64,000 nucleotides of DNA, from contig DUQH01000035.1 of the NCBI GenBank assembly GCA_012837895.1, positions 1 to 64,000 of the forward strand. The letters are read 5' to 3'. Positions within the stretch are counted from its first letter, which is position 1; each line of letters begins with the position of its first letter. A program made the translations under genes and the position numbers. A model generated the notes under the pieces. That model did not search any database, was not told the origin of the DNA, and saw only the letters and a list, made by a program, of their open reading frames with translations. Source of the DNA: Candidatus Fermentithermobacillaceae bacterium. GTDB taxonomy: Bacteria > Bacillota > Sulfobacillia > Fermentithermobacillales > Fermentithermobacillaceae. This document shows positions 1 through 64,000 of the stretch, in pieces.

Positions 1-653
1 AGTATGTTATGTTCGCCTGCAGCAGCGATCTCTAATGCCCTCTTAGCTGCACGCTGCCCCCTTATTTGCTCAAATGCCCCCTGGCCAGACGTGGCGGCCT
101 TTACCTTGGATGCAGGTGCTTCGGCACTGGGGAGCCATGCCTCTTGCCCCACAAACCGGGCTACCTGCGCAAGGTTAGATGCAACCCTTATGTCAAAACC
201 CGTCAGGAAGGCGACCTCAGCCTGGTTATCTGCAGGAATTACCGCCCCTTCATGCCCTGATTCGTACAAGGCCAGAACCATGGCAAGTACGCCCGGCACA
301 GGCCTGACGCTGCCATCCAAAGCTAATTCGCCCAGGAAGCCGTACTTGTGGATGGCGTTTGCCTCAGGAAGCTGGCGGGAAGCAACCAATAGGGACACGG
401 CTATAGCCAAGTCAAGCTGCGTTCCGTCTTTGTGGAGACCGGCCGGGGCCAGATTCACCGTGATTCTACGCGATGGGACTTCAAAGCCAGAGTTTCTTAT
501 AGCTGACCGCACCCGGTGCTTAGCTTCTCTTACCGACGCTGCGGGCATTCCTACGATTTCAAGACCGGGTAATCCACCTGACACGTCAGTTTCGACGATA
601 ACCCTGAACCCGTCTACGCCAGACACTGTTGCGCTGAACACGGAAGAAAACAA
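1..653 (-). CDS. comM: ComM/YifB Mg-chelatase-like AAA+ ATPase, N-terminal part (cut by window edge)
   Basis: About 217 codons read leftward to the window edge. The translation carries the N-terminal YifB/ComM domain, with conserved stretches such as ATVSGVDGFRVIVETD, GLPGLEIVGMP, APAGLHKDGTQLDLAIA and, near the cut, FEQIRGQRAAKRALEIAAAG, which leads into the AAA+ domain. ComM proteins are hexameric helicase-like ATPases that aid branch migration of incoming DNA during transformation; the role in Bacillota is less studied. There is no ATG. I place the start at the TTG at 653-651, because GGAGGT lies 7 nt upstream. The gene has its own promoter (736-764) and a 7-13-7 palindrome in its leader. 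Walker A and the C-terminus lie outside the window. Confidence 0.9.
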   Translation of the reverse strand, partial: MFSSVFSATVSGVDGFRVIVETDVSGGLPGLEIVGMPAASVREAKHRVRSAIRNSGFEVPSRRITVNLAPAGLHKDGTQLDLAIAVSLLVASRQLPEANAIHKYGFLGELALDGSVRPVPGVLAMVLALYESGHEGAVIPADNQAEVAFLTGFDIRVASNLAQVARFVGQEAWLPSAEAPASKVKAATSGQGAFEQIRGQRAAKRALEIAAAGEHNI

Positions 654-698
654 CTACACTACCTCCGGTCGATCAATAGTTGCCTGGCGAAGTGTTTC

Positions 699-725
699 AT
701 GTCACAATACTGCGGATCGTGACAT
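699..725. repeat. Perfect 7-13-7 palindrome in the comM leader
   Basis: ATGTCAC at 699-705 and GTGACAT at 719-725 are exact inverted repeats with a 13-nt spacer. They sit between the predicted comM transcription start (about 729) and its Shine-Dalgarno. The element could be a repressor operator or a leader hairpin; there is no T-run, so it is not a terminator. Confidence 0.6.
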
Positions 726-735
726 TCTTTGTACC

Positions 736-764
736 ATTATATTATTTATTGTCAGTCATGGCAA
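736..764 (-). promoter_or_regulatory. Sigma-A-type promoter of comM
   Basis: On the minus strand TTGCCA (764-759) is followed after exactly 17 nt by a perfect TATAAT (741-736). It lies about 85 nt upstream of the comM TTG start, in the gap between trpS and comM. Confidence 0.75.
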
Positions 765-775
765 TACATTCTACA

Positions 776-1786
776 TTACAGGAGTTTCCGTTCCGTAGGA
801 TCTGCTAGCAACGAAAGCCCCATCCTTTGCTTTGCCCGCTTAAGCACTTGGGAGCTCACTTGGTTTGCCCTTTCAGCACCTTCCTTGAGAGTGCTTGAAA
901 GCATCCCTGACCCCGCATATTCAGCGTACTTTTCCTGTATAGGCGTAATCGTCTCGATAACTACATCGGCAAGTTCCTTCTTGAAGTCCGCGTATCCCTT
1001 GCCTGCAAAGCGCTGTTCGATCTCAGTGAAGCCCAGTCCGGTACATAGTGAGTAAATGGTTATAAGGTTAGCTATTGCAGGTTTATCTTCAGGGGAATAC
1101 ACAATTTCCCGCCCTGAATCTGTTACCGCCCTCCGCACCTTATTCGCGATCTCGTCTTTTGAGTCAGAAAGGCTTATGTAGCCCAACGGGTTCGGATCGG
1201 ACTTGGACATTTTCTTTAGGGGATCCTGGAGAGACTTGAGACGTGCCCCAAATTCAGGGATCACGGCTTCGGGTACCTTGAACGTCTCCCCGTACCTGCT
1301 GTTGAACCTTTCTGCGATGTTCCTGCACAGTTCAACATGTTGTTTCTGATCTTCGCCTACAGGAACCACGTCTGCGTCGTACAAGAGGATGTCTGCCGCC
1401 ATAAGCACAGGGTAGGTAAACAGCCCCGACGAAAATGACTCTTTGCCTTTGGACTTATCTTTGAACTGGGTCATTCTTGACAGTTCGCCAAAAGTGGACA
1501 CGCATTCAAGCATCCAAGATAGTTCAGCATGGCATGGCACGTCTGATTGAACGAACATGGTGACCTTTTCAGGATCAAGCCCGGAAGCAAGGTAGTAAAG
1601 GGCAGTATCGTCTATCTGCTTTGGCAATTCCTTCGGATCCTGATATACAGTTATCGCATGGAGATCTACAATGCAAAAATAGCAGTCATACTCATCCTGG
1701 AAGTCTGTAAACCTCCGTATTGCGCCTAAATAATTACCCAAATGCAACACGCCTGACGGCTGAACGCCTGAAAATGCTCTTTTCAA
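776..1786 (-). CDS. trpS: Tryptophanyl-tRNA synthetase
   Basis: Class I aminoacyl-tRNA synthetase that charges tRNA-Trp using ATP and tryptophan in the cytoplasm. At 336 residues it has the normal bacterial length. The HIGH-equivalent lies in SGVQPSGVLHLGNYLGA near the N-terminus and the KMSKS loop is LKKMSKSDPN near residue 195. The start is TTG at 1786-1784, with GGAGGG 8 nt upstream. I looked for a T-box leader (conserved GGTGG and a terminator) upstream and saw none, so expression may be constitutive here. It is separated from comM by that gene's own promoter. Confidence 0.97.
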   Translation of the reverse strand: MKRAFSGVQPSGVLHLGNYLGAIRRFTDFQDEYDCYFCIVDLHAITVYQDPKELPKQIDDTALYYLASGLDPEKVTMFVQSDVPCHAELSWMLECVSTFGELSRMTQFKDKSKGKESFSSGLFTYPVLMAADILLYDADVVPVGEDQKQHVELCRNIAERFNSRYGETFKVPEAVIPEFGARLKSLQDPLKKMSKSDPNPLGYISLSDSKDEIANKVRRAVTDSGREIVYSPEDKPAIANLITIYSLCTGLGFTEIEQRFAGKGYADFKKELADVVIETITPIQEKYAEYAGSGMLSSTLKEGAERANQVSSQVLKRAKQRMGLSLLADPTERKLL

Positions 1787-1923
1787 AAAGCCCGCCCTCC
1801 TATCGACAGCGCCGGCGGCTTCCTACGAGCTGCCAGCGTCTTTCCTTGTATTATTGCTCATCAAGCCCTGCGCGTTGTACACCCTTGTGCATATCATGTA
1901 GGACAAGAGCATACTACTACACT

Positions 1924-2097
1924 ATGCACATAATAGGAGTTGTTGTTTCGGTCGTCATAGGTATATACACCCTGTCCTGGTCATGGATATTGCTCAAGGA
2001 CAATAACCGTGCGGGCGCAGCCTGGTCATTCTTACTCGCCATAAGTTCCCTGACTGCATCCCTCTACTACTTCATCCGGCACGGCTTCTTTCCTTAA
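1924..2097 (+). CDS. Small two-helix membrane protein, unknown function
   Basis: A 57-residue reading frame from ATG 1924 gives two hydrophobic stretches (IIGVVVSVVIGIYTLSWSWILL and AAWSFLLAISSLTASLYYFI) joined by a short polar loop KDNNRAG. The product would be a small integral membrane protein. The same frame continues upstream without a stop, but that part overlaps trpS and looks unrelated. The Shine-Dalgarno is weak (AGGAC about 17 nt upstream) and I could not assign a promoter. It is divergent from trpS. I do not recognise a family. The amphipathic layout argues for a real gene, but this is not certain. Confidence 0.45.
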   Translation: MHIIGVVVSVVIGIYTLSWSWILLKDNNRAGAAWSFLLAISSLTASLYYFIRHGFFP

Positions 2098-2194
2098 CAA
2101 TGGTGATCAACAGGATATGCACCATGACAACCCAAGTATCCTTCAAAGGTGTCTCAACTTACATACATTGATTATAGATGAGTTCCACAGAGAG

Positions 2195-2219
2195 AAAAAG
2201 CCCAGGCATACCCCAGGCT
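2195..2219 (-). terminator. Rho-independent terminator after the LuxR-type gene
   Basis: On the minus strand AGCCTGGG and the matching CTGGGCT arm form an 8-bp stem (two wobble pairs) with a 5-nt loop, followed directly by TTTTT. It lies about 85 nt past the stop of the minus-strand regulator at 2302. The rest of 2098-2301 holds nothing I can assign. Confidence 0.7.
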
Positions 2220-2301
2220 AAAATGAAGCTGTCGCATCTCGGGGGGGGTGATCTGCGGCAACCATTACAGCTCATTTACATAATCGAGCCAAGACTGATT
2301 T

Positions 2302-2988
2302 TTATATAGGACCAAAAGACTCATTTTGGTGTGAGCAAAGCGTCTTGATTACAGCAATGGCTGCCTGGGTCCTGTCCCTCACTCCCAACTTCTTGTACAC
2401 ATTGTAAAGATGGTTCTTGACTGTTTTCTCGCTGATAAACAGTGATTGAGCTATGGCTTTGTTTGACATCCCCTTCGCTACAAGTTTGAGAGTTTCAAGC
2501 TCCCGTTCACTAAGCTTACTGATGTCAGTTGATCCCAAATCCATATTTGCAAAGATCCGCCTGAAATCGAGTACACTTGAGGAAGCAAGCTTGCAGGTTA
2601 TTGAGGACGCAACGTACAAGTCTTTTCTGGATGCAGCAGAGATAGCTGAAACTATCTGGTCGCAGCTTGCATGTTCATCAACAAATCCATACACACCGGC
2701 CCTGCAGTACTCAGCTATGGCGAACCATTCCAAGTCCTGTGCCATCAGCACAAAACTGCAATCTGCGTACCGCCGCTTCAGCAGAGTTATTCTCTCAAGC
2801 GTGAGTTGTTTGCCAGAGTTATCACTGCCAATCACGATTACATCGTACCCGGCAGCAGCAGAAGGCCTCCTGAAATCAGGAACCCTTGCGCCTTTGTACC
2901 ACAGGCGCACGTCTTCCCTCTCCTGGGAAATCGCCTGAAACTCTCTGTGCAATGACGGTTGTTCTACTGCAATCAGAACGTCAAGCAT
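2302..2988 (-). CDS. LuxR/NarL-type regulator with degenerate receiver domain
   Basis: A 228-residue protein with an N-terminal receiver-like fold (residues 1-120) and a C-terminal LuxR helix-turn-helix (about 160-222; LSERELETLKLVAKGMSNKA then SEKTVKNHLYNVYKKLGV). The HTH matches the NarL family well. The receiver lacks usual phosphorylation residues: the acidic pair after LIA is VEQ, the acceptor strand reads VIVIGSD, and the conserved Lys near residue 105 is replaced (GFVDE). It may therefore be phosphorylation-independent. I chose ATG 2988 because GGAGG lies 7 nt upstream; a longer frame starting further up lacks such a site. It follows the PilT-like gene by 52 nt. Confidence 0.85.
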   Translation of the reverse strand: MLDVLIAVEQPSLHREFQAISQEREDVRLWYKGARVPDFRRPSAAAGYDVIVIGSDNSGKQLTLERITLLKRRYADCSFVLMAQDLEWFAIAEYCRAGVYGFVDEHASCDQIVSAISAASRKDLYVASSITCKLASSSVLDFRRIFANMDLGSTDISKLSERELETLKLVAKGMSNKAIAQSLFISEKTVKNHLYNVYKKLGVRDRTQAAIAVIKTLCSHQNESFGPI

Positions 2989-3040
2989 AGAATGCCTCCA
3001 ATGAAAAGTCTCACTTGGTATCATCGGATAGAAACCCGGC

Positions 3041-4051
3041 CTATATAAGACCTTCACCGGATAAACGTTTCTTGTCCGCTTCCAAGGTCTGCATTCTATA
3101 CTTTCCGCCTGCAGCGATAAGGTCGGTGATTTGCAGGAATCTGCCTTCTCTGAGGAGGTTACGCACTGGATCCGTGCCTACGAGAATTTCCATAGCAGGT
3201 ACAGGGGACTCTACTCCCTGGATAAGTTCCTGGTACAAAGCCCCACTGAACACATGGGAAAGCCTGTGAATGAACTCCCGGCGTGAACCGGAACTCACAG
3301 TATTAGCCAGATTTTCAAGCCCGGAGGCGGTGTTCGAAGCGTTAAGCGCCAGGAAAACGCTTGCACCCATTTCCGCCGTACGCACCGCTTGCCAGGCCAG
3401 GTTTTCATCTAGCTGCAAGTCCAGGGCTATCACATCAGCCCCCAACCAGGCTGCTCTTTCAATCAGGTCACACCCATGCCCCAGATACCCTGTTTCGATC
3501 TGATTCACAAAAGCTTTACAAGGAGTTAACACGTATTCGCCTGCGTCGCAAATCCAGACGATGTGCTTGAACGTTGTTTCGTTTATGTATTGCAGTATAG
3601 AAGCTAGCGTGGTGGTTTTCCCTGAGCCGGGCTTTCCGCAAAGCAAGAATATGCCTGAGCTTTCGCCGGCGAATTCCAATACTTCCCGGGAAATATTCAA
3701 GACATCAGTTCCAGGCAAGCTATCCGGCAGGAAGTGCATAACAATAGCAGGCCCGCTCACGGTTGTGATCAGATCAACCCTGCATCTTGCTCCGCGAAAA
3801 AGACCAGATGCGAACCGGGCAAAACCTGTCGAATCGAAAATCTGCTTTTGGAGCAGTGGCACTTGGCTGGCAATGAATTCATCTATGTGGCTGCTTTCCA
3901 CCACAGAACCTTCAAACGGAACAGGCTCGTCCAAGCCGGTTCTGGACAGAGGTTTATTTCCCGGCAATATGTATACATAAGAAGCACCACATTGAAAACA
4001 GGCCTGGGCAACACACGCAAGGTAAGGCCTTCCTGGTCCGGCATGGGACAT
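3041..4051 (-). CDS. Divergent PilT/GspE-like secretion ATPase
   Basis: A 336-residue protein related to PilT/GspE ATPases of type IV pili and type II secretion. Walker A is GKPGSGKTTT near residue 140, and the C-terminal KYRMQTLEADKKRL resembles the PilT ending (YGMQTFDQ). Other motifs have drifted: the Walker B strand reads ADVIALDLQLDE, and the His-box region is FLALNAS rather than TLHT. The N-terminal region has a CxxC (CFQCGASYVY). Hydrolysis may be weak or regulatory. No pilin or PilC gene is visible nearby, so it looks like an orphan. It overlaps nothing, lies 15 nt after yqeG and precedes the LuxR-type gene, probably as one transcript. Confidence 0.75.
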   Translation of the reverse strand: MSHAGPGRPYLACVAQACFQCGASYVYILPGNKPLSRTGLDEPVPFEGSVVESSHIDEFIASQVPLLQKQIFDSTGFARFASGLFRGARCRVDLITTVSGPAIVMHFLPDSLPGTDVLNISREVLEFAGESSGIFLLCGKPGSGKTTTLASILQYINETTFKHIVWICDAGEYVLTPCKAFVNQIETGYLGHGCDLIERAAWLGADVIALDLQLDENLAWQAVRTAEMGASVFLALNASNTASGLENLANTVSSGSRREFIHRLSHVFSGALYQELIQGVESPVPAMEILVGTDPVRNLLREGRFLQITDLIAAGGKYRMQTLEADKKRLSGEGLI

Positions 4052-4066
4052 GATGCCCGCCTCCTC

Positions 4067-4594
4067 TCACATTGTACCCATACGCTTTTTTACCAGTCTC
4101 TCAAACAATCTCATGATCCTGGTACCCACAAACTCTCTGTGTCCAATGCGCTCTACAAGCACTGTATGGCAACCTACAAGATTTCCACCAAGTACATCGG
4201 TAAAAAGCTGGTCCCCGATAACGCAAGTTTGATGAGGCTTTGAATCGAGTATTTCAAGAGCCTTTCTGAAAAACCGGGTAACAGGTTTCCCGGCTCCCAC
4301 AACCAGCTTGGTATTAAGTTTGCGTGACAATTCCTGAATAGTGGGAGCGGGCCTGGCGTTGGTAAGTATCAAAGTCTTGTAGCCGCTCTTGTGGAGGGAA
4401 TCAAACCAATCAGCAAGCTCGCCGGCTACCCTGTAATCCCGCCACGGGACAAGAGTGTTGTCGAGGTCCGTGATGATTGATGTAATAGCTCTTTCCTTGA
4501 GCCATTCACCGGGTAAGTCATATACTGTTTCCACGTACAAAGACGGGGTCAGAAGCTGCCTGATAGACCTGCGCGCCCGCGTATTATCTGACAC
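4067..4594 (-). CDS. yqeG: YqeG family HAD-type phosphatase
   Basis: HAD superfamily subclass IIIA phosphatase. The family opening LLTPSLYVETVYDL is present; motif I is DLDNTLVPW with the nucleophile Asp, motif II is the Thr of LILTNAR, and the acidic motif is VIGDQLFTDVLGGN. YqeG is conserved in Bacillota; its substrate is not established. I chose GTG 4594 because GGGAGG lies 12 nt upstream; an ATG 17 codons earlier (4645) has no good ribosome site and adds residues not typical of the family. It sits 92 nt downstream of sigK and 15 nt before the PilT-like gene. Confidence 0.9.
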   Translation of the reverse strand: MSDNTRARRSIRQLLTPSLYVETVYDLPGEWLKERAITSIITDLDNTLVPWRDYRVAGELADWFDSLHKSGYKTLILTNARPAPTIQELSRKLNTKLVVGAGKPVTRFFRKALEILDSKPHQTCVIGDQLFTDVLGGNLVGCHTVLVERIGHREFVGTRIMRLFERLVKKRMGTM

Positions 4595-4686
4595 GATCCA
4601 GACACCCCTCCCTATATTATCAATTATCACCCGGTAGTTAATCATACCGTGTAATAGATGTCATAGGAAGGGGCTGGACCCGCAGA

Positions 4687-5388
4687 TCATATTGCGTAAG
4701 GTTTGCACACTTTAGCGAGTTTGGCTAGAGCTCTCTTTTCGATACGGCTCACATAGGAGCGGGATATTCCAAGCATGTTAGCTATTTCCCTCTGGGTTTT
4801 CTGAAACTCACCATCCAACCCATAGCGGAATTGCAGCACTTTCTTCTCTTTTTCATCCAACACATCAAACTGTGCAAGCATGTTTTCGGCTTGAACCTTA
4901 GCTGTAACCACATCTGCAATGTCAGGCTCTTGGTCTTTGATGATATCGATATATGACACTTCCCCGTCTTCTGAATCTGAAGTCAAAGGTTCAAACAAGT
5001 GAACTTCGCTTTTGCTATTCTTAGTTGCCCTGAGGTGCATAAGGATCTCGTTTTCTATGCACTTTGAAGCGTACGTTGCAAGCCTGGTCCCCCTGTCCTG
5101 GCAGAAGGTGTCGATGGCCTTGACAAGGCCTATGCTCCCTATAGATATGAGGTCTTCTACATCCTGGGGGTTGGGGTCAAATTTCTTTACAATATGGGCC
5201 ACCAGTCTCAAGTTATGTTCAACGAGCAGGTTCCTGCTAGCCATGTTCCCCTCGCGCACCCCGTCCAAGTGGAAGGACTCATCAGTTTCAGAAAGGGGCG
5301 GGGGAAAATGGTTGCCTGTAAGATATCCGAAACAGTTCAGGACCGCCTCTAAAAGGATCGCAGCAATGCCAAAAAGCAGCTGATGCAA
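4687..5388 (-). CDS. sigK: RNA polymerase sporulation sigma factor SigK (intact gene)
   Basis: Late mother-cell sigma factor, which in Bacillus subtilis drives coat and cortex maturation genes. Recognisable signatures: RNLLVEHNLRLVAHIVKKF and DLISIGSIGLVKAIDTF (region 2), ATYASKCIENEILMHLRA, and the region 4 helix-turn-helix TQREIANMLGISRSYVSRIEKRALAKL. The hydrophobic N-terminus (LLFGIAAILLEAVLNCFGYLTG) resembles the pro-sequence that SpoIVFB removes. I chose TTG 5388, with GGAGGG 9 nt upstream; a TTG seven codons earlier overlaps that ribosome site. The frame is continuous, with no skin-like insertion. It lies 93 nt after the TPR-CofE gene. Confidence 0.95.
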   Translation of the reverse strand: MHQLLFGIAAILLEAVLNCFGYLTGNHFPPPLSETDESFHLDGVREGNMASRNLLVEHNLRLVAHIVKKFDPNPQDVEDLISIGSIGLVKAIDTFCQDRGTRLATYASKCIENEILMHLRATKNSKSEVHLFEPLTSDSEDGEVSYIDIIKDQEPDIADVVTAKVQAENMLAQFDVLDEKEKKVLQFRYGLDGEFQKTQREIANMLGISRSYVSRIEKRALAKLAKVCKPYAI

Positions 5389-5481
5389 GCTTGTGCTCCC
5401 TCCGGTCAAACAGATTGGGCCTGCTATGGCACATCTATATCCTATGACGCGGGGCCCATCTGTGTGCGTGTCCCTGAAAAA

Positions 5482-7023
5482 TCAGACAGTGTCAGTTGAG
5501 GGTTTGCGCCTCACCAGCACTACCGGAGTTTGTTGTTCCTGGTTGCCTGCAGGATTGCTTGACATTACTTCTTCCAGCCAGGCAGGGTCTACCCCTGAAG
5601 AGTATCCCACAGCCCAAGCCACCCCGAGGTCGTTGGCATCTACTATAGCAGCTTCGCATCCCAACTCCCGTGCCATCTTGCTTGACAGCCCGGAAGGATC
5701 CTCAGGCCCCATAATCACGTAGTAATCATAGGGCGGCAAGCTGCCTAATACATCATCAATCTGGCCTGCATCTTGGCCCCCGACAATATAGAACCAGCCC
5801 TTCTTGCCGAGAAGCTTGCCCACCGCGCCTGCTCCCGCTGCAAGAAGCGTCTTTAACGTACCAATCTCTTCGAGCAGCACCTGCATTGACAAAGGATTGG
5901 CCATAGGTGCTGCCCCGCCGAAAGGGATGTCTTTCTGGTCTACGAAACGCGACAAGGTCTTCGCAAGCAAGCCAGGCTCTACTGCGCCTTCCATGAAAAT
6001 GCGCCCTTCCATAAGCCCTGCCACACATGAAGACAGGATTGCTATATCCCCAGGCAAAGGTTGGGTCACGTATTGTTTCATGGCCTGGACAGGATCATCG
6101 TTTTCCACAAACAGCCTGGTCTTAACCGGGATAAGCTCAACATCTGGGGGAGGCGTCTTCCCCCGGACAGGGATTGCTGGCAAATCTTCCTGCTTTCCAA
6201 ACCCAAGACTCTCCCATGCCTGCCTAAGCAGCAAGCTTCTGGGATACGCCCTTATGCCCAAGGAGAGGATGCCGCGGGCCTCATCCCGCCGGCCCCTGTC
6301 AATCATGCCCCTGACAAGTATGTCAAATTCATGATCGTGGAAGTTGGATGACTCTAACTTAATGAACTCAGCCAGGCAGTCTACAAGTTCATCTTCCATA
6401 CCCTTTTCCTCCAAGACGCGGCTTACCCGTTTGTAAGCAACTTTCAGCGGATTTTTCCGGTTCAACCGTTTGCAGATGTCAAGCGCTTTCTTGAATGACT
6501 CAAAAGCGCTGTCGCTATCCCTCAAGAAGAAGTATTGTACGTCTCCTATGAGAAGGTAAGGCCAGGGGTTCTCAGGCTCAATATCTGACAGGCTTTGGGC
6601 TACATTGAGCGCGCTTTGGTGCTGCTTATCTTTGATAAAGAGGTGAATCAGGAGACGCCCGCACCTGAGTGAAGGCCTTTTTTCCAGGGCACCGGTGAGC
6701 AGTTCCCTGGCTTCATCTTTGTTGCCGGACCGGATCAGCTGCTTGGCAGCCATGTAAACAACGTAGGGATGGTGGTCAGGCCTTGCATGTCTGGCAAACC
6801 CTCTTGATGCAATTGACTTAAAGCCCAATACGTCAAGAAACCACAGCAGATAAACAAGTGCTGAACCCAATGGTAAGAACCCCTTTCTGTCCGGACATCT
6901 ACTCACAAATGGTACCATATGAACTGTGCCGGGTCTACCTTGCTCTTTGGACCAACATTTGTTTAATGACCCGCCACAAAAGGAGGCGCATAGCGCTATC
7001 AGTGTGATGAACAGCTCTGTCAT
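5482..7023 (-). CDS. TPR protein fused to a CofE-like (F420 gamma-glutamyl ligase family) domain
   Basis: A 513-residue protein. An N-terminal hydrophobic stretch and a second one near residues 50-65 suggest membrane attachment. Residues about 85-285 form TPR-like helical repeats (for example NPWPYLLIGDVQYFFLRDSD). The C-terminal 210 residues match bacterial proteins annotated as coenzyme F420-0:L-glutamate ligase: IPVKTRLF, PGDIAILSSCVAGLMEGR, GKKGWFYIVGG, LPPYDYYVIMGPEDP and AAIVDANDLGVAWAVGYSSG. I see no other F420 gene in the window, so the true substrate is unknown. Its ATG directly follows the stop of the PBP gene (TGAATG), which suggests translational coupling, and sigK follows 93 nt later. 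The domain call is firm; the function is not. Confidence 0.75.
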   Translation of the reverse strand: MTELFITLIALCASFCGGSLNKCWSKEQGRPGTVHMVPFVSRCPDRKGFLPLGSALVYLLWFLDVLGFKSIASRGFARHARPDHHPYVVYMAAKQLIRSGNKDEARELLTGALEKRPSLRCGRLLIHLFIKDKQHQSALNVAQSLSDIEPENPWPYLLIGDVQYFFLRDSDSAFESFKKALDICKRLNRKNPLKVAYKRVSRVLEEKGMEDELVDCLAEFIKLESSNFHDHEFDILVRGMIDRGRRDEARGILSLGIRAYPRSLLLRQAWESLGFGKQEDLPAIPVRGKTPPPDVELIPVKTRLFVENDDPVQAMKQYVTQPLPGDIAILSSCVAGLMEGRIFMEGAVEPGLLAKTLSRFVDQKDIPFGGAAPMANPLSMQVLLEEIGTLKTLLAAGAGAVGKLLGKKGWFYIVGGQDAGQIDDVLGSLPPYDYYVIMGPEDPSGLSSKMARELGCEAAIVDANDLGVAWAVGYSSGVDPAWLEEVMSSNPAGNQEQQTPVVLVRRKPSTDTV

Positions 7024-8700
7024 TCAATGAAGCAACTGCTCAGCTATCTTTCTGAAGAGGGGAGCAGCTATGGTGGGTCCGTCACCGGCTCGTTCACAAA
7101 ACACGCATATCACATACTTGGGAGACAGGATAGGCGTCCAGCCTATGAACCACGCATGACTTGAGGGAGAGTCTCCATTCAACTCAGCAGTGCCTGTCTT
7201 GCCTGCACTGCCGAAACCAGGAACCCAGGCTGCTTTACCTGTGCCCTCCTGTGCCGAAAGGAGCAGCGCTTCCTGCAAGACTCTGGACACCCGCTCCGAG
7301 AACAGGGTCTTTTCGTTTGCCTCTGAACCTGGCACGAGTCCGGGATTTTTCCATTCCCCGCCACAGACAACGGCTCTGTAAAAGCACGCCGCCTGGATAG
7401 GTGTGATTGTAAGATATCCCTGGCCTATAGAGTAGTTTGCCACATCCCCTGGGAGCATTGAGCCTGGAGCAGGCAGGATTCCGGCAGATTGTCCGGCAAG
7501 GGGAAGCCGCAGCTTGTTACCGAAGCCACATTCCAGCGCCCAATCCACCAGCTCTTGCGGTGGCACCCTCAAACCGATTTCAATCAGGGCGCAGTTGCAG
7601 GACAGAGCCAGTGCCTGCCTGACCGTGACCCTCCCGTGGCCTTCAGGGGAAGCACCGCAGTTAATCACCGTAGATCCAACCTCAATCCTTCCGCGACACT
7701 CAAACACTTCATCAGGGTATACATAACCCTTCTCAAGAGCTAATGACAGCACGACGGTTTTCCACACCGACCCGGGGGTGAAATCGCTGGTACTCCTGTT
7801 TACGAAGGGTGAATCAGGAAGTTGAAAGTAGTCTTCAGGGTGATTTTGATCGTACTGGGGCCTGGATGCCATAGCAAGGATCTCCCCGCTTATTGCGTCC
7901 AAGACGATCACGCCACTCTTTTGGACGTCTTCCTGATCCAAGACACGCTCCACTAAGTATTGAACTCGCACATCCAAGGTAGTCAGGAGATCTTCGGGGT
8001 GATCACCTGTAGGGCCTATCCTCATACCTGAGCCTGGGATTTCCAGTCCATCTCCTGTAACCAGGGTTCCAACCCACGCAGGAGTTCCACCGGTGAGGCT
8101 GGTCTGGAACCAGCTTTCAAGCCCGCTTTCCCCAATGTTGTCTTTGGGATTTACATATGCGTTAGGCCTTATGTGTCCCACCACATGCCTTGCCAGTGAT
8201 CCCGGCCCGTACCTTACTGCTTCGGGGATTACCACAAGGCCGGGTATGGGGCAGGACATTATCGCTTCCACCTGCTCAGGAGACAACCCCCTGGATAGCT
8301 TAAACGGGGTAGTGTGGGTATCCAGCATTGTCTCAAGGCTGTGTTCATCCATGCCGGTAAGCACTGCGACCTCTTCCACAAAGCTTTGCCTGTCGTCTAT
8401 TTTGGAAGGGAAAACAGCCAGGGCTGAGTGCCAGCACGGGTAATGGAGCGGCACCCCGTTCTTGTCAAGTATCCTTCCCCGGGCTAAAGCTACAGGAACA
8501 CTTTCCCGCCTTTGCAGGGAGGCAGGCCTTATGTACTTGATTCCAGCAATGGAATCAATAAGCTGGTAGTGAATTAACAGACCCAGGAAGAACAAGAATA
8601 CGCAACCAAACCCAAACAGAACGTATCTTATCCTGGAACCGGTAACGTCGTCTGAAACCTGCCCGTTTACGCACGCCTGGAACTTCCGGATTTTGCTCAC
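7024..8700 (-). CDS. Class B penicillin-binding protein (peptidoglycan transpeptidase)
   Basis: A bitopic membrane enzyme that crosslinks peptidoglycan. One transmembrane helix near residues 25-45 is followed by a dimerisation domain with ARGRILDKNG and a transpeptidase domain carrying all three active-site motifs: SxxK in TPGSVWK, SxN in LSCN, and KTG in AGKTGTAEL. It belongs to the FtsI/PbpA/SpoVD group. Its coupling to the TPR-CofE gene and closeness to sigK hint at a sporulation or elongation role, but I see no PASTA domain. I chose GTG 8700, with GGGAGG 5 nt upstream, over an ATG nine codons earlier. Confidence 0.92.
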   Translation of the reverse strand: MSKIRKFQACVNGQVSDDVTGSRIRYVLFGFGCVFLFFLGLLIHYQLIDSIAGIKYIRPASLQRRESVPVALARGRILDKNGVPLHYPCWHSALAVFPSKIDDRQSFVEEVAVLTGMDEHSLETMLDTHTTPFKLSRGLSPEQVEAIMSCPIPGLVVIPEAVRYGPGSLARHVVGHIRPNAYVNPKDNIGESGLESWFQTSLTGGTPAWVGTLVTGDGLEIPGSGMRIGPTGDHPEDLLTTLDVRVQYLVERVLDQEDVQKSGVIVLDAISGEILAMASRPQYDQNHPEDYFQLPDSPFVNRSTSDFTPGSVWKTVVLSLALEKGYVYPDEVFECRGRIEVGSTVINCGASPEGHGRVTVRQALALSCNCALIEIGLRVPPQELVDWALECGFGNKLRLPLAGQSAGILPAPGSMLPGDVANYSIGQGYLTITPIQAACFYRAVVCGGEWKNPGLVPGSEANEKTLFSERVSRVLQEALLLSAQEGTGKAAWVPGFGSAGKTGTAELNGDSPSSHAWFIGWTPILSPKYVICVFCERAGDGPTIAAPLFRKIAEQLLH

Positions 8701-8778
8701 CGCAGCCTCCCTCAGTTGAAAAAGCATCCATATCTAGATGTTTTCCCTGAGTTTGACTGTTTATGCCCTAAGGCCCCT

Positions 8779-8825
8779 AGGTGTTAGTACACCTGTCTGC
8801 CGGCGCTGCTATGTCTACCGCCGGC
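8779..8825. repeat. Two adjacent hairpins between galU and the PBP gene
   Basis: AGGTGT (8779-8784) pairs with ACACCT (8789-8794) around TAGT, and GCCGGCG (8799-8805) pairs with CGCCGGC (8819-8825). Both arms are exact. Neither strand has a following T-run. They fill most of the 170-nt gap between galU and the PBP gene and may attenuate or stabilise the mRNA. Confidence 0.5.
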
Positions 8826-8872
8826 CCTGCCGGACCTGTTGGGCTTTCAAGCCTGCATAGATGAACCGGCCG

Positions 8873-9751
8873 CTACAGCAGGTCTCTTTTCCGGACTAGC
8901 TGGACCAGATATTGTTCCAGCTCCTCACTAAGGTCTTCCCGGGACAACGCCATTTCAATGGTGGCAACAAGGAGTCCTTTGGGAGTCCCCACATCGTACC
9001 TGATACCCTGGAACTCGCAACCGATAATCGGTTCCTCCTGAGCAAGAACCCTTAGGGCATCTGTGAGCTGGATCTCTCCACCCCTTCCAGGATCCAGTTT
9101 CTCTAATACCGGGAATATTTCCGGCGGCAAAATGTAACGGCCAATAACCGCCAGGTCAGACGGTGCCTCATCAGGGTGTGGTTTTTCCACCAGATCTGAA
9201 ACTTCCCACAACCCATCACCTAAAGGCCTCCCTTGGATTATGCCGTAAGAGGAAACCTCTTCCCTGGGCACCCGGCGAATGGCAACTACCGGCCTCCTGG
9301 TCTTTTCATACACTTCTATCATCTGTTTAAGGCAAGGCTTGTCAGAATCCACAATGTCGTCGCCAAGCAACACTGCAAAATACTCGTCCCCTATATGCTG
9401 CTTGGCACACCACACAGCATGCCCCAATCCAAGAGGCTTTTTTTGCCTTACATAGTAGATCTGACACATGCAAGCTATGTTCCTGACCAGCTCCAAGAGT
9501 TCGGTCTTTCCCTGTTGCTCTAAGTGATACTCCAGTTCTCCTGAATGATCGAAATAGTCTTCCAGAGGCCGCTTATCTTTTCCTGTGATGAACAAGAAGT
9601 CTTCAATCCCAGACTGGACTGCCTCTTCGACCACATATTGGATTGCGGGTTTATCCACAATGGGCAGCATTTCCTTAGGCTGTGCTTTAGTCACCGGCAA
9701 GAACCTTGTGCCTAACCCGGCCACAGGAAAAATTGCCTTCTTGATCGACAT
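8873..9751 (-). CDS. galU: UTP-glucose-1-phosphate uridylyltransferase
   Basis: Makes UDP-glucose from UTP and glucose-1-phosphate in the cytoplasm, feeding cell-envelope and sugar interconversion pathways. At 292 residues it has the normal length. The nucleotidyltransferase signature is GLGTRFLPVTKAQPKEMLPIV (residues about 12-32), with LLGDD for metal binding, LVEKPHPDEAPS and the C-terminal GVRYDVG-type element (QGIRYDVGTPKG). AGGAG lies 9 nt before ATG 9751. It is divergent from the GT4 gene at 9878 and close to galT and glgA, consistent with a sugar-nucleotide group. Confidence 0.96.
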   Translation of the reverse strand: MSIKKAIFPVAGLGTRFLPVTKAQPKEMLPIVDKPAIQYVVEEAVQSGIEDFLFITGKDKRPLEDYFDHSGELEYHLEQQGKTELLELVRNIACMCQIYYVRQKKPLGLGHAVWCAKQHIGDEYFAVLLGDDIVDSDKPCLKQMIEVYEKTRRPVVAIRRVPREEVSSYGIIQGRPLGDGLWEVSDLVEKPHPDEAPSDLAVIGRYILPPEIFPVLEKLDPGRGGEIQLTDALRVLAQEEPIIGCEFQGIRYDVGTPKGLLVATIEMALSREDLSEELEQYLVQLVRKRDLL

Positions 9752-9877
9752 TCCAAAATGCTCCTTTCGCCTAGTGCTATTTCTATTCTAACCTCACAAG
9801 CTGCAAAAATGAAATTCCCTTCATTGTGACCACGTGCTCTCTTCTTGTGTTCCTGCGGGAAACGGAACATAATAGAT

Positions 9878-11026
9878 ATGGTGAGCAACGTGCGTATATC
9901 AATGTGGACTGACAGTTTTTACCCTTATATTTCAGGCGTTACCCGTTCTGTAGCAACCACAAGAGAGACCCTGGAACGCATGGGCCACAAGGTTACAGTT
10001 TTCTGTCCTTCATATCCTGGGACCACCCCCGAGGAAGGGGTCTACCGGTTCCAGTCGGTAAAGGCACCCACCAAGCCTGATTTCTACATAGCGTTCCCTG
10101 CAAATCCCAAGCACCTGATCGCCCTGGGCGAAATCTCGCCCGATATCATCCATATTCATTCGCCGTTTAACCTTGGCAAGACGGGACTGCGCATGGGCAG
10201 ACTCTTGAAGATCCCGGTTGTGTTCACTTACCACACCATGTACAACATGTACTCCCACTACATTCCCGTCATCGGGCAAATGGCATCGGAACTTGTTGAA
10301 GCAGGATCTTTCATCACCGCCAAGCAGGCAGATGCAGTGATAGCGCCGTCTACTGCCATCAGGGACTATCTCCTCCAGCACAATGTGAAAACAAAGGTTT
10401 TCGTGATTCCCACAGGCATTAATGTTGATCGTTTCCGACACGGAGACCCTGACTATATCTGTGAGACGTTTAACATCCCGCCTCAGGTTCCAGTACTCCT
10501 CAGCTGCGGCAGGTTGGGGCCGGAGAAGAACCCTGAGACGCTGATCAAGGCGTTTGCGCTAATCCACAAACACATGGACTGCTACCTTGTAATGATAGGC
10601 GACGGTCCGTTACATGAAGCCCTAAGAGGTCTTGCCAACAAGCTGGGCGTAGGGCACAGGGTTGTTTTTGCCGGCAAAGTACCTCCTGACCTTATGCCAC
10701 ACATGTATGCAGGTTCAGATGTGTTCTTGTTCGCGTCCCTTACAGACACTCAAGGATTGGTAATAGTTGAGGCGAAATCTGCAGGCGTTCCGTGTGTTGC
10801 AGTAGGGGCGCTTGGTGTCAAAGATATGGTGGAGCATGACGTAGACGGGTACTTGTGCGAAAACGCCCCTGAAGACCTTGCTCAAAAAACCTTGGCCTTG
10901 CTGCAGGATCCGGAACGGCTAAGTACCATGAAATCAAACGCGTTGGCCAATGCATCAAGATTTTCACTAGAGGCGACATGCAACAAGCTGGTTGAGTGCT
11001 ACATGGAAGTTGCAGAAGGCCTGTGA
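9878..11026 (+). CDS. GT4-family glycosyltransferase
   Basis: Retaining glycosyltransferase with two Rossmann domains. The N-terminus (RISMWTDSFYPYISGVTRSV) resembles diacylglycerol glycosyltransferases and alpha-mannosyl/glucosyl transferases of the 1,2-diacylglycerol 3-glucosyltransferase type. The donor site shows SCGRLGPEKNPETLIKAF, and the late acidic region is TQGLVIVEAKSAGVPCVA. The acceptor could be a membrane lipid or a glucan. I chose ATG 9878; the upstream ribosome site is weak (GGA), and a TTG eleven codons earlier is the alternative. Its stop is immediately next to the stop of convergent glgA, with no spacer. Confidence 0.88.
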   Translation: MVSNVRISMWTDSFYPYISGVTRSVATTRETLERMGHKVTVFCPSYPGTTPEEGVYRFQSVKAPTKPDFYIAFPANPKHLIALGEISPDIIHIHSPFNLGKTGLRMGRLLKIPVVFTYHTMYNMYSHYIPVIGQMASELVEAGSFITAKQADAVIAPSTAIRDYLLQHNVKTKVFVIPTGINVDRFRHGDPDYICETFNIPPQVPVLLSCGRLGPEKNPETLIKAFALIHKHMDCYLVMIGDGPLHEALRGLANKLGVGHRVVFAGKVPPDLMPHMYAGSDVFLFASLTDTQGLVIVEAKSAGVPCVAVGALGVKDMVEHDVDGYLCENAPEDLAQKTLALLQDPERLSTMKSNALANASRFSLEATCNKLVECYMEVAEGL

Positions 11027-12487
11027 TTAAGCAGGCCTTTCGATTCGTCCCTTTCGTGCAAGGGCTTCCATGTAGAGTTCAGTGTATAGCGCCGCTGATC
11101 TGTTCCACGAGAAGTCCCGCTGCATCACATTTGTCACAAACGACTGCCATGCAGCCTTGTTGTTATAGGTATTTACAGCCCTAGACACGGCACCAACTAA
11201 CTCATCTGCAGAGTAATCCCAGAACACGAAGCCGCTTCCGGATCCGCTGTCCGTATCGTAATCCAATACCGTGTCCTGAAGGCCTCCCGTCCTCCGCACT
11301 ATAGGTACTGAACCGTACCGCATTGCGATTAGCTGGCCAAGCCCACACGGCTCATATCTTGAAGGCATGAGGAACATATCAGAGCCTGCATATATCTTTT
11401 GGGCCAGAACCCCGCTGAAGCCGATTATTGCGGCCATCTTATCAGGATAGCGTTCCTTTACAGACGCGAATGATTGTTCATAATGCGGATCTCCAGTCCC
11501 CAATAGTGCAAACTGCACATCCATAGAAAGTATCCTATGGATAGATTCCAAAAGTATGTCCAGGCCTTTCTGATCCACCAGCCTGGAAACCATTCCGATG
11601 AGCGGCCGTTCCGATATAGGCAATCCAAGTTCTCTCTGCAAGGCGTACTTGTTCTCCTTTTTCCTGTCTACGCTTGCAGAGTCATACGTCTTGTAAATCC
11701 TCGGATCAGTGCTGGGATCGAACTCATGATAATTAATCCCGTTCACAATTCCAAAAAGGTCCCTGGCACGTTTCCTGAGAATCCCATCAAGGCCTTCCCC
11801 GAACTCAGGTGTCTGTATTTCCCTGGAGTAGGTCTCAGATACCGTGTTCAACACATCGGCGTACACTATTCCCGCCTTCATGAAATTTACCTGTCCGTAA
11901 AATTCTACGCCCTCTGGGTGGAAATAGCGTTCCGGAACCCCCAGGAGATGCAGCACTTCCCTAGGGAAACTGCCCTGGTACCGCAGGTTGTGTATGGTAT
12001 AACAAATAGCTACATCTTTCCAAACCAGGTTGCGGGCTGCCCTTTCCCTGATGAGCAAAGGCAAGAATCCTGACTGCCAGTCGTTGCAGTGAGCTACGTC
12101 AGGGATGAAATTCAGATGCTCACACATGCTCAACACAGCCAAATTGAAGAAAGAGAACCTCTCTGCTTCATCGGGATATCCATAGTACCCTTCCCTGTCA
12201 AAATAGTGGTAGTTGTCTAGAAAATACACCGGAACATGCTTTACGCCGTCTTCGCTCTTAGCTTCAATTGAGCTTGTGCGCACGATGCACGTTGTTTTCC
12301 TGTCCCCCACCTGAACCGGAAAATCTCCAATGGTGCGAAAATCAGAAATGTTGCGGTACCGGGGCAACACGACCCGCACATCATTGCCCTGCAAGAGGAG
12401 GGCTTTTGGCAGCGAGCCTGCTACATCTGCCAATCCCCCTGTCTTAGCAAATGGGGCAACTTCAGACGATACTATGAGGATCTTCAT
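11027..12487 (-). CDS. glgA: Glycogen synthase
   Basis: Transfers glucosyl units from ADP-glucose to the non-reducing end of alpha-1,4-glucan (GT5). The N-terminal substrate loop is KTGGLADVAGSLPKAL (residues about 15-30). Also present are HCNDWQSGFLPLL, SRLVDQKGLDIL, and the late catalytic block MFLMPSRYEPCGLGQLIAMRYG and RRTGGLQDTVLDY. The length (486) is normal. Family members begin MKILxVxSEVAPFAKTGGLADV, so I take ATG 12487. It follows galT by about 20 nt, probably translationally coupled. No glgC or glgB is visible in the window; a debranching-type gene is at 48.8 kb. Confidence 0.96.
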   Translation of the reverse strand: MKILIVSSEVAPFAKTGGLADVAGSLPKALLLQGNDVRVVLPRYRNISDFRTIGDFPVQVGDRKTTCIVRTSSIEAKSEDGVKHVPVYFLDNYHYFDREGYYGYPDEAERFSFFNLAVLSMCEHLNFIPDVAHCNDWQSGFLPLLIRERAARNLVWKDVAICYTIHNLRYQGSFPREVLHLLGVPERYFHPEGVEFYGQVNFMKAGIVYADVLNTVSETYSREIQTPEFGEGLDGILRKRARDLFGIVNGINYHEFDPSTDPRIYKTYDSASVDRKKENKYALQRELGLPISERPLIGMVSRLVDQKGLDILLESIHRILSMDVQFALLGTGDPHYEQSFASVKERYPDKMAAIIGFSGVLAQKIYAGSDMFLMPSRYEPCGLGQLIAMRYGSVPIVRRTGGLQDTVLDYDTDSGSGSGFVFWDYSADELVGAVSRAVNTYNNKAAWQSFVTNVMQRDFSWNRSAALYTELYMEALARKGRIERPA

Positions 12488-12508
12488 TCCTGTATCCAGC
12501 AATTCACC

Positions 12509-13561
12509 TCATCCTTTCCCGCCAAATTGAAGCGCTGCTAACTCAGGGGGAGTCGGGTTTATCCAAACTGCAGCGCCCTTTTCCAACCCTGCTTCTACGT
12601 TGAGCCTGGGGTATACGTGAATGTGCCAGTGATCCGTCGGAGGCTTTCTTGACCGCCTGGGAGTAGGAAGCGTATGGAAAACGATGTTATACGAAAGTGA
12701 AGAGAACAAGTCTTCATAAGCACGGAACAGCGATGCAAAAACTTCAGCAAGTTGCCTCGCCTTGTCATTGTCCAGTTCAGAAAAGGTCACTGAGTGTTTT
12801 CTGGGCACTATGAGGGTTTCAAATGAGAACCTCGAGGCGAAAGGGCAAAGCACGATGAATTCTTCATTTCTCAGTGCGACCCGCTCGTCCTTCTCTGTTT
12901 CCCGTTCTACGTAATCGCACATGAGACACCGGCCAGTCTTTGACTCATACTCGCGGAAACGGAACATCTCAGTGGATACTTCAGGGGGCATAAGCGGCAA
13001 TCCTATGATCTGGAAGTGAGGATGCAACAAAGAAGCACCACCCTGGGGCCCCCAATTCCTGAAAATCTGCACGTACTTGATATATTTGTCATCGCAAAGC
13101 ACACGGTACCGCTGCTTGAGCGTTTCAATGATTTCTGTCATTTCATCCACTGTGTAGTCTCCCAATGTGCCATTATGCAGGGGAGATTCTACCACTACCT
13201 CGTGTGCCCCGATACCGGGCATGCTCCAGTACATGGACGTATCGTCCACTTCAGGAGTAATTTGTGTGTCCACCCTTCCCGGATCAACTTCTTCTGTTTC
13301 CGTAGGGCGCAAGGCAGGGAACTTATTGGGAACTACCCGCACCCGCCAACCTGGCTCGTTCTCGGCACCTGAATCGCGCAAGGCGTACACTTCAGGAGGT
13401 GTTTCACTCTCGTTGCCTACGCAGAACGGGCAACCAGGATCAGTCTCAGGCACCGGCTCCTTATGTTCTTGGGCTGACCTGAAATCGTTTGGTCTTTTTG
13501 AGCGCTCTGAAGCGGTAATGGTATAGGTTCCGGATAAAATGTCATACCGTAGTTCGGGCAA
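12509..13561 (-). CDS. galT: Galactose-1-phosphate uridylyltransferase family protein
   Basis: HIT-fold nucleotidyltransferase. GalT exchanges UMP between UDP-glucose and galactose-1-phosphate; close relatives act as ADP-glucose phosphorylases or UTP-hexose-1-phosphate enzymes. The active-site His motif is HPHFQI, with the zinc-type CPFC and CDYVERE cysteines and a C-terminal HWHIHVYPR. I place the start at TTG 13561 (reading MPELRYDILSG), which matches the usual opening MPELRYNPLTG and has AAAGGA 8 nt upstream. An earlier TTG at 13597 falls right after a strong hairpin and lacks a ribosome site. It precedes glgA in what looks like one operon. Confidence 0.9.
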   Translation of the reverse strand: MPELRYDILSGTYTITASERSKRPNDFRSAQEHKEPVPETDPGCPFCVGNESETPPEVYALRDSGAENEPGWRVRVVPNKFPALRPTETEEVDPGRVDTQITPEVDDTSMYWSMPGIGAHEVVVESPLHNGTLGDYTVDEMTEIIETLKQRYRVLCDDKYIKYVQIFRNWGPQGGASLLHPHFQIIGLPLMPPEVSTEMFRFREYESKTGRCLMCDYVERETEKDERVALRNEEFIVLCPFASRFSFETLIVPRKHSVTFSELDNDKARQLAEVFASLFRAYEDLFSSLSYNIVFHTLPTPRRSRKPPTDHWHIHVYPRLNVEAGLEKGAAVWINPTPPELAALQFGGKG

Positions 13562-13598
13562 GTGTATCGTCCTTTCGGATGAGACTCGGTATGTCAAG

Positions 13599-13620
13599 AA
13601 GGGGTAGCACGCTACCCCTT
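13599..13620. repeat. Perfect 10-bp hairpin between the CotF repeat gene and galT
   Basis: AAGGGGTAGC and GCTACCCCTT are exact inverted repeats around a 2-nt centre. There is no T-run on the minus strand (CTTGACA follows), so it is at best a weak terminator for the coat gene. It lies 38 nt before the chosen galT start. Confidence 0.55.
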
Positions 13621-13633
13621 ACCGACTAGCTGT

Positions 13634-14848
13634 CTATCTCCACTGTCCCTGTGTTCCTGGCTGGTTTTGTATCCAACTTGGCTGCCCGCCCCATCGTGTC
13701 CATTGTGCCAGGCTGCTAGGGCCCATGCCGCTCTGGCCCTCACCTGCCTGGGTGCCGGTCCACTGTGGGGTCTGGCTGTAAGTTGGTTGCCACCCTGTGC
13801 CTGTTCCGCTTTGTATCCAACTTGGCTGCCCGCCCCACGATGCCCATTGACCCAAACTGCTGGGACCCATGCCGCTCTGGCCTTCGCCGCGCTGGGTGCC
13901 GGTCCACTGGGGGGTCTGGCTGTAAGTTGGCTGCCACCCTGTTCCTATTCCGCTTTGCATCCAGCTGGGCTGCCCGCCCCACGATGCCCATTGACCCAGA
14001 CTGCTGGGACCCATGCCACTTTGGCCTTCGCCGCGCTGGGTGCCGGTCCATTGTGGGCTCTGGCTGTAAGTTGGTTGCCACCCTGTGCCTGTTTGGAATG
14101 ACTGGGACGGTGACACCAGGCTTGTGCCATAGCCACCGTATACAGGCCTTTGGCTCAAGGAAGATACACCCTGGCTGCCGTAAACGCTATGAAGTGTTCC
14201 CGGGCCGCTTTGCATCCAGCTTGGCTGCCCGCCCCACGATGCCCCTTGGGCGAGGCTGCTAGGGCCCATGCCGCTCTGGCCTTCACCACGCTGGGTGCCG
14301 GTCCACTGGGGGGTCTGGCTGTAAGTCGGTTGCCAGCCCGTTCCCGTTTGAAATGACTGGGTTCTCATTTGGGATTGCTGGCCTATGTTTGTCTGGAATC
14401 CCTGGGACTGGGGCTGAGAATGCCACCCGCTTGGCTGTGACTGCCATCCGCCGCCGGGCAGGTTTGATGAACTTCCATGGGAATAGACGTCAGGATTACC
14501 CATCATTTTGCTTTTTCCTCCTAGATCAGACATTTCCCCGGCAATGGACGAGAGAACCTGTCTTGATTCCTGCGCTGCATTTCTCAAGTCATTGACAGAT
14601 TGGGGATCAGCTTGCCTGGGTTTGTACCAACCTTTTGAATTGAGGTAGTCGAAGACTTGCTTAGCTTGGGATTGGGTTTCATTATGCATCCGCTGGAAAG
14701 TGTTCCTAATGTTCGGATCAGTTGATTCCAAAACCGCAGGGGCGTAATAGTAGTTTGATATGTACTTCTGGCTCGTCAGGATATCTTCTGCGATTTCCCT
14801 GTCAGTGAGCGTACCAGGCTTGGAGCCTGCTCCTAAGGTGTGAGACAT
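13634..14848 (-). CDS. CotF-type spore coat protein with 48-residue Trp/Gln/Gly-rich repeats
   Basis: A 404-residue protein. Residues about 15-85 match the coat F / ferritin-like domain (DREIAEDILTSQKYISNYYYAPAV, then MHNETQSQAKQVFDYLNSKGW). The rest is low complexity, rich in Gln, Ser, Gly, Trp and Tyr. It holds four copies of a repeat that begins GTGWQPTYSQTPQWTGTQ and ends WGGQPSWMQ. Copies 2-4 are strictly 48 residues apart; copy 1 is separated from copy 2 by 37 extra residues. Such sticky aromatic repeats fit a crosslinked coat or crust component. RBS AGGAGGA precedes ATG 14848. It follows the small CotF gene by 19 nt. Confidence 0.85.
   Translation of the reverse strand: MSHTLGAGSKPGTLTDREIAEDILTSQKYISNYYYAPAVLESTDPNIRNTFQRMHNETQSQAKQVFDYLNSKGWYKPRQADPQSVNDLRNAAQESRQVLSSIAGEMSDLGGKSKMMGNPDVYSHGSSSNLPGGGWQSQPSGWHSQPQSQGFQTNIGQQSQMRTQSFQTGTGWQPTYSQTPQWTGTQRGEGQSGMGPSSLAQGASWGGQPSWMQSGPGTLHSVYGSQGVSSLSQRPVYGGYGTSLVSPSQSFQTGTGWQPTYSQSPQWTGTQRGEGQSGMGPSSLGQWASWGGQPSWMQSGIGTGWQPTYSQTPQWTGTQRGEGQSGMGPSSLGQWASWGGQPSWIQSGTGTGWQPTYSQTPQWTGTQAGEGQSGMGPSSLAQWTRWGGQPSWIQNQPGTQGQWR
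13640..14360. repeat. 144-bp in-frame repeats inside the coat protein gene
   Basis: The plus-strand marker TGTAAGTTGG (or a one-base variant) occurs at 13777, 13921, 14065 and 14320. The first three are exactly 144 bp apart (48 codons); the fourth is 255 bp away because of a 111-bp insert. Copies are nearly identical at the DNA level, which suggests recent duplication or gene conversion. Confidence 0.85.
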
Positions 14849-14867
14849 GCAATCCTCCTCCTTTGGG

Positions 14868-15050
14868 TTAGCTTATGTGTCCGATAAGCATATCAACGTG
14901 CTGCTGGCAACTTCTTTGCATTTCCAGGACAAGTTTGCGTAGTTCAGGGTCCTGAACTTGGTTGAGGTAGTTGGCCAGTTTTTGGCACATCAAAGTCTCG
15001 CCTTTGATAGATTCAGCAAGGTACCAGCTTTCTGTCTGAGTGAGCGCCAA
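14868..15050 (-). CDS. Small CotF-family coat protein
   Basis: A 60-residue, mostly helical protein: SWYLAESIKGETLMCQKLANY, then QVQDPELRKLVLEMQRSCQQHVDMLIGHI. The layout (E near helix 1, QxHV near helix 2) is that of short CotF/ferritin-like coat proteins that often pair with a longer CotF gene. TTG 15050 is the start, with GGGGGTGA about 8 nt upstream. It is followed after 17 nt by the long CotF repeat protein, so the two are probably co-expressed late in sporulation. A metal-binding role cannot be judged from sequence alone. Confidence 0.75.
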   Translation of the reverse strand: MALTQTESWYLAESIKGETLMCQKLANYLNQVQDPELRKLVLEMQRSCQQHVDMLIGHIS

Positions 15051-15123
15051 TCAGCAGTCACCCCCTTTCACGCATCAAAATTAGGATTCCTCCGGAAAGC
15101 TTCCCGTATTCTTTCCAGGCACT

Positions 15124-16509
15124 TTACATTGTGAGAGACCCGGATTCATCGATTACCATTTGAAGCACCATTTCTTCTTCCCCAGTCATGGCATTGATGT
15201 ATATGAGGTAAGTATCTGTCTGGTGTGTGACCCTGAATTCCCACGCCATGACAGCCCTTCCTGAAACCAAAGGAATAACCGTCAACCTTGGCTCTCCTTC
15301 CCTCACAAGTTCAGGGTTGAGGGTTGCCCCGGCTTCCTTGGCAGAAACCAAAGGGGGCTTGAGCTGTTTAGATACATCATTTGTGAGGTAAGCCATGGCA
15401 TCATAGCTGATGATATCGCCGGTATCCAAGGCAACTTCTACCTTGACCATTTCCGGATAAAGCACTACCTGGACAGGTCTTGAATCTGCGGTAACAGACC
15501 CGGTCCCGGCAAAGGTGAACACTACCCTGTCGCCGTGGGTTTCAGGTTTGCGCCACCCAGTCTCAATCAGCGTATCCAAACCCAGCTTATCCAGAAATGA
15601 TGTTGCAGCTTGCCTGGCAGCGTCTACATCAAGCTGCGGGTTTGACAGTTTCTTATGGTCAACCGCCCACAATACCGCACCTCCTGCCCTGGCAACTGCA
15701 ACCGACACTTCACTCCCGCCGTTCCTTGTCCCGGTTACCAGAAAAGCAGGCACAACACCCTCAAGGTTGTCAACCTGGACATTCGTGTAGTTCTCTCCCT
15801 GGTTCATGAAGTCTATGGCTATCCTCTCCGCCTCATCCTGTGAGATTTCCGGTCCAGGATTGGCAAGGGGCTTTGATTCGAGCGCCCTATCTGAAAAGGG
15901 GCCGTCATATGCAGGTGAGGGTACGCTTTGTACAAGGCTGTCAATTTCCGAGAATCCCCTGAACCATGCATCGTCGTTCGAAGGAAGCGGGGCGGCCAAT
16001 CTTAGAGATAACAGCCCTGCCTGTGAACCTCCGCCTCTGAAAGCACTGGCTCCTGTTTCTGCAAGTGCCCTGACCAGATCTTTTACCCCAGTTTCGCAGG
16101 TAGCAAGAACCTCCCACTCTGACGGGGTCACTGTATCGCCCCTTGCAAGCTTCTGGGACAACACCATGCAGTAATCCCCTACTTGTGCAACGAACTTCTG
16201 CATAGCTGAGAGGTCTACCGTGGTCATTCCCATCACAGATATGTTCTCCTGGGCTCCCTGGGAATGGGACCAGCAAGCAGTTAAGAAAGCACTGCGCTGG
16301 GCAGGCGTGGACGAAGCTCGTGCCTTGGCAAGGTTCCCTTCCATGTTTTCTACGTGGGACAGCAAATTGAAGAATGCCCGTTGCCTGGCCACCTCACCCA
16401 GGATTTTGAGCTGCTGGACCTGCCGGTACTGGACTATGCCGAAAATAATGGCTGCAACAGCAATTGCAGCAGTGATCCAGAGTGCAGTTCTTTCCCGTCT
16501 TAAATTCAT
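15124..16509 (-). CDS. ypeB: Germination protein YpeB
   Basis: Partner of the cortex-lytic enzyme SleB. YpeB is anchored in the spore inner membrane and needed to keep SleB stable. One N-terminal transmembrane helix (ALWITAAIAVAAIIFGIV) is followed by a helical domain (FFNLLSHVENMEGNLAKA) and C-terminal PepSY-like modules (ISQDEAERIAIDFM, VSAKEAGATLNPEL, YLIYINAMTGEEEMVLQMV). The 461-residue length is close to the 450 of B. subtilis. It sits 21 nt after sleB, the classic order in Bacillota. Confidence 0.93.
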   Translation of the reverse strand: MNLRRERTALWITAAIAVAAIIFGIVQYRQVQQLKILGEVARQRAFFNLLSHVENMEGNLAKARASSTPAQRSAFLTACWSHSQGAQENISVMGMTTVDLSAMQKFVAQVGDYCMVLSQKLARGDTVTPSEWEVLATCETGVKDLVRALAETGASAFRGGGSQAGLLSLRLAAPLPSNDDAWFRGFSEIDSLVQSVPSPAYDGPFSDRALESKPLANPGPEISQDEAERIAIDFMNQGENYTNVQVDNLEGVVPAFLVTGTRNGGSEVSVAVARAGGAVLWAVDHKKLSNPQLDVDAARQAATSFLDKLGLDTLIETGWRKPETHGDRVVFTFAGTGSVTADSRPVQVVLYPEMVKVEVALDTGDIISYDAMAYLTNDVSKQLKPPLVSAKEAGATLNPELVREGEPRLTVIPLVSGRAVMAWEFRVTHQTDTYLIYINAMTGEEEMVLQMVIDESGSLTM

Positions 16510-16530
16510 GAATAATCACCCTCCGTGAAG

Positions 16531-17019
16531 CTAGCGGCCGAAAACGTGAGACCCGATTTGAACGATAATGGAACGCGTCCATATCCACGGACTGACGGGT
16601 TTTGACGGATTCCAGAAAAAAAGCGCCCCGTAAGTCGGATCCCACCCGTTGAGTGCAAGTTCAGCAGCCCGGATGTTCTCTGCAGTGGGCTCCCTGGTCC
16701 ATATAAGCCCGTTTTCCACAGACTCAAACGCCCAGGGGTCATACACCGCCCCGGCTACTGTATTGGGGAATTCAGGACTCCTTACCCGGTTGAGGATTAC
16801 TGCGCCCACAGCTACCTGGCCGGCAAGAGGTTCGCCTGTGGCCTCACCCATAATAAGCCTGGCGATAAGGTGTACCTCATCCAACCAGCTTTGAGGTGCA
16901 GCAAGCGCCCATTCCGGAGCAGCCACGCAATGGGGAATATCCGCTTTGAGAAACACACTGCAAAATATGAGCAGAGCGGCTACAACCGCCAAGGAGAGTA
17001 CTTTTCGTGACATAGACAT
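16531..17019 (-). CDS. sleB: Spore cortex-lytic enzyme SleB (short form)
   Basis: Cell-wall hydrolase (Hydrolase_2 family), a lytic transglycosylase acting on the muramic-lactam cortex during germination. A signal peptide (VLSLAVVAALLIFCSVF) is followed directly by the catalytic domain, with the catalytic Glu in IMGEATGEPLAGQVAVGAVILNR and FPNTVAGAVYDPWAFESVENG. At about 162 residues it lacks the N-terminal peptidoglycan-binding domain found in the roughly 300-residue Bacillus enzyme. Two start codons are possible, ATG 17019 and ATG 17013; the latter is better spaced from GGAAGGG. It is followed by ypeB. Confidence 0.92.
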   Translation of the reverse strand: MSMSRKVLSLAVVAALLIFCSVFLKADIPHCVAAPEWALAAPQSWLDEVHLIARLIMGEATGEPLAGQVAVGAVILNRVRSPEFPNTVAGAVYDPWAFESVENGLIWTREPTAENIRAAELALNGWDPTYGALFFWNPSKPVSPWIWTRSIIVQIGSHVFGR

Positions 17020-17047
17020 CCCTTCCCAGTGAACTCTTGATTTTTCT

Positions 17048-17078
17048 TAGAATTCCTGAAAAGGCAGTGGAATTATTC
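17048..17078 (-). promoter_or_regulatory. Possible sigma-G-type promoter of sleB
   Basis: On the minus strand GAATA (17078-17074) and AATTCTA (17054-17048) are separated by 19 nt. They resemble the sigma-G consensus (GNATR, then CATNNTA), but the spacer is one or two nt long and one core base differs. sleB is sigma-G controlled in B. subtilis. Weak evidence. Confidence 0.3.
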
Positions 17079-17094
17079 ACAGAAGCAAGGCTTA

Positions 17095-18099
17095 CTAATT
17101 CCCCTGGTACAAAGCAATATTCCGGTTATGTTCTTCAAGGGTGCGGGAAAACGCGTGGGTCCCATCGTTCTTGGAAACAAAATAGAGGTAATCAACATCC
17201 GCAGGATTCAAGACCGCCTCTAATGAGGACTTCCCGAAGTTGGATATAGGCCCTGGAGGAAGTCCAGGATACATGTAGGTGTTATAAGGAGAGTCAATAT
17301 CCAGTTCTTTCAGTAACAAGGTGCCGCCTGACCTACCCAGCGCATAAAGCACAGTCGGACAGGCGCCTAGTTTCATTCCGATTCTAATCCTGTTCAAGAA
17401 CACAGCTGCAATCACAGGCCGTTCTTCGGGCACCATAGCTTCTTTCTCAACAAGCGCAGCCAGAGTTGACACCTGGTGCACAGTCAACCCCATTTGGCTG
17501 GCCTTGTCCTTAACTTCCTCTGTAAACACCTGGGAAAACCGGGCAAGCATCATGGCGATAAGCTGTTCTTCGGACATGCCCTTAGACACATTGTATGTAT
17601 CCGGAAATAAATAGCCTTCGACAGGATACAACGTATCCGCCAGTTCTTCGGGTTCTGCAAAAGCAGCTACCAATTCAGGATTCTTAGCCAGTTCCAAGAA
17701 TCTTCCTTTCTTTCCAAAACCCTTTTCCTCGATAAGCGCAGCTATGTCTTCAACCCGGAGCCCTTCCCTAATGGTAATGGGATAATGCACGACCTTGCCT
17801 TCTACAAGTGCGGATATGGCATCCCATACGAAAAGCCCAGGTTCAAAATTAAACTCGCCCGCCTGCATTTTGCCATCGGCTTTGAGTACCTTGGAAGCAA
17901 GCCGGAACAAGAACGGGCTTCTGATTACCCCTGCCTGGTGTAGCGCATCTGCAATATCCCGGGAAGAAGCACCCGGCTCGATGACCACAGTCACAGGAGG
18001 AGAATCCACAGGAAGCGGACATGAACTCAAATGTATTACAGCGGCAAAGCAAAACACAAGCAGCAACCCGAGCGCAATGAGTCTAATCACTAACCTCAA
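17095..18099 (-). CDS. mltG: Endolytic murein transglycosylase MltG
   Basis: Membrane-anchored lytic transglycosylase (YceG family) that cuts nascent glycan strands. One N-terminal transmembrane helix, a LysM-like region (VVIEPGASSRDIADALHQAGVI), and the catalytic domain with the key Glu in LAALVEKEAMVPEERPVIAAVFLNR, then SPYNTYMYPGLPPGPISNFG and the C-terminal YLYFVSKNDGTHAFSRTLEEHN. The 334-residue length is normal. In many Bacillota mltG follows ruvX and the DUF1292 gene, as here. Confidence 0.95.
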   Translation of the reverse strand: MRLVIRLIALGLLLVFCFAAVIHLSSCPLPVDSPPVTVVIEPGASSRDIADALHQAGVIRSPFLFRLASKVLKADGKMQAGEFNFEPGLFVWDAISALVEGKVVHYPITIREGLRVEDIAALIEEKGFGKKGRFLELAKNPELVAAFAEPEELADTLYPVEGYLFPDTYNVSKGMSEEQLIAMMLARFSQVFTEEVKDKASQMGLTVHQVSTLAALVEKEAMVPEERPVIAAVFLNRIRIGMKLGACPTVLYALGRSGGTLLLKELDIDSPYNTYMYPGLPPGPISNFGKSSLEAVLNPADVDYLYFVSKNDGTHAFSRTLEEHNRNIALYQGN

Positions 18100-18138
18100 T
18101 CCGTGCCCGCTCCCTCCGGCTCTCTTACGCCTTATCTT

Positions 18139-18960
18139 TCAAATCCCGGGCTCCTCGTCATCGTCTGGGTAATCTTCTACTTCAATGTCATCTTCAAGAT
18201 CAAGTTCGCCCAGGGCCCCGATTACCTCTTCCCATTCTTCTTCATCATCTATAGTGCACAGGGTAACTTCATCGTCACCCAGCTGTTCTACGCGCAGGAT
18301 TACGATCTCCGGTTCCTCATCGTCGTCTTTTACCGGCATAAGCACAATGTATTGCCTGTCTTGCACAAACAGATCATCCAAGAGAAGTCTGAATTGCTCT
18401 TCGTTCCCTTCCTCGTCGGACAACACTATCACATCATCATAGGCCTGCTCTTCGTCAAAGTTTCCATTCTTCCTGCCGTTTCGGTTGTTCACGTTCTCAC
18501 TGCCTTTCGGATCCCGTGGCGTGTTTGACACACTACGAAGATAGTTTTCGAGAATCAGCACCGAGGCCGCCTCATCAATCGACAACCGGCGCCTCCGTCT
18601 TGACATCCCCAAGCCTATCATTTCCCGTTCAGCTTGTGAAGTAGTTAATCTCTCATCCCAAAGCACAACCGGTAAGCCGCTTCTTGCCTCCAGTTTGCGG
18701 CCAAAATTCAGTGATCTCCTGGCTGATTCACCCAAGCTTCCATCCATATTCTTGGGGACGCCTACCACAAAACCCGCAGCATTGTGGGCGGCGGCAATCT
18801 TCATTACCTCTTCAATGACTTGCTGCAGGTTGGTGTAAGGTATGGTGACTAGGGGGTGGGCATAAGAGCCCAGTTCATCACTTATTGATACCCCTACACG
18901 TTTCAGCCCCAAATCTATCCCTATGAGCCGCCCTCTGGGAGCATTGTCCTCTGACTTCAG
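18139..18960 (-). CDS. ruvX: RuvX/YqgF Holliday-junction resolvase-like protein fused to a DUF1292 domain, probable CTG start
   Basis: Residues 1-150 are RuvX (YqgF), an RNase H-fold nuclease linked to pre-16S rRNA 5' processing and junction resolution. The motifs GIDLGLKRVGVSISD, VVGVPKNMDGSLGES, WDERLTTSQAE and SIDEAASVLILENYL are all present. The C-terminal 110 residues are very acidic and match DUF1292/YrzB (ILRVEQLGDDEVTLCTIDDEEEWEEV), which is usually a separate gene next to ruvX. The first motif, with its catalytic Asp, lies upstream of any ATG, GTG or TTG in frame. The best start is CTG 18960, six nt after AAGGCGGTGA, one base off an ideal Shine-Dalgarno. A frameshift or sequence error is the alternative. 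Confidence 0.85.
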   Translation of the reverse strand: MKSEDNAPRGRLIGIDLGLKRVGVSISDELGSYAHPLVTIPYTNLQQVIEEVMKIAAAHNAAGFVVGVPKNMDGSLGESARRSLNFGRKLEARSGLPVVLWDERLTTSQAEREMIGLGMSRRRRRLSIDEAASVLILENYLRSVSNTPRDPKGSENVNNRNGRKNGNFDEEQAYDDVIVLSDEEGNEEQFRLLLDDLFVQDRQYIVLMPVKDDDEEPEIVILRVEQLGDDEVTLCTIDDEEEWEEVIGALGELDLEDDIEVEDYPDDDEEPGI

Positions 18961-18982
18961 TTTACTTCACCGCCTTACCGGT

Positions 18983-19933
18983 TCAGACAACTTTGAGACA
19001 GAAGTACGGACAGACCCTTGCACAGTACCCGCACAACATGCACTTGGACAGGTCTACCCTAGCTTGGCCTCCAGTCACTGAAATTGCACCGAACCCGCAT
19101 TTTTCTTCACACTTGCCGCACCCTTGACACCAGGGTTCCACCACCAAGCGCTTGGGACTGGCCCTGATAACTGCTTCCAAGTTTTCCGCTTTCTCAGGCG
19201 TAATATCGCTACACAGAACCCCGCATGCGAAGTCGAGTTCAGCCTTGTTTTTCACTCCCACGCACACACTGTCCTTGTAGGGAAAGTCCCTGGTGTAGCA
19301 TAGGGCCTCATAACTCTTGCGGAACAGATGGCCCCCTCCCAGCGCTTTCATGAGATATACTCCTTTCCCCATGTAACGCGCAAACGCCAGGGCTTCCTCC
19401 ATATCTTGCCTCGAACCATCGGCAATGCCAATCCCGTCAATGTTAAGGATGGCGAGAATAACATCAACTTCAGGCAAAAGGGCAGCAGATCTTACACAAG
19501 CTACATAATGTGTGGAAACGGACACAGCGTCAATCAAACCTTTTTCACGGGACTCTGCAAGATATTCAAGAGCTTGCATGTGCCCCTTGAGGGTGAGTCC
19601 CGATTCTTGCTCATGCAAGCCGAAGATCTCAATCTTGTCCCTGTTCATTTCACGCCGTGCCGTTTCCAAGCTGGCCTTCATCTCATCCCTGGAAGCAGCA
19701 TAACTCCTTGAAGATATTACGACGCCGGACTTGTCTTTCAGGCATCTAAGTTGCCGGTATACCCCGTACAACTCGCTGGTATCGAAAAAGTTTACCCCTT
19801 TCGAAACGGCGTAATCGATCAGTTCCCGGCTCTCTTCATCTGAAAGGTTATACTGGGCCGGGCCTAGCACCAAACAACCCATGCAAAGGACTGATACCTT
19901 GAGCCCCGTTGCTCCCAGTATCGAGTACTTCAT
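18983..19933 (-). CDS. Aldo/keto reductase with C-terminal 2x[4Fe-4S] ferredoxin domain (paralogue 1)
   Basis: A 316-residue fusion of a TIM-barrel aldo/keto reductase with a bacterial ferredoxin module. The two cysteine sets are CQGCGKCEEKC and CMLCGYCARVC, so two [4Fe-4S] clusters are expected. Of the reductase tetrad, Asp and Tyr (NFFDTSELYG) and His (FGLHEQ) are present, but the Lys strand reads VVISSRSYA, so Lys is replaced by Arg. NADPH-type carbonyl reduction may therefore be lost or altered. A second copy at 29756 keeps the Lys. It lies between fbp and ruvX in a run of minus-strand genes. Confidence 0.9.
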   Translation of the reverse strand: MKYSILGATGLKVSVLCMGCLVLGPAQYNLSDEESRELIDYAVSKGVNFFDTSELYGVYRQLRCLKDKSGVVISSRSYAASRDEMKASLETARREMNRDKIEIFGLHEQESGLTLKGHMQALEYLAESREKGLIDAVSVSTHYVACVRSAALLPEVDVILAILNIDGIGIADGSRQDMEEALAFARYMGKGVYLMKALGGGHLFRKSYEALCYTRDFPYKDSVCVGVKNKAELDFACGVLCSDITPEKAENLEAVIRASPKRLVVEPWCQGCGKCEEKCGFGAISVTGGQARVDLSKCMLCGYCARVCPYFCLKVV

Positions 19934-19987
19934 CTATATCACATCCGGCTGCCGTAGTATCATGTGCTTGGCTGCAAGAACGGCCCG

Positions 19988-21085
19988 CTACTCTATGGGT
20001 TCGAATCTCTCTGACAGTTTTTCCATAACCTCCGGCATGGTAGTGTATTCAAGTTCATCAAGCCCTAGCCTGTGAGGCTCAAAGGGGCCGAGGGACCGCA
20101 TGTAATCTGCTATTTCATTTGCCTTGCGTCTCGCGAGGTCGAATGCAGGATCTGCGAAGAAGTCCTGGGGCCCCACAAGTTTGCCATGGCACAACTGGAA
20201 TCCCAATGCCACAACTCTCGGCGGCCCGTCAAACCTTGTGGGAGTGCTCTGCTTTACGCTGCATGGCATAAGCGGTCCGTAATGGGAACCCCGCATCCAG
20301 CCTGCGACCAGATGGGGCCTGGCAAATGGCTCCAAGACCTCTCCCACTGCAGGCATACCGCTTTGGCACCTTACTATACACACAGGGTCATCCTTCCCCA
20401 CATACCGGCCTGCCATCAGGTTCAACCGCTGGGTTGAAGATACTGCAGCTATGTCGTTGAGGGTTCTGGAATACACCGCTTTTATGCCATACCGCCCCAT
20501 TGCGCCTATGAACACAAGCATGTCATACAGTTCCTCAGGACAGCGAAACACGATTCTCTTGTGTTCAATCAGGTCATGTACCTCGAAGTCAAACCCCACG
20601 TGCATCTTGGGATCTATAACCAGGCCAGCGGTGTTGAACGGATCTGCGAAAATCTTGTAAAGAGGCAAATTCCAGGCTCCCGGTTCAGTCTTATCAGCCA
20701 GGAACACTACCACTGGCTCCGAAGGTCTTTCCTCAAATTCCATTTCTGCAATCCCAGGACCCATACCCTTGATATTGCCTGAGAAGGAGTCTGCCAAAAG
20801 GTCTTGGCCTGCGCCGTAAAGCTTGAGTTTGCGGGCAGTTTGAGTAGCTTCCATAAACGTGTCCCAAGCCAGTTCGTGAATTGCTGCGTTATCTGTGCCC
20901 TGTTCATGGGTAAGGATCAGCACCATATCATCGCCTACATGGGTAACCAGGCAGTCAATAAGGAGCGATTCACTTTTGCGGGCTAGGAACTGTTCGGCAG
21001 TTTCCATTAGTTCAGGATGGACACACGAGTGCCCAACATAACTCCCCACATCTGCTTTGATTACAGAAAGGGTCACTTTAGACAT
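19988..21085 (-). CDS. fbp: Class V fructose-1,6-bisphosphatase (FBP aldolase/phosphatase type)
   Basis: A 365-residue protein of the archaeal-type FBPA/P family. These enzymes are bifunctional, condensing triose phosphates and then dephosphorylating the bisphosphate, and so drive gluconeogenesis in one direction. Recognisable blocks are TLSVIKADVGSYVGH, VTHVGDDMVLILTHEQG, SFSGNIKGMGPGIAEMEFEE, FADPFNTAGLVIDPKMH and the C-terminal RRKANEIADYMRSLGPFEPHRL. The family is typical of Archaea and deep-branching, often thermophilic bacteria. GGAGGG lies 7 nt before ATG 21085. Together with galU/glgA it fits sugar synthesis from C3 compounds. Confidence 0.93.
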   Translation of the reverse strand: MSKVTLSVIKADVGSYVGHSCVHPELMETAEQFLARKSESLLIDCLVTHVGDDMVLILTHEQGTDNAAIHELAWDTFMEATQTARKLKLYGAGQDLLADSFSGNIKGMGPGIAEMEFEERPSEPVVVFLADKTEPGAWNLPLYKIFADPFNTAGLVIDPKMHVGFDFEVHDLIEHKRIVFRCPEELYDMLVFIGAMGRYGIKAVYSRTLNDIAAVSSTQRLNLMAGRYVGKDDPVCIVRCQSGMPAVGEVLEPFARPHLVAGWMRGSHYGPLMPCSVKQSTPTRFDGPPRVVALGFQLCHGKLVGPQDFFADPAFDLARRKANEIADYMRSLGPFEPHRLGLDELEYTTMPEVMEKLSERFEPIE

Positions 21086-21253
21086 TAATATCCCTCCGGT
21101 AGATGATGCGAGATAATTCGTTTATTAGCCTTTCAAGGCCGATATTCCTGCATAAAAGATTAATTGTGCGCCTGAAATTGTGTAACAAGCTTACGCTCAG
21201 GTGCCGGGACCGGCCTTTTGTCGCCCTTCCCGGGAAAACTGACCGGCATGACG

Positions 21254-21286
21254 ACCCGGCCTTACTCCAATTAAGTGAGGGCCGGT
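21254..21286. repeat. Imperfect hairpin after the rhomboid gene
   Basis: CGGCCTTACT and AGTGAGGGCCG form about 11 bp with one bulged G and one wobble pair, around a 7-nt loop. It sits immediately beyond the rhomboid stop on the minus strand. There is no T-run. The rest of 21086-21253 shows nothing I can assign. Confidence 0.4.
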
Positions 21287-21288
21287 TC

Positions 21289-21975
21289 TTAGCTCAGCCT
21301 TTGTCTTGGCCGCCACATAACAGACAACAGGATCCCAACGACAAATCCGCCTATGTGTGCCCACCAAGCTACACCGCCTTGAGCTTGAACCCCCAGAGAT
21401 GCTACCCCTGAAAGCAGGTTTGTGAAAAACCAGAGGAAGAGGAACACTATCGAAGGTACTTCAACCACAGGCAGGAACACCCCTACAGGAATTAATGCCA
21501 GCACTCTTGAGCGGGGGAAATTGACGAAATAGGCTCCGAGCACCCCTGCAACTGCACCACTAGCGCCAACTGTAGGAACCAGTGACCTGGGATTTGAAAG
21601 GATATGGGCAATTGAAGCAGCCACGCCGCAGAAAATGTAGAAAACCAGGTACCTGCCATGCCCCAAGAGGTCTTCAACGTTATCCCCAAAAATGAAAAGG
21701 TAAAACATGTTACCTATAAGGTGGACCCAGCCCACATGTATGAAGAGGGAAGTAAACAACCCGACCATACCGGACGTCTGTGCGACTACTCCAGGAGGGT
21801 ATCTCATAGGGTTAGTGATAACACCTGGGACAATTCCCCATTTCACTATGAAAGCCTGGAGTGCAGGTTCTGAAAAGGTCAATTGGAACGCGAAAACCAA
21901 TATGTTCAACAGAATCATGATCCAGTTCACAAACGGCCGTCTATGGGACCTTTGAGTATCTCTTATGGGTATCAT
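21289..21975 (-). CDS. Rhomboid family intramembrane serine protease
   Basis: A 228-residue polytopic protein with about six to seven transmembrane helices. The catalytic Ser lies in VGASGAVAGVLGAYF and the His in AWWAHIGGFVVG. The loop 1 region HVGWVHLIGNMFYLFIFGDNVED has the conserved HxxxN pair. Rhomboids cleave membrane proteins within or near the membrane; the substrate is unknown. It interrupts the usual order ireB-ruvX, lying between ireB and the FBPase gene. Confidence 0.94.
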   Translation of the reverse strand: MIPIRDTQRSHRRPFVNWIMILLNILVFAFQLTFSEPALQAFIVKWGIVPGVITNPMRYPPGVVAQTSGMVGLFTSLFIHVGWVHLIGNMFYLFIFGDNVEDLLGHGRYLVFYIFCGVAASIAHILSNPRSLVPTVGASGAVAGVLGAYFVNFPRSRVLALIPVGVFLPVVEVPSIVFLFLWFFTNLLSGVASLGVQAQGGVAWWAHIGGFVVGILLSVMWRPRQRLS

Positions 21976-22141
21976 GCAGCATCCCTTCTTAGTAAAGAAG
22001 TATCCTACTGTCGAACGAATCCTGTTTTAGTTTGCTCATTACCGCAGTCATAATCGCAGCGCAGCCTGACTTGGTGAAAAAGACATGAGCGTTGCAGTTG
22101 AGGCTAGACGGCAGGAATTACGGGAAAATCGCGCTTGCACC

Positions 22142-22179
22142 GGTGACGCAATGGAGCATGTAGCCTTCATTGCGTCACC
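22142..22179. repeat. Perfect 12-bp inverted repeat downstream of ireB
   Basis: GGTGACGCAATG (22142-22153) and CATTGCGTCACC (22168-22179) pair exactly around a 14-nt loop. It is 25 nt past the ireB stop on the minus strand and probably ends or stabilises the proS-alaS-ireB transcript. No T-run follows on either strand. Nothing else is evident in 21976-22141. Confidence 0.6.
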
Positions 22180-22203
22180 TTCATGTCAAAGTGGTACTCC
22201 ATC

Positions 22204-22461
22204 CTATTCGTACTGCTCGACATAAACCCGTATTAACTCTTCCAAGATCTCGTCGCGCTCAACTTTTCTGACCAGACTCCGGGCATTGGCATGACTGGTG
22301 ATATATGTAGGATCTCCAGACAGAAGGTATCCGGCTATCTGACTCACCGGATTATGCCCTTTCTCCTTAAGCGCATCGTAGACTCTTAGAATGATTTCCC
22401 TGGTCTTGTTCTCTTTTTCAGCTTTGACCTCAAAAAATCTCGTTTCTTCAAACTCAGCCAT
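22204..22461 (-). CDS. ireB: IreB family regulatory phosphoprotein
   Basis: Small UPF0297/YrzL protein of 85 residues, matching the family ([72 protein letters not shown]). In Enterococcus faecalis IreB is a target of the IreK kinase/IreP phosphatase and modulates cephalosporin tolerance. I chose ATG 22461, with GGGGGG 8 nt upstream; a longer frame adds eight residues without a good ribosome site. The alaS-ireB order is conserved in Bacillota. Confidence 0.95.
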
Positions 22462-22543
22462 AGTTGAGTCCCCCCATCCATACAATTCTCTCTCAAAGGG
22501 GCGTATCCTCTTAATTCACCAAAATAGCCTCAGATTCTACCTT

Positions 22544-25228
22544 TCACATTCCACCTAAAATAGCCGTAGCTTCGGCTGCCGCAAGTTCCAAAGCTTTATC
22601 AATCTCTTGGTAGTGCTTGCCCCCGGCCTGGGCAAGATGCTTCTTGCCGCCGCCTGAACCACCCATGGCGCTTGCGCCGGTCCTGACTATGGACACAGCA
22701 TCTACACCTGCTGAGGCAAGTTCAGGGTCAACCATAACCATGAGGAATCCTCTCGGTCCCTTGCCTGAGCCCAGGATCACAACTGAAGCTCCTTGTTGCT
22801 TGAGCAAATCCCCCAAGTGACGCAATTCGTCCGGGTTCATATCATCTTGACGGGAAACAATCACCTTGTGGTTCCCTGCTTTTCTCGACGACCTTTTGTC
22901 TTCCAACAGCCTGGTGGCAATATCCCTGGCCCTTTCAGCTTTAAGGCTTTCCAGTTGTCTTTGTAAGGCGCTTATCGTGTCCTTAAGCCCATTGATTTTG
23001 TCTAATGCATCATCAGCCCCTGAATCCAATGCGCCGGCAATCTTCTTAAGATTTTCCATGACTTCCAGGGTTCTCACTACCGCGCTCATGCCGGCAACCG
23101 CTTCAATCCTCCTGACTCCTGCCGCCACTGAGGACTCAGCGTTAATCAGGAAACACCCTATTTCGCCTGTGCGTGATACGTGGGTACCGCCGCATAGCTC
23201 CGATGAAATGCCCTGAATCTCCACAACCCTTACCTGGTCCCCATACTTCTCACCAAAAAGCGCAATCGCGCCCTTGTTCCTGGCATCTTCCAACGACGTC
23301 TCATAGGTGATCACCGGAGCGTCCTGCATTATCATCTTATTTACCAACTTCTGAACCGATTCAAGCTCTTCGTCTAACAAGGCAGCTGGCCAGCTGAAGT
23401 CGAATCTAAGATAAGAATCTTGCACAAGCGAACCTGACTGCTGCACCTCTTCCCCTAACACAGTTTTCAGCGCTTTGTGCAGCAAGTGGGTCGCCGTATG
23501 ATGCCGCTTGAGCCCATCGCGACGATCTTTGTCCACCCTGGCGAGAACCGGTTGTCCTAAAACAATGCCGTGACCTGACTCATAAGCTTTTGCCAGGTGG
23601 AAAACGACCCCGTTGGGAGTGTCCACGACACGGGTAACCTCTCCCAGGACTTGCTTGCCGTCAGCACTTAGCAGAATACCCGTATCATGTTCCTGGCCTC
23701 CCCCAGTGGCGTAAAACGGCGTTTGGCTGAGCGCCACCATTGCCGTAGCTCCAGGTTCAACTTCAGTCTCCCTGGACCCTCCGGCAACTACGGCAATTAC
23801 TTCGCCGCGGCTTTCCAGGCACTCATAGCCTGTAAACACTGTAGGCTGGATTTCTCTTGCCAGTTCATGTAGTTGGTCAACATCGTACGAAACATGCCGG
23901 TGAGCTTTGCGGCTCCTGCTTCTCTGCTCCTCAAGGGCCTCACCAAAGCCCGCTTCATCTACAGTCAGGCCCTGTTCCCGTGCCATGTCCTTTGTAAGAT
24001 CTATAGGGAAACCGAAAGTATCGTACAGGACGAACGCATCCTTACCCGGCAACACCCTGCACCCACGCGCCTTTGCGCCGGCAATCATCTGGCTTGCCCG
24101 TGCCTGGCCGTCTTCAAGGGTATTGAGAAACCGTTCTTCATCCCGGGTAAGAACTTGCTTGATGTAACCTTCCCTCTCCTTCAGTTCCGGATAGGCATCT
24201 CCCATTATCTGCACTACAACCGGCACCAGTTCAGCAAGGAACGGGCGTTTGATGCCCAGCATCCTTCCAAATCTCACAGCTCTCCTGAGCACGCGCCGCA
24301 TGACATATCCTCTTCCCTCATTGGAAGGATGAACCCCGTCTGCTGCCAGAAAAGTACATGCCCTTATGTGGTCCGCTATGACCCTGGAAGCAAACACACG
24401 GTCCTGGCTCTCAAAACGGCCCCCTGCGATCTGCTCCACCTTGTCTATAATGGGAAGAAAAAGATCCGTATCGTAATTGGTGCTCGCGCCTTGAAGCACC
24501 GAAGTCATCCTTTCAAGCCCCATGCCCGTATCAATGCTGGGCTTTGCCAAGGGCTCCAGGTTGCCTTGCTCGTCCCGGACATACTGCATAAAAACTAGGT
24601 TCCAAATCTCAAGCCACCTGTCACAATCGCACTTGCCGATTCCGCAATCCGGGCCGCAGCTTACATCACCGCCCCTGTCGAAAATCACCTCAGAGCATGG
24701 ACCACACGGCCCTGTTTCACCCATGGCCCAGAAATTATCCTCTTCCCCCAATCTGACTATTCTGGATAGGGGAATTCCGGCAATCTTCTGCCACAGCTGC
24801 TCAGCTTCGTCATCGTCCTTATAAACCGTAACCCACAGGCGTTCTTCAGGGAGTTCCAAGATTTCCGTGAGAAACTCCCAGGCGTATTGGATGGCCTCTT
24901 TCTTGAAGTAGTCTCCAAAAGAAAAGTTGCCAAGCATCTCGAAAAAGGTATGGTGACGCCCGGTGAAGCCTACATTGTCCAGATCGTTGTGCTTCCCGCC
25001 AGCCCTCATACATTTCTGGGAAGTTACCGCCCTGGAATACGGCCTGGTTTGAAACCCCAGAAACACATCTTTGAATTGGACCATACCTGCATTAGTGAAC
25101 AAAAGCGTAGGGTCCTCATAAGGGACCAGCGATGAGCTTGAAACTATCTCATGGCCATGGCGTTCAAAGTAGCTCAAGAACAATTTACGGATTTCAGCTG
25201 ATTGAAGTCCCTTTCCCAACTTCTCCAT
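22544..25228 (-). CDS. alaS: Alanyl-tRNA synthetase
   Basis: Class II synthetase, 894 residues (normal), with catalytic core (TNAGMVQFKDVFLG, RAGGKHNDLDNVG, RHHTFFEMLGNFSFGDYFK), editing domain with zinc-binding HHTATHLLHKAL and CGGTHVSRTGEIG, and the C-terminal C-Ala domain (VDPELASAGVDAVSIVRT). It charges tRNA-Ala and edits Ser/Gly mischarging. GGAGGATAA precedes ATG 25228. It starts 14 nt after proS, so the two synthetases are co-transcribed; no T-box leader is present between or before them. Confidence 0.98.
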   Translation of the reverse strand: MEKLGKGLQSAEIRKLFLSYFERHGHEIVSSSSLVPYEDPTLLFTNAGMVQFKDVFLGFQTRPYSRAVTSQKCMRAGGKHNDLDNVGFTGRHHTFFEMLGNFSFGDYFKKEAIQYAWEFLTEILELPEERLWVTVYKDDDEAEQLWQKIAGIPLSRIVRLGEEDNFWAMGETGPCGPCSEVIFDRGGDVSCGPDCGIGKCDCDRWLEIWNLVFMQYVRDEQGNLEPLAKPSIDTGMGLERMTSVLQGASTNYDTDLFLPIIDKVEQIAGGRFESQDRVFASRVIADHIRACTFLAADGVHPSNEGRGYVMRRVLRRAVRFGRMLGIKRPFLAELVPVVVQIMGDAYPELKEREGYIKQVLTRDEERFLNTLEDGQARASQMIAGAKARGCRVLPGKDAFVLYDTFGFPIDLTKDMAREQGLTVDEAGFGEALEEQRSRSRKAHRHVSYDVDQLHELAREIQPTVFTGYECLESRGEVIAVVAGGSRETEVEPGATAMVALSQTPFYATGGGQEHDTGILLSADGKQVLGEVTRVVDTPNGVVFHLAKAYESGHGIVLGQPVLARVDKDRRDGLKRHHTATHLLHKALKTVLGEEVQQSGSLVQDSYLRFDFSWPAALLDEELESVQKLVNKMIMQDAPVITYETSLEDARNKGAIALFGEKYGDQVRVVEIQGISSELCGGTHVSRTGEIGCFLINAESSVAAGVRRIEAVAGMSAVVRTLEVMENLKKIAGALDSGADDALDKINGLKDTISALQRQLESLKAERARDIATRLLEDKRSSRKAGNHKVIVSRQDDMNPDELRHLGDLLKQQGASVVILGSGKGPRGFLMVMVDPELASAGVDAVSIVRTGASAMGGSGGGKKHLAQAGGKHYQEIDKALELAAAEATAILGGM

Positions 25229-25242
25229 TAAACTTATCCTCC

Positions 25243-26985
25243 TCAGCCTTCGGGCACAAACCGTGAAAACTCATGCCTCATAAGACCGGATATCTTATCT
25301 TCAAATCCATCCAGGGGTACAATCATTGACTCTTCTCCTGCCCTGAGTTTGACTTCGACCCCGCCTGCTTCGAGACTCCGTTTGGAAACGGTTACACGGA
25401 TGGGCATCCCCAATAGGTCGGCGTCATTGAACTTGACGCCTGCTGATTCATCCCTGTCGTCATACAACACTTCGACACCGAGCTGCCCCAGCTTGTCGTA
25501 GATATTTTCAGCGATCTCAATCACCTGGCTGCCGGTTCCCAGGCTTAAGAGGTGAACGTGGTACGGAGCAACTGTGATCGGCCAGCTTATTCCCTTCTCG
25601 TCCCGGTTCTCTTCAACAATGCATGCCAACAGCCTGCCTACTCCCATCCCGTAACAACCCATCACCAGGGGCTTTAAGGCTCCGTCTTCGCCCTGGAAAT
25701 TGGCACCCATTGACTTTGAGTACCTTGTACCCAACATGAATGTGTTGCCCACTTCAATGCCCCTTGCCTGGACCAAGGGCGCATTACAAACGGGGCATAA
25801 GTCTCCATCCCTGGCGGCTGCAATATCAGCTACTGAATCCAAGGAAAAATCCCTGCCAGGAACCACATTGACAAAGTGATAGTCTTTTTCGTTGGCTCCT
25901 GCAACATAGGAATACTCAGGCGAAATGCTATCATCCACTGTTACCTCTAAGTGCCCCACGCCAACAGGCGACATGAACCCTTGTACCAACCCGTGGGCCC
26001 CCAATTCTTCAGGCGAAGCCAGCCTCACTTGAGACGTTCCCACGAAATTGGCAAGTTTGCGTTCGTTTATGTCAAGATCGCCTCTGATCAGGGCTATCAC
26101 AAGTCGGTTGTCTTCTTGGGTGAAATACGCCATGGTCTTAATACTCAGTACCGGGCTCACACCCAGGTATCCAGTGACCGACGCAATCGTATCCTTGCCT
26201 GGAGTATGCACTTTCTCTACCGGCGCCTGGTTCTCCCCGGTAGGTGCCGATTCTTGTTCAGGCGTCTTGTTGAACATGGCTACTTCACGGTTGGCCGCAT
26301 ACCCGCATTCAGGACACAGAATCAAAGTATCTTCCCCGGAATCGGTTAGGTAGATGAACTCGTGGGCCATACTCCCGCCCATCATGCCTACGTCGGAAAG
26401 CACCTTCACCACAGGAACCCCGCATGTCCTGCAAATCCTTTCGTAGGCGGTACACATATAGGGATAGTACCGGTCCAGATCAGCTTGGTCCGTATGGAAG
26501 CTATACGCGTCTTTCATGGTAAATTCCCTTACCCGGACAAGTCCGCCTCTGGCCCGTGGCTCATCGCGAAACTTGGTCTGGATATGGTACACCACACAGG
26601 GCAGCTGCCTGTAGGAATCGATGAAACGCCGGGCTAGATCAGTAACAGACTCTTCATGGGTCATCGCAAGGCACATATCCCTGCCTGATCTATCCTTGAA
26701 TCTTGCCATTTCAGGGCCTATCTCATCCCACCTGCCCGATTCCTTCCAAATATCCCCAGGGTTTACCACAGGCATGTTTATCTCCTGCCCGCCAATTGCG
26801 TTCATTTCTTTCCGCATCACATCCTGGATTTTCCGGACACTTCGCCAACCAAGAGGCAAATAACTGTAAATGCCTGAAGCAAGTTTTGAGATAAGTCCTG
26901 CCCGCAGCATAAGGCCGTGAGAGGCCATTTCCACCTCGGCAGGTTGTTCACGCAATGTTTTTCCAAAAGCTTGGCTCAGTCTCAT
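25243..26985 (-). CDS. proS: Prolyl-tRNA synthetase (bacterial type with editing insert)
   Basis: Class II synthetase of about 580 residues. The catalytic core shows MRLSQAFGKTLRE, GIYSYLPLGWRSVRKI, KFRDEPRARGGLVRVREFTMKDAYSF and GCYGMGVGRLLACIVEENRDEKG. Between motifs 2 and 3 lies the YbaK-like editing domain (ALIRGDLDINERKLANFVG) that removes Ala-tRNA-Pro. I chose ATG 26985: GGAGG lies 10 nt upstream and the sequence matches family N-termini. A strong promoter 70 nt upstream drives proS-alaS. Confidence 0.97.
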   Translation of the reverse strand: MRLSQAFGKTLREQPAEVEMASHGLMLRAGLISKLASGIYSYLPLGWRSVRKIQDVMRKEMNAIGGQEINMPVVNPGDIWKESGRWDEIGPEMARFKDRSGRDMCLAMTHEESVTDLARRFIDSYRQLPCVVYHIQTKFRDEPRARGGLVRVREFTMKDAYSFHTDQADLDRYYPYMCTAYERICRTCGVPVVKVLSDVGMMGGSMAHEFIYLTDSGEDTLILCPECGYAANREVAMFNKTPEQESAPTGENQAPVEKVHTPGKDTIASVTGYLGVSPVLSIKTMAYFTQEDNRLVIALIRGDLDINERKLANFVGTSQVRLASPEELGAHGLVQGFMSPVGVGHLEVTVDDSISPEYSYVAGANEKDYHFVNVVPGRDFSLDSVADIAAARDGDLCPVCNAPLVQARGIEVGNTFMLGTRYSKSMGANFQGEDGALKPLVMGCYGMGVGRLLACIVEENRDEKGISWPITVAPYHVHLLSLGTGSQVIEIAENIYDKLGQLGVEVLYDDRDESAGVKFNDADLLGMPIRVTVSKRSLEAGGVEVKLRAGEESMIVPLDGFEDKISGLMRHEFSRFVPEG

Positions 26986-27052
26986 GGCAAATGTACCTCC
27001 AGTACCGTGCTCGCGGGTTGTGCGCCCCGGCTCAGGTGTATGTATTAACGGA

Positions 27053-27081
27053 ATTATATCCCTGTGATATACGAGGGTCAA
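27053..27081 (-). promoter_or_regulatory. Strong sigma-A-type promoter of proS-alaS
   Basis: On the minus strand TTGACC (27081-27076) is followed by exactly 17 nt and then a perfect TATAAT (27058-27053). It lies between the met operon terminator and proS. Confidence 0.85.
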
Positions 27082-27091
27082 ACCTCCAATG

Positions 27092-27122
27092 AAAAGCAGG
27101 CCTTACAGTGCATCAGGCCTGC
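27092..27122 (-). terminator. Rho-independent terminator of the metNIQ operon
   Basis: On the minus strand GCAGGCCT pairs exactly with AGGCCTGC around an 11-nt loop, followed by TTTTC. It lies 52 nt past the metQ stop and just before the proS promoter. Confidence 0.85.
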
Positions 27123-27173
27123 CGTCACTTAGCTGCGCCACACAGCTTGTGCCCCTGTCCGGCTCCTATGCTC

Positions 27174-27983
27174 TTAGAATGCGGGGATAACCCCTCCTTC
27201 ATACGATTCCTCTATGAATTGCTTCACTTCAGAGCCGGTGAGTACCTTAACCAGCTTCTTGATAGCTTCATTGTCCTTATCTTCAGACCTCACAGCTATT
27301 ACGTTTGCATAGGGAGAGTCGCCGCCTTCAAGAAACAGCGCATCCTCAGTAGGCGACAACCCTGCTTGCAGTGCGAAGTTGCCATTAATCACTGCGATGT
27401 CGAGATCCGGCAGTACTCTCGGAAGCATAGCTGCATCAAGTTCCTGGAACTGTAGATTCTTGGGATTGTCGTCAATGTCGTAGACTGTAGCTAAAACGCC
27501 TGTACCTTCTTTGAGGGTCACAAGGCCGGCCTTCTCAAGAAGCAGGAGCGCCCTGCCCCCGTTGGTGGCGTCATTGGGAATTCCCACCTGGGCCCCGTCC
27601 TTTAGTTCAGACAGGTCATCTATCTTTTCTGAATATATGCCAAGAGGCTCAATGTGAATTTTGGCCACCCATGTAAGGTCAAGATTGCGTTCTTCAACCA
27701 TATTCTCAAGGTAGGGAATATGTTGGAAGAAGTTGGCGTCCAGTTGTTTATCAGCAAGCTGCAGGTTCGGCTGGACATAGTCGGAAAACACTATTATCTC
27801 AATTTCAACGCCTTCCTCTTCAAGTAAAGGCTGAGCAAACTCGAGGATTTGAGCGTGGGGAACCTCAGTAGCTCCTATCTTGATAGCCTCTGTCTCTTTA
27901 GTGCATCCTGAAAGCCCTATCACACCGAAGAGTGCAAGTACACCTACAATCAATGCTGTCTTCTTAACTGTTGTTTTCAACAT
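27174..27983 (-). CDS. metQ: Methionine ABC transporter, substrate-binding lipoprotein
   Basis: NlpA/MetQ family solute-binding protein that delivers methionine to MetNI outside the membrane. Signal peptide VGVLALFGVIGLSGC ends in a lipobox, so Cys is lipid-modified and the protein is membrane-anchored; lgt is in this window. The family motifs HAQILEFAQPLL, DYVQPNLQLADKQLDANFFQHIPYLE and IPNDATNGGRALLLLEKAGL are clear. Length 269, normal. It is the last gene of metN-metI-metQ, 54 nt after metI. Confidence 0.96.
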   Translation of the reverse strand: MLKTTVKKTALIVGVLALFGVIGLSGCTKETEAIKIGATEVPHAQILEFAQPLLEEEGVEIEIIVFSDYVQPNLQLADKQLDANFFQHIPYLENMVEERNLDLTWVAKIHIEPLGIYSEKIDDLSELKDGAQVGIPNDATNGGRALLLLEKAGLVTLKEGTGVLATVYDIDDNPKNLQFQELDAAMLPRVLPDLDIAVINGNFALQAGLSPTEDALFLEGGDSPYANVIAVRSEDKDNEAIKKLVKVLTGSEVKQFIEESYEGGVIPAF

Positions 27984-28037
27984 CCCACACCTCCGATTTC
28001 TTTCTGTAAGAATGACATCCCAACCGGCATCCCTAGT

Positions 28038-28721
28038 TTATTTCCAAATGCAGCGCCTGGCGGCGCTGTCGCCCAAATACTGAATGCCTTGAACCAGGCA
28101 TATGAGCACTATTACACACAATGCCATGATTGCAGGTTCCCACCTCTGGTAGCCGTACCTGATGGCTAGATCGCCCAAACCACCCCCTCCTATGGCGCCT
28201 GCCATGGCCGAGTAGCCTACCAGGTTCACGGCGGTTATGGCTGCACCTGAAATCAAGGAAGACAGGCATTCAGGCACGAGCACGTACCTGACTATCTGGT
28301 ACCGCGAAGCTCCCATGGATATGCACGCATCGATAACGCCTGGTTCCACAGTGAGCATGGCAGACTCGGTAATCCTTGCTACAAACGGTATTGCAGAAAT
28401 GGTAAGGGGTACCATGGCAGCGAAAGTTCCAACGGACGTGCCTGTAATGAGCCTGGTAAATGGGACGATAGCTACCATGAGGATGACAAACGGGATTGAC
28501 CTGCCTATATTCACCACTGTGCTCAAGACCGAGTAAACTACATTGTTCCTGGCCAACCCCCTGGGCCCGCTAAGCACAAGCCAAATCCCTAAAGGAGTGC
28601 CTATGAGTTCTGCAAACAACAGGGAAACCAGCACCATGGCAAGTGTTTCACCGGTAGCAACGGCCACAGGCTCCAACAAATTATGTGATATCAATGAACT
28701 CCAGGTCAAAGTCAGCATCAT
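28038..28721 (-). CDS. metI: Methionine ABC transporter, permease
   Basis: A 227-residue integral membrane permease with about five transmembrane helices. The EAA loop that contacts MetN is [20 protein letters not shown], and the family motifs [20 protein letters not shown] and [20 protein letters not shown] are present. The start overlaps the end of metN by 4 nt (ATGA), so translation is coupled. It forms the channel with MetN dimers. Confidence 0.96.
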
Positions 28722-29440
28722 GTCGTCTCTCCCGAACCCGGGGCTGCCTGCAAACCTTGCTCTAAATCAAATCCAGGCTCCGACAAAACCCCGTTGTTTA
28801 TATAGATGTGCCTGTTGCAGATTGCTCCTACCAGTTCTGTCTGGTGAGTCACGATCAGGACGGTAATACCGGTGCGCCCATTTATTGCTTGGATGAGTTC
28901 AAGAATCGACTCTGCAGTGCGCCTGTCAAGCGCGGACGTAGGCTCGTCCAGAATCAGTACTTCAGGCTCGGTAACAAGTGCCCGCGCAATGGCTACCCTT
29001 TGCTTCTCCCCACCTGACAGGTGGGACGGCATGAATTGCTTCCTGTGGGAAAGCCCGACCATGTCTAATGCAGTTGAAGCCAGGCTGCACGCCTCCTGTC
29101 TATCAAACCCTTGTATCTCCAGGGGAAGCATCACGTTTCTGAGTGCTGTTCTCGAAAACAATAGGTTATAACCTTGGAAAACTACCCCGATTTTCATTCT
29201 CAGTTGTCTAAGTTTTTCTCCTGAAACCAGCAGTACATTTTCATCCTTAAACAGGATCTCTCCTGAGTCAGGCCTTTCAAGCAGAGCCAGACATCTTAGC
29301 AGAGTGGTCTTACCCGCACCTGACGGTCCGTAAATTCCCAGCACTTCGCCTGCATTTACTGAAAAAGTCACATTGTCAAGCGCATGTACCGGCCCTGATG
29401 ATGTGTAAAATGTCTTGCTTAGTCCTCTAACTGATATCAC
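28718..29440 (-). CDS. metN: Methionine ABC transporter, ATP-binding protein lacking the NIL domain
   Basis: ABC ATPase with Walker [11 protein letters not shown]-loop VFQGYNLL, signature [15 protein letters not shown], Walker [12 protein letters not shown] and H-loop VTHQT. At about 240 residues it ends soon after the ATPase core. Most MetN proteins have about 340 residues with a C-terminal NIL (ACT-like) domain that mediates inhibition by internal methionine. That control is missing here, and the operon relies visibly on a SAM riboswitch. I chose GTG 29440, with GGGGGTGG 7 nt upstream. Confidence 0.93.
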
Positions 29441-29461
29441 CGGGAAACCACCCCCTCTAAA

Positions 29462-29612
29462 CAAAAAGCCCCTCTGACAAGAAGAGAGGCATAAATCCCC
29501 TTATCTGCCAGAACCAAACTTCTGCTGGTTCTGTTGGAGTTGGCACCTTCGCACTCTGTGCGGGTTGCCGCAGGGTCACTGGGCCAATTCCCTCACCTGC
29601 TCTGGATAAGGA
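29462..29612 (-). ncRNA. SAM-I (S-box) riboswitch with terminator, controls metNIQ
   Basis: Reading the minus strand from 29612, the S-box consensus is clear: CTTATCCAGAGCAGGTGAGG, then GGCCCAGTGACCCTGCGGCAACC, GGTGCCAACTCC and the closing arm GGCAGATAAGG. Downstream a hairpin (GCCTCTCT pairing with AGAGGGGC, 29463-29490) followed by TTTTTG forms the expression-platform terminator. When SAM is bound transcription should stop here; when SAM is low the met transporter genes are read. The terminator lies 20 nt before the metN start. Confidence 0.95.
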
Positions 29613-29640
29613 CCAGCTATTATTCAGTTATGTGAATCAA

Positions 29641-29669
29641 TACTTAGCACAACAAATGCATACTGTCAA
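29641..29669 (-). promoter_or_regulatory. Promoter of the riboswitch-metNIQ transcript
   Basis: On the minus strand a perfect TTGACA (29669-29664) is followed after 17 nt by TAAGTA preceded by TG (extended -10 form). The -10 match is poor, but the position is 30 nt before the aptamer. Confidence 0.5.
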
Positions 29670-29685
29670 TAGCAGTTGCCGTTTT

Positions 29686-29723
29686 CAACCGGCCGCAAGC
29701 TCCAGATTCCGCATCTCCGGTTG
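29686..29723. repeat. Inverted repeat downstream of the second aldo/keto reductase
   Basis: CAACCGG (29686-29692) pairs with CCGGTTG (29717-29723) and encloses a small AGAT/ATCT hairpin. It is 33 nt past the reductase stop on the minus strand and could act as its terminator, though no T-run follows. Confidence 0.4.
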
Positions 29724-29755
29724 CATCGAACCGCATTGGAGTCGCTAATACCCGG

Positions 29756-30712
29756 CTAAACAAGTCTTATGGCGAACTCGGGACATACAGGAGCGCAATA
29801 CCCGCACAAGATGCACTTGCTTGCATCATGACGGGCTTTTCCACCGACCACTTCCATGGCCATGTTGGGGCAGATTTCAACACAGCGCCCACATCCCTTA
29901 CAAAACACCTGTACAATGAGTTTCTTCTGGTGGACGGTGGCGTCAGCCAGACCGGCAGGCACCTCCTGATCGTTGAAAATGCACAGGTTCATGGTCAGTT
30001 CATCCCTGTTAACCATTCCGACAGCCACTGAACTCACACCCGGCAAATATCTGACATAATCTATGGCCCCTTTTATGTCTGCAAGCAGGTTACCGCCTCC
30101 AAGCGCCTTCATTGCATAGACTCCTTTTCCTTTAAGGGCTGCTTGCTCAATGGCGCTTGCCATTTCTTCCTTGGAGCCGTGTAGTATCCCAAGGCCTTCT
30201 ATGTTGATAATCGGGAAAATCACGTCTATTTCGCCGGTGTCTATCCCTGCCCGGACTGCAGACACAGAATGGGTAGATATCCCTACGGCCTTGATCAAGC
30301 CCTTCGCCTTGCAATCCACCAGGCACTCAAAGGCGCCTTCCCTGTCCTTGAACACATTTGCATCTACCCTGGCTGCATGAAGGTGGAAGATGTCGATAAC
30401 TTCCCGGTCAAGAGCTGCCCTGGCTTCCTCCACCGCAGCCTTCATCTCGTCATAGGTTGAAGCAGTTGACTTCGTGGCAATGACAACATCATCTCTTTTT
30501 CCTTTGAGACTGTCCAGGGCTTGCCTGATATGGGGGTAAGTCCGGTAGCTCTGTGCAGTATCCAAGAAGTTTATGCCACTTAGAATCCCTTCCCGGATCA
30601 GTTGCCCCCCTTCTTCAGGAGACAGCCCGAATTGGTTAGGACCCATAGGCAGTACACCAAAACAAAGCTGGCTGACGCTGATCCCTGTGTTTCCAAGCAC
30701 GTTGTATTTCAT
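29756..30712 (-). CDS. Aldo/keto reductase with C-terminal 2x[4Fe-4S] ferredoxin domain (paralogue 2)
   Basis: A 318-residue paralogue of the gene at 18983, with the same domain order: TIM-barrel reductase, then two [4Fe-4S] sets (CKGCGRCVEIC and CILCGYCAPVC). All four reductase residues are present: Asp and Tyr in NFLDTAQSYR, Lys in VIATKST and His in IFHLHA. It could therefore be a working oxidoreductase that exchanges electrons with ferredoxin. ATG 30712 is the start. It is divergent from dinB. Confidence 0.92.
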   Translation of the reverse strand: MKYNVLGNTGISVSQLCFGVLPMGPNQFGLSPEEGGQLIREGILSGINFLDTAQSYRTYPHIRQALDSLKGKRDDVVIATKSTASTYDEMKAAVEEARAALDREVIDIFHLHAARVDANVFKDREGAFECLVDCKAKGLIKAVGISTHSVSAVRAGIDTGEIDVIFPIINIEGLGILHGSKEEMASAIEQAALKGKGVYAMKALGGGNLLADIKGAIDYVRYLPGVSSVAVGMVNRDELTMNLCIFNDQEVPAGLADATVHQKKLIVQVFCKGCGRCVEICPNMAMEVVGGKARHDASKCILCGYCAPVCPEFAIRLV

Positions 30713-30796
30713 TTTGACACCTCCGGGTGCAAAGCTTCAATTGCCTTCATCAGTACCATTATAATGGAATCAACAGTGGACAAGGGATGATCTTGT

Positions 30797-31999
30797 GTGA
30801 CAGCTTCTGAACCTGATTACAGGTGCATTATTCACATTGATGCAGACGCCTTCTTCGCCTCTGTGGAGCAGAGAGATAATCCCGACCTTAGGGGAAAGCC
30901 TGTAATCATAGGCGGCCACCCACAAAGCAGGGGCGTGGTGTCTACTTGTTCATACGAAGCCAGGGTATACGGGGTACGATCTGCAATGCCTGTCTCACAA
31001 GCGTACCGGCTATGCCCGAACGGGATCTTTATCAGGCCGCGTATGGAGAGATACAAGCAGGTTTCAGACGCCATGTTTGACATTTTTGACAGGTACTCTC
31101 CGGTGATTGAGAAGTTGTCCATCGACGAAGCTTTCATAGATGTAACAGGCGAAGACGGGGTCGGAATTGCAGTTTCCATACGCAGGGATGTGAGACACGA
31201 ACTTGGGATCACTGTTTCAGCAGGGGTGTCGTACTGCAAGTTTCTCGCCAAACTTGCATCAGACTCATGCAAGCCTGATGGGCTCAAGTATATCCCCAGG
31301 GAAGAAGCCCAAGTATTTCTCGATGACCTTCCTGTAGCAAGACTCCCGGGAATCGGCCCCAAAACCAGGTCCAAACTAGAGACCCTCGGCATATCCACAA
31401 TAGGCGCCCTGAGACAGATGCCTGAAGCATGGTTTGTGCGGGTCTTTGGCAAAGCTGCCAGGCGATTTCAGGATATGGCAAAGGGCATAGATAATGACCC
31501 GGTAACCCCTTGGAGGGAGCCAAGATCCATAAGCGAGGAAAACACCTTCGAAACAGACATTGACAGCATGGATACCCTGCAGGGCCACCTTGCGGTACTT
31601 GCTCAGAATGTTGCCTTCAGGCTGCGGAAAGCCCGGCTTAAGTGTAGGACCGTAGGGATCAAAATCCGGTTCCACAACTTCTCCACGATAACAAGGGAGC
31701 ATACCCTGTCGGAAGCTGTATCCTCTGATGCAGAAATATTCAACCAGGCCAAGACCCTCTTGGAAGCAGCTGCGCCTGATAGGCCTGTGAGGTTGCTGGG
31801 AGTTGCGGCAAAAGGGCTGGTGCCGGAAACTTCGAGGCAGGCATCGCTTTTTGAACCGCCCGGGTCCCCTTGGGATGATATCTCCCGGTCCATGGACGAG
31901 CTTCGCAGGAAATACGGCAAGCCGGTCGTCCTCCTTGGCCCTTCTCTGAAGTCACGGAGAGGACACAGACCAAAGGACCCGCCCGATTGGACTCCTTAG
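30797..31999 (+). CDS. dinB: DNA polymerase IV (Y family)
   Basis: Translesion DNA polymerase of 400 residues. The catalytic metal ligands lie in IHIDADAFFASVEQ (near residue 15) and KLSIDEAFIDVTG (near 110). The thumb has LPGIGPKTRSKLETLGI, and the little-finger domain follows. A likely beta-clamp-binding peptide, QASLF, is near residue 352, followed by a short basic tail. The start is GTG 30797 with AGGGA 9 nt upstream. I see no LexA-type operator. The non-coding repeat array begins 67 nt after its stop. Confidence 0.96.
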   Translation: MTASEPDYRCIIHIDADAFFASVEQRDNPDLRGKPVIIGGHPQSRGVVSTCSYEARVYGVRSAMPVSQAYRLCPNGIFIRPRMERYKQVSDAMFDIFDRYSPVIEKLSIDEAFIDVTGEDGVGIAVSIRRDVRHELGITVSAGVSYCKFLAKLASDSCKPDGLKYIPREEAQVFLDDLPVARLPGIGPKTRSKLETLGISTIGALRQMPEAWFVRVFGKAARRFQDMAKGIDNDPVTPWREPRSISEENTFETDIDSMDTLQGHLAVLAQNVAFRLRKARLKCRTVGIKIRFHNFSTITREHTLSEAVSSDAEIFNQAKTLLEAAAPDRPVRLLGVAAKGLVPETSRQASLFEPPGSPWDDISRSMDELRRKYGKPVVLLGPSLKSRRGHRPKDPPDWTP

Positions 32000-32065
32000 G
32001 TGACAGACCAGCTCAGCTGAAAGCTACTCGACCACTGCTCATTACTGCTACTACTGTCTGATTCT

Positions 32066-32540
32066 CATACAGGTTTTCCAAAAGGTGTATCGTTCTTGTA
32101 CAGGTTTGGTTGGAAACCGTAGGAAATTCGAACAGGTGTATGAAAAAGCTGCATCCTTTCTAGAAACCTAGCTGACTTTCATACAGGTTTTTGAAAAGCT
32201 GTATCTTTTTTGCACCGGTTTGGCGGGAACCTGTATGAATTATAGCCAGCTGTATCAAGAAGATGCATCTTTTCGGGAAACCTGCCTATTTTTGGCGCAG
32301 GTCCAACTAAGACCTGTATGGTTTTCGAACAGCCGTGCTAAAAAGGTGCAGCTTCCCGCGGGACCTAGCTCATTTCGATACAGGTTTTCGAGAAAGTGTA
32401 TCTTTTTCATACAGGTTCGGCCGGAAGCAGCGTAAATTCTAATCAACCGTACAAAAAAGATACAGGCTTTCCTGAAGACCGGTTGATCTTCACACAGGCC
32501 TTCCGGAAAGCCAGCTAGTTCTATCAAGAAGCTGCCAGGG
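32066..32540. repeat. Degenerate 114-bp repeat array, non-coding
   Basis: Between convergent dinB and the thiolase gene, 603 bp hold no convincing gene. Units open with C/G-A-T/C-ACAGG at 32066, 32180, 32377 and 32491. Spacings are 114, 197 and 114 bp; 197 equals 114 plus an 83-bp partial unit (from about 32294) that repeats the second part of the unit. Within each unit a short palindromic core recurs (ATACAGG-TTTT-AAAAG-TGTAT). The copies have diverged by roughly a third. The 83-bp partial unit breaks the reading frame, which argues against a protein repeat. Confidence 0.8.
32180..32212 (+). terminator. Terminator-like hairpin in the repeat array
   Basis: ATACAG (32181-32186) and CTGTAT flank a short A/T-rich loop, followed by CTTTTTT. 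A second copy, GATACA/TGTATC with CTTTTT, lies at 32377-32407. Either could end the dinB transcript. Confidence 0.5.
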
Positions 32541-32602
32541 ACGTACAGTTTACAGCCAACAATTTACATATGAAACAACCTACCTCTCAACTATCCCCTT
32601 AA

Positions 32603-33781
32603 TCATCTCTCAACTATCATGGATATTCCCATCCCACCGCCGATGCACATGGTAGCCAGGCCCGTCTTTGCGTCACGTTTTTTCATCTCATGCAGCAAAG
32701 TAACAAGGATTCTGGCGCCGCTGGCTCCAATGGGATGTCCCAGGGCGATTGCCCCTCCGTTGACATTCACAATGGAAGTGTCAATTCCCAATTCCTTTAT
32801 CCCTGCAAGGGTAGTTGAAGCAAAAGCTTCGTTCAGCTCTATCAGGTCAATGTCTTCAATACTCAAACCGGCCTTCTCCAAAGCTTTCAAGCTTGCAGGT
32901 ACAGGCCCGGTACCCATTACTTCAGGCTGCACGCCAGCCGACGCGTACGCCTTAATGACGGCAATAGGCTCTATATTGAGCTCTTTTACCTTTTCGGCCG
33001 ACATTACCACCACGGCCGCGGCACCATCGTTGATCCCTGAGGCGTTTCCGGCGGTTACTGTACCGTCTTTCTTAAAGGCCGGGCGCAACCTTGCAAGTTT
33101 GTCCGCAGTGGTGCCGAACCGGGGGTGCTCATCTTGGTCGAAAACCACAGGATCCCCTCTTCTCTGGGGAGCCTCAACAGGCACTATCTCATCTTTGAAG
33201 CGCCCTGATTTGATGGCTTCCTCCGCCCTGTTTTGGCTAAGTGCCCCGAAAGCATCTTGTTCCTCGCGGCTGATGCCCCATTTCTCTGCAACATTCTCAG
33301 CTGTAATCCCCATGTGGGTGTCGCCAAATACGCACCAGAGCCCGTCGAAGATCATAGAATCGATGAGTTCACCGTGTCCCATCCTGTAACCGTACCTCGC
33401 CTTGGGCAACAAATAGGGCGCCAGGTTCATATTCTCAGCCCCGCCTGCCACTACAATGTCTGCATCTCCGGCAGCAATAGCTTGGGTGGCCAGGACAACG
33501 GATTTCAGCCCTGACCCGCATACTTTGTTTACCGTCATACACGGAACCCCGACAGGAATCCCTGCATGCAAAGCTGCCTGCCTCGCAACATTCTGACCCT
33601 GCCCTGCACCTAGGACGTTCCCCATTATCACCTCATCCACCATGGAGACATCTATCCCTGCGCGTTCGACAGCTTCCTTGACCACGATAGCCCCCAGTTG
33701 GCTTGCTGGAACACTGGACAAGGTGCCTCCAAACGCTCCTATAGCAGTCCTCACTCCACTCACTATCACTGCTTGCCTCAA
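32603..33781 (-). CDS. Acetyl-CoA acetyltransferase (thiolase)
   Basis: Thiolase II family, 392 residues. It condenses two acetyl-CoA to acetoacetyl-CoA or cleaves the product. Active-site Cys in [14 protein letters not shown] (near residue 88), His in [17 protein letters not shown] (near 348) and the second Cys in [10 protein letters not shown]. The start is TTG 33781, with GAAGGGGG 9 nt upstream. It is the third gene behind the sigma-54 promoter, 16 nt after the CoA-transferase B subunit, and corresponds to atoB in E. coli order of function. Confidence 0.95.
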
Positions 33782-33796
33782 TGTGTACAGCCCCCT

Positions 33797-34570
33797 TCAG
33801 CTTGCCTGACGTCCAATGATATACCTCATCGGATCTACTTCTTCCCTGAGTATCCTCAACTCCTCCTCGGTAGGCGGTAAAGACGTCCTGAGATCCTCGT
33901 CCCATAGCAGTTCAAAACCGGTGTTCTTGATGATATCTTCCTTTGTGATTCCCGGATGGATGGATTCAACCTTCATCTGCTTGGTCTTCAGGTCAAACCC
34001 CAGTACACACAAGTTAGTTATTACCTTGTAAGGGCCGGTATCCGGAGGGAGCCCTGCGTCCCCTCTTGCACCAGGGCCTGTCAGGTAACCTGGTGTTGTG
34101 ATGAAGTCCACCTTGTCAACAAACCGTCTCACATCATGAGGTGTGATCACCAAGGTGCGCCAGCACAAAGAAGCCAAGTCATTGGCCCCGCCCGAACCTG
34201 GAAAACGGACCTTTGGCTGCTTAAAGTCACCTATCACAGTGGAATTGATATTCCCGTACTTGTCTATTTGAGCGCCACCCAGGAAGCAATAGTCAATAAG
34301 GCCCCGTTGGCATGTTTCCATGATTTCCGGCATGCTAGAAGCCATAATAGCTTTGTGGAAGGTGCGCGAATCGCCCACTGAAATAGGCATAGTGGGCAGC
34401 TGGGGCCCTATCCCGCCTGCCTCAAACAGGATCATCAGGTTAGGCGCATGGGTTTTCTGGGCGAGCATCGCTGCTGCACATGGCGCGCCTGTGCCAACCA
34501 CCACAGTAGACCCGTCTTCCAAGATCCTGGAAGCCAGGCAAATCATGAGTTCCATGGCATTGTAGTCCAC
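33797..34570 (-). CDS. Family I CoA-transferase, beta subunit (GctB/IpdB-like)
   Basis: A 257-residue subunit of a two-part CoA-transferase. The likely catalytic Glu is in MILFEAGGIGPQLPTMP; GGAQIDKYGNINSTVIGDF and FPGSGGANDLASL are typical of the glutaconate CoA-transferase B group, which also includes IpdB-like hydrolases. Substrate is not fixed by sequence; the neighbouring thiolase favours a short-chain or 3-oxo acid. I chose GTG 34570: AAGGAGG lies 7 nt upstream. It is separated from the A subunit by 106 nt that carry a four-fold TGCTGTAA repeat. Confidence 0.9.
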   Translation of the reverse strand: MDYNAMELMICLASRILEDGSTVVVGTGAPCAAAMLAQKTHAPNLMILFEAGGIGPQLPTMPISVGDSRTFHKAIMASSMPEIMETCQRGLIDYCFLGGAQIDKYGNINSTVIGDFKQPKVRFPGSGGANDLASLCWRTLVITPHDVRRFVDKVDFITTPGYLTGPGARGDAGLPPDTGPYKVITNLCVLGFDLKTKQMKVESIHPGITKEDIIKNTGFELLWDEDLRTSLPPTEEELRILREEVDPMRYIIGRQAS

Positions 34571-34621
34571 TGAGGACCCTCCTTTCCTACTTGAGTCCAC
34601 GAGTTCCGGTATACCAGTACG

Positions 34622-34670
34622 TTACAGCAGTTGTGTTACAGCAATTCATTACAGCAATCCCCTTACAGCA
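34622..34670 (-). repeat. Four tandem TGCTGTAA motifs between the CoA-transferase genes
   Basis: On the plus strand TTACAGCA occurs at 34622, 34636, 34649 and 34663, spaced 14, 13 and 14 bp. Linkers between them differ. The array lies between the stop of the A-subunit gene and the ribosome site of the B-subunit gene, so it would be in the mRNA. Confidence 0.7.
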
Positions 34671-34676
34671 CTCCCG

Positions 34677-35693
34677 TCACATGGCAAGCTGGTCTAGCTC
34701 CTCTTCATCCTGGAAGAATTCTAACCTGCGCAGTTCAAGCAACCTCTTCTCCCCACCGCACACCTCCAGGTACTCGCTGAAGTCCTTGGTATTGAGAATG
34801 TATTTTTGCAGGAACGGCTCCAGGGTGCTTGGATGCCCGTCTGACGCCAGCCACTCTTTCAAGTGGTCCTCGTCAGAGAAATACTCGTAGGGCATATTTC
34901 CCGGGTAACTGCCGTAAGGCACATGGCAAACTGCATCAACGCAGTAATATGGGATAAATGTGCGAGAGGGGTCTTTCCGTATTTCTTCGTTGTCGATGAT
35001 CCTCTCAGTAGTGAGGATCACACGCTTGGCAGCCCTGGCAACATCAAAGTCAGACACGGTAATCCCGTCGATCTGGGCGTTTCCATACTTGTCTGCCCTG
35101 TGCACGTGAATAATCGCCACATCAGGATACAAGGCGGGAAGCGCCAAGAGTCTCTTGCCTGTGAACGGGCAGTTCACTACCTTAGCTGCGCTGTACTTGA
35201 ACGTATCAGTGCCAAACATTACCCTTGCAGGTATGAAGGGGATCCCCATAGCTGCAGCCCTGTACCTCCATGCAAGAGCTGCGTTGGTCCACTCGCAGAC
35301 TTCTATCTTTGCTTCTTCAAACAGCCGCCTGGCGGCCTTAGAGAGCCCCCTGGCTTCCAATCCTACAACGTAGGCAACATCAACCCGGTTTATTGCCCCG
35401 CCTGCAGCCAGGATTTGAAAATCATGTGTAGCTGTGTGGCCTGAAAGGCCCAACTCTTTTTTCCCCTGCCTCAGGATTTCGTGAAGCACTGCCGTGGGGA
35501 TACGGTTTGTCCCAAACCCTCCGATAGATACATAATCGCCATCCTGGATGAATAGGGAAACTGCCTGCTTTACGTCCATGACCTTGTCTTTCATGACCCT
35601 GGACTTGGAGCGGAAGTACTCCCTGGCTTTATCCGGATCAGGATCCGTGAAAAGCTTTCCTATTCCCCCGCCGTTCGCCAGCAATTCAGACAT
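34677..35693 (-). CDS. Family I CoA-transferase, alpha subunit (GctA-like)
   Basis: A 338-residue subunit that pairs with the beta subunit. The N-terminal substrate/CoA loop is DGDYVSIGGFGTNRIPTAVLHEI, and later blocks are WTNAALAWRYRAAAMGIPFIPAR and HVHRADKYGNAQIDGI, all typical of GctA. ATG 35693 has GGAGGTG 6 nt upstream. It is the first gene behind a sigma-54 promoter at 35725-35741. Together with the B subunit and thiolase it resembles the E. coli ato operon in function, though the subunits are the larger glutaconate type. Confidence 0.92.
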   Translation of the reverse strand: MSELLANGGGIGKLFTDPDPDKAREYFRSKSRVMKDKVMDVKQAVSLFIQDGDYVSIGGFGTNRIPTAVLHEILRQGKKELGLSGHTATHDFQILAAGGAINRVDVAYVVGLEARGLSKAARRLFEEAKIEVCEWTNAALAWRYRAAAMGIPFIPARVMFGTDTFKYSAAKVVNCPFTGKRLLALPALYPDVAIIHVHRADKYGNAQIDGITVSDFDVARAAKRVILTTERIIDNEEIRKDPSRTFIPYYCVDAVCHVPYGSYPGNMPYEYFSDEDHLKEWLASDGHPSTLEPFLQKYILNTKDFSEYLEVCGGEKRLLELRRLEFFQDEEELDQLAM

Positions 35694-35724
35694 GCTGCGC
35701 ACCTCCTTCAGCAACATCTCTTAA

Positions 35725-35741
35725 CGCAATTTGTGTGCCAA
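35725..35741 (-). promoter_or_regulatory. Sigma-54 promoter of the CoA-transferase/thiolase operon
   Basis: On the minus strand TTGGCAC, five nt, then TTGC: the full -24/-12 consensus (TGGCAC-N5-TTGC) with exact spacing. It lies about 32 nt before the A-subunit start, leaving a short leader with the Shine-Dalgarno. A sigma-54 activator is encoded directly upstream. Confidence 0.88.
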
Positions 35742-35846
35742 GATCACAAAGCCGGTAGACAGAAGAGGTTCACGCATTCTTGCTGCTGGGAAGTTGCCAC
35801 ATTCACGGTGAGCCAAAGCATGTTTGTGGGAAGCTAAGTAAGCTGT

Positions 35847-35864
35847 TGTGCACTGTTTTGCACA
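35847..35864. promoter_or_regulatory. Candidate activator-binding palindrome (UAS)
   Basis: TGTGCA (35847-35852) and TGCACA (35859-35864) form an exact dyad with a 6-nt spacer. It lies about 115 bp upstream of the sigma-54 core and 5 bp past the activator's stop codon, a usual distance for an NtrC-type enhancer site. Confidence 0.55.
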
Positions 35865-35868
35865 CTTG

Positions 35869-37296
35869 TCACACGATGCCATACTCCCTTAGTTTGGTGT
35901 AAAGAGTCCTTCTGGACACCCTGAGGTAGTCGGCCGCCAGTGTCCGGTTGCCATCAAACATCTCCAAGGCGCTCAAAATCAGTTGTTTTTCTATGCCGGC
36001 CCAGGCCTGCTTCTTGAGCTGTGTGAGCCCCAAACCAGGCTCATTCTCGAAGAGTTTATTGAGATCTCCGCCAGGCATCCCTGGGGCAGAACCCTGTGAA
36101 GGATTGCTGTCCTTGGTGCCCCAATCAGGATCCCACAGAAATGGCGGCAGATCCCGCTTTCTGACCACAGGATCGTCACAGAGCAGGGACAGCTGCTGCA
36201 TAATATTCTTGAGTTCCCTCACGTTTCCGGGCCACGGGTAGGACACAAGTATATCCATTGCGTCTTCTTGGATCGTCAACGGAGCTGTATTGCGTTTCCC
36301 TGCGAACTCCTTAAGAAAGTGCTTTGCCAGCACAGGTATGTCTTCTTTTCTCTCCCTGAGCGGCGGTATGGTGATGGGAAACACTGCAAGCCGGAAGTAC
36401 AGGTCTTGCCTGAACCGCCCGTTCCTGACTTCGTCCCGCAGATCCTTGTTGGTGGCAGCCACAATCCTTACGTCGATTGGCAACCGCCTGGTGCCGCCAA
36501 GCCGGTCTATTTGATTCTCCTCCAACACCCGCAAGATCTTAGGCTGCATAGGCAGGGGCAGTTCACCAACCTCGTCTAGGAACACTGTCCCGCAATGGGC
36601 AAGCTCAAACTTCCCTGGTTTGGCCCTCCGCGCTCCTGAAAACGCACCTTCTTCATAACCGAAAAGCTCGCTTTCAAGCAAATGCTCAGGGAGGGCAGCG
36701 CAGTTGACCGGCACAAACGGTTTATCTTTCCTGGGCGAGGCGTAATGAATCGCCTTGGCCACAATTTCCTTGCCTGTCCCGCTTTCCCCCTGTACCAGCA
36801 CACATACATCGCTGCTTGAAACCCGCTCGATCACTGAAAACAGTTCTATCATCTTGGGGGAAACGGTGATGATGTTCTTGAGATGAAACCTCTCTTCAAG
36901 TTCCCGCCGGAGCCGTGTGACTTCGTTAGTAAGCCTTGAATACCTGAGTGCCCCTTGAACAACATGCTTGAGTTCTTCAACGTCAAAAGGCTTGGTGATG
37001 TAATCATAGGCCCCGGACTTCATGGCCTGGACTGCGGTTTTCACTTCCCCGTAAGCTGTCATGATTATTACAGGGCCCTGATACCCTTGGACCTTCAGTT
37101 TCTCAAGGGTCTGCAAGCCGCTCATGTCAGGAAGCCTGAGATCGAGCATGACAAGGTGAACCTCCTGATCTCTTGCTGTTTGGAGCCCGCGTTCTGCAGT
37201 GTGTGCCCCCAAAACATCATAGGTGTCGCCGAAAATCTCGCGGAACAGCCACACTATATTGGACTCGTCATCGATTACCAGAATCTTCTCTCTCAT
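35869..37296 (-). CDS. NtrC/AtoC-family sigma-54 activator, response regulator
   Basis: A 475-residue protein with receiver domain (acceptor Asp in [12 protein letters not shown], residue about 52), AAA+ domain (Walker [16 protein letters not shown]; sigma-54 contact loop GAFSGA, a variant of GAFTGA; Walker [12 protein letters not shown]) and a Fis-type helix-turn-helix at the C-terminus ([21 protein letters not shown]). It should oligomerise when phosphorylated and remodel sigma-54 polymerase. It lies 33 nt after the histidine kinase and directly before the sigma-54-driven CoA-transferase operon, so it is the probable activator of that operon. Confidence 0.95.
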
Positions 37297-37329
37297 AGTT
37301 CTCTCCCTGTCATAGTTCTCCCCCTGAGA

Positions 37330-39093
37330 CTACTCCGGAGCCGTGACCACCGGCAGCCTAATCCAGAAACAGCTGCCCTTTCCCGGAGTTGAATCGACCT
37401 CAAGGAATCCCTGGTGTTCGTAGATAATCCGCTGCACCAGGGGGAGCCCAAGCCCGGTTCCGCCCTTCCTTGTAGTAAAGAACATATCAAAAATCTGCGG
37501 CCTGTGCTCAGGAAGCACGCCCAAACCGGTGTCTTCAACCGAGATAGTAAGGTACTTGGAGCCGGCAGCCCACCGGGCTGTCACCCTGAGAGTTCCTCCT
37601 TCAGGCATGGCCTGAATCCCGTTCAGAAACAAGTTCATGAGCGCCTGTATGAGATGTTCAGAATCAGCCATCACCTCCGGAAGACTGTCAGGTGGGTTAA
37701 ACTCAACCACAGTGTTGTTTATCTTAGCGTAGGGGGAAATCAGGTCGCACGCGCGCTTGAGTATAGGGATCACATCTACCTGTAACATTTGAGGCTGGGA
37801 AAACCTTGAGAAATTCAACAGCGACTCAATCGTCCTGTCTATTCTAGCGATCTCTTCTATCACTATTCCCGAAAACTTGCTCAAGAAGTTCCGGTCATCC
37901 AGGCGTTCAGGCAAGAGAGACACAGCGCCCTTGACCACTGTAAGAGGATTCCTCACTTCGTGGGCGATTGCAGCGGCCAGCTCGCCTACTGCTGCCAGCC
38001 TTTCTATCCGCTCCAGACGTTCTTCCTGAGCCCTGGCTTCTTTCAAGTCTTCCAGGATGATTATATGGCCGTAACTCTCGGGTTCCCCGGCTGGAGAACC
38101 CCAACTGGAGGACGTGCTCACTGCCGTGGTTACCATTGTGACCAGCTTTTCCGCACCACCTGCGGCCGCGGGAACGTTGACAAACCTGTTCTTAGCCCCC
38201 TTCACAGGGTCATCCAGGGCAAAATGGGGATCAATCCCGATATTGTGCAGCATGTCGCGTACGGGCATTGAAACAAGTTGGGCAGGAGGGATGCCTAGTA
38301 TGTCCTTAATGCCTGACGAAGTAAAGCTTATAAGCCCGTCAGGCTCAGCCAGGATCACCGCAAGGCTTAGGCTGTCAAGGAAAAGCTTGAGGTATCTTTC
38401 CAGCCGCTCGAGCCCCTGGGTTATGGCGCCAGAACCTTCCCGGGACTCCTCCCCTTTGAACAACAGCACCCGCGAGGCGAACAAGAGCAGCCCTGTAAGC
38501 CCCAGGAGGGGTTCGATGTTTTCTGAAAAAAACACTTCCCTTGCGCCCATCCTGATCTGGGAATACACGTCCTCAAGAGTCTCATTGGCCCAAACAAACC
38601 CGATGGCTTCACCGTTGCGTATAAGCGGCCGCATGCAATTCATTATTTCACCCCGGACCATGGAACCTACGCCTACAGTCTCTTTGCCTGAAGCCATCGC
38701 TTGCCATCCAAGGTGGTCCGGGCCAAGATCCATGCCTACTTTGGAACCGAACCGTTCACTTGGACCATATGCAACTATAGCCCTCAATTCCTTGGAATAA
38801 TATCCGGCCCCTACCCCCCGGTAGGCCAAAGACACCATATCTACAAAAGGTGCAAGTGCACTGTTCAAAGCGGCAACCTTCTCTTCCCGGCTGCCATCCC
38901 GGACAATGTCATCGAAACCGCCGGCCAGGTGAGAATCAAGCAATCGCGCAATACCAAACAACTTCTCTGCTTTCTCCTCAATGAGGGCAGCCTCAGCTTT
39001 TTGAACCAGAAGATACCTTGACTTCATTGTCGGTTCACCCATCCCAGGTTCTTTACCCACGTTCCGTAGATGCCTTAGGTTCCTCAGGTTCAT
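37330..39093 (-). CDS. Sensor histidine kinase, partner of the sigma-54 activator
   Basis: About 587 residues. The N-terminal half (KAEAALIEEKAEKLFGIARLLDSHL) resembles the sensory region of AtoS/ZraS-type kinases, then a possible short membrane segment (LLGLTGLLLFASRVLLF), a PAS domain (VILAEPDGLISFTSSG) and the kinase core: H-box ELAAAIAHEVRNPLTVVKG, N-box LMNLFLNGIQAMPEGG, G1 SVEDTGLGV and G2 TGLGLPLVQRI. I chose ATG 39093 (GGAG 5 nt upstream); the exact start is unsure, since no N-terminal transmembrane helix is visible. Likely ligand: a short-chain acid, by analogy to AtoS; this is inference. Confidence 0.9.
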   Translation of the reverse strand: MNLRNLRHLRNVGKEPGMGEPTMKSRYLLVQKAEAALIEEKAEKLFGIARLLDSHLAGGFDDIVRDGSREEKVAALNSALAPFVDMVSLAYRGVGAGYYSKELRAIVAYGPSERFGSKVGMDLGPDHLGWQAMASGKETVGVGSMVRGEIMNCMRPLIRNGEAIGFVWANETLEDVYSQIRMGAREVFFSENIEPLLGLTGLLLFASRVLLFKGEESREGSGAITQGLERLERYLKLFLDSLSLAVILAEPDGLISFTSSGIKDILGIPPAQLVSMPVRDMLHNIGIDPHFALDDPVKGAKNRFVNVPAAAGGAEKLVTMVTTAVSTSSSWGSPAGEPESYGHIIILEDLKEARAQEERLERIERLAAVGELAAAIAHEVRNPLTVVKGAVSLLPERLDDRNFLSKFSGIVIEEIARIDRTIESLLNFSRFSQPQMLQVDVIPILKRACDLISPYAKINNTVVEFNPPDSLPEVMADSEHLIQALMNLFLNGIQAMPEGGTLRVTARWAAGSKYLTISVEDTGLGVLPEHRPQIFDMFFTTRKGGTGLGLPLVQRIIYEHQGFLEVDSTPGKGSCFWIRLPVVTAPE

Positions 39094-39191
39094 CAGTTCT
39101 CCGCGCCTGAAGAAGTTCCTTTGTGCATGTAGGAAATAATAAGCACCATGGCCGTAGATTAAGGTACAATAATCATGAGGTGGCGATTGAG

Positions 39192-39770
39192 TTGGTAGCA
39201 AGAGACAAGAAACTTGAAGCTTTGCACAATTTCAGCCTCATGGTGATTAGAAACCCCCTGCTTAGTTACTTGATGGGCTTTCTCACCGGACAAGTAGACC
39301 GGGTCCACTTCGTTGCTGACCTAAGAGGGGCAGATGTAGCGGTCAAGCTATGTATAAGGCGAAAGGCACTGTGGCCAAATGAGCCTTTCCAGGCAACGGT
39401 AGCAGGCGTTTCTATGCCAAATCCAATGTCTTTTGTGCAAGCAGTAAGTAACAAGCAAGCTGAAATCTGTGTGATGCTCGATTTTAACAATGCCGAGGAC
39501 ACCGGCTGGTACCAGGAGGTTCTGCTTCCTGATGTTTCGTACGTGAAAGACACCTTGGAAGCAGCTCACGAGGAATCGTCAAGGCTCAAACGTGAAATGG
39601 ACAGGGTACTGGATATTTATCGCGAATGCAAAGTTATGCTTGACTCTGCCGCTCCTGATAGGAAAAAAGAAATGGAATTCTACATAACCCTTGCGGAACA
39701 GCAGCTTAAGCAGCTGAGCAACCAATTGGATGAGCTCAATGCAAGGATGAAACAATGGAACGAAACGTGA
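39192..39770 (+). CDS. Hypothetical protein with C-terminal coiled coil
   Basis: A 192-residue soluble protein I cannot assign firmly. The first half includes NPLLSYLMGFLTGQVDRVHFVADLRG and ICVMLDFNNAEDTGWYQEVLLPD; the second half (from about residue 110) is a heptad-rich coiled coil ending LAEQQLKQLSNQLDELNARMKQW. The VHFV element recalls YpiB/ReoY-type (UPF0302) proteins, but the match is faint. The best start is TTG 39192, with GAGGTGG 8 nt upstream. It is divergent from the histidine kinase and convergent with cobO. Confidence 0.7.
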   Translation: MVARDKKLEALHNFSLMVIRNPLLSYLMGFLTGQVDRVHFVADLRGADVAVKLCIRRKALWPNEPFQATVAGVSMPNPMSFVQAVSNKQAEICVMLDFNNAEDTGWYQEVLLPDVSYVKDTLEAAHEESSRLKREMDRVLDIYRECKVMLDSAAPDRKKEMEFYITLAEQQLKQLSNQLDELNARMKQWNET

Positions 39771-39790
39771 CTTGTACCTCCGGAAACCCC

Positions 39791-40327
39791 CTAGAACTCT
39801 ATGCCTTCCCTTGCCGGTATTCCTTTTGCGTAATGATGCTTGACTTCTCTTACTTCAGATACCATGTCAGCAATCGCCAGGATTTCGCCAGGGCAATACC
39901 TTCCGGTAAGCACCAAGTCCGTACCTTCAGGCGCCCCTGCCAACAGTTCCTTCACCTGCGCAGTTGAAACCAGGCCGCAAGCCATAGCTACACAAATCTC
40001 GTCAAGCACCACAAGCCCGTACTGTCTTGACTGGAGCGCCTCGGCCGCCCTCTTCAGGCCGTTTTGGGCCAGTTCCCTGTCTATAGCTTCAGGGTTTGAA
40101 AGATCCACAAACTCGTCCCGCCCACACTGCTCTATTTCCAGAAGCGGCAAGTATTTTTCAGCTGCTATTCTTTCTCCGTACACCTTGCCCTTGCCTTTCA
40201 TGAACTGGAGGAACAATACCCGCCTGCCCCAACCGGCCTGTCTCAGCGCCAATCCCAGGGCTGCAGTTGTCTTGCCTTTGCCGTCTCCTGTATAAACCAT
40301 TATCAAGCCTTTGCCTGCATCTCCCAA
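39791..40327 (-). CDS. cobO: Cob(I)yrinic acid a,c-diamide adenosyltransferase
   Basis: CobA/CobO/BtuR family. It transfers the adenosyl group of ATP to cob(I)alamin or its precursor. P-loop YTGDGKGKTTAALGLALRQAG at the N-terminus, FLQFMKG, and VLDEICVAMACGLV; 178 residues, normal length. The start is TTG 40327, six nt after AGGAGGTG; a GTG three codons earlier overlaps that ribosome site. No cobalamin riboswitch is visible upstream, but a 7-13-7 palindrome lies 80 bp before the gene. Confidence 0.94.
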   Translation of the reverse strand: MGDAGKGLIMVYTGDGKGKTTAALGLALRQAGWGRRVLFLQFMKGKGKVYGERIAAEKYLPLLEIEQCGRDEFVDLSNPEAIDRELAQNGLKRAAEALQSRQYGLVVLDEICVAMACGLVSTAQVKELLAGAPEGTDLVLTGRYCPGEILAIADMVSEVREVKHHYAKGIPAREGIEF

Positions 40328-40405
40328 GCCCCACACCTCCTGTTCGTGCTGGTTTCTGCAACCATGGTCAAATCTCCTTTGAGGTCATTTCAACAGTTGT
40401 CACTT

Positions 40406-40432
40406 ATGCTGTAAACTAAGGATACACAGCAT
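40406..40432. repeat. Perfect 7-13-7 palindrome between cobO and ftsK
   Basis: ATGCTGT (40406-40412) and ACAGCAT (40426-40432) are exact inverted repeats with a 13-nt spacer, in the 250-bp divergent gap. It may be an operator for cobO (minus) or ftsK (plus). I see no clear sigma-A promoter in the rest of 40328-40579. Confidence 0.55.
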
Positions 40433-40579
40433 CATCCGCAAATAACCGGGCTAAGAGGTGTTTTGGGCCAGGATAGAAGGAATTTGTGCAGGCTTTCGGG
40501 AAATCTACTTGAAAAGCACGCAAATAATCCGGGGTTACTATCGAGTTTAGTATAAAGGAGCTTCTTTGGAGGGTTCTCA

Positions 40580-42919
40580 TTGGCTAGACGGCAAAAGACA
40601 AATACAAGGACCAGGGATCCAAAACCCACAAGATGGCCCTGGATAGCCAGCCTCATTTTGGGGATATTTTTCGTTACTGCCCTCGGCGTATCAACCTCGA
40701 AACCCACAGGGCACGGACGGGCGATCACAATGACCCTTTGGGTGGCAAGGCGCATCGCATCCCTAACGGGAGATCTGGCTATGTACTTGTGTTTTCTGAT
40801 AGTGCTCACTTCGCTAGCTAAGATTGCAAGGCCGGAAGGCACGCTTCCCAGGCCTGTGGCCGGGCTGTGGATGCTGCTCATAATGTTGTCTGCCCTTTGG
40901 CACGATATCAAAGTTCCCTGGGACAACACTTTCGACATGGCCAAGATGGGGGCAGGCGGAGGGCTCATAGGCGCATCCCTGGATTGGTTCCTGAGGGTAG
41001 CTCTTGGAAGATTCGGGGCGATCGCATTGATTCTTATGGGCATGTGGTCAGGTTTCAGCATGCTGGTAAACAAACCTGTTCACACTCCCCTGAGCGTGTT
41101 GTGGTTCTTGTGGCTGACCGGCTGGCGCAAAGTACAAGGTTTTTTTGCAAACTTGTTCAGGCCCCAGGGCCCTGCTGAAGAGGACATTGAGTATGAAGCC
41201 CTGGAGAGTCTTGCCGGGCAGGCAGACGATATCGTGGGTGACCCTTCATATGAGGACGGGCAAATGAGTTCCTTCTCAGCTACTGTGTCACAGATTCAAG
41301 AGCGGCTTTCTAGCATGGACAAAGCTGAGGAACCTGTGTATGAAGAAACTGCTGCCAGCGAAACCGGGGAAGAAACATTCACCCCACTGAGCATGGAGCA
41401 GCGTCCCTTGAGTGAAGAGTTGTTTTACGAGCTGCCGCCCCTGTCTATACTTGATAAACCGCAGCCTAGGAAGCGTATGCACCACTCACAGCTGCTTCAG
41501 GAGAAAGCCAAAATAATCGAAAAAACCTTGTACTCGTTCGGGGTGACAGCTAAGGTGGTGGAGGTTGCCAGGGGGCCTGCTGCAACCCGTTTTGAGCTGC
41601 AACCAGGCCCGGGAGTGAAAGTATCCAGCATTGTAAACCTGTCTCAAGACCTGGCGCTCGCCCTGGCAGCCCAAGACGTCCGGATTGAAGCACCTATTCC
41701 AGGCAAGTCGGCAGTTGGAATCGAAGTGCCAAACAAGGATATCTCAATAGTCCACATAAGGGAAGTGCTCGAATCGAAACCATTCAGAAGCAGCCCTTCC
41801 CCTCTGACCGTAGCCCTTGGCAAAGATATTTCAGGCCGGCCTGTGGTCACCACTCTGGAAAAATGCGTTCATCTGCTTATTGCAGGTGCTACAGGCGCAG
41901 GAAAGAGCGTCTGTATAAACTCAATAATAACCAGTATATTGTTTAAGGCCCGCCCTGACCAAGTCAAACTCCTGCTCATTGACCCTAAACGGGTGGAGCT
42001 TTCTGCATGGTCCCAGGTGCCACACCTGATTGCACCTGTGGTCACAGACCCGAAAAAAGCTTCGTCAGCCCTGCGATGGGCGATTAAAGAAATGGAATCC
42101 AGGTATGAGCAGTTCACAAAAGTAGGCACCCGCGATGTGGACAGGTACAACGAGATAGCCACTCCTCCTGGAAGCATAAAGCCTGCCCTGCCCTATATTG
42201 TGATCATCATCGATGAGCTGTCTGACTTGATGATGGTAGCCCCGGCTGAAGTGGAAGACTCGATTTTCCGGCTTGCGCAGATGGCCAGGGCAGCAGGAAT
42301 ACACCTGGTTGTTGCAACCCAGAGGCCGTCGGTGGATGTGATTACCGGCACCATCAAAGCAAACATCCCGTCAAGGATCGCGTTTGCAGTGTCTTCACAG
42401 ACAGACTCAAGGACCATTTTGGACATGGGCGGAGCTGAGAAACTTCTGGGCCGCGGTGACATGCTGTTCTTCCCTGTAGGAGCGGTCAAGCCCCTCCGGG
42501 CACAAGGATCATACATATCTGAACGGGAAATCGACGAAATGGTGTCGTTCATATCCAGCCAGGCCAAGCCGCAATTTGTCCAGGGGGTACTCTCGGTTTC
42601 CGAATCTACAGCCCAGGCACCTCAAATACAAGATGATCCCCTGTTTTCCCAAGCTCTCAGGATCGTGATCGAAGCTAAGCAGGCATCTGTTTCACTGCTT
42701 CAGAGAAGGCTTCCAATCGGGTATTCAAGGGCAGCCAGGCTGATTGACGCCATGGAGTTAAAGGGTTACATAGGCCCCTATGAGGGCTCAAAACCCAGGG
42801 AAGTCAAGATAACCATGGGCGAATACTTGCGCCTTTTTGAAAGCCAGGGCGAAAGCGAAAACCTACAGCCTGAGCCAGGAAACGGATCCGGCCAGCCAAA
42901 CGGCTCCCACCGGCAATAG
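40580..42919 (+). CDS. ftsK: FtsK/SpoIIIE DNA translocase
   Basis: A 779-residue septal DNA pump. Four transmembrane helices lie in the first 170 residues, then a linker rich in Glu and Pro, then the RecA-like motor with Walker [14 protein letters not shown] and Walker [15 protein letters not shown], the FtsK signature ([45 protein letters not shown]) and the C-terminal gamma winged helix ([22 protein letters not shown]) that reads KOPS/SRS polarity sites. It moves the chromosome through the division or sporulation septum. The start is TTG 40580, six nt after GGAGGG. Confidence 0.96.
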
Positions 42920-43008
42920 ACGGTAACACTGTTCCATATGGCGGGAACAACGGCTCCTTATTGAAGCGCACGGGGTGTTCTGCTTACTATGGGCTTGTTA
43001 GCAGTTCG

Positions 43009-44319
43009 TTATGGGCTTGTCAGGCGCTCGATGAACCCTGCGGGGTTGGCCAGCCTGAGGCTCCATTGAAAAGGCGTGGCTGTATCCCACAACAGTTTCA
43101 CCATCTCCTGCTCAGTCGCATCAGGCTTTACCTGAACCCCAAGGGTAGCCATGCCGGCAATGTAACCTATGGACCAGCTCAGTCCCCCTGAGCCGTAATA
43201 AGTGTATTCGTTTTCACCGTTGGAGTTAGGTACTGTAATGCAATCGACAGGCACTGCCAGCGCTTCTTCTGTTTCATCAAGGACCATGGCCAACCAGTCG
43301 TGGAAGTCCACATAGTCCCTATATGTGTAGGCTACGCCCAGGAAGGTCTCTATGGCTGCAGCCAGTAGCGAATCCAGGGACTCCTCATATACAAGCATCT
43401 GCTTGAGCATATACACTGCGTCTTCCCACGAACTTGCCGATCTGGCTTTGAGTTTCCCAGCGATATCCCGCTTAGCCCTGGTCCATGACCATACCTCATA
43501 ATTGCCGGGGTTATCCCTGTCAAGGTGAGGCGGGCATCCTGCCCCTGTTACCGGCAAGGAAGACATCCCGGGATAAATCACGATAATCCCTTGCTGTCTC
43601 GCCTTTGCAATAGCTTCAAACAGCTCAGGGGCTCCCTCGGAAATACGCGGGTTCTCAACCCCTTGGGCAACCGCGGCTACCCGGATTTTGTCCTGTTCAG
43701 GGAGTTCCTGTTGGAGCTCTAACATCTTGTTGATGGCTTCTGCATACTGAAAATACGGGCTTTCACTTTCATGTACTGCAAAGTAATACAAGATAGCGTC
43801 GGGAGCTACTCCATCTGTACCTGCAAGCAGTCCTGCAACGTGAGCCCCGTGGAAAGAAAGCCGGTCAGTCCCTGAGCCTGCAGGACCCACTTCTATGTAT
43901 TTCATGCGCGAACCGAACGCCTGGTGTTCTTGCAGAAGGGGCTTGTCAATCACGGCAACTGTCACTCCTTGCCCGGTTATCCCCCTTTCCCTGAGGGCAT
44001 TCAGCCCCAACCCCAGGTACTTGCCTTGTTCAAGAAGCTTGCCAGGCAGCCCCGGTTCAGGCAGGTTTTCGTCGTCAGGCCACTGCGTTGCCGTATCAAA
44101 ACTGAAAGTATGGAATATACCTCCGTCGCCGGTAAAATCCGCCAAGGGTACATCTAGGCCTCTCAGGTCGACAAAGCGGTTGGACCTGATGACCGGTTGA
44201 GGGATATCTGAGAACAGGTCCTCGTCCCCATTATCGTCCATTCCCAGATAAACAAAAACCGCAACCAGAGGACCCACGATCATAGCTGCAACAAGAAGAA
44301 AGACCACTGTCTTTTTCAA
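43009..44319 (-). CDS. Secreted or anchored subtilisin-like serine peptidase (divergent S8)
   Basis: A 436-residue protein with an N-terminal signal/anchor helix (VVFLLVAAMIVGPLVAVFVYL). The subtilase triad can be traced: Asp in GVTVAVIDKPLL (normally DTG or DSG), His in LSFHGAHVAGLLAG and Ser in GSGGLSWSIGYIAGMATLG in place of the GTSMA motif. Between His and Ser is a long insert (about 200 residues), including an Asp/Trp-rich segment. Activity is plausible but not assured. Substrate unknown. It is convergent with ftsK and precedes no operon partner. Confidence 0.75.
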   Translation of the reverse strand: MKKTVVFLLVAAMIVGPLVAVFVYLGMDDNGDEDLFSDIPQPVIRSNRFVDLRGLDVPLADFTGDGGIFHTFSFDTATQWPDDENLPEPGLPGKLLEQGKYLGLGLNALRERGITGQGVTVAVIDKPLLQEHQAFGSRMKYIEVGPAGSGTDRLSFHGAHVAGLLAGTDGVAPDAILYYFAVHESESPYFQYAEAINKMLELQQELPEQDKIRVAAVAQGVENPRISEGAPELFEAIAKARQQGIIVIYPGMSSLPVTGAGCPPHLDRDNPGNYEVWSWTRAKRDIAGKLKARSASSWEDAVYMLKQMLVYEESLDSLLAAAIETFLGVAYTYRDYVDFHDWLAMVLDETEEALAVPVDCITVPNSNGENEYTYYGSGGLSWSIGYIAGMATLGVQVKPDATEQEMVKLLWDTATPFQWSLRLANPAGFIERLTSP

Positions 44320-44351
44320 AGCATATACCCCCTTGGAGGCAAGTATAGCAT

Positions 44352-44756
44352 TTATCTTCTATACCTGTAAGCAGGGTACCTGCCTTGGATATCCACGGGG
44401 GTGCCCAAGACTACCAGAGGGCAGATGGTTTCCACATCGGCATTGTGCATTCTGATGCATCCGTTTGACACATAGTGGCCAATGCTCCATGGGGCGTTAG
44501 TACCGTGGATACCGTAGTCGCCCCAGGGAACATCCAAACCCATCCACCGTGAACCCAAAACCTCCCACCACGGGTTTGGATCCTTTTCCACTATGGTCCA
44601 GTTTCCGGCAGGGGTTGGTGTAGAGGGCTTTCCCAATGCCACAGGATACGGCCCGTACACACGGCCTGAATAATAGAACGTTAGAATCTTGGTGGGTATG
44701 TCTATGACTATTCTCCCAAGATTGGGAGCATAGGACCAGGTTTGCGGACGGTACAT
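44352..44756 (-). CDS. L,D-transpeptidase (YkuD domain)
   Basis: A 134-residue protein consisting almost only of the YkuD domain. The active-site motif is HGTNAPWSIGHYVSNGCIRM, with the catalytic Cys in SNGCIRM. The start of the domain (RIVIDIPTKILTFYYSGRV) and GKPSTPTPAGNW are typical. Such enzymes form 3-3 crosslinks in peptidoglycan or modify spore cortex. No signal peptide is visible, so export is unclear; many spore-former homologues are similarly short. GGGGGAG precedes ATG 44756. Confidence 0.92.
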   Translation of the reverse strand: MYRPQTWSYAPNLGRIVIDIPTKILTFYYSGRVYGPYPVALGKPSTPTPAGNWTIVEKDPNPWWEVLGSRWMGLDVPWGDYGIHGTNAPWSIGHYVSNGCIRMHNADVETICPLVVLGTPVDIQGRYPAYRYRR

Positions 44757-44826
44757 AGCTCTCCCCCATACATGTGCTTACTTTGGGCTCACAGCGAACA
44801 CACAGTTGTTGTTCTTTCCATGCTAT

Positions 44827-44856
44827 GCTATACCGTCGGCGACGTGTTACTTCCAA
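44827..44856 (-). promoter_or_regulatory. Possible promoter of the L,D-transpeptidase gene
   Basis: On the minus strand TTGGAA (44856-44851), 18 nt, then TATAGC (44832-44827), 70 nt upstream of the start codon. Moderate match. Confidence 0.4.
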
Positions 44857-44898
44857 CAAGCTCGCATCTTCCAGGGACGGGGGCGGTGTATTGCACGA

Positions 44899-45726
44899 TT
44901 AGCGCCGGGTCAGGGTGAGAACAAGGAAACAGATGCCTACTGTCCAGCAGTAGTATGAGAATTTCCATAATTCTCCTTGGCGGACTGATCTCAGCACGAA
45001 ACCCAGGGCAAGCAGCCCTGTGACAAAGGAAACGAAACATCCTAACAACCCGTAGGGTGAAACCACAGGCGCTTGCGCTCTCAAGGCCGAACTTATATCC
45101 AACAGCGCTGATCCGAACACTGCGGGCAATGACAGCAAGAAGGAAAACCTGGCAGCATCTTCTCTTGACATTCCAGACATGAGCCCTGCAGTTATGGTGG
45201 ACCCCGACCGTGATATCCCAGGTATGACAGCTACGGCTTGAAGTATGCCAACTGTAATGGCTCCCTGGAAGGTGACAGTCGGAAGCTCATGGGAAGGTTT
45301 GGATTGAGCATGCGCAGACCGGGCTTTCCCACGCGAGGCTTGAAGAAAACACCCTGTGACAATCAGCCCGGCGGAAGCAACCAAGGGCGAAGAAAAAGCT
45401 GACTCCACCAGGTCTCCAAGCAACAGGCCAACAAGGGCTGCAGGAACAGAAGCGGCTACCAGGTATCCTGCGATCCTAAGGGCCCTGGACCTGTTGCTCT
45501 TGGTCTCTGGGACAAACAAGTTCTTTGCCAGCCACCTGATGTCTTTGTGGAGCATGACAACTGTAGCTACTGCAGTTCCGATATGAACCCATATGCTAAA
45601 CGACAGCCCCGGGCTCGGCAGGCCGACAAACCTGGCTCCCAGTACCAAATGGCCTGAACTGGAAACCGGCAAGAACTCTGTCAGCCCCTGAATGACACCG
45701 AGCACTACTGCTTGTAACCAATTCAT
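44899..45726 (-). CDS. uppP: Undecaprenyl-diphosphatase
   Basis: BacA/UppP integral membrane enzyme, 275 residues with about seven to eight transmembrane helices. It recycles undecaprenyl pyrophosphate to the monophosphate carrier for wall synthesis. Motif 1 GLTEFLPVSSSGHLVLG and motif 2 PGISRSGSTITAG contain the catalytic Glu, Ser and Arg residues. Overproduction gives bacitracin resistance in other species. ATG 45726 is the start. Confidence 0.96.
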   Translation of the reverse strand: MNWLQAVVLGVIQGLTEFLPVSSSGHLVLGARFVGLPSPGLSFSIWVHIGTAVATVVMLHKDIRWLAKNLFVPETKSNRSRALRIAGYLVAASVPAALVGLLLGDLVESAFSSPLVASAGLIVTGCFLQASRGKARSAHAQSKPSHELPTVTFQGAITVGILQAVAVIPGISRSGSTITAGLMSGMSREDAARFSFLLSLPAVFGSALLDISSALRAQAPVVSPYGLLGCFVSFVTGLLALGFVLRSVRQGELWKFSYYCWTVGICFLVLTLTRR

Positions 45727-45767
45727 AACCGAAGCATCTCCGTTGGTTGCGAACCAAGCCTACTACA

Positions 45768-47366
45768 TCAGACAGCGATTACTTGCTCCGCTATATTAAC
45801 AGCATGATCTCCTATTCTCTCTAGATGGCTTAGCATGTCAAGGTATACTACGCCTGAAGCCGGGTAACATATTCCTTGGTTGAGTCTTCTTATGTGTTTA
45901 GCCCTGAGTTCTCTCTCCATCTCATCCAGCCTGTCATCCATGGTCACAATTCCTGCCGCTTTGGCCTTGTCCCCGGTTTCCAAGGCCTCAACTGCAACTC
46001 TCACTGCTTCCAGCACTTTGCTTATCATCTCTTTGAGTTCATTGATTCCCTCTTCAGAAAAGGGCAGCTGGTGCTCAATGCTGTAATCAGCAAGTTCGAC
46101 AATGGACACGGCATGGTCTCCGATGCGCTCCAGGTCCGCGCATATGTTTATGACCGAAGTTAATGTCTTGGCCTCATTGTCGCTCACATCATGCTGTGAT
46201 ACTTTGGCCACATAGTAGCTTACCGCCTCTTCTATCTCGTCTATAACGTTCTCTATGTCATCAAAGCGCCTCCGGTCCCTCTTCTCACCAAGGAAGATAG
46301 TTACCGCCGCTTCAAGATTCTCAATACACAGTTTGGCCATCCTGAGGACCTCTTTCTTGGTCTGCACCACAGCCATAAAGGGTGTAGAAACCAGCCTTGC
46401 ATCAAGGTAAATGGGACCCCGCTCAACTACCGATTCATCGCCCTTAAGTAAGCGGCATATTAACGCCGCAAACTGGGGAATCAAGGGCAACAGCAGTACA
46501 GTTACACTAATATTGAATATTGAGTGGGCGTTGGCAATTTGCCTTGCCATGTCTGCACTTGTCCGGGCAGCCAGGTTCTCAAGAGAGGTTAAGAGCGGCA
46601 AGAACACTAGCGTACCGAACGCGTTAAACAAGAAGTGGGCAAGGGCTGTCCTGCGTGCAGTCAAAGAAGTGCCGATAGAAGACATAAGCGCTGTACTGGT
46701 AGTACCAATATTTGAACCCAGTATGATAGGTAGGGCCATGCCCAATGTCACTATCCCTCTGGAAGCCATGGTGACAAGCAGTCCTGTTACGGCTGACGAA
46801 GACTGTAACAAGGTGGTAACAACGATTCCTACAAGTATACCGATTAAAGGGTTTTCCCTGCCTAAGAGCATGAGGTTTAGAAATGGTTCGTAAGTCCTGA
46901 GCGGCTCAAGGGCGTTTCCCACAACGGACATGCCAAGGAACAGCATACCGAAGCCAAGCAGGACGTCGCCAAGCCCCTTGCTTTGTTTTCGTCGTCCTGC
47001 AAGCCTCAAGATCATCCCCAAAGCGATCGACGGGAGAGCTACTTTTTCCAAGCTAAACGCAACCAATTGCGCAGTAATGGTTGTCCCTATATTGGCACCC
47101 ATAATGACCCCAATAGCTTGTTCCAGCGCCATGAGGCCTGCATTGACGAAGCTTACGCACATGACAGTTGTAGCTGCTGAAGACTGGATAATTGCGGTGA
47201 CCACCATGCCGGCAGTGACACTTGCAAACCGGTTCACCGTCAATGCTTCAAGGATGCGCCTCATCCGGTCGCCAGCTGCCTTCTGCAGCCCTTCGCCCAT
47301 TTTCACCATGCCGTAAAGGAACAAGCCTACGCCGCCAAGAGCCGTGAGAACCATCTCAGCATTCAT
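45768..47366 (-). CDS. Na+/phosphate symporter with C-terminal PhoU domain
   Basis: A 532-residue NptA/YjbB-type transporter. Two inverted Na/Pi-cotransporter repeats carry the hallmark QSS motifs (AIIQSSAATTVMC near residue 60; LLQSSSAVTGLLV near 190) and GANIGTT/GSNIGTTSTAL. From about residue 340 the protein is a helical PhoU domain (ERIGDHAVSIVELADYS; HLERIGDHAVNIAEQVIAV). It probably imports or exports phosphate, with PhoU as a metal-linked regulatory part. A palindrome overlaps its predicted promoter. Confidence 0.93.
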   Translation of the reverse strand: MNAEMVLTALGGVGLFLYGMVKMGEGLQKAAGDRMRRILEALTVNRFASVTAGMVVTAIIQSSAATTVMCVSFVNAGLMALEQAIGVIMGANIGTTITAQLVAFSLEKVALPSIALGMILRLAGRRKQSKGLGDVLLGFGMLFLGMSVVGNALEPLRTYEPFLNLMLLGRENPLIGILVGIVVTTLLQSSSAVTGLLVTMASRGIVTLGMALPIILGSNIGTTSTALMSSIGTSLTARRTALAHFLFNAFGTLVFLPLLTSLENLAARTSADMARQIANAHSIFNISVTVLLLPLIPQFAALICRLLKGDESVVERGPIYLDARLVSTPFMAVVQTKKEVLRMAKLCIENLEAAVTIFLGEKRDRRRFDDIENVIDEIEEAVSYYVAKVSQHDVSDNEAKTLTSVINICADLERIGDHAVSIVELADYSIEHQLPFSEEGINELKEMISKVLEAVRVAVEALETGDKAKAAGIVTMDDRLDEMERELRAKHIRRLNQGICYPASGVVYLDMLSHLERIGDHAVNIAEQVIAV

Positions 47367-47417
47367 GCGCAGCCCTCCTCCGCTAACTCCCCGCTTGTAG
47401 GGGATAGGCCCAGAATT

Positions 47418-47450
47418 GATAATAACATATTATCGGAGTTTGTACATCAA
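47418..47450 (-). promoter_or_regulatory. Promoter with overlapping palindrome, Na/Pi symporter gene
   Basis: On the minus strand TTGATG (47450-47445), 17 nt, then TGTTAT (47427-47422). The -10 lies inside a perfect dyad GATAATA-TGT-TATTATC (47418-47434). A repressor bound there would block the promoter. The gene starts 52 bp further on. Confidence 0.5.
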
Positions 47451-47497
47451 GGCACATAGGGAATATCAGCTTGAAGTTGAATGAAAATACGGTGTTA

Positions 47498-48769
47498 TCA
47501 GGTAGTATCACCGCTTTCTGCACCCTGGCCGTCTCCGGCCGCAGGCTCAAGGGCAGCTTCACGGCGTACAATCGAAGTCTTGCCGTTGGAGTGGATCGCG
47601 CCAAGCCACGACTGCTCTGCGTTAGCTTCAACAACATCTTTGTACAGCGCAAGCGTACGACGGGCTACATCTTCCCACCTGTAATTCCGCTTGACCAGTT
47701 CCCGTGCATTTCGCGCCAGCTGTTCCCGCTTCCTGCTGTCACCTATCAGGTAAACCAGGGTCTTCGCAAGGGCACCAGGGTTATCAGGCTGCACTTTATA
47801 CCCTGTAATCCCGTGGTCTACCAGTTCACTGAGTCCGCCTGCATCTCCTACAACACAGGGGGTTCCTGTGGCCATGGCCTCCAAAGCTACAATTCCGAAA
47901 GGTTCGTATGAGCTGGGAAATGCAGTGAGCCAGGCCCTGGAGTACAAGTCACTGAGTTCCTCATCCCCAACATGCCCTGTAAACTCAACGATTCTGGCTA
48001 GCCCGTTTCGATATACCATATCTTTGAGATGGCCTTCCATAGGGCCTCCCCCTGCCACCACCAGCTTGGCCGCGGGGTAATGGAAAACTACTTCATTCAT
48101 TGCTTCAAGCAGGATATGAGGTCCCTTCTCAGGTACCAGCCTTCCTACGTAGAGCACCAGGGGGTCGGCGGCAAGCCGCTTCTCTACTCCAAACCATGAA
48201 TCAGGGATTCCATTGGGGATGACCTTGGTTTTGTCTCCGGGTACAGAAAACAGGCTCTGCACTTCATTTTTCATAAATGCGCTACAGGTAATGACCTTCC
48301 ACGCCTCATAACACAGCCACCATTCTGTCTGGGATATGTGATGCTGCATAGGCGTGTGAAGCCCTTTTTGCCTTCCGCATTCAGTGGCATGGATGGTAGC
48401 TATGAGCGGAACCTCCCAGGAATGCTTGAGCGCCCTGGCTGCATAAGCCACTATCCAGTCATGGGCATGGATCAAATCGAAGCGTCCCTTGGAGAAAAAC
48501 TTGTTGCAGGTCTCCATGAGGCTTACGTTAAACTGGGCTGCCCAGGTGACAAAACTTGGAGGGTGAAGGTCGTAGGGCACGGCTGGTATTACCTCAACAC
48601 CTGCTTGTTCCCGGATTAGCGGCCGCCCGCGTACGCCACGGGTAAGTACCGTCACCTCAGCTCCTAGCTTGGCCATAGCTTCAGACAAGTGGCACACGTG
48701 CCGCCCAAGCCCGCCTACATGATCCGGGGGATACTCCCAAGTGAGCATCAATACTCTGAGATCCATCAT
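47498..48769 (-). CDS. GT4-family glycosyltransferase (alpha-glucan synthase-like)
   Basis: About 423 residues. The N-terminus MLTWEYPPDHVGGLGRHVCHL resembles GT4 enzymes often annotated as glycogen/alpha-glucan synthases in bacteria and archaea. The donor site shows LYVGRLVPEKGPHILLEAM, and the E-x7-E motif is EPFGIVALEAMATGTP. The last 40 residues are poorly conserved. ATG 48769 and the next codon ATG 48766 both fit GGAGG. It begins 24 nt after the debranching-type gene, so the two are probably an alpha-glucan pair. Confidence 0.88.
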   Translation of the reverse strand: MMDLRVLMLTWEYPPDHVGGLGRHVCHLSEAMAKLGAEVTVLTRGVRGRPLIREQAGVEVIPAVPYDLHPPSFVTWAAQFNVSLMETCNKFFSKGRFDLIHAHDWIVAYAARALKHSWEVPLIATIHATECGRQKGLHTPMQHHISQTEWWLCYEAWKVITCSAFMKNEVQSLFSVPGDKTKVIPNGIPDSWFGVEKRLAADPLVLYVGRLVPEKGPHILLEAMNEVVFHYPAAKLVVAGGGPMEGHLKDMVYRNGLARIVEFTGHVGDEELSDLYSRAWLTAFPSSYEPFGIVALEAMATGTPCVVGDAGGLSELVDHGITGYKVQPDNPGALAKTLVYLIGDSRKREQLARNARELVKRNYRWEDVARRTLALYKDVVEANAEQSWLGAIHSNGKTSIVRREAALEPAAGDGQGAESGDTT

Positions 48770-48793
48770 TTCACCCTCCAACCTCAAGGTAGG

Positions 48794-50962
48794 TCAACTA
48801 TCAGGTTCGGACCCCGGTTCCGACCCAGGTCCTGCCCCGGCGCGGGATCCCTCCTCTTGCGAAACGCTTTCAAGGAAATGCAGTATCCGTGTGATTTCGG
48901 ACACACTCCACGCCTGGGATACAGTCCCACCTGGCTCGAAAGGAAAATCCCCGGACGCAACTTCGAAAACCGTTCCAATGCAGGGATTGCTGTCAAGCCT
49001 CAGCAAGTGTGACAATATCAGGTAGGTCATTTCTCGAAGCCGGCGGTAATCTGTGGCTCCAGGAGATACGATCTGGGTTTCCATGAGTTTTGCTGACAGG
49101 TCAAACAATGGCCCAAACAGCCAGGGCCAGGCAGAGCCTTGATGGTAAGCACTATCCCTCTCCCTGGGGCCGCCTGCAAAGCTCCCACGGTAGCCTGGTG
49201 AAAGCGGTGCCAGGGTTCTCAACCCGTGGGGACACAGGAGGTTTTCAATTGCCGTTTTCCAGATTCCGGCCAGGGTATTCTTGGGCAACAAGAGCCCCGC
49301 AATGCTGCCGGCGATAACCTGGTTGGGACGCACTTCAGCCACAGGACCCTTCTCGTCCAGCCTGTCGTAAAGCCCTGTCCCTGGCCATATGAAGTGCTGC
49401 CTGAACCGGTTAGTTGCAGTCTTGGCAAGTTGTGAATACTTAGTGTAGGTCGTAGTGCAGGTGTCAATCCCAGACAGCCTGCCACCCACCTCTAAGTCCG
49501 CCTTGCACAGGTCCCCTTGGGCAAGTATCCTCCCCAGCCAGTTGGCATATGTTGAAAGCGCCATGATCCACAAGGCGTTCACTTCCACAGGAAAGCCGTC
49601 CCTGGGTGTAACCGGGGTTCCGTCTACACACGCATCCATCCAAGTGAGTTGGCTGTGCCGGTAACCCGCCCTCAGCAAAGCCGAACCGTGCATCACAATA
49701 CCATTGGCAGTTCCTTTTATGTAGCTGTCAATGATTTCACCGGCTTTAGGAACCATCTGTTTTACAAACTCCCAATCGCCTGATACTTTCTCATATTGGG
49801 CAAGCGCATAGATAAACCACAGCGACGCATCTACCGAGTTATAGGCTGCGCCGTGGCCTTGGGCGAAACAGTTTGGCACAAGCCCTTCCCGGATCTCGCC
49901 TGCAAACCTCATGAAAATCTGCTTAGCCTCGGCAAACCGCTTTGTGGTAAAAAGCAACCCGGGCATGGAAATGAATGTATCCCGTCCCCACTCGCCAAAC
50001 CAATGATAGCCTGCGATGATTGAAGCTCCGTTACCTGCTTTGACAACGAACTGGTCACCTGCAAGGTACAGCCGGGCAAGTATGTTGTTCCCGCCAGCTT
50101 GCGCCGCAATCCGGTTCCTCCTGGCAATTTCAATCTCACGCAACTCACCCGAGTACTCTGCAAGGCCTTGGCACCACCGGCCAAAACCCATGTTCCCCTC
50201 CGCACCTGGCAGGTGGGAAACCCGCACGCCCCCTTGCTGGGAAACCGGGCCTGCCCACAGTACAACATCTTTCCCGGGCCTTATCTTGCACCTGAAATAT
50301 CCAGGACTGAAATGGTCTTCAACGAAATCCAGGCCCCTCTCCCTCTCCATCTGATAGAGCATGTTCTTGTACCACACAGGCTCCTGCACAAAATCGCCGT
50401 CTATGCATACCAGGGCCAGACCCTCGCAGGCGTGATGCTTCTCCAACAAGACCGCGCGTTCCAGGCAAAACAGTTTGGGATCCCATGAAGCTTCCCTGGC
50501 AGTATGATGGTAATACCGCGAATTACAGAGGGGCCGCAGCACCAGGGTCAGGCCATCGCCCCCGGTACCGGCGCATTTGAGGCTGTACCTGCAAAATACC
50601 CCGGGCATACCGCGGACCATGAATATCTCCCTTTGGAGCAAGCCGGCTCCAATCCGGAAAATGAACTTTGGAAAAGGCTGTCTTGAGAACGCCAGCAGAT
50701 GCCGGCGCCCGTCAGGGTGGATACAACCGGGATACAGGTTGGAGGACAGTTCCCATTTGGTTTGGGGGCCGATACATGTATCCTCAACTTTGGAGAGGGC
50801 TAGCCACCGGTCACCGGGACTTTCCCCGGCAAGAAAGAGCCATCCATGGTACCTTCTCGTGTGTATCCCGCTGCTGGTGGAAGATGAAAAACCGCCGAGC
50901 CCGTCTGTCTCAAGCCACTCCTGGAGAGAAGGTTTCAACCATGTGTAATTCTTGTTCAGCAT
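48794..50962 (-). CDS. Amylo-alpha-1,6-glucosidase / glycogen debranching-type enzyme
   Basis: About 722 residues. The N-terminal GDE domain shows EWLETDGLGGFSSSTSSGIHTRRYHGWLF. The C-terminal (alpha/alpha)6 catalytic domain (GH133-like) shows HWFGEWGRDTFISMPGLL with the catalytic Asp region, YNSVDASLWFIYAL, GFPVEVNALWIMAL, RPNQVIAGS and SAYHQGSAWPWLFGP. It hydrolyses alpha-1,6 branch residues. The tail ends in a repetitive GPGSEPGSEPDS. I chose ATG 50962 (GGAGTGA about 10 nt upstream) over an ATG 20 codons earlier. It precedes the GT4 gene. Confidence 0.92.
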   Translation of the reverse strand: MLNKNYTWLKPSLQEWLETDGLGGFSSSTSSGIHTRRYHGWLFLAGESPGDRWLALSKVEDTCIGPQTKWELSSNLYPGCIHPDGRRHLLAFSRQPFPKFIFRIGAGLLQREIFMVRGMPGVFCRYSLKCAGTGGDGLTLVLRPLCNSRYYHHTAREASWDPKLFCLERAVLLEKHHACEGLALVCIDGDFVQEPVWYKNMLYQMERERGLDFVEDHFSPGYFRCKIRPGKDVVLWAGPVSQQGGVRVSHLPGAEGNMGFGRWCQGLAEYSGELREIEIARRNRIAAQAGGNNILARLYLAGDQFVVKAGNGASIIAGYHWFGEWGRDTFISMPGLLFTTKRFAEAKQIFMRFAGEIREGLVPNCFAQGHGAAYNSVDASLWFIYALAQYEKVSGDWEFVKQMVPKAGEIIDSYIKGTANGIVMHGSALLRAGYRHSQLTWMDACVDGTPVTPRDGFPVEVNALWIMALSTYANWLGRILAQGDLCKADLEVGGRLSGIDTCTTTYTKYSQLAKTATNRFRQHFIWPGTGLYDRLDEKGPVAEVRPNQVIAGSIAGLLLPKNTLAGIWKTAIENLLCPHGLRTLAPLSPGYRGSFAGGPRERDSAYHQGSAWPWLFGPLFDLSAKLMETQIVSPGATDYRRLREMTYLILSHLLRLDSNPCIGTVFEVASGDFPFEPGGTVSQAWSVSEITRILHFLESVSQEEGSRAGAGPGSEPGSEPDS

Positions 50963-51099
50963 CCCGGGTAGTTCACTCCTAGTCACAGAGTGTTCCCGAA
51001 GGCCCATGAATTGATGCAACATGAGGCGAGGCTACACTTCAGCCTGATACAGGTACCTCCGGGAAGTGGTTTTCATACCCTGTTGACAGGGGGAGAATC

Positions 51100-52080
51100 A
51101 TGCCGCAAGCAAAATCATTGCCTTGTTTTGATGCAGGATCCGAATATTGCCCATGCGTACTCGCCAGCCTTGGTCAGTGTATTTCCTGTTCCATGCTACA
51201 GGGCAGGGATACTTGTGACTGCGGCTGGAGCGGGGTTTGCGTTTGCGCAGAATTCGAAAGAGCGGGTAGACAGGCAAGACCAGGCCGGGAACAAAGCACT
51301 GCCCATGTGACCACACTTACGCCTTTAGAAAGGCCACGGGATGACTACAAGGCTTATCTAGCCGAAATAGCTGTGCCTTTCAGTCTGGCCAGGTGGTGCA
51401 CACTTCCTGGCTCGTTTGTGCTTTTGCGCCCTGAAGCAGCCAGGGAGGCATTCAACGTGCCAATATCCGTCATGGAATCATCAGCACACAGCATCAAAAT
51501 CGCAGTAGAATGCCGGGGGCCAAAAACCACCGCATTGGAAACAGCACTGCTCAGAGACAGAAAGGTGGTTGTAACAGGCCCCTTTTGGTCAGGTTTGCAG
51601 GGGTACACCCAATTGGCGAGCTTAGCTCGCGGTAATACCCTGGTGATCGCAAAAGGTATGGCCCAAGCAGCTGTACCGCCGATTGCCAGCTACATCCGTT
51701 CCCGGGGCGGGAACCTGAAAGTTCTAATCGGTCCTGGCACCTTGGGTCTGGTGTTCATAAGTGACATCCTGGAGCGCCTGGGAGCTCAATATGAAATAAT
51801 GCCCAGGGCAGAAGACCGTAACCTTGGGCGCATCTCAGATGAAATCAATACAGGCAGCTACCATCTCCTGGTTAGCGCCGGTTCAAAGCTCCAGCATCAG
51901 GCAATCCTTAACCTGCTTAGCACTATTTCAGAAAAGGATAGGCTTGTATCACGCTTCGTGTGGGTGTCCCATCTGACTATGGCTTGCGCTGAAGGGATTT
52001 GCGGATCTTGCCTGCTGGCAGGGGTCAGAGGGTGCAAAGCCCGGTTTGATGACAGGTTTGAAGCTCATTTGCTTCACTGA
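51100..52080 (+). CDS. PyrK-like FAD/[2Fe-2S] electron-transfer protein with Cys-rich N-terminus
   Basis: A 326-residue protein similar to the dihydroorotate dehydrogenase electron-transfer / sulfide dehydrogenase family. The N-terminus holds about nine cysteines in 40 residues (CPCVLASLGQCISCSMLQG, then DTCDCGWSGVCVC), enough for one or two extra metal clusters. The middle has a ferredoxin-reductase fold (PGSFVLLRP; VVVTGPFWSGLQGY; GNTLVIAKGMAQAAVPP). The C-terminus carries the PyrK-type cluster motif CAEGICGSCLLAGVRGCKARF. No pyrD neighbour is present; the partner is the FAD oxidoreductase 27 nt downstream. GGGGGAG precedes ATG 51100. Confidence 0.8.
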   Translation: MPQAKSLPCFDAGSEYCPCVLASLGQCISCSMLQGRDTCDCGWSGVCVCAEFERAGRQARPGREQSTAHVTTLTPLERPRDDYKAYLAEIAVPFSLARWCTLPGSFVLLRPEAAREAFNVPISVMESSAHSIKIAVECRGPKTTALETALLRDRKVVVTGPFWSGLQGYTQLASLARGNTLVIAKGMAQAAVPPIASYIRSRGGNLKVLIGPGTLGLVFISDILERLGAQYEIMPRAEDRNLGRISDEINTGSYHLLVSAGSKLQHQAILNLLSTISEKDRLVSRFVWVSHLTMACAEGICGSCLLAGVRGCKARFDDRFEAHLLH

Positions 52081-52107
52081 TGCACTTATGCGCTGGGGAG
52101 GTTTCCA

Positions 52108-53409
52108 ATGAAAATAAGTCATGAAGTCATCATTATCGGTGGTGGATGGTCCGGCGTTTCGGCAGCCCTGGCAGCAAAAAAGGCTGGGGCAGATACCGCC
52201 CTTTGCGAGAGGACTGATATGCTTCTCGGGGCGGGGCTGGTCGGGGGCATCATGCGCAACAACGGAAGGTTCGTAGCTGCAGAGGAATGCATAGCCATGG
52301 GATGTGGCGACTTGTTTGAGCTCACAGATTCTATTTCCCGCCACCGGAATATAGATTTCCCCGGCCACCGTCACGCCAGCCTGTACGACGTCCACCTGGC
52401 AGAACCGGCCGTAAGGGCCCTGTTGGTGAAACACGGTATTACACTGTACATGCAAAAGCGGATTACCCGGGCCAAACATCAAGATGGCAGGTTGCTGGAG
52501 GTAGAATCTGACGACGGCAATATATTTCAGGCAGGCGCCTTCGTGGACGCCACAGGCTCATCAGGCCCTCAAGGGATGTGTCAACGGCTCGGCAACGGGT
52601 GCGCGTCATGCATTCAACGCTGCCCCTCTTTTGGGCCAAGGGTAAGCATTGCCAGGCTAATGGGGTTGCCTGAATACATGACTTCGCGGCGCCAAGACAT
52701 ACCCGGAGGAGCTATGTCAGGCTCATGCAAGATATACAAAGAAACCTTGGCACAATCCCTCAGGGAAAAACTTGATGCAGAAGGAGTGGTGATCCTACCT
52801 GTTCCACGAAATATGGTAAACCACAGTAAATTGGACTCGAAAGTATGCCAGCAGTACGCCTTACCTGAATACGCCGAATCCCTGGTCCTTCTTGACACCG
52901 GCCATGCAAAACTCATGACATCCTATTTTCCCCTTGAACACCTGAGGCAGATCCCAGGTCTGGAAAACGCAAGGTATGCCGATCCTCTCGCAGGGAGCAA
53001 GGGCAACTCTATGCGGCTTACAGCGACAGTACCAAGAGACTCCACCATGCTCGCCACCGGCGCGCAGAACCTGTTCGTTGCGGGCGAAAAGGCAGGGATA
53101 TGCGTGGGCCACACTGAAGCCATTGTGACCGGAGCCCTTGCCGGCAGGAATGCGGCTTTACTCAGCAAGAAAAAGCCACTGACCCTTATCCCTGGCACAC
53201 TGGCAACCGGTGACTTCATAGCATTCAGCGCGATCAATGAACGTGGAAATCCTGCTGTGCCAGGTGGCTATGGTTTGCGTGCCTCCCACACTTTCGCCGG
53301 ATCTGTGTACTTTGAGCGGCTGAAAGCTTTGGGTCTCTACACCACCGATAAGGAATCCATAAGAAACCGTGTGCGGCAGGCCGGCATGGAAGGGGCGTTC
53401 CTCTCATAA
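52108..53409 (+). CDS. FAD-dependent oxidoreductase
   Basis: A 433-residue flavoprotein. The N-terminal dinucleotide fold is IIIGGGWSGVSAALAAKKAGAD, with a second FAD contact at NLFVAGEKAGICVGHTEAIVTG, similar to GidA/TrmFO/HdrA-type FAD_oxidored proteins. A four-cysteine stretch CQRLGNGCASCIQRC near residues 155-170 suggests an iron-sulfur site. It begins 27 nt after the PyrK-like gene, and a terminator follows, so the two form a bicistronic redox module. The donor and acceptor are unknown; flavin-based electron transfer is plausible but inferred. Confidence 0.82.
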   Translation: MKISHEVIIIGGGWSGVSAALAAKKAGADTALCERTDMLLGAGLVGGIMRNNGRFVAAEECIAMGCGDLFELTDSISRHRNIDFPGHRHASLYDVHLAEPAVRALLVKHGITLYMQKRITRAKHQDGRLLEVESDDGNIFQAGAFVDATGSSGPQGMCQRLGNGCASCIQRCPSFGPRVSIARLMGLPEYMTSRRQDIPGGAMSGSCKIYKETLAQSLREKLDAEGVVILPVPRNMVNHSKLDSKVCQQYALPEYAESLVLLDTGHAKLMTSYFPLEHLRQIPGLENARYADPLAGSKGNSMRLTATVPRDSTMLATGAQNLFVAGEKAGICVGHTEAIVTGALAGRNAALLSKKKPLTLIPGTLATGDFIAFSAINERGNPAVPGGYGLRASHTFAGSVYFERLKALGLYTTDKESIRNRVRQAGMEGAFLS

Positions 53410-53445
53410 GGGGCCGTTTTTGCCAAGGGGAGTTTTCCGAAGGTG

Positions 53446-53478
53446 GCAGGTGAGCTTTTGCGCTCACCTGCTTCTTTT
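53446..53478 (+). terminator. Terminator after the redox module
   Basis: GCAGGTGAGC (53446-53455) pairs exactly with GCTCACCTGC (53462-53471) around TTTTGC, followed by TTCTTTT. A third half-site TCTCACCTGC with TTTTT follows at 53480-53495, overlapping the end of the convergent ATPase gene. Confidence 0.8.
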
Positions 53479-53482
53479 GCTC

Positions 53483-56113
53483 TCACCTGCTTTTTGATTG
53501 ATAGGCGATTCTGAACACGTCCGGTATGACAGAAACCAGGAAGATAACCAGCCACTGGACGGCACTTAGGGGCACTGTGTCGAAGAGCACACCAAGCGCT
53601 GGTATTTGGACAGTAGCCAACAGCATAAGCCAGGAAAGCGCGCACGCGCCGATCAGGTACATATTGGAGAAAATCCCGATTTCAAATGGAGAATGGGTCT
53701 CCGACCGGCAATCAATCGCAGATACCAGCTGCACTGTAACCAGGGTGGCAAAGGCCATGGTGGAAGCAGTGGGCAGGTCCCATATCCTCAACGCTTCTAT
53801 GAACATGAGCAGCGTTGCAACGCCCACATATATGCCGCGCTCAAGTATCATCCGGCTCAATCCGCCGGCAAACAGACTTTCATCTGGGTCCCTGGGCGGC
53901 CTTTTCATTATTGAAGTATCCGGCGGATCCATGCTCAGGGCCAGCGCAGGCAAACCATCGGTCACCAGGTTCATCATTAATATCTGTATCGGGGTAAGCG
54001 GCATAGGCAATCCCAGCAGCACTGCAAACCCTACTGTAATCACTTCGCCAAGGTTGCACGACAGCATGTACCTGATGAATCTCCTGATGTTGTCGTAAAT
54101 TGCCCTACCCGCTTCCACTGCTTTCACAATGGTAGCAAAATTGTCATCAAGCAGCACTATTGAGCTTGACTCCCTTGCAATGTCGCTGCCTGATCTGCCC
54201 ATAGCCACCCCCACTGCTGCCTCTTTCAGCGCAGGCCCGTCGTTAATGCCGTCGCCTGTCATGGCTACTATATGTCCTTGTCTCTTGAGCGCCCGCACTA
54301 TTTTGAGCTTGTGGGCAGGCGACACCCGGGCGAACACGTTGTGCCCTTCCACAACTGTTCCAAGCACGCTGTCAGGCATGCTGTCCAGGAGTTCTCCTGT
54401 GACTCCCTGGGCGTCCCGGGGTAAGATATGAGTTTCCCTGGCAATGCTCTCTGCGGTCTTGAGATGGTCACCGGTAACAAGCACCGTCCTTATCCCTGCT
54501 AACCTGCATTTCTCCACTGATGAAGCTGCCTCGGACCTGAGCGGGTCTGCCATGGCAAGACATCCGAGCAACACAAGCCGGTCTTCCTTATACGGACCGG
54601 CCTTTCTACCTCGCTGTTCTTGCCGCTTCGCTACTGCAAGGATGCGCATGCCCCTGGCAGCCCTGGCGTTTATCCATTCCTCCCAGGCATATGTTTCTTC
54701 TACCCCAACCTTGAGCACCCTGCCCCTGGCTTCCTGAGCAGCACACAAAGGGATAACCGTGTCCGGGGCGCCCTTTACACAAATCAGGGGCCCGCCCGGC
54801 ATGTCTACCATCACACTCATCATCCTGCTTTCAGGCGTGAAAGGGTTGGTGTCAATACGGGGATACTGTGTGTCAAGGGTAGCTGGATCGTATCCAAGAC
54901 TCAAGTACCCGGCTACAATCGCTTGCTCAGTGGGGTCCTCCATGACATCTGCATAATCACCGGGTGGATGCCTTGCATCCGATGCCAGCACTGCAACCTC
55001 AAGGATGTGCTCTGCAAGTGTCCGGTTCTTATGGGACCTGAAGTCTCCAAATACTGTTTCTATCCCTCCGGCACCAGGCACCCCGATTTCCACGACTTCC
55101 ATCTGGTTCGTTGTAAGGGTCCCCGTCTTATCGGTGCATATCACAGTAACTGAACCCAAGGTTTCGATTGCTTCAAGTTTCCTCACCACAGCACCTTTTC
55201 TGGCCATTTCTTGAACTCCCATTGCTAGACATAGAGTCACTGTGGCAGGCAGCCCCTCGGGAATAGCAGCCACCGCTAAACTCACTGCAGTGAGAAACAT
55301 GTCATGGAAAGGTATTCCCCTGAAAAACCCGATGGCAGCAAGCGCCACGCATATGCCAAGACAAGAAGCCAATAGTGCCTTACTCAGAGACTCCAACCTG
55401 GATTCCAGGGGAGTCTTTTGGCTCTCTGCAGCTTGCAGCAAGCTTGCTATCTGACCCATTTCGGTCCTCATCCCTGTGGCGGTGACAACCATAACGCCAC
55501 TGCCCCTTGTCACCAAAGTACCTGAATATACCATGTTCTTCCGTTCAGAAAGCCCTGTGGCTTCAGGCAACACTGTTTCAGAATGTTTGCTAACAGGAAA
55601 AGGTTCGCCTGTGAGTATCGACTCTTCCAGTTGAAGTGACTCAGACGCCACCAGCCTGCCGTCGGCGGGCACCCTTACCCCGGGCCAAAGCAAGACAATA
55701 TCCCCTGGAACCACTGTTTCAGGATGGATCTCTACTGTGGCCCCATTACGCAGCACGCAACAAACTGAAGGCGAATAAACCTCCAGCGCTTTGAGTGACT
55801 CCTCGGCCTTGTACTCCTGAACCATCCCCAGCAAGGCATTGAGGAGCACAATCGCTGATATTACCAGGGCATCAACTACTTCTCCCATGAAGGCGGAGAT
55901 AGCAGTAGCTCCCAGAAGGGTTACTACCATGGGATCTGTGAATTGGGACCATAGCAACTTGAGCCATCCAGGCTTTGCCTTCTTGACGATCTTGTTCGGG
56001 CCCCACCTAGAAAGCCGCCGCCTGGCTTCCCTTGTATGAAGTCCGGTTGAAGCGTCACTTCCAAGAAGCTTCACAGCGTCTTGCCACGTGAGAGAATGGA
56101 ATCGATAGGACAT
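53483..56113 (-). CDS. P-type calcium-transporting ATPase (P2A)
   Basis: An 876-residue pump with ten predicted transmembrane helices. N-terminal cation ATPase domain (WQDAVKLLGSDASTGL), actuator TGEPFPVSK, phosphorylation site CTDKTGTLTTNQM, P-domain MTGDGINDGPALKEA. M4 has AAIPEGLPATVT and M6 has MNLVTDGLPALALSMDPPD, which give the Glu, Asn and Asp ligands of SERCA/PMR1-type Ca2+ pumps. It should export Ca2+ (or Mn2+) from the cytoplasm. ATG 56113 is the start. The candidate structured RNA lies directly upstream, on the opposite strand. Confidence 0.94.
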   Translation of the reverse strand: MSYRFHSLTWQDAVKLLGSDASTGLHTREARRRLSRWGPNKIVKKAKPGWLKLLWSQFTDPMVVTLLGATAISAFMGEVVDALVISAIVLLNALLGMVQEYKAEESLKALEVYSPSVCCVLRNGATVEIHPETVVPGDIVLLWPGVRVPADGRLVASESLQLEESILTGEPFPVSKHSETVLPEATGLSERKNMVYSGTLVTRGSGVMVVTATGMRTEMGQIASLLQAAESQKTPLESRLESLSKALLASCLGICVALAAIGFFRGIPFHDMFLTAVSLAVAAIPEGLPATVTLCLAMGVQEMARKGAVVRKLEAIETLGSVTVICTDKTGTLTTNQMEVVEIGVPGAGGIETVFGDFRSHKNRTLAEHILEVAVLASDARHPPGDYADVMEDPTEQAIVAGYLSLGYDPATLDTQYPRIDTNPFTPESRMMSVMVDMPGGPLICVKGAPDTVIPLCAAQEARGRVLKVGVEETYAWEEWINARAARGMRILAVAKRQEQRGRKAGPYKEDRLVLLGCLAMADPLRSEAASSVEKCRLAGIRTVLVTGDHLKTAESIARETHILPRDAQGVTGELLDSMPDSVLGTVVEGHNVFARVSPAHKLKIVRALKRQGHIVAMTGDGINDGPALKEAAVGVAMGRSGSDIARESSSIVLLDDNFATIVKAVEAGRAIYDNIRRFIRYMLSCNLGEVITVGFAVLLGLPMPLTPIQILMMNLVTDGLPALALSMDPPDTSIMKRPPRDPDESLFAGGLSRMILERGIYVGVATLLMFIEALRIWDLPTASTMAFATLVTVQLVSAIDCRSETHSPFEIGIFSNMYLIGACALSWLMLLATVQIPALGVLFDTVPLSAVQWLVIFLVSVIPDVFRIAYQSKSR

Positions 56114-56137
56114 AGAGTGCAGGATCCCTCCACTGAG

Positions 56138-56167
56138 TTGTCGTTAGGGCTATCTCAAAAATCTTAT
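56138..56167 (+). promoter_or_regulatory. Candidate promoter of the large structured RNA
   Basis: TTGTCG (56138-56143), 18 nt, then TCTTAT (56162-56167), 4/6 matches in each box. The predicted start (about 56172-56174) falls just before the first helix of the RNA, which supports it. Confidence 0.45.
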
Positions 56168-56171
56168 GACC

Positions 56172-56665
56172 GGGCCACCGTAATATGTCTGAACGGTGAG
56201 TACCCAGCCGCCTGAAAAAACCCGCCCCGGAGTGAATATCCTGGAGGCAAAGGGGAAATCACTAATCCCGGGTCCATCATAGCCGGGCAAAGATCAGCCA
56301 GGGCGGAGTGGTCCTGGTTGGTCGGGCAAAGGTGGCAACACCCGCGCTAAGGTGTTGTCGCCGGCGCGAAGGTCATATTGCTTCTTGGAAAACCATGTAG
56401 TGCGGTTTAAGGGTCTGAAATTACCCTCGTAGGTAATTTCAGGCTCGGTAGAGAGGCAATATGGCTGAGCTAAGATCGTTCAAATTGCCGTATGGGTCTG
56501 GATTACCGCGAGGTAATTCAGGTTCAAAAGGTAGTTTGAATGGTCGAGCACAGGTCATCCGGTTGCGGTTCAGGATTCATAAAGCATGGGTTCTAACACC
56601 GTGGCCTGATGGCCGAAAGCGAAGGTTATGATGGGCCGGTTCCATCCCGGCGCCATCATACCTTC
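56172..56665 (+). ncRNA. Candidate large structured non-coding RNA, about 490 nt
   Basis: This 560-bp gap between two P-type ATPase genes has no plausible reading frame but many long helices. Examples: 56292-56302 with 56313-56323 (11 bp), 56331-56342 with 56351-56362 (12 bp), 56371-56381 with 56456-56466 (11 bp) enclosing 56415-56425 with 56432-56442 (11 bp), 56474-56489 with 56530-56545 (16 bp) enclosing 56498-56507 with 56512-56521 (10 bp, GCGA tetraloop), and a last hairpin 56622-56664. About eleven pairs are G.U if the RNA is read on the plus strand; they would be A.C mismatches on the minus strand. This fixes the sense strand. It is not RNase P, tmRNA or SRP RNA by conserved motifs. OLE-type RNA is possible from size and host, but I cannot confirm it. 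Confidence 0.7.
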
Positions 56666-56675
56666 TCAACCACCG

Positions 56676-58712
56676 TTAACCCTTAGTGTCTGAAACTCCA
56701 GGATGCCTCAGTATCCTCAAACCATTGAATGTGACAAGTACAGCAGCGCCTGAGTCAGCAAGCACAGCCAGCCAGAGGGGAAGCACTCCTCCAAACACCA
56801 TGACCAACGCCAAGAGCTTTATGGCAATGGAAAATGCCACGTTTTGGACAATCAAACTGCGGGCTTTCCCTGCCAAACCGATTGCCCAAGGCACAGTCCG
56901 CAGATCGTTCTTCATGAGGGCAATGCCTGCAGTTTCCAGCGCCACATCAGTGCCTTTTCCCATGGCAATTCCCACACTTGCTGCTGCCAGAGATGGGGCA
57001 TCGTTAGCCCCGTCGCCTACCATGGCAACATGTTCAAACTCATCCATGAGTTTACGTATATATGCGACCTTATCCCCAGGCATAAGGCCTGCCTCTACCT
57101 TACCGATTCCGGCCTCTGCTGCCACAACGGCGGCAGTAGCCCTATTGTCACCGGTGAGCATTACAACTTCCTTACCTTTCTCAAGAAGCTCCGAAATCGC
57201 ATCCCTGGCTTCAGGCCGGATTGCATCTGAAAGGCAAACAGCGCCCAAGACATCCCTTCCGCTTCCCACAAACACTACTGTCTTGCCTTGGCTCCGGAAC
57301 TTATCTGCAGTCTCTTGCAGGTAGGCAGGCATATCAATTCCCAATCCTGCAAACAAGTTCTCGCTGCCCACGTATGCTGTTTCATTGTTCACTGTTGCAT
57401 ACGCTCCTTTGCCCCTGATTGAGGTAAAGTTCTCGCCTGGAACGAACCTGACTCCTTTAGCCTGGGCTTCGTCTACTATAGCCCTTGCCAGCGGATGCTC
57501 TGATCTAGACTCCACTGCTGCGGCAATTCCGAGCAGATCACCGGCCGTAACGGAATTGCCCGGCCGCAAGATAACTTGGTCCACAGTAAGTTTTCCCTGT
57601 GTAACAGTCCCTGTCTTGTCCATTGCCACCGCCTTTACAGTCCCTAATGCCTCAAGATATGTCCCGCCTTTTATGAGAACCCCGTTTCTCGCGGCCCTGG
57701 CAATAGAGGCTACAACCGTAACCGGAGTTGAAATCACCAAGGAACAGGGACAAGACACTATGAGTACCGTGAGTCCCCTGTAAACCCAAGGCCTCCACGC
57801 CTGGTTGAGCAGCAGGGGCACACCGGCTGCCAGTGCCACCGAAAGTACAAGCATAAGCGGGGTCCAATAGCCTGCAAAAGTATCGACTAACCTCTGGGAT
57901 CTGGCCCTTTGGTGCTGGGATTGCTCAACCATGGCTATTATCCGTGCAAGGGTCGTGTCTCCTGGCATTCTGGTAACCAGGATATCAAGGGTGCCTTCAC
58001 CGTTGAGGCTTCCTGCAAACACCTGGCTTCCCGGCTGTTTGTCAACGGGGATGGATTCTCCCGTTATGTGCGATTGGTCGACTGAGGACGCGCCTGACAC
58101 AACTTCACCGTCAACAGGGATTTTCTCACCGGGAAACACAACCACAGTATCCCCTGGCACCACTTCCCCGGCAGCGATCACAGAAAACCGGTCACCAAGC
58201 TTTACCCGGGCGGTCAAAGGTGAAAGATCCATGATATCCCTTATGGACTTCCTGGTCCTCTCTCCCGCCTTTTGTTCCAGGTATTCACCTATACTGAAAA
58301 GAGTCAGCACAGCCGCGCCTTCGGCCCATTCGCCTAGCACCATTGCCCCGACACCGGCAACGGTTGTGAGGAAGTTAATATCTGCGCCTTTCCCAGAAAC
58401 AAGCGCGCCCAAACCTGCCCTGGCAACAGGGACGCCGGCAGCCACCGCCGCAATCATGTATGGGATTTTATAGGCTGAATACCCAAGACGGCGCAGGACA
58501 AAACCGAACACGATTCCAATGATTCCGAGAAGCGGTGGCAGAAGTTCTCTTACGCTACCGCGCTCCCCTTCCCTATGGGCAAGGGTGATAGCATGGCTAT
58601 GATTACAGTCGCAACCGCTTTCATAAACATGTAGATGTGTGTGAGAATGGTGTAGCTTGCCGCGTCCTTGGCTGCAGCTGCACATCTCTGCAGCATTTGT
58701 TCTCTTGCGCAT
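56676..58712 (-). CDS. Heavy-metal P-type ATPase (Zn/Cd/Pb type)
   Basis: A 678-residue P1B pump. The transport site in M6 is VSCPCSLVIS; phosphorylation AMDKTGTVTQG; nucleotide-site SEHPLARAIV; hinge MVGDGANDAPSLAAA. Late Asp in LAVLADSGAAVLVTFN fits P1B-2 (Zn2+/Cd2+/Pb2+). There is no folded HMA domain; instead the first 45 residues are rich in His and Cys (MCSCSQGRGKLHHSHTHLH, then CDCNHSHAITLAH), a likely metal-binding tail. It follows the ArsR-type repressor by 31 nt, forming a metal efflux operon. Confidence 0.95.
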   Translation of the reverse strand: MRKRTNAAEMCSCSQGRGKLHHSHTHLHVYESGCDCNHSHAITLAHREGERGSVRELLPPLLGIIGIVFGFVLRRLGYSAYKIPYMIAAVAAGVPVARAGLGALVSGKGADINFLTTVAGVGAMVLGEWAEGAAVLTLFSIGEYLEQKAGERTRKSIRDIMDLSPLTARVKLGDRFSVIAAGEVVPGDTVVVFPGEKIPVDGEVVSGASSVDQSHITGESIPVDKQPGSQVFAGSLNGEGTLDILVTRMPGDTTLARIIAMVEQSQHQRARSQRLVDTFAGYWTPLMLVLSVALAAGVPLLLNQAWRPWVYRGLTVLIVSCPCSLVISTPVTVVASIARAARNGVLIKGGTYLEALGTVKAVAMDKTGTVTQGKLTVDQVILRPGNSVTAGDLLGIAAAVESRSEHPLARAIVDEAQAKGVRFVPGENFTSIRGKGAYATVNNETAYVGSENLFAGLGIDMPAYLQETADKFRSQGKTVVFVGSGRDVLGAVCLSDAIRPEARDAISELLEKGKEVVMLTGDNRATAAVVAAEAGIGKVEAGLMPGDKVAYIRKLMDEFEHVAMVGDGANDAPSLAAASVGIAMGKGTDVALETAGIALMKNDLRTVPWAIGLAGKARSLIVQNVAFSIAIKLLALVMVFGGVLPLWLAVLADSGAAVLVTFNGLRILRHPGVSDTKG

Positions 58713-58743
58713 CTGCTATCACGCCTTTCAGTCCGGATTCCTG

Positions 58744-59055
58744 TTAACCGTGTTGTGCATGCTGGAAAGCTTCGTCCAGAAGCCTTACCACGTGCTCGTC
58801 GTCAAGGGAGTAATATACCCTCTGGCCCTCTCTTCTGCTCTTGACCAATCGTGACGCACGTAAAAGCCTCAGATGATGAGATATATTCGAAACCGAGGCA
58901 TCTAATGCACCGGCCAGATCGTGAACGCACCATTCACCTTGGGATAGGAGCCACAGTATTGACACCCTGGTCTCATCTGCCATGATCTTGAAAATTGACA
59001 CCACATAATTCATGTTAGGCACCCGGCAAGCTTTGCCGCCTGATCCCTGGGACAT
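58744..59055 (-). CDS. ArsR/SmtB-family metal-sensing repressor (CzrA-like)
   Basis: About 103 residues with a winged helix (FKIMADETRVSILWLLSQGEWCVHDLAGAL; SVSNISHHLRLLRASRLVKSRREGQRVYYSL). The C-terminal helix has the alpha-5 metal site of CzrA/SmtB: D-x-H, ten residues, H-x2-H (in DEHVVRLLDEAFQHAQHG). It should release DNA when Zn2+ (or Co2+/Cd2+) binds. ATG 59055 has GGGGG 8 nt upstream. It is first in the operon with the Zn/Cd ATPase and probably represses itself at 59065-59110. Confidence 0.93.
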   Translation of the reverse strand: MSQGSGGKACRVPNMNYVVSIFKIMADETRVSILWLLSQGEWCVHDLAGALDASVSNISHHLRLLRASRLVKSRREGQRVYYSLDDEHVVRLLDEAFQHAQHG

Positions 59056-59073
59056 TATGTACACCCCCCTATA

Positions 59074-59110
59074 ACTAATTATTGATCATTTATTCAAATA
59101 TTCAATACCC
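59074..59110 (-). promoter_or_regulatory. Operator/promoter region of the metal efflux operon
   Basis: A/T-rich region with the dyad TTGA-8-TCAA on the minus strand (within TTGAATAAATGATCAA) and a TTGAAT box 17 nt from TTATAG. ArsR/SmtB operators are A/T-rich dyads overlapping the promoter. The exact footprint is not certain. Confidence 0.5.
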
Positions 59111-59225
59111 TTTGCCGGTTTTTTGTTCTCTTTTGCTATTGAAGGTATCCGCTAGTTCGCCGGAGAAATTGACCCAACGGAAGTGTCTTCACAGAAAATG
59201 CCACGACAAGGAGGTAGTCACTCAC

Positions 59226-61388
59226 TTGGGTACTGAAAAGCGGCCACTCAACCCTGAAGACATCCTTAGTTTCACATGTGTAGGCGACCCGCAGTTGTCA
59301 CCAGACGGCAACAGGCTAGCTTATGTTAGGCAGACATTTGACCAGGACACCCATGAGTCCAAGACTGACATTTTCGTAATAGATTTGACACGCGGCACCA
59401 AGACACAGCTCACCAATTCAGGCAAGGACCGGTCCCCGAGATGGTCTCCTGCAGGAGACAGGATAGCTTTTGTCTCATCCCGGTCGGGGCGAAGCCAGAT
59501 CTGGATAATCGATGTTTCAGGCGGGGAAGCATGGCACCTCCCTACAAAAGAGGAAGTTCAGGGATCACCTGTATGGGGTCCCGGCGGAACCCGGATCTTC
59601 TTTAATGCAAGCGCTTTTTCAAAGCCAGATGAGTGGGTTCCGTATCCAGGAAGCCCTGAAGGCGACCGTCAACGTGCTGAAGAATATGCGCGCAGGATGC
59701 TTGAATCTAAAGACAAGAATGCACAGGGCAAGAACAGGGATGAAAAAAAGAAAAACGAAGTCAAGGTGATTACCAGGCTGCGGTACCGTTTTGACGGGGT
59801 AGGCTACTTCGGTGACCTGCGTAGACAGGTGTTTTACGTAGAAGTGCCTGACACTCCCCCTGGGACAACTGAACCAGATGCAGTCCAGCTTACAGTCGGC
59901 GACTTTGACCACAGCCCGCCTTCGCCTTCACCTGACGGTAAGTGGATTGCAGTTGAAGCTTTCCGGTCAGGGGATGCAGATTATGTAACCAGGAGCCAAG
60001 TTTGGGTTTTCAATGTAGAGACCAGACAGCCCCACCTCTTATACGATGCCCCGGGGCCCGTGTATAACCTCCAGTGGTCTCCTGACGGCCGCATGATCGC
60101 CTTTTACGGGCACGACAGCGCCAGGGGTGTATCTACCAAGACTGATCTTTATGTGGCCTGCCTTGACGGCCGCCCCGAATCACTCTCAAGTGAAGGCAAA
60201 CCGGCTCCATTGGGTCGTGAAAACATCCACAACCTGACCCAGGGTACCGGCTTGCACGCAGGGATGATGGTAGGCTCCGACATAGGCTTCAGAGGCGGTT
60301 CAACCCTTTACTGGGACGGGGGAAAACTTTACTTCTGCGCCAGTGAACGCGGGGCTGCTTACCTGTACTCGACGACCCCGGCTCAGGGCCGGTGGGACGT
60401 TCAGCGCCTATTGGGCTCCGCTGACGTTGCCATCTCCGCGTTTTCAGTTTCAGGCGGCACGGTTGTTGTGAAACAGTCTACCCTTCTCCAACCTGAAAAC
60501 CTGTTTCTGGTGGAGACGGGAGACAGCCATCAGGGTACTGCGCTAGAACAACTCACCTTTGAAAACCATGAACTCATGGAGCAGGTTGAACTAGGTGCAT
60601 GGGAGAAGTTCAGCTATAAGTCTCCTGACGGCCAGGAACTTGACGGCTGGCTGATATACCCGGCAGGGTTCGAGCCTTCCCAGGTGAAGGCAGAACCAGG
60701 CAAGTACAGTTTCCCCTTGGTGGTTCCGGTACATGGAGGGCCTCACAGCGCCTACGGCTCAGCTTTCATGTTTCATGGACAGATGTTCGCAGGGCGCGGA
60801 TACGCAGTAGCGTATTTCAACCCCAGGGGAAGTGCCTCTTACGGACAGGATTTCATGGATTGCATTGACGGTAAATGGGGCGACAAGGACTACCTGGATG
60901 TAATGTCAGGCGTGGAAGCTGTAGTATCAAAAGGGTTCATTGATGAATCCAATATGTTCATTCACGGGTGGTCTTACGGCGGGTACATGACAACGTGGGT
61001 GGTGACCCAGACTGGCTTGTTCAAAGCAGCATGCGCCGGGGCGCCTGTTACCGACATGTATGCCGGCTATGGCACTTCTGACATCCTGTGGGCTGACGAG
61101 CGTGAATTCGGCGCCAAGCCGTGGGAAGACCCGCAGACCTTGCTCAAGAGTTCACCCCTTAACTTCGTGGCTAATGTGTCTACGCCAATCCTGCTCATGC
61201 ACGGTGAGAACGACTTGCGCTGCCCTGTGTTGCACACTGAAGAGTTCTACACTGGGCTCAAGAGGCTTGGAAAGACCGCAGTGATGATACGCTACCCAGG
61301 CGAGTTCCATGGCTTGAGCAAACCGGTCCACAGGATAGACAGGCACCAACGCCTCCTGGCATGGTTTGAGTATTACCGTTCTCAATAG
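59226..61388 (+). CDS. S9-family prolyl oligopeptidase / acylaminoacyl peptidase
   Basis: About 720 residues. An N-terminal beta-propeller with WD40-like/TolB repeats (PQLSPDGNRLAYV; PRWSPAGDRIAFVSSR; LQWSPDGRMIAFYG) leads into an alpha/beta-hydrolase domain. Catalytic Ser in GWSYGGYMT, Asp in HGENDLRCP and His in EFHGLSKP. The insert AEEYARRMLESKDKNAQG is common in bacterial S9C peptidases. It degrades oligopeptides in the cytoplasm. I chose TTG 59226 (GGAGG 11 nt upstream); the open frame runs upstream to 59082, but that part overlaps the divergent repressor's control region. Confidence 0.93.
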   Translation: MGTEKRPLNPEDILSFTCVGDPQLSPDGNRLAYVRQTFDQDTHESKTDIFVIDLTRGTKTQLTNSGKDRSPRWSPAGDRIAFVSSRSGRSQIWIIDVSGGEAWHLPTKEEVQGSPVWGPGGTRIFFNASAFSKPDEWVPYPGSPEGDRQRAEEYARRMLESKDKNAQGKNRDEKKKNEVKVITRLRYRFDGVGYFGDLRRQVFYVEVPDTPPGTTEPDAVQLTVGDFDHSPPSPSPDGKWIAVEAFRSGDADYVTRSQVWVFNVETRQPHLLYDAPGPVYNLQWSPDGRMIAFYGHDSARGVSTKTDLYVACLDGRPESLSSEGKPAPLGRENIHNLTQGTGLHAGMMVGSDIGFRGGSTLYWDGGKLYFCASERGAAYLYSTTPAQGRWDVQRLLGSADVAISAFSVSGGTVVVKQSTLLQPENLFLVETGDSHQGTALEQLTFENHELMEQVELGAWEKFSYKSPDGQELDGWLIYPAGFEPSQVKAEPGKYSFPLVVPVHGGPHSAYGSAFMFHGQMFAGRGYAVAYFNPRGSASYGQDFMDCIDGKWGDKDYLDVMSGVEAVVSKGFIDESNMFIHGWSYGGYMTTWVVTQTGLFKAACAGAPVTDMYAGYGTSDILWADEREFGAKPWEDPQTLLKSSPLNFVANVSTPILLMHGENDLRCPVLHTEEFYTGLKRLGKTAVMIRYPGEFHGLSKPVHRIDRHQRLLAWFEYYRSQ

Positions 61389-61453
61389 TCTAACACGGCC
61401 AGGTATATGGTTAGGCCCAGGGCGCCTATCCTGCGCTCTGGGCACACTGATCG

Positions 61454-62647
61454 TCAGGGTGATGTTTCAGCTTGCTCAGGCAAAACAACCAGGTCGTATG
61501 TACCGGAAAACGCTTCTGCAAGCTTGTCCAGTTGGCGTTCAGGCACTGCGATGGTGTCTGCCTGGCCGTCTGAAACGTATCTCGACCCGGAACTGTCAAG
61601 ATAATCGAGCCATTTGGACAGTTCTTCTTCTGACCCGCGGATCCTGGGAATAGCAGCCCTATTGAAAGATACATGGTATGGCGAAAGGGCCGGTTCTGCC
61701 CCGACCAGGAGCACCCCCAGGTTCTCATAGGCAATCCCCTGGTATTCTCCTGCCATAAGGTACTGTTTATTGGCTGGATCCCTGGGATAGCTGCCGTAGG
61801 GCAGAGCTAATGACAGGGGCCTTTGCCCTGTGAGCTTCTGGATTTCAGCTGACAGTTTGCCCAATTCCATCTGAATCATATCAGCCGGCACATCCCGTAG
61901 GTTCCTGTGATTATAAGTATGGTTGCCTATCTCCATTCCACACTCAAGCAAGAAATTGAGCTTGGCATGCACTTCATCAGGGACTTCAAAAGGAGCAGGA
62001 AAATCCACGAAGAAGCTAGCGGCATGCCCGAAATCAGGGTGCTCCTGGGAGAACTCCAGGAGGATCCCCACAGCCGAATCAGGATCAGGCACTTTGTGCT
62101 CCAGGGGTTTCCTCGCCCCTTGGTCCTCAGCGTATTTCCTGGTGACGAACCTTAGTTGGCCAATGGTGGCATCGTCAAAAGTGATTACCAGAGGGCTTGT
62201 ACCTGCCGGCAAATCTATCTCGCCCCTCAGGTAAGCTTGGAGCGGCACCAGGCTATAACCGAGTTCGTAATAGCGCTCAAGATCGCGCCTGAAGTTGTCA
62301 GGAGTCCTCACCCACTCTGATTCCGGTTCGCCTATAACGTGGTACATGATGATAGGAACCTTGCCTAATTCATTGGGCCTTTCAGCCAACCGGGACAATT
62401 TCGCCGCACGCTTCTCCTCAAGAGGGGAAAGTTGCGGCCCGGCAACCGGCGGGTCCGGCTCTTGGATTTGTCCTGGTTCTTCACCTGGAACAAGCCCGTT
62501 GCCTAACCCAAATATCCCGATGAACCCCAGGGGCTTGGCAACAAACAGCACTACAATGCCCAGGGCGCAAACTGCAATAGTATTCCAAGTGAGGGGCCTG
62601 GTCCTCCGGTTCCTACACCTCTTGTGGTTTTTCTGAGAAGAATTCAT
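61454..62647 (-). CDS. Membrane-anchored polysaccharide deacetylase
   Basis: About 397 residues. An N-terminal helix (TIAVCALGIVVLFVAKPLGFIGIF) and a Pro-rich linker precede a NodB-type carbohydrate esterase 4 domain. Metal-binding Asp in VITFDDATIG and His pair in IGNHTYNHRNL; LALPYGSYPRDP is the later motif. It probably removes N- or O-acetyl groups from peptidoglycan or a surface glycan outside the cell. ATG 62647 has GGAGG 6 nt upstream. A Spo0A-type box lies 90 bp upstream. Confidence 0.9.
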   Translation of the reverse strand: MNSSQKNHKRCRNRRTRPLTWNTIAVCALGIVVLFVAKPLGFIGIFGLGNGLVPGEEPGQIQEPDPPVAGPQLSPLEEKRAAKLSRLAERPNELGKVPIIMYHVIGEPESEWVRTPDNFRRDLERYYELGYSLVPLQAYLRGEIDLPAGTSPLVITFDDATIGQLRFVTRKYAEDQGARKPLEHKVPDPDSAVGILLEFSQEHPDFGHAASFFVDFPAPFEVPDEVHAKLNFLLECGMEIGNHTYNHRNLRDVPADMIQMELGKLSAEIQKLTGQRPLSLALPYGSYPRDPANKQYLMAGEYQGIAYENLGVLLVGAEPALSPYHVSFNRAAIPRIRGSEEELSKWLDYLDSSGSRYVSDGQADTIAVPERQLDKLAEAFSGTYDLVVLPEQAETSP

Positions 62648-62735
62648 CAAATTCCTCCGGATTGGGTTTGGCAGCATCCGCCTGCATATTTATCCGACGC
62701 CTGCTCGTGCAGGAAGTTCCCTGTTTACCACAAAT

Positions 62736-62742
62736 TTCGACA
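62736..62742 (-). promoter_or_regulatory. Spo0A box-like heptamer upstream of the deacetylase gene
   Basis: TGTCGAA, the exact 0A-box core, is read on the minus strand in the 212-bp divergent gap. A 7-mer is expected several times in a window this size, so the evidence is slight. Confidence 0.25.
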
Positions 62743-62820
62743 TTTTGCCCGGTTAGGATTACGCTAACCCCTGGGAGTCTGCCGCCGGAAAACAACAGCT
62801 TTTCTTCTGCCTTGATGAGG

Positions 62821-62826
62821 TATAAT
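62821..62826 (+). promoter_or_regulatory. -10 element of the lgt promoter
   Basis: A perfect TATAAT 34 nt before the lgt start codon. The -35 region (GCTTTTC) is poor. Confidence 0.5.
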
Positions 62827-62859
62827 CGACAAGACGACAAAACAAAGGAGCGTTTATGA

Positions 62860-63594
62860 TTGCCTGAACCTGTAGCGATAGACCTTGGATTTATCCAAAT
62901 ACGATGGTATGGGATAATGGCCGCAGCCACAGTCCTGGGTGGCCTGAAGCTTGGCCGCTACTGGGCGTCATATTTTTCACTGGACCCAGACACTTTTGAC
63001 AGTATTGCGCTTGTGTGCATCCCTTCGTGGATAATTGGTGCCAGGGCTGCCTACGTCCTTGCGAACTACTCTTATTACACCGGCAGGCCATGGGATATGT
63101 TCCGTATCAGCCAAGGTGGTTTGGCTTCCCAGGGCGGTCTGCTGCTTACCTTTGTCGTGGCCTGGCTCTCCGCAAGGTTCAAGAACATCTCCTTTTGGGC
63201 ACTGACAGACTCGCTGGCCCCGTCTTTTGCCATGGGCCATATATTCATACGGCTGGGCAACTTCGCCAACGGCGAACTGTGCGGTGCGCCCACGGGCTTG
63301 CCATGGGGGATGGTTTTCCCGGGAACATTTGAACCACGCCATCCCAGCATGCTTTATGAAGGGGTAGGTGCAGTGCTGGTATTGGCGCTGTCAATTGTCT
63401 GGGCACAGCGAAGGCGCTTTGAAGGGGAAGTGTTCTTGAAAACACTGATTGCCATATCTGCCCTCCGCTTCCTGGTTGACTTCACCCGTGAACTGCCTCA
63501 TGGGCATAAGCTTGCAGTAAGCCAGATCGTAGCACTTGCTTATGTAGCCATTGGATTGGGCCTCCTGTACAGACACTGCAAAACCTCAGTGTAA
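62860..63594 (+). CDS. lgt: Prolipoprotein diacylglyceryl transferase
   Basis: A 244-residue polytopic membrane enzyme that attaches diacylglycerol to the lipobox Cys of exported lipoproteins (such as MetQ in this window). The Lgt signature IRLGNFANGELCG is clear, as is RHPSMLYEG, and the N-terminal IRWYGIMAAATVLGG. The length is slightly short of the usual 260-290 residues. The start is TTG 62860, nine nt after AAGGAG. It is divergent from the deacetylase gene. Confidence 0.95.
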   Translation: MPEPVAIDLGFIQIRWYGIMAAATVLGGLKLGRYWASYFSLDPDTFDSIALVCIPSWIIGARAAYVLANYSYYTGRPWDMFRISQGGLASQGGLLLTFVVAWLSARFKNISFWALTDSLAPSFAMGHIFIRLGNFANGELCGAPTGLPWGMVFPGTFEPRHPSMLYEGVGAVLVLALSIVWAQRRRFEGEVFLKTLIAISALRFLVDFTRELPHGHKLAVSQIVALAYVAIGLGLLYRHCKTSV

Positions 63595-63629
63595 CAGCAC
63601 AACTTCCGCAACTCCGCAGCGCTAAGAGG

Positions 63630-63657
63630 TAAACTTTTCGCCATGCTTCTCCGATTC
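63630..63657 (+). promoter_or_regulatory. Possible sigma-D (sigma-28) promoter of the sensor gene
   Basis: TAAA (63630-63633), 16 nt, then TCCGATTC (63650-63657), compared with the consensus TAAA-N15-GCCGATAT. Five of eight -10 bases match. The position, about 40 nt before the start codon of a chemoreceptor-like gene, fits motility control. Confidence 0.45.
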
Positions 63658-63693
63658 TAAAGGTTAGTAGAAAAGCGAGTCCATGGCAAGGAG

Positions 63694-64000
63694 ATGATTC
63701 AGATCAACAAACTACTCACCACCAGAAATAGGATCTTGATCATAGGGCTGGTAATATCTCTAGCCCCTGTAATAATCCTAGGCACTGCTGTTTACACAAG
63801 TGCCAGGAAGCACCTGGATGAATCATCAATAACAGCCCTAAAGGCGTTTGCCGAGTCCAAGGCGCGCGAAATGAATGGTGAAATATACGAGGATATAACT
63901 TCTGACCGTCTTGAGGAAGTTGTAAGCACTGGCCTACACCATGTTGGAAACACCGCAAACGCCTATCTCGTCGATGGGGACGGCAACTTGCTAGCCGGCG
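63694..64000 (+). CDS. Membrane sensor protein, N-terminal part (chemoreceptor-like, cut by window edge)
   Basis: The first 102 codons of a membrane sensor. A transmembrane helix (ILIIGLVISLAPVIILGTAVYT) is followed by a charged helix and an extracytoplasmic Cache-type sensing domain (LKAFAESKAREMNGEIYEDI; NTANAYLVDGDGNLLAG). Such domains occur in methyl-accepting chemotaxis proteins, sensor kinases and diguanylate cyclases; the output domain is outside the window. AAGGAG directly abuts ATG 63694 with almost no spacing, which is unusual. The sigma-D-like promoter favours a chemoreceptor. Confidence 0.75.
   Translation, partial: MIQINKLLTTRNRILIIGLVISLAPVIILGTAVYTSARKHLDESSITALKAFAESKAREMNGEIYEDITSDRLEEVVSTGLHHVGNTANAYLVDGDGNLLAG

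Follow-up and report, generated by a model that had tools for sequence, protein, structure and literature searches.

To our knowledge, few bacterial RNAs match the RNA described here in size, complexity and breadth of distribution. Among large structured RNAs, OLE (RF01071), an ornate RNA of anaerobic and extremophilic Gram-positive bacteria, forms an RNA-only dimer, and ROOL and GOLLD form RNA-only multimers, while the raiA motif RNA, a widespread and compact structured RNA of Bacillota, is a monomer of about 205 nt (PMC12286853); the latter (ModT) has been studied in Clostridioides difficile (PMC11706538). On the other hand, CsfG and the 294-nt Bvs196 are described as independent forespore transcripts of Bacillus under sigma-F/sigma-G, with Bvs196 reported to bind mRNAs (PMC9147052). 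The new RNA is large and structured like OLE, ROOL and GOLLD, but has no Rfam match, and unlike OLE it combines a six-way junction, repeated linkers, a length of about 370 nt and a predicted forespore-type promoter. It is compact and widespread in Bacillota like raiA, but its fold is another one and cmscan gives no raiA match. With CsfG and Bvs196 it shares the predicted promoter type, whereas no such junction is described for them in the part of that source available, a distinction drawn from descriptions rather than from sequence comparison.

The RNA lies in a 64,000-nt stretch of DNA from a Candidatus Fermentithermobacillaceae bacterium (contig DUQH01000035.1; the whole stretch is called the window), where a preliminary description had placed a large structured RNA on the plus strand at 56172-56665. 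Folding bears this out, since the plus strand of 56150-56690 reaches -242.7 kcal/mol (z -9.3, with none of 100 shuffles equally good) against a much weaker -189.7 kcal/mol (z -4.8) for the minus strand, a difference that also supports the earlier remark that the G.U pairs are sensible on the plus strand only. The window thus holds a real structured RNA, whose core at 56271-56637 (+), 367 nt long, folds on its own into a six-way junction made of an outer helix, P1, and five arms, A to E. The limits first given do enclose this RNA, but the conserved part is restricted to the core: the segment 56172-56270 is poorly conserved and contains a predicted promoter directly 5′ of the core, and the helix reported beyond P1, up to 56665, is present but belongs to a 3′ extension (56638-56667, +) found in five members of this genus only. 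Within this extension the P1 5′ strand is repeated (CCATCATACC), and the repeat could take over the pairing with the P1 3′ strand, a possible alternative fold. Small ORFs of up to 56 aa overlap the region, but, in keeping with the initial impression that no reading frame was plausible, no conserved frame is evident, and arm lengths differ among relatives by non-multiples of three. The RNA is single-copy, no second copy being found in its own 2.05-Mb assembly, and no phage or plasmid matches to it were found.

A scan with the 4227 families of Rfam 15 gave no match at gathering score over the RNA, either in the window or in 14 diverse homologous loci, so that neither OLE nor another large RNA family covers it; models of RNase P, tmRNA and introns were equally silent over the RNA in the window and in the 14 loci. 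A permissive cmscan of 56050-56750 (E <= 10) returned neither OLE nor a related family, only a chance match to mir-657, and the suggestion of a divergent OLE-like RNA fails on these searches, on the lack of any OLE match in the 14 loci and on the different architecture. The other option raised at that time, a new RNA class, is supported by the lack of Rfam matches and by the covariation among homologues detailed below. No earlier description of the RNA was found in the open-access literature, whose coverage is incomplete. Judged from these comparisons, it appears to be new as an RNA class, although large structured bacterial RNAs in the broad sense are a known kind.

Nucleotide searches with blastn among 61 relatives recovered the region from other members of the genus, the family and the order, and the copies, set side by side, share one plan of P1, five arms and six near-identical linkers. 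With a covariance model built on the RNA's 5′ part (R1), 39 of the 154 genomes searched in the class proved positive, and with a broader model (R2) 146 of 398 genomes of the phylum, spread over 108 of 266 genera. In a search of 18 named genomes, the two positive records scored E values of about 1e-17, and the 16 from other groups (Streptomyces, Pseudomonas, lactobacilli, Butyrivibrio and others) gave chance scores only, the best at E 0.09. A pattern search of contigs produced many chance matches, of which the covariance-model filter left only Bacillota at significant scores. These matches are best explained as a class of noncoding RNAs of about 370-450 nt in spore-forming Bacillota. Some genomes contain multiple copies, namely G185 (contigs C1 and C18), G164 (C41), G304 (C3) and G522 (C36 and C13), and at loci L250 and L244 two copies of the RNA lie a few kilobases apart.

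The general plan is a closed six-way junction in which P1 and the five arms are separated by linkers of the form GR-GC-NAA. In the window, all on the plus strand, the P1 5′ strand (GGTCCATCATAGCC, 56271-56284) pairs with the P1 3′ strand (GGTTATGATGGGCC, 56624-56637). Between them follow linker J1 (GGGCAAA, 56285-56291), the hairpin of arm A (56292-56323), J2 (GGGCAAA, 56324-56330), the hairpin of arm B (56331-56362), J3 (GGCGCGAA, 56363-56370) and arm C (56371-56466), a hairpin of 96 nt that measures about 75 nt in most relatives. The second half comprises J4 (GAGCTAA, 56467-56473), arm D (56474-56545), J5 (GAGCACA, 56546-56552), arm E (56553-56614), a hairpin of 62 nt here, and J6 (GAAAGCGAA, 56615-56623). 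The GCGA tetraloop noticed at the outset caps arm D, and in relatives other GNRA loops (GAAA, GCAA, GUAA, GAGA) take its place. Arm lengths are regular: 57 parsed relatives share an arm E of exactly 74 nt, arm C measures 75-77 nt in most, arm A 32-41 nt in nearly all, and arm D 72-79 nt in many and more in others, while B is variable; P1 has 14-20 bp in most RNAs.

Covariation among homologues, proposed as a check in the preliminary description, is decisive, and P1 and all five arms covary strongly. Across 36 parsed RNAs the six helices are 91.7-99.7% paired, compared with 64-82% when the 3′ strands are exchanged among species, and double-sided changes occur at 7-8 of 10 pairs in each helix; P1 marks the upper end, with 99.7% pairing and double changes at 7 of 10 pairs. 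In the same RNAs, most helices have a conserved U.G as their third pair, counted from the junction. A separate pair count for arms A and B gave 98.3% pairing and 155 double-change cells against 41 in shuffles, a signal that is lost when the partners are slid by one to three columns. The 74-76-nt length of arms C-E had raised the suspicion of tRNA-like cruciforms, which was rejected on the column covariation of 56 E arms; it shows one long hairpin interrupted by a 4x4 internal loop and, in most of these arms, closed by a GNRA cap.

The linkers are themselves paired through their GC dinucleotides: 56287-56288 in J1 with 56469-56470 in J4, J2 with 56366-56367 in J3, and 56548-56549 in J5 with 56619-56620 in J6. 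Among 88 RNAs, pairing is kept in 86 for J1-J4, 85 for J2-J3 and 76 for J5-J6, and only these 3 of the 15 linker combinations exceed shuffles; the model in which each arm closes its own flanking GC pair was discarded in their favour. Dinucleotide covariation preserves pairing in 31 of 32 double changes for J2-J3 and in 3 of 3 for J1-J4. J5-J6 is less secure than the other two contacts: in the register applied, no more than 5 of its 17 double changes pair, and a one-base shift may account for some of the others. The combination of GC mini-helices with NAA/GR linkers is similar to that of kink-turn RNAs, but the geometry differs. In many RNAs the second half is matched by the first-half model as well, and J1/J4, J2/J5 and J3/J6 are alike, so that the RNA looks like an internal duplication. 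A natural three-way half, with P1, A, B and three linkers only, occurs at locus L070 (G029:C14, match 7819-7953). With its six repeated linkers, covarying linker pairs and half-size form, the architecture clearly illustrates how an RNA can grow by duplication.

Upstream of the core, a de novo motif search in 98 homologues recovered two boxes, nAYAMTA near P1 (log-likelihood 161 versus 13-20 in shuffles) and tGNATA farther 5′ (83 versus 5-17), with a spacing peak at 17 and GG directly 5′ of the -10 box (GNATA-N14/15-GGNNANANTA). The resulting family consensus, TGNATA-N14/15-GGNNAYAMTA, ends 5-12 nt 5′ of P1. Both boxes at a spacing of 15-19 are present in 62 of the 98 upstreams, against a mean of 4 in shuffles, with matrices that were trained on these same upstreams. 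The sigma-F consensus has the form GGNNANANT. As an untrained test, a fixed sigma-F pattern was looked for: 18 of the 98 upstreams contain it, compared with 15 among 20,000 windows drawn at random from the same loci, and a sigma-A-like pattern occurs in 1 of the 98. The family spacing agrees with the 14-15 nt that separate the elements of sigma-F promoters (PMC5942855). The family promoter is predicted to be of the sigma-F/sigma-G, or forespore, type; the consensus sequences of sigma-F and sigma-G overlap in C. difficile (PMC7438776), and no choice is made between the two. In the window, the predicted -35 box TGAATA (56233-56238, +) is kept, as in the rest of the genus, and the predicted -10 box ATCACTA (56258-56264, +) is weaker than the family consensus, with a longer spacing of 19 nt in this lineage. 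At the other end, the first 12 nt 3′ of P1 contain 5.2 U versus 3.0 farther on, which corresponds to a U-rich, terminator-like stretch in most relatives; the U-run is absent in the window's own copy.

The distribution of the RNA follows that of the forespore sigma factor gene sigG. In the phylum, 141 of the 146 RNA-positive genomes carry sigG, and 60 of the 65 genomes lacking it also lack the RNA (Fisher p = 1.4e-8, a significance inflated by the shared ancestry of the genomes); the five RNA-positive genomes without a strong sigG match are incomplete assemblies or ones split into at least 130 contigs. Within the class, all RNA-positive genomes but one have sigG (Fisher p 0.03), and in the window's own family the genomes without sigG (G007, G010, G012) are also without the RNA. 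Conversely, no copy was detectable in 192 of the 333 genomes with sigG, and the RNA is therefore not universal in spore formers. One carrier of both RNA and sigG, G463, is inferred to be Acetohalobium arabaticum, a species in which spores were not observed (PMC3035264).

The genes around the RNA were surveyed at 97 context loci, with families named by reading of clusters and Pfam run on seven representatives. LigD Prim-Pol proteins occur at 17, DNA ligases at 12, Ku at 5, alpha/beta SASPs at 5 and Gate-domain proteins, which we take to be SpmA/SpmB, at 7-10, and murC-like or unrelated neighbours also occur; of two SASP-like proteins submitted to Pfam, one matched PF00269 and the other stayed below threshold. 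Ku/LigD and SASPs are members of forespore regulons in Bacillus. The two ion-pump genes that flank the RNA in the window had been thought potentially meaningful, but P-type ATPase genes flank it at 8 of the 97 loci only: the pump neighbourhood is incidental, and a role in ion-pump regulation was rejected on this context.

Sequence comparison establishes a conserved RNA with its fold, its pairings and a promoter motif of its own, as well as the co-occurrence with sigG. Promoter type, co-occurrence with sigG and gene neighbours point to the forespore, and we consider it likely that this is a new class of noncoding RNAs, independently transcribed in that compartment. Its presence in many spore-forming Bacillota, together with the forespore-type promoter sequences, suggests that the RNA probably acts in making or keeping spores. 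Sporulation is a classic developmental system explored chiefly through its proteins, and a large RNA conserved in about a third of the sampled genomes of the phylum would bring an RNA component to spore formation. The pathway would start with transcription by sigma-F and/or sigma-G at or just 5′ of P1. The RNA folds as a six-helix junction in which a module of arms A, B and C and a pseudo-symmetric one of D, E and P1 are connected via J1-J4, with J2-J3 closing arm B, J5-J6 closing arm E, and purine-rich NAA/GR linkers beside every helix, while P1 and the U-rich tail would end transcription in most relatives. Finally, the RNA would work in trans in the forespore or the spore core as a stable, rigid scaffold, either as the core of an RNP or as an RNA-only particle docked via its GNRA-capped arms, and serve spore maturation, dormancy or chromosome protection. 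We propose this scaffold role only tentatively. In a bolder version, the forespore-made RNA is an internally duplicated fused dimer whose six GNRA-capped arms, of nearly equal length, would self-assemble into a particle or bind proteins of the spore and so give order to its dormant interior, and the three-way form at L070 would dimerise via the palindromic GC of its J1; this version is speculative and unlikely. The architecture is also a tractable target for cryo-EM.

A forespore regulatory RNA with a role like that of CsfG or Bvs196, pairing with spore mRNAs through exposed loops or linkers, is the strongest competitor, if a rather unlikely one. Such sigma-F/G-dependent small RNAs are known in Bacillus, CsfG and Bvs196 among them (PMC9147052), and the same promoter type is predicted upstream of the new RNA. 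However, the latter is nearly all helical, its loops have either a GNRA or a variable sequence, conservation of unpaired bases is highest in the NAA/GR linkers within the junction, and no conserved single-stranded seed was seen. Given the lack of exposed conserved sequence, the GNRA-capped arms of regular length and the internal symmetry, we favour a structural or RNP-scaffold role over base-pairing regulation with modest confidence.

At three loci (L063, L065, L068) the RNA is followed immediately by a SASP gene in the same orientation, as would suit a cis-acting leader or riboswitch acting on the gene that comes next. This reading seems improbable, since the neighbouring genes differ widely among loci, as does their orientation, which is often antisense, a U-rich stretch usually lies 3′ of P1, and both genes flanking the RNA in the window, those for the ion pumps, are on the other strand. 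Still less probable is an element acting as DNA, such as a cruciform or a protein-loading or chromosome-organising site, for which the long inverted repeats and the nearby DNA-protection and repair genes of some lineages (SASP, Ku, LigD) might speak: the strand-asymmetric stability, the conserved U.G third pair in most helices, the GNRA caps, the covariation through G.U and the oriented promoter all count against it. Least credible of all is a divergent form of a known large RNA (OLE, RNase P, tmRNA, raiA, HEARO, ROOL, GOLLD or a group I/II intron), suggested by size and complexity but already contradicted by cmscan, by the lack of any Rfam match, by a different fold and by a normal RNase P class A gene that is separate from the new RNA at locus L223.

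Some further observations concern the surroundings of the RNA and the Rfam scans. At loci L059, L060 and L086 of a sister genus, a gene for an FAD-dependent oxidoreductase lies directly upstream of the RNA with no pump gene between them; in the window the same oxidoreductase is found beyond the Ca2+ pump. At L222 (9012-9183), a match to Group II intron D1-D4-3 barely over the cut-off lies beside rRNA and tRNA genes. Elsewhere in the window, the Rfam scan placed a SAM riboswitch (RF00162) at 29498-29612 (-), with 87.8 bits.
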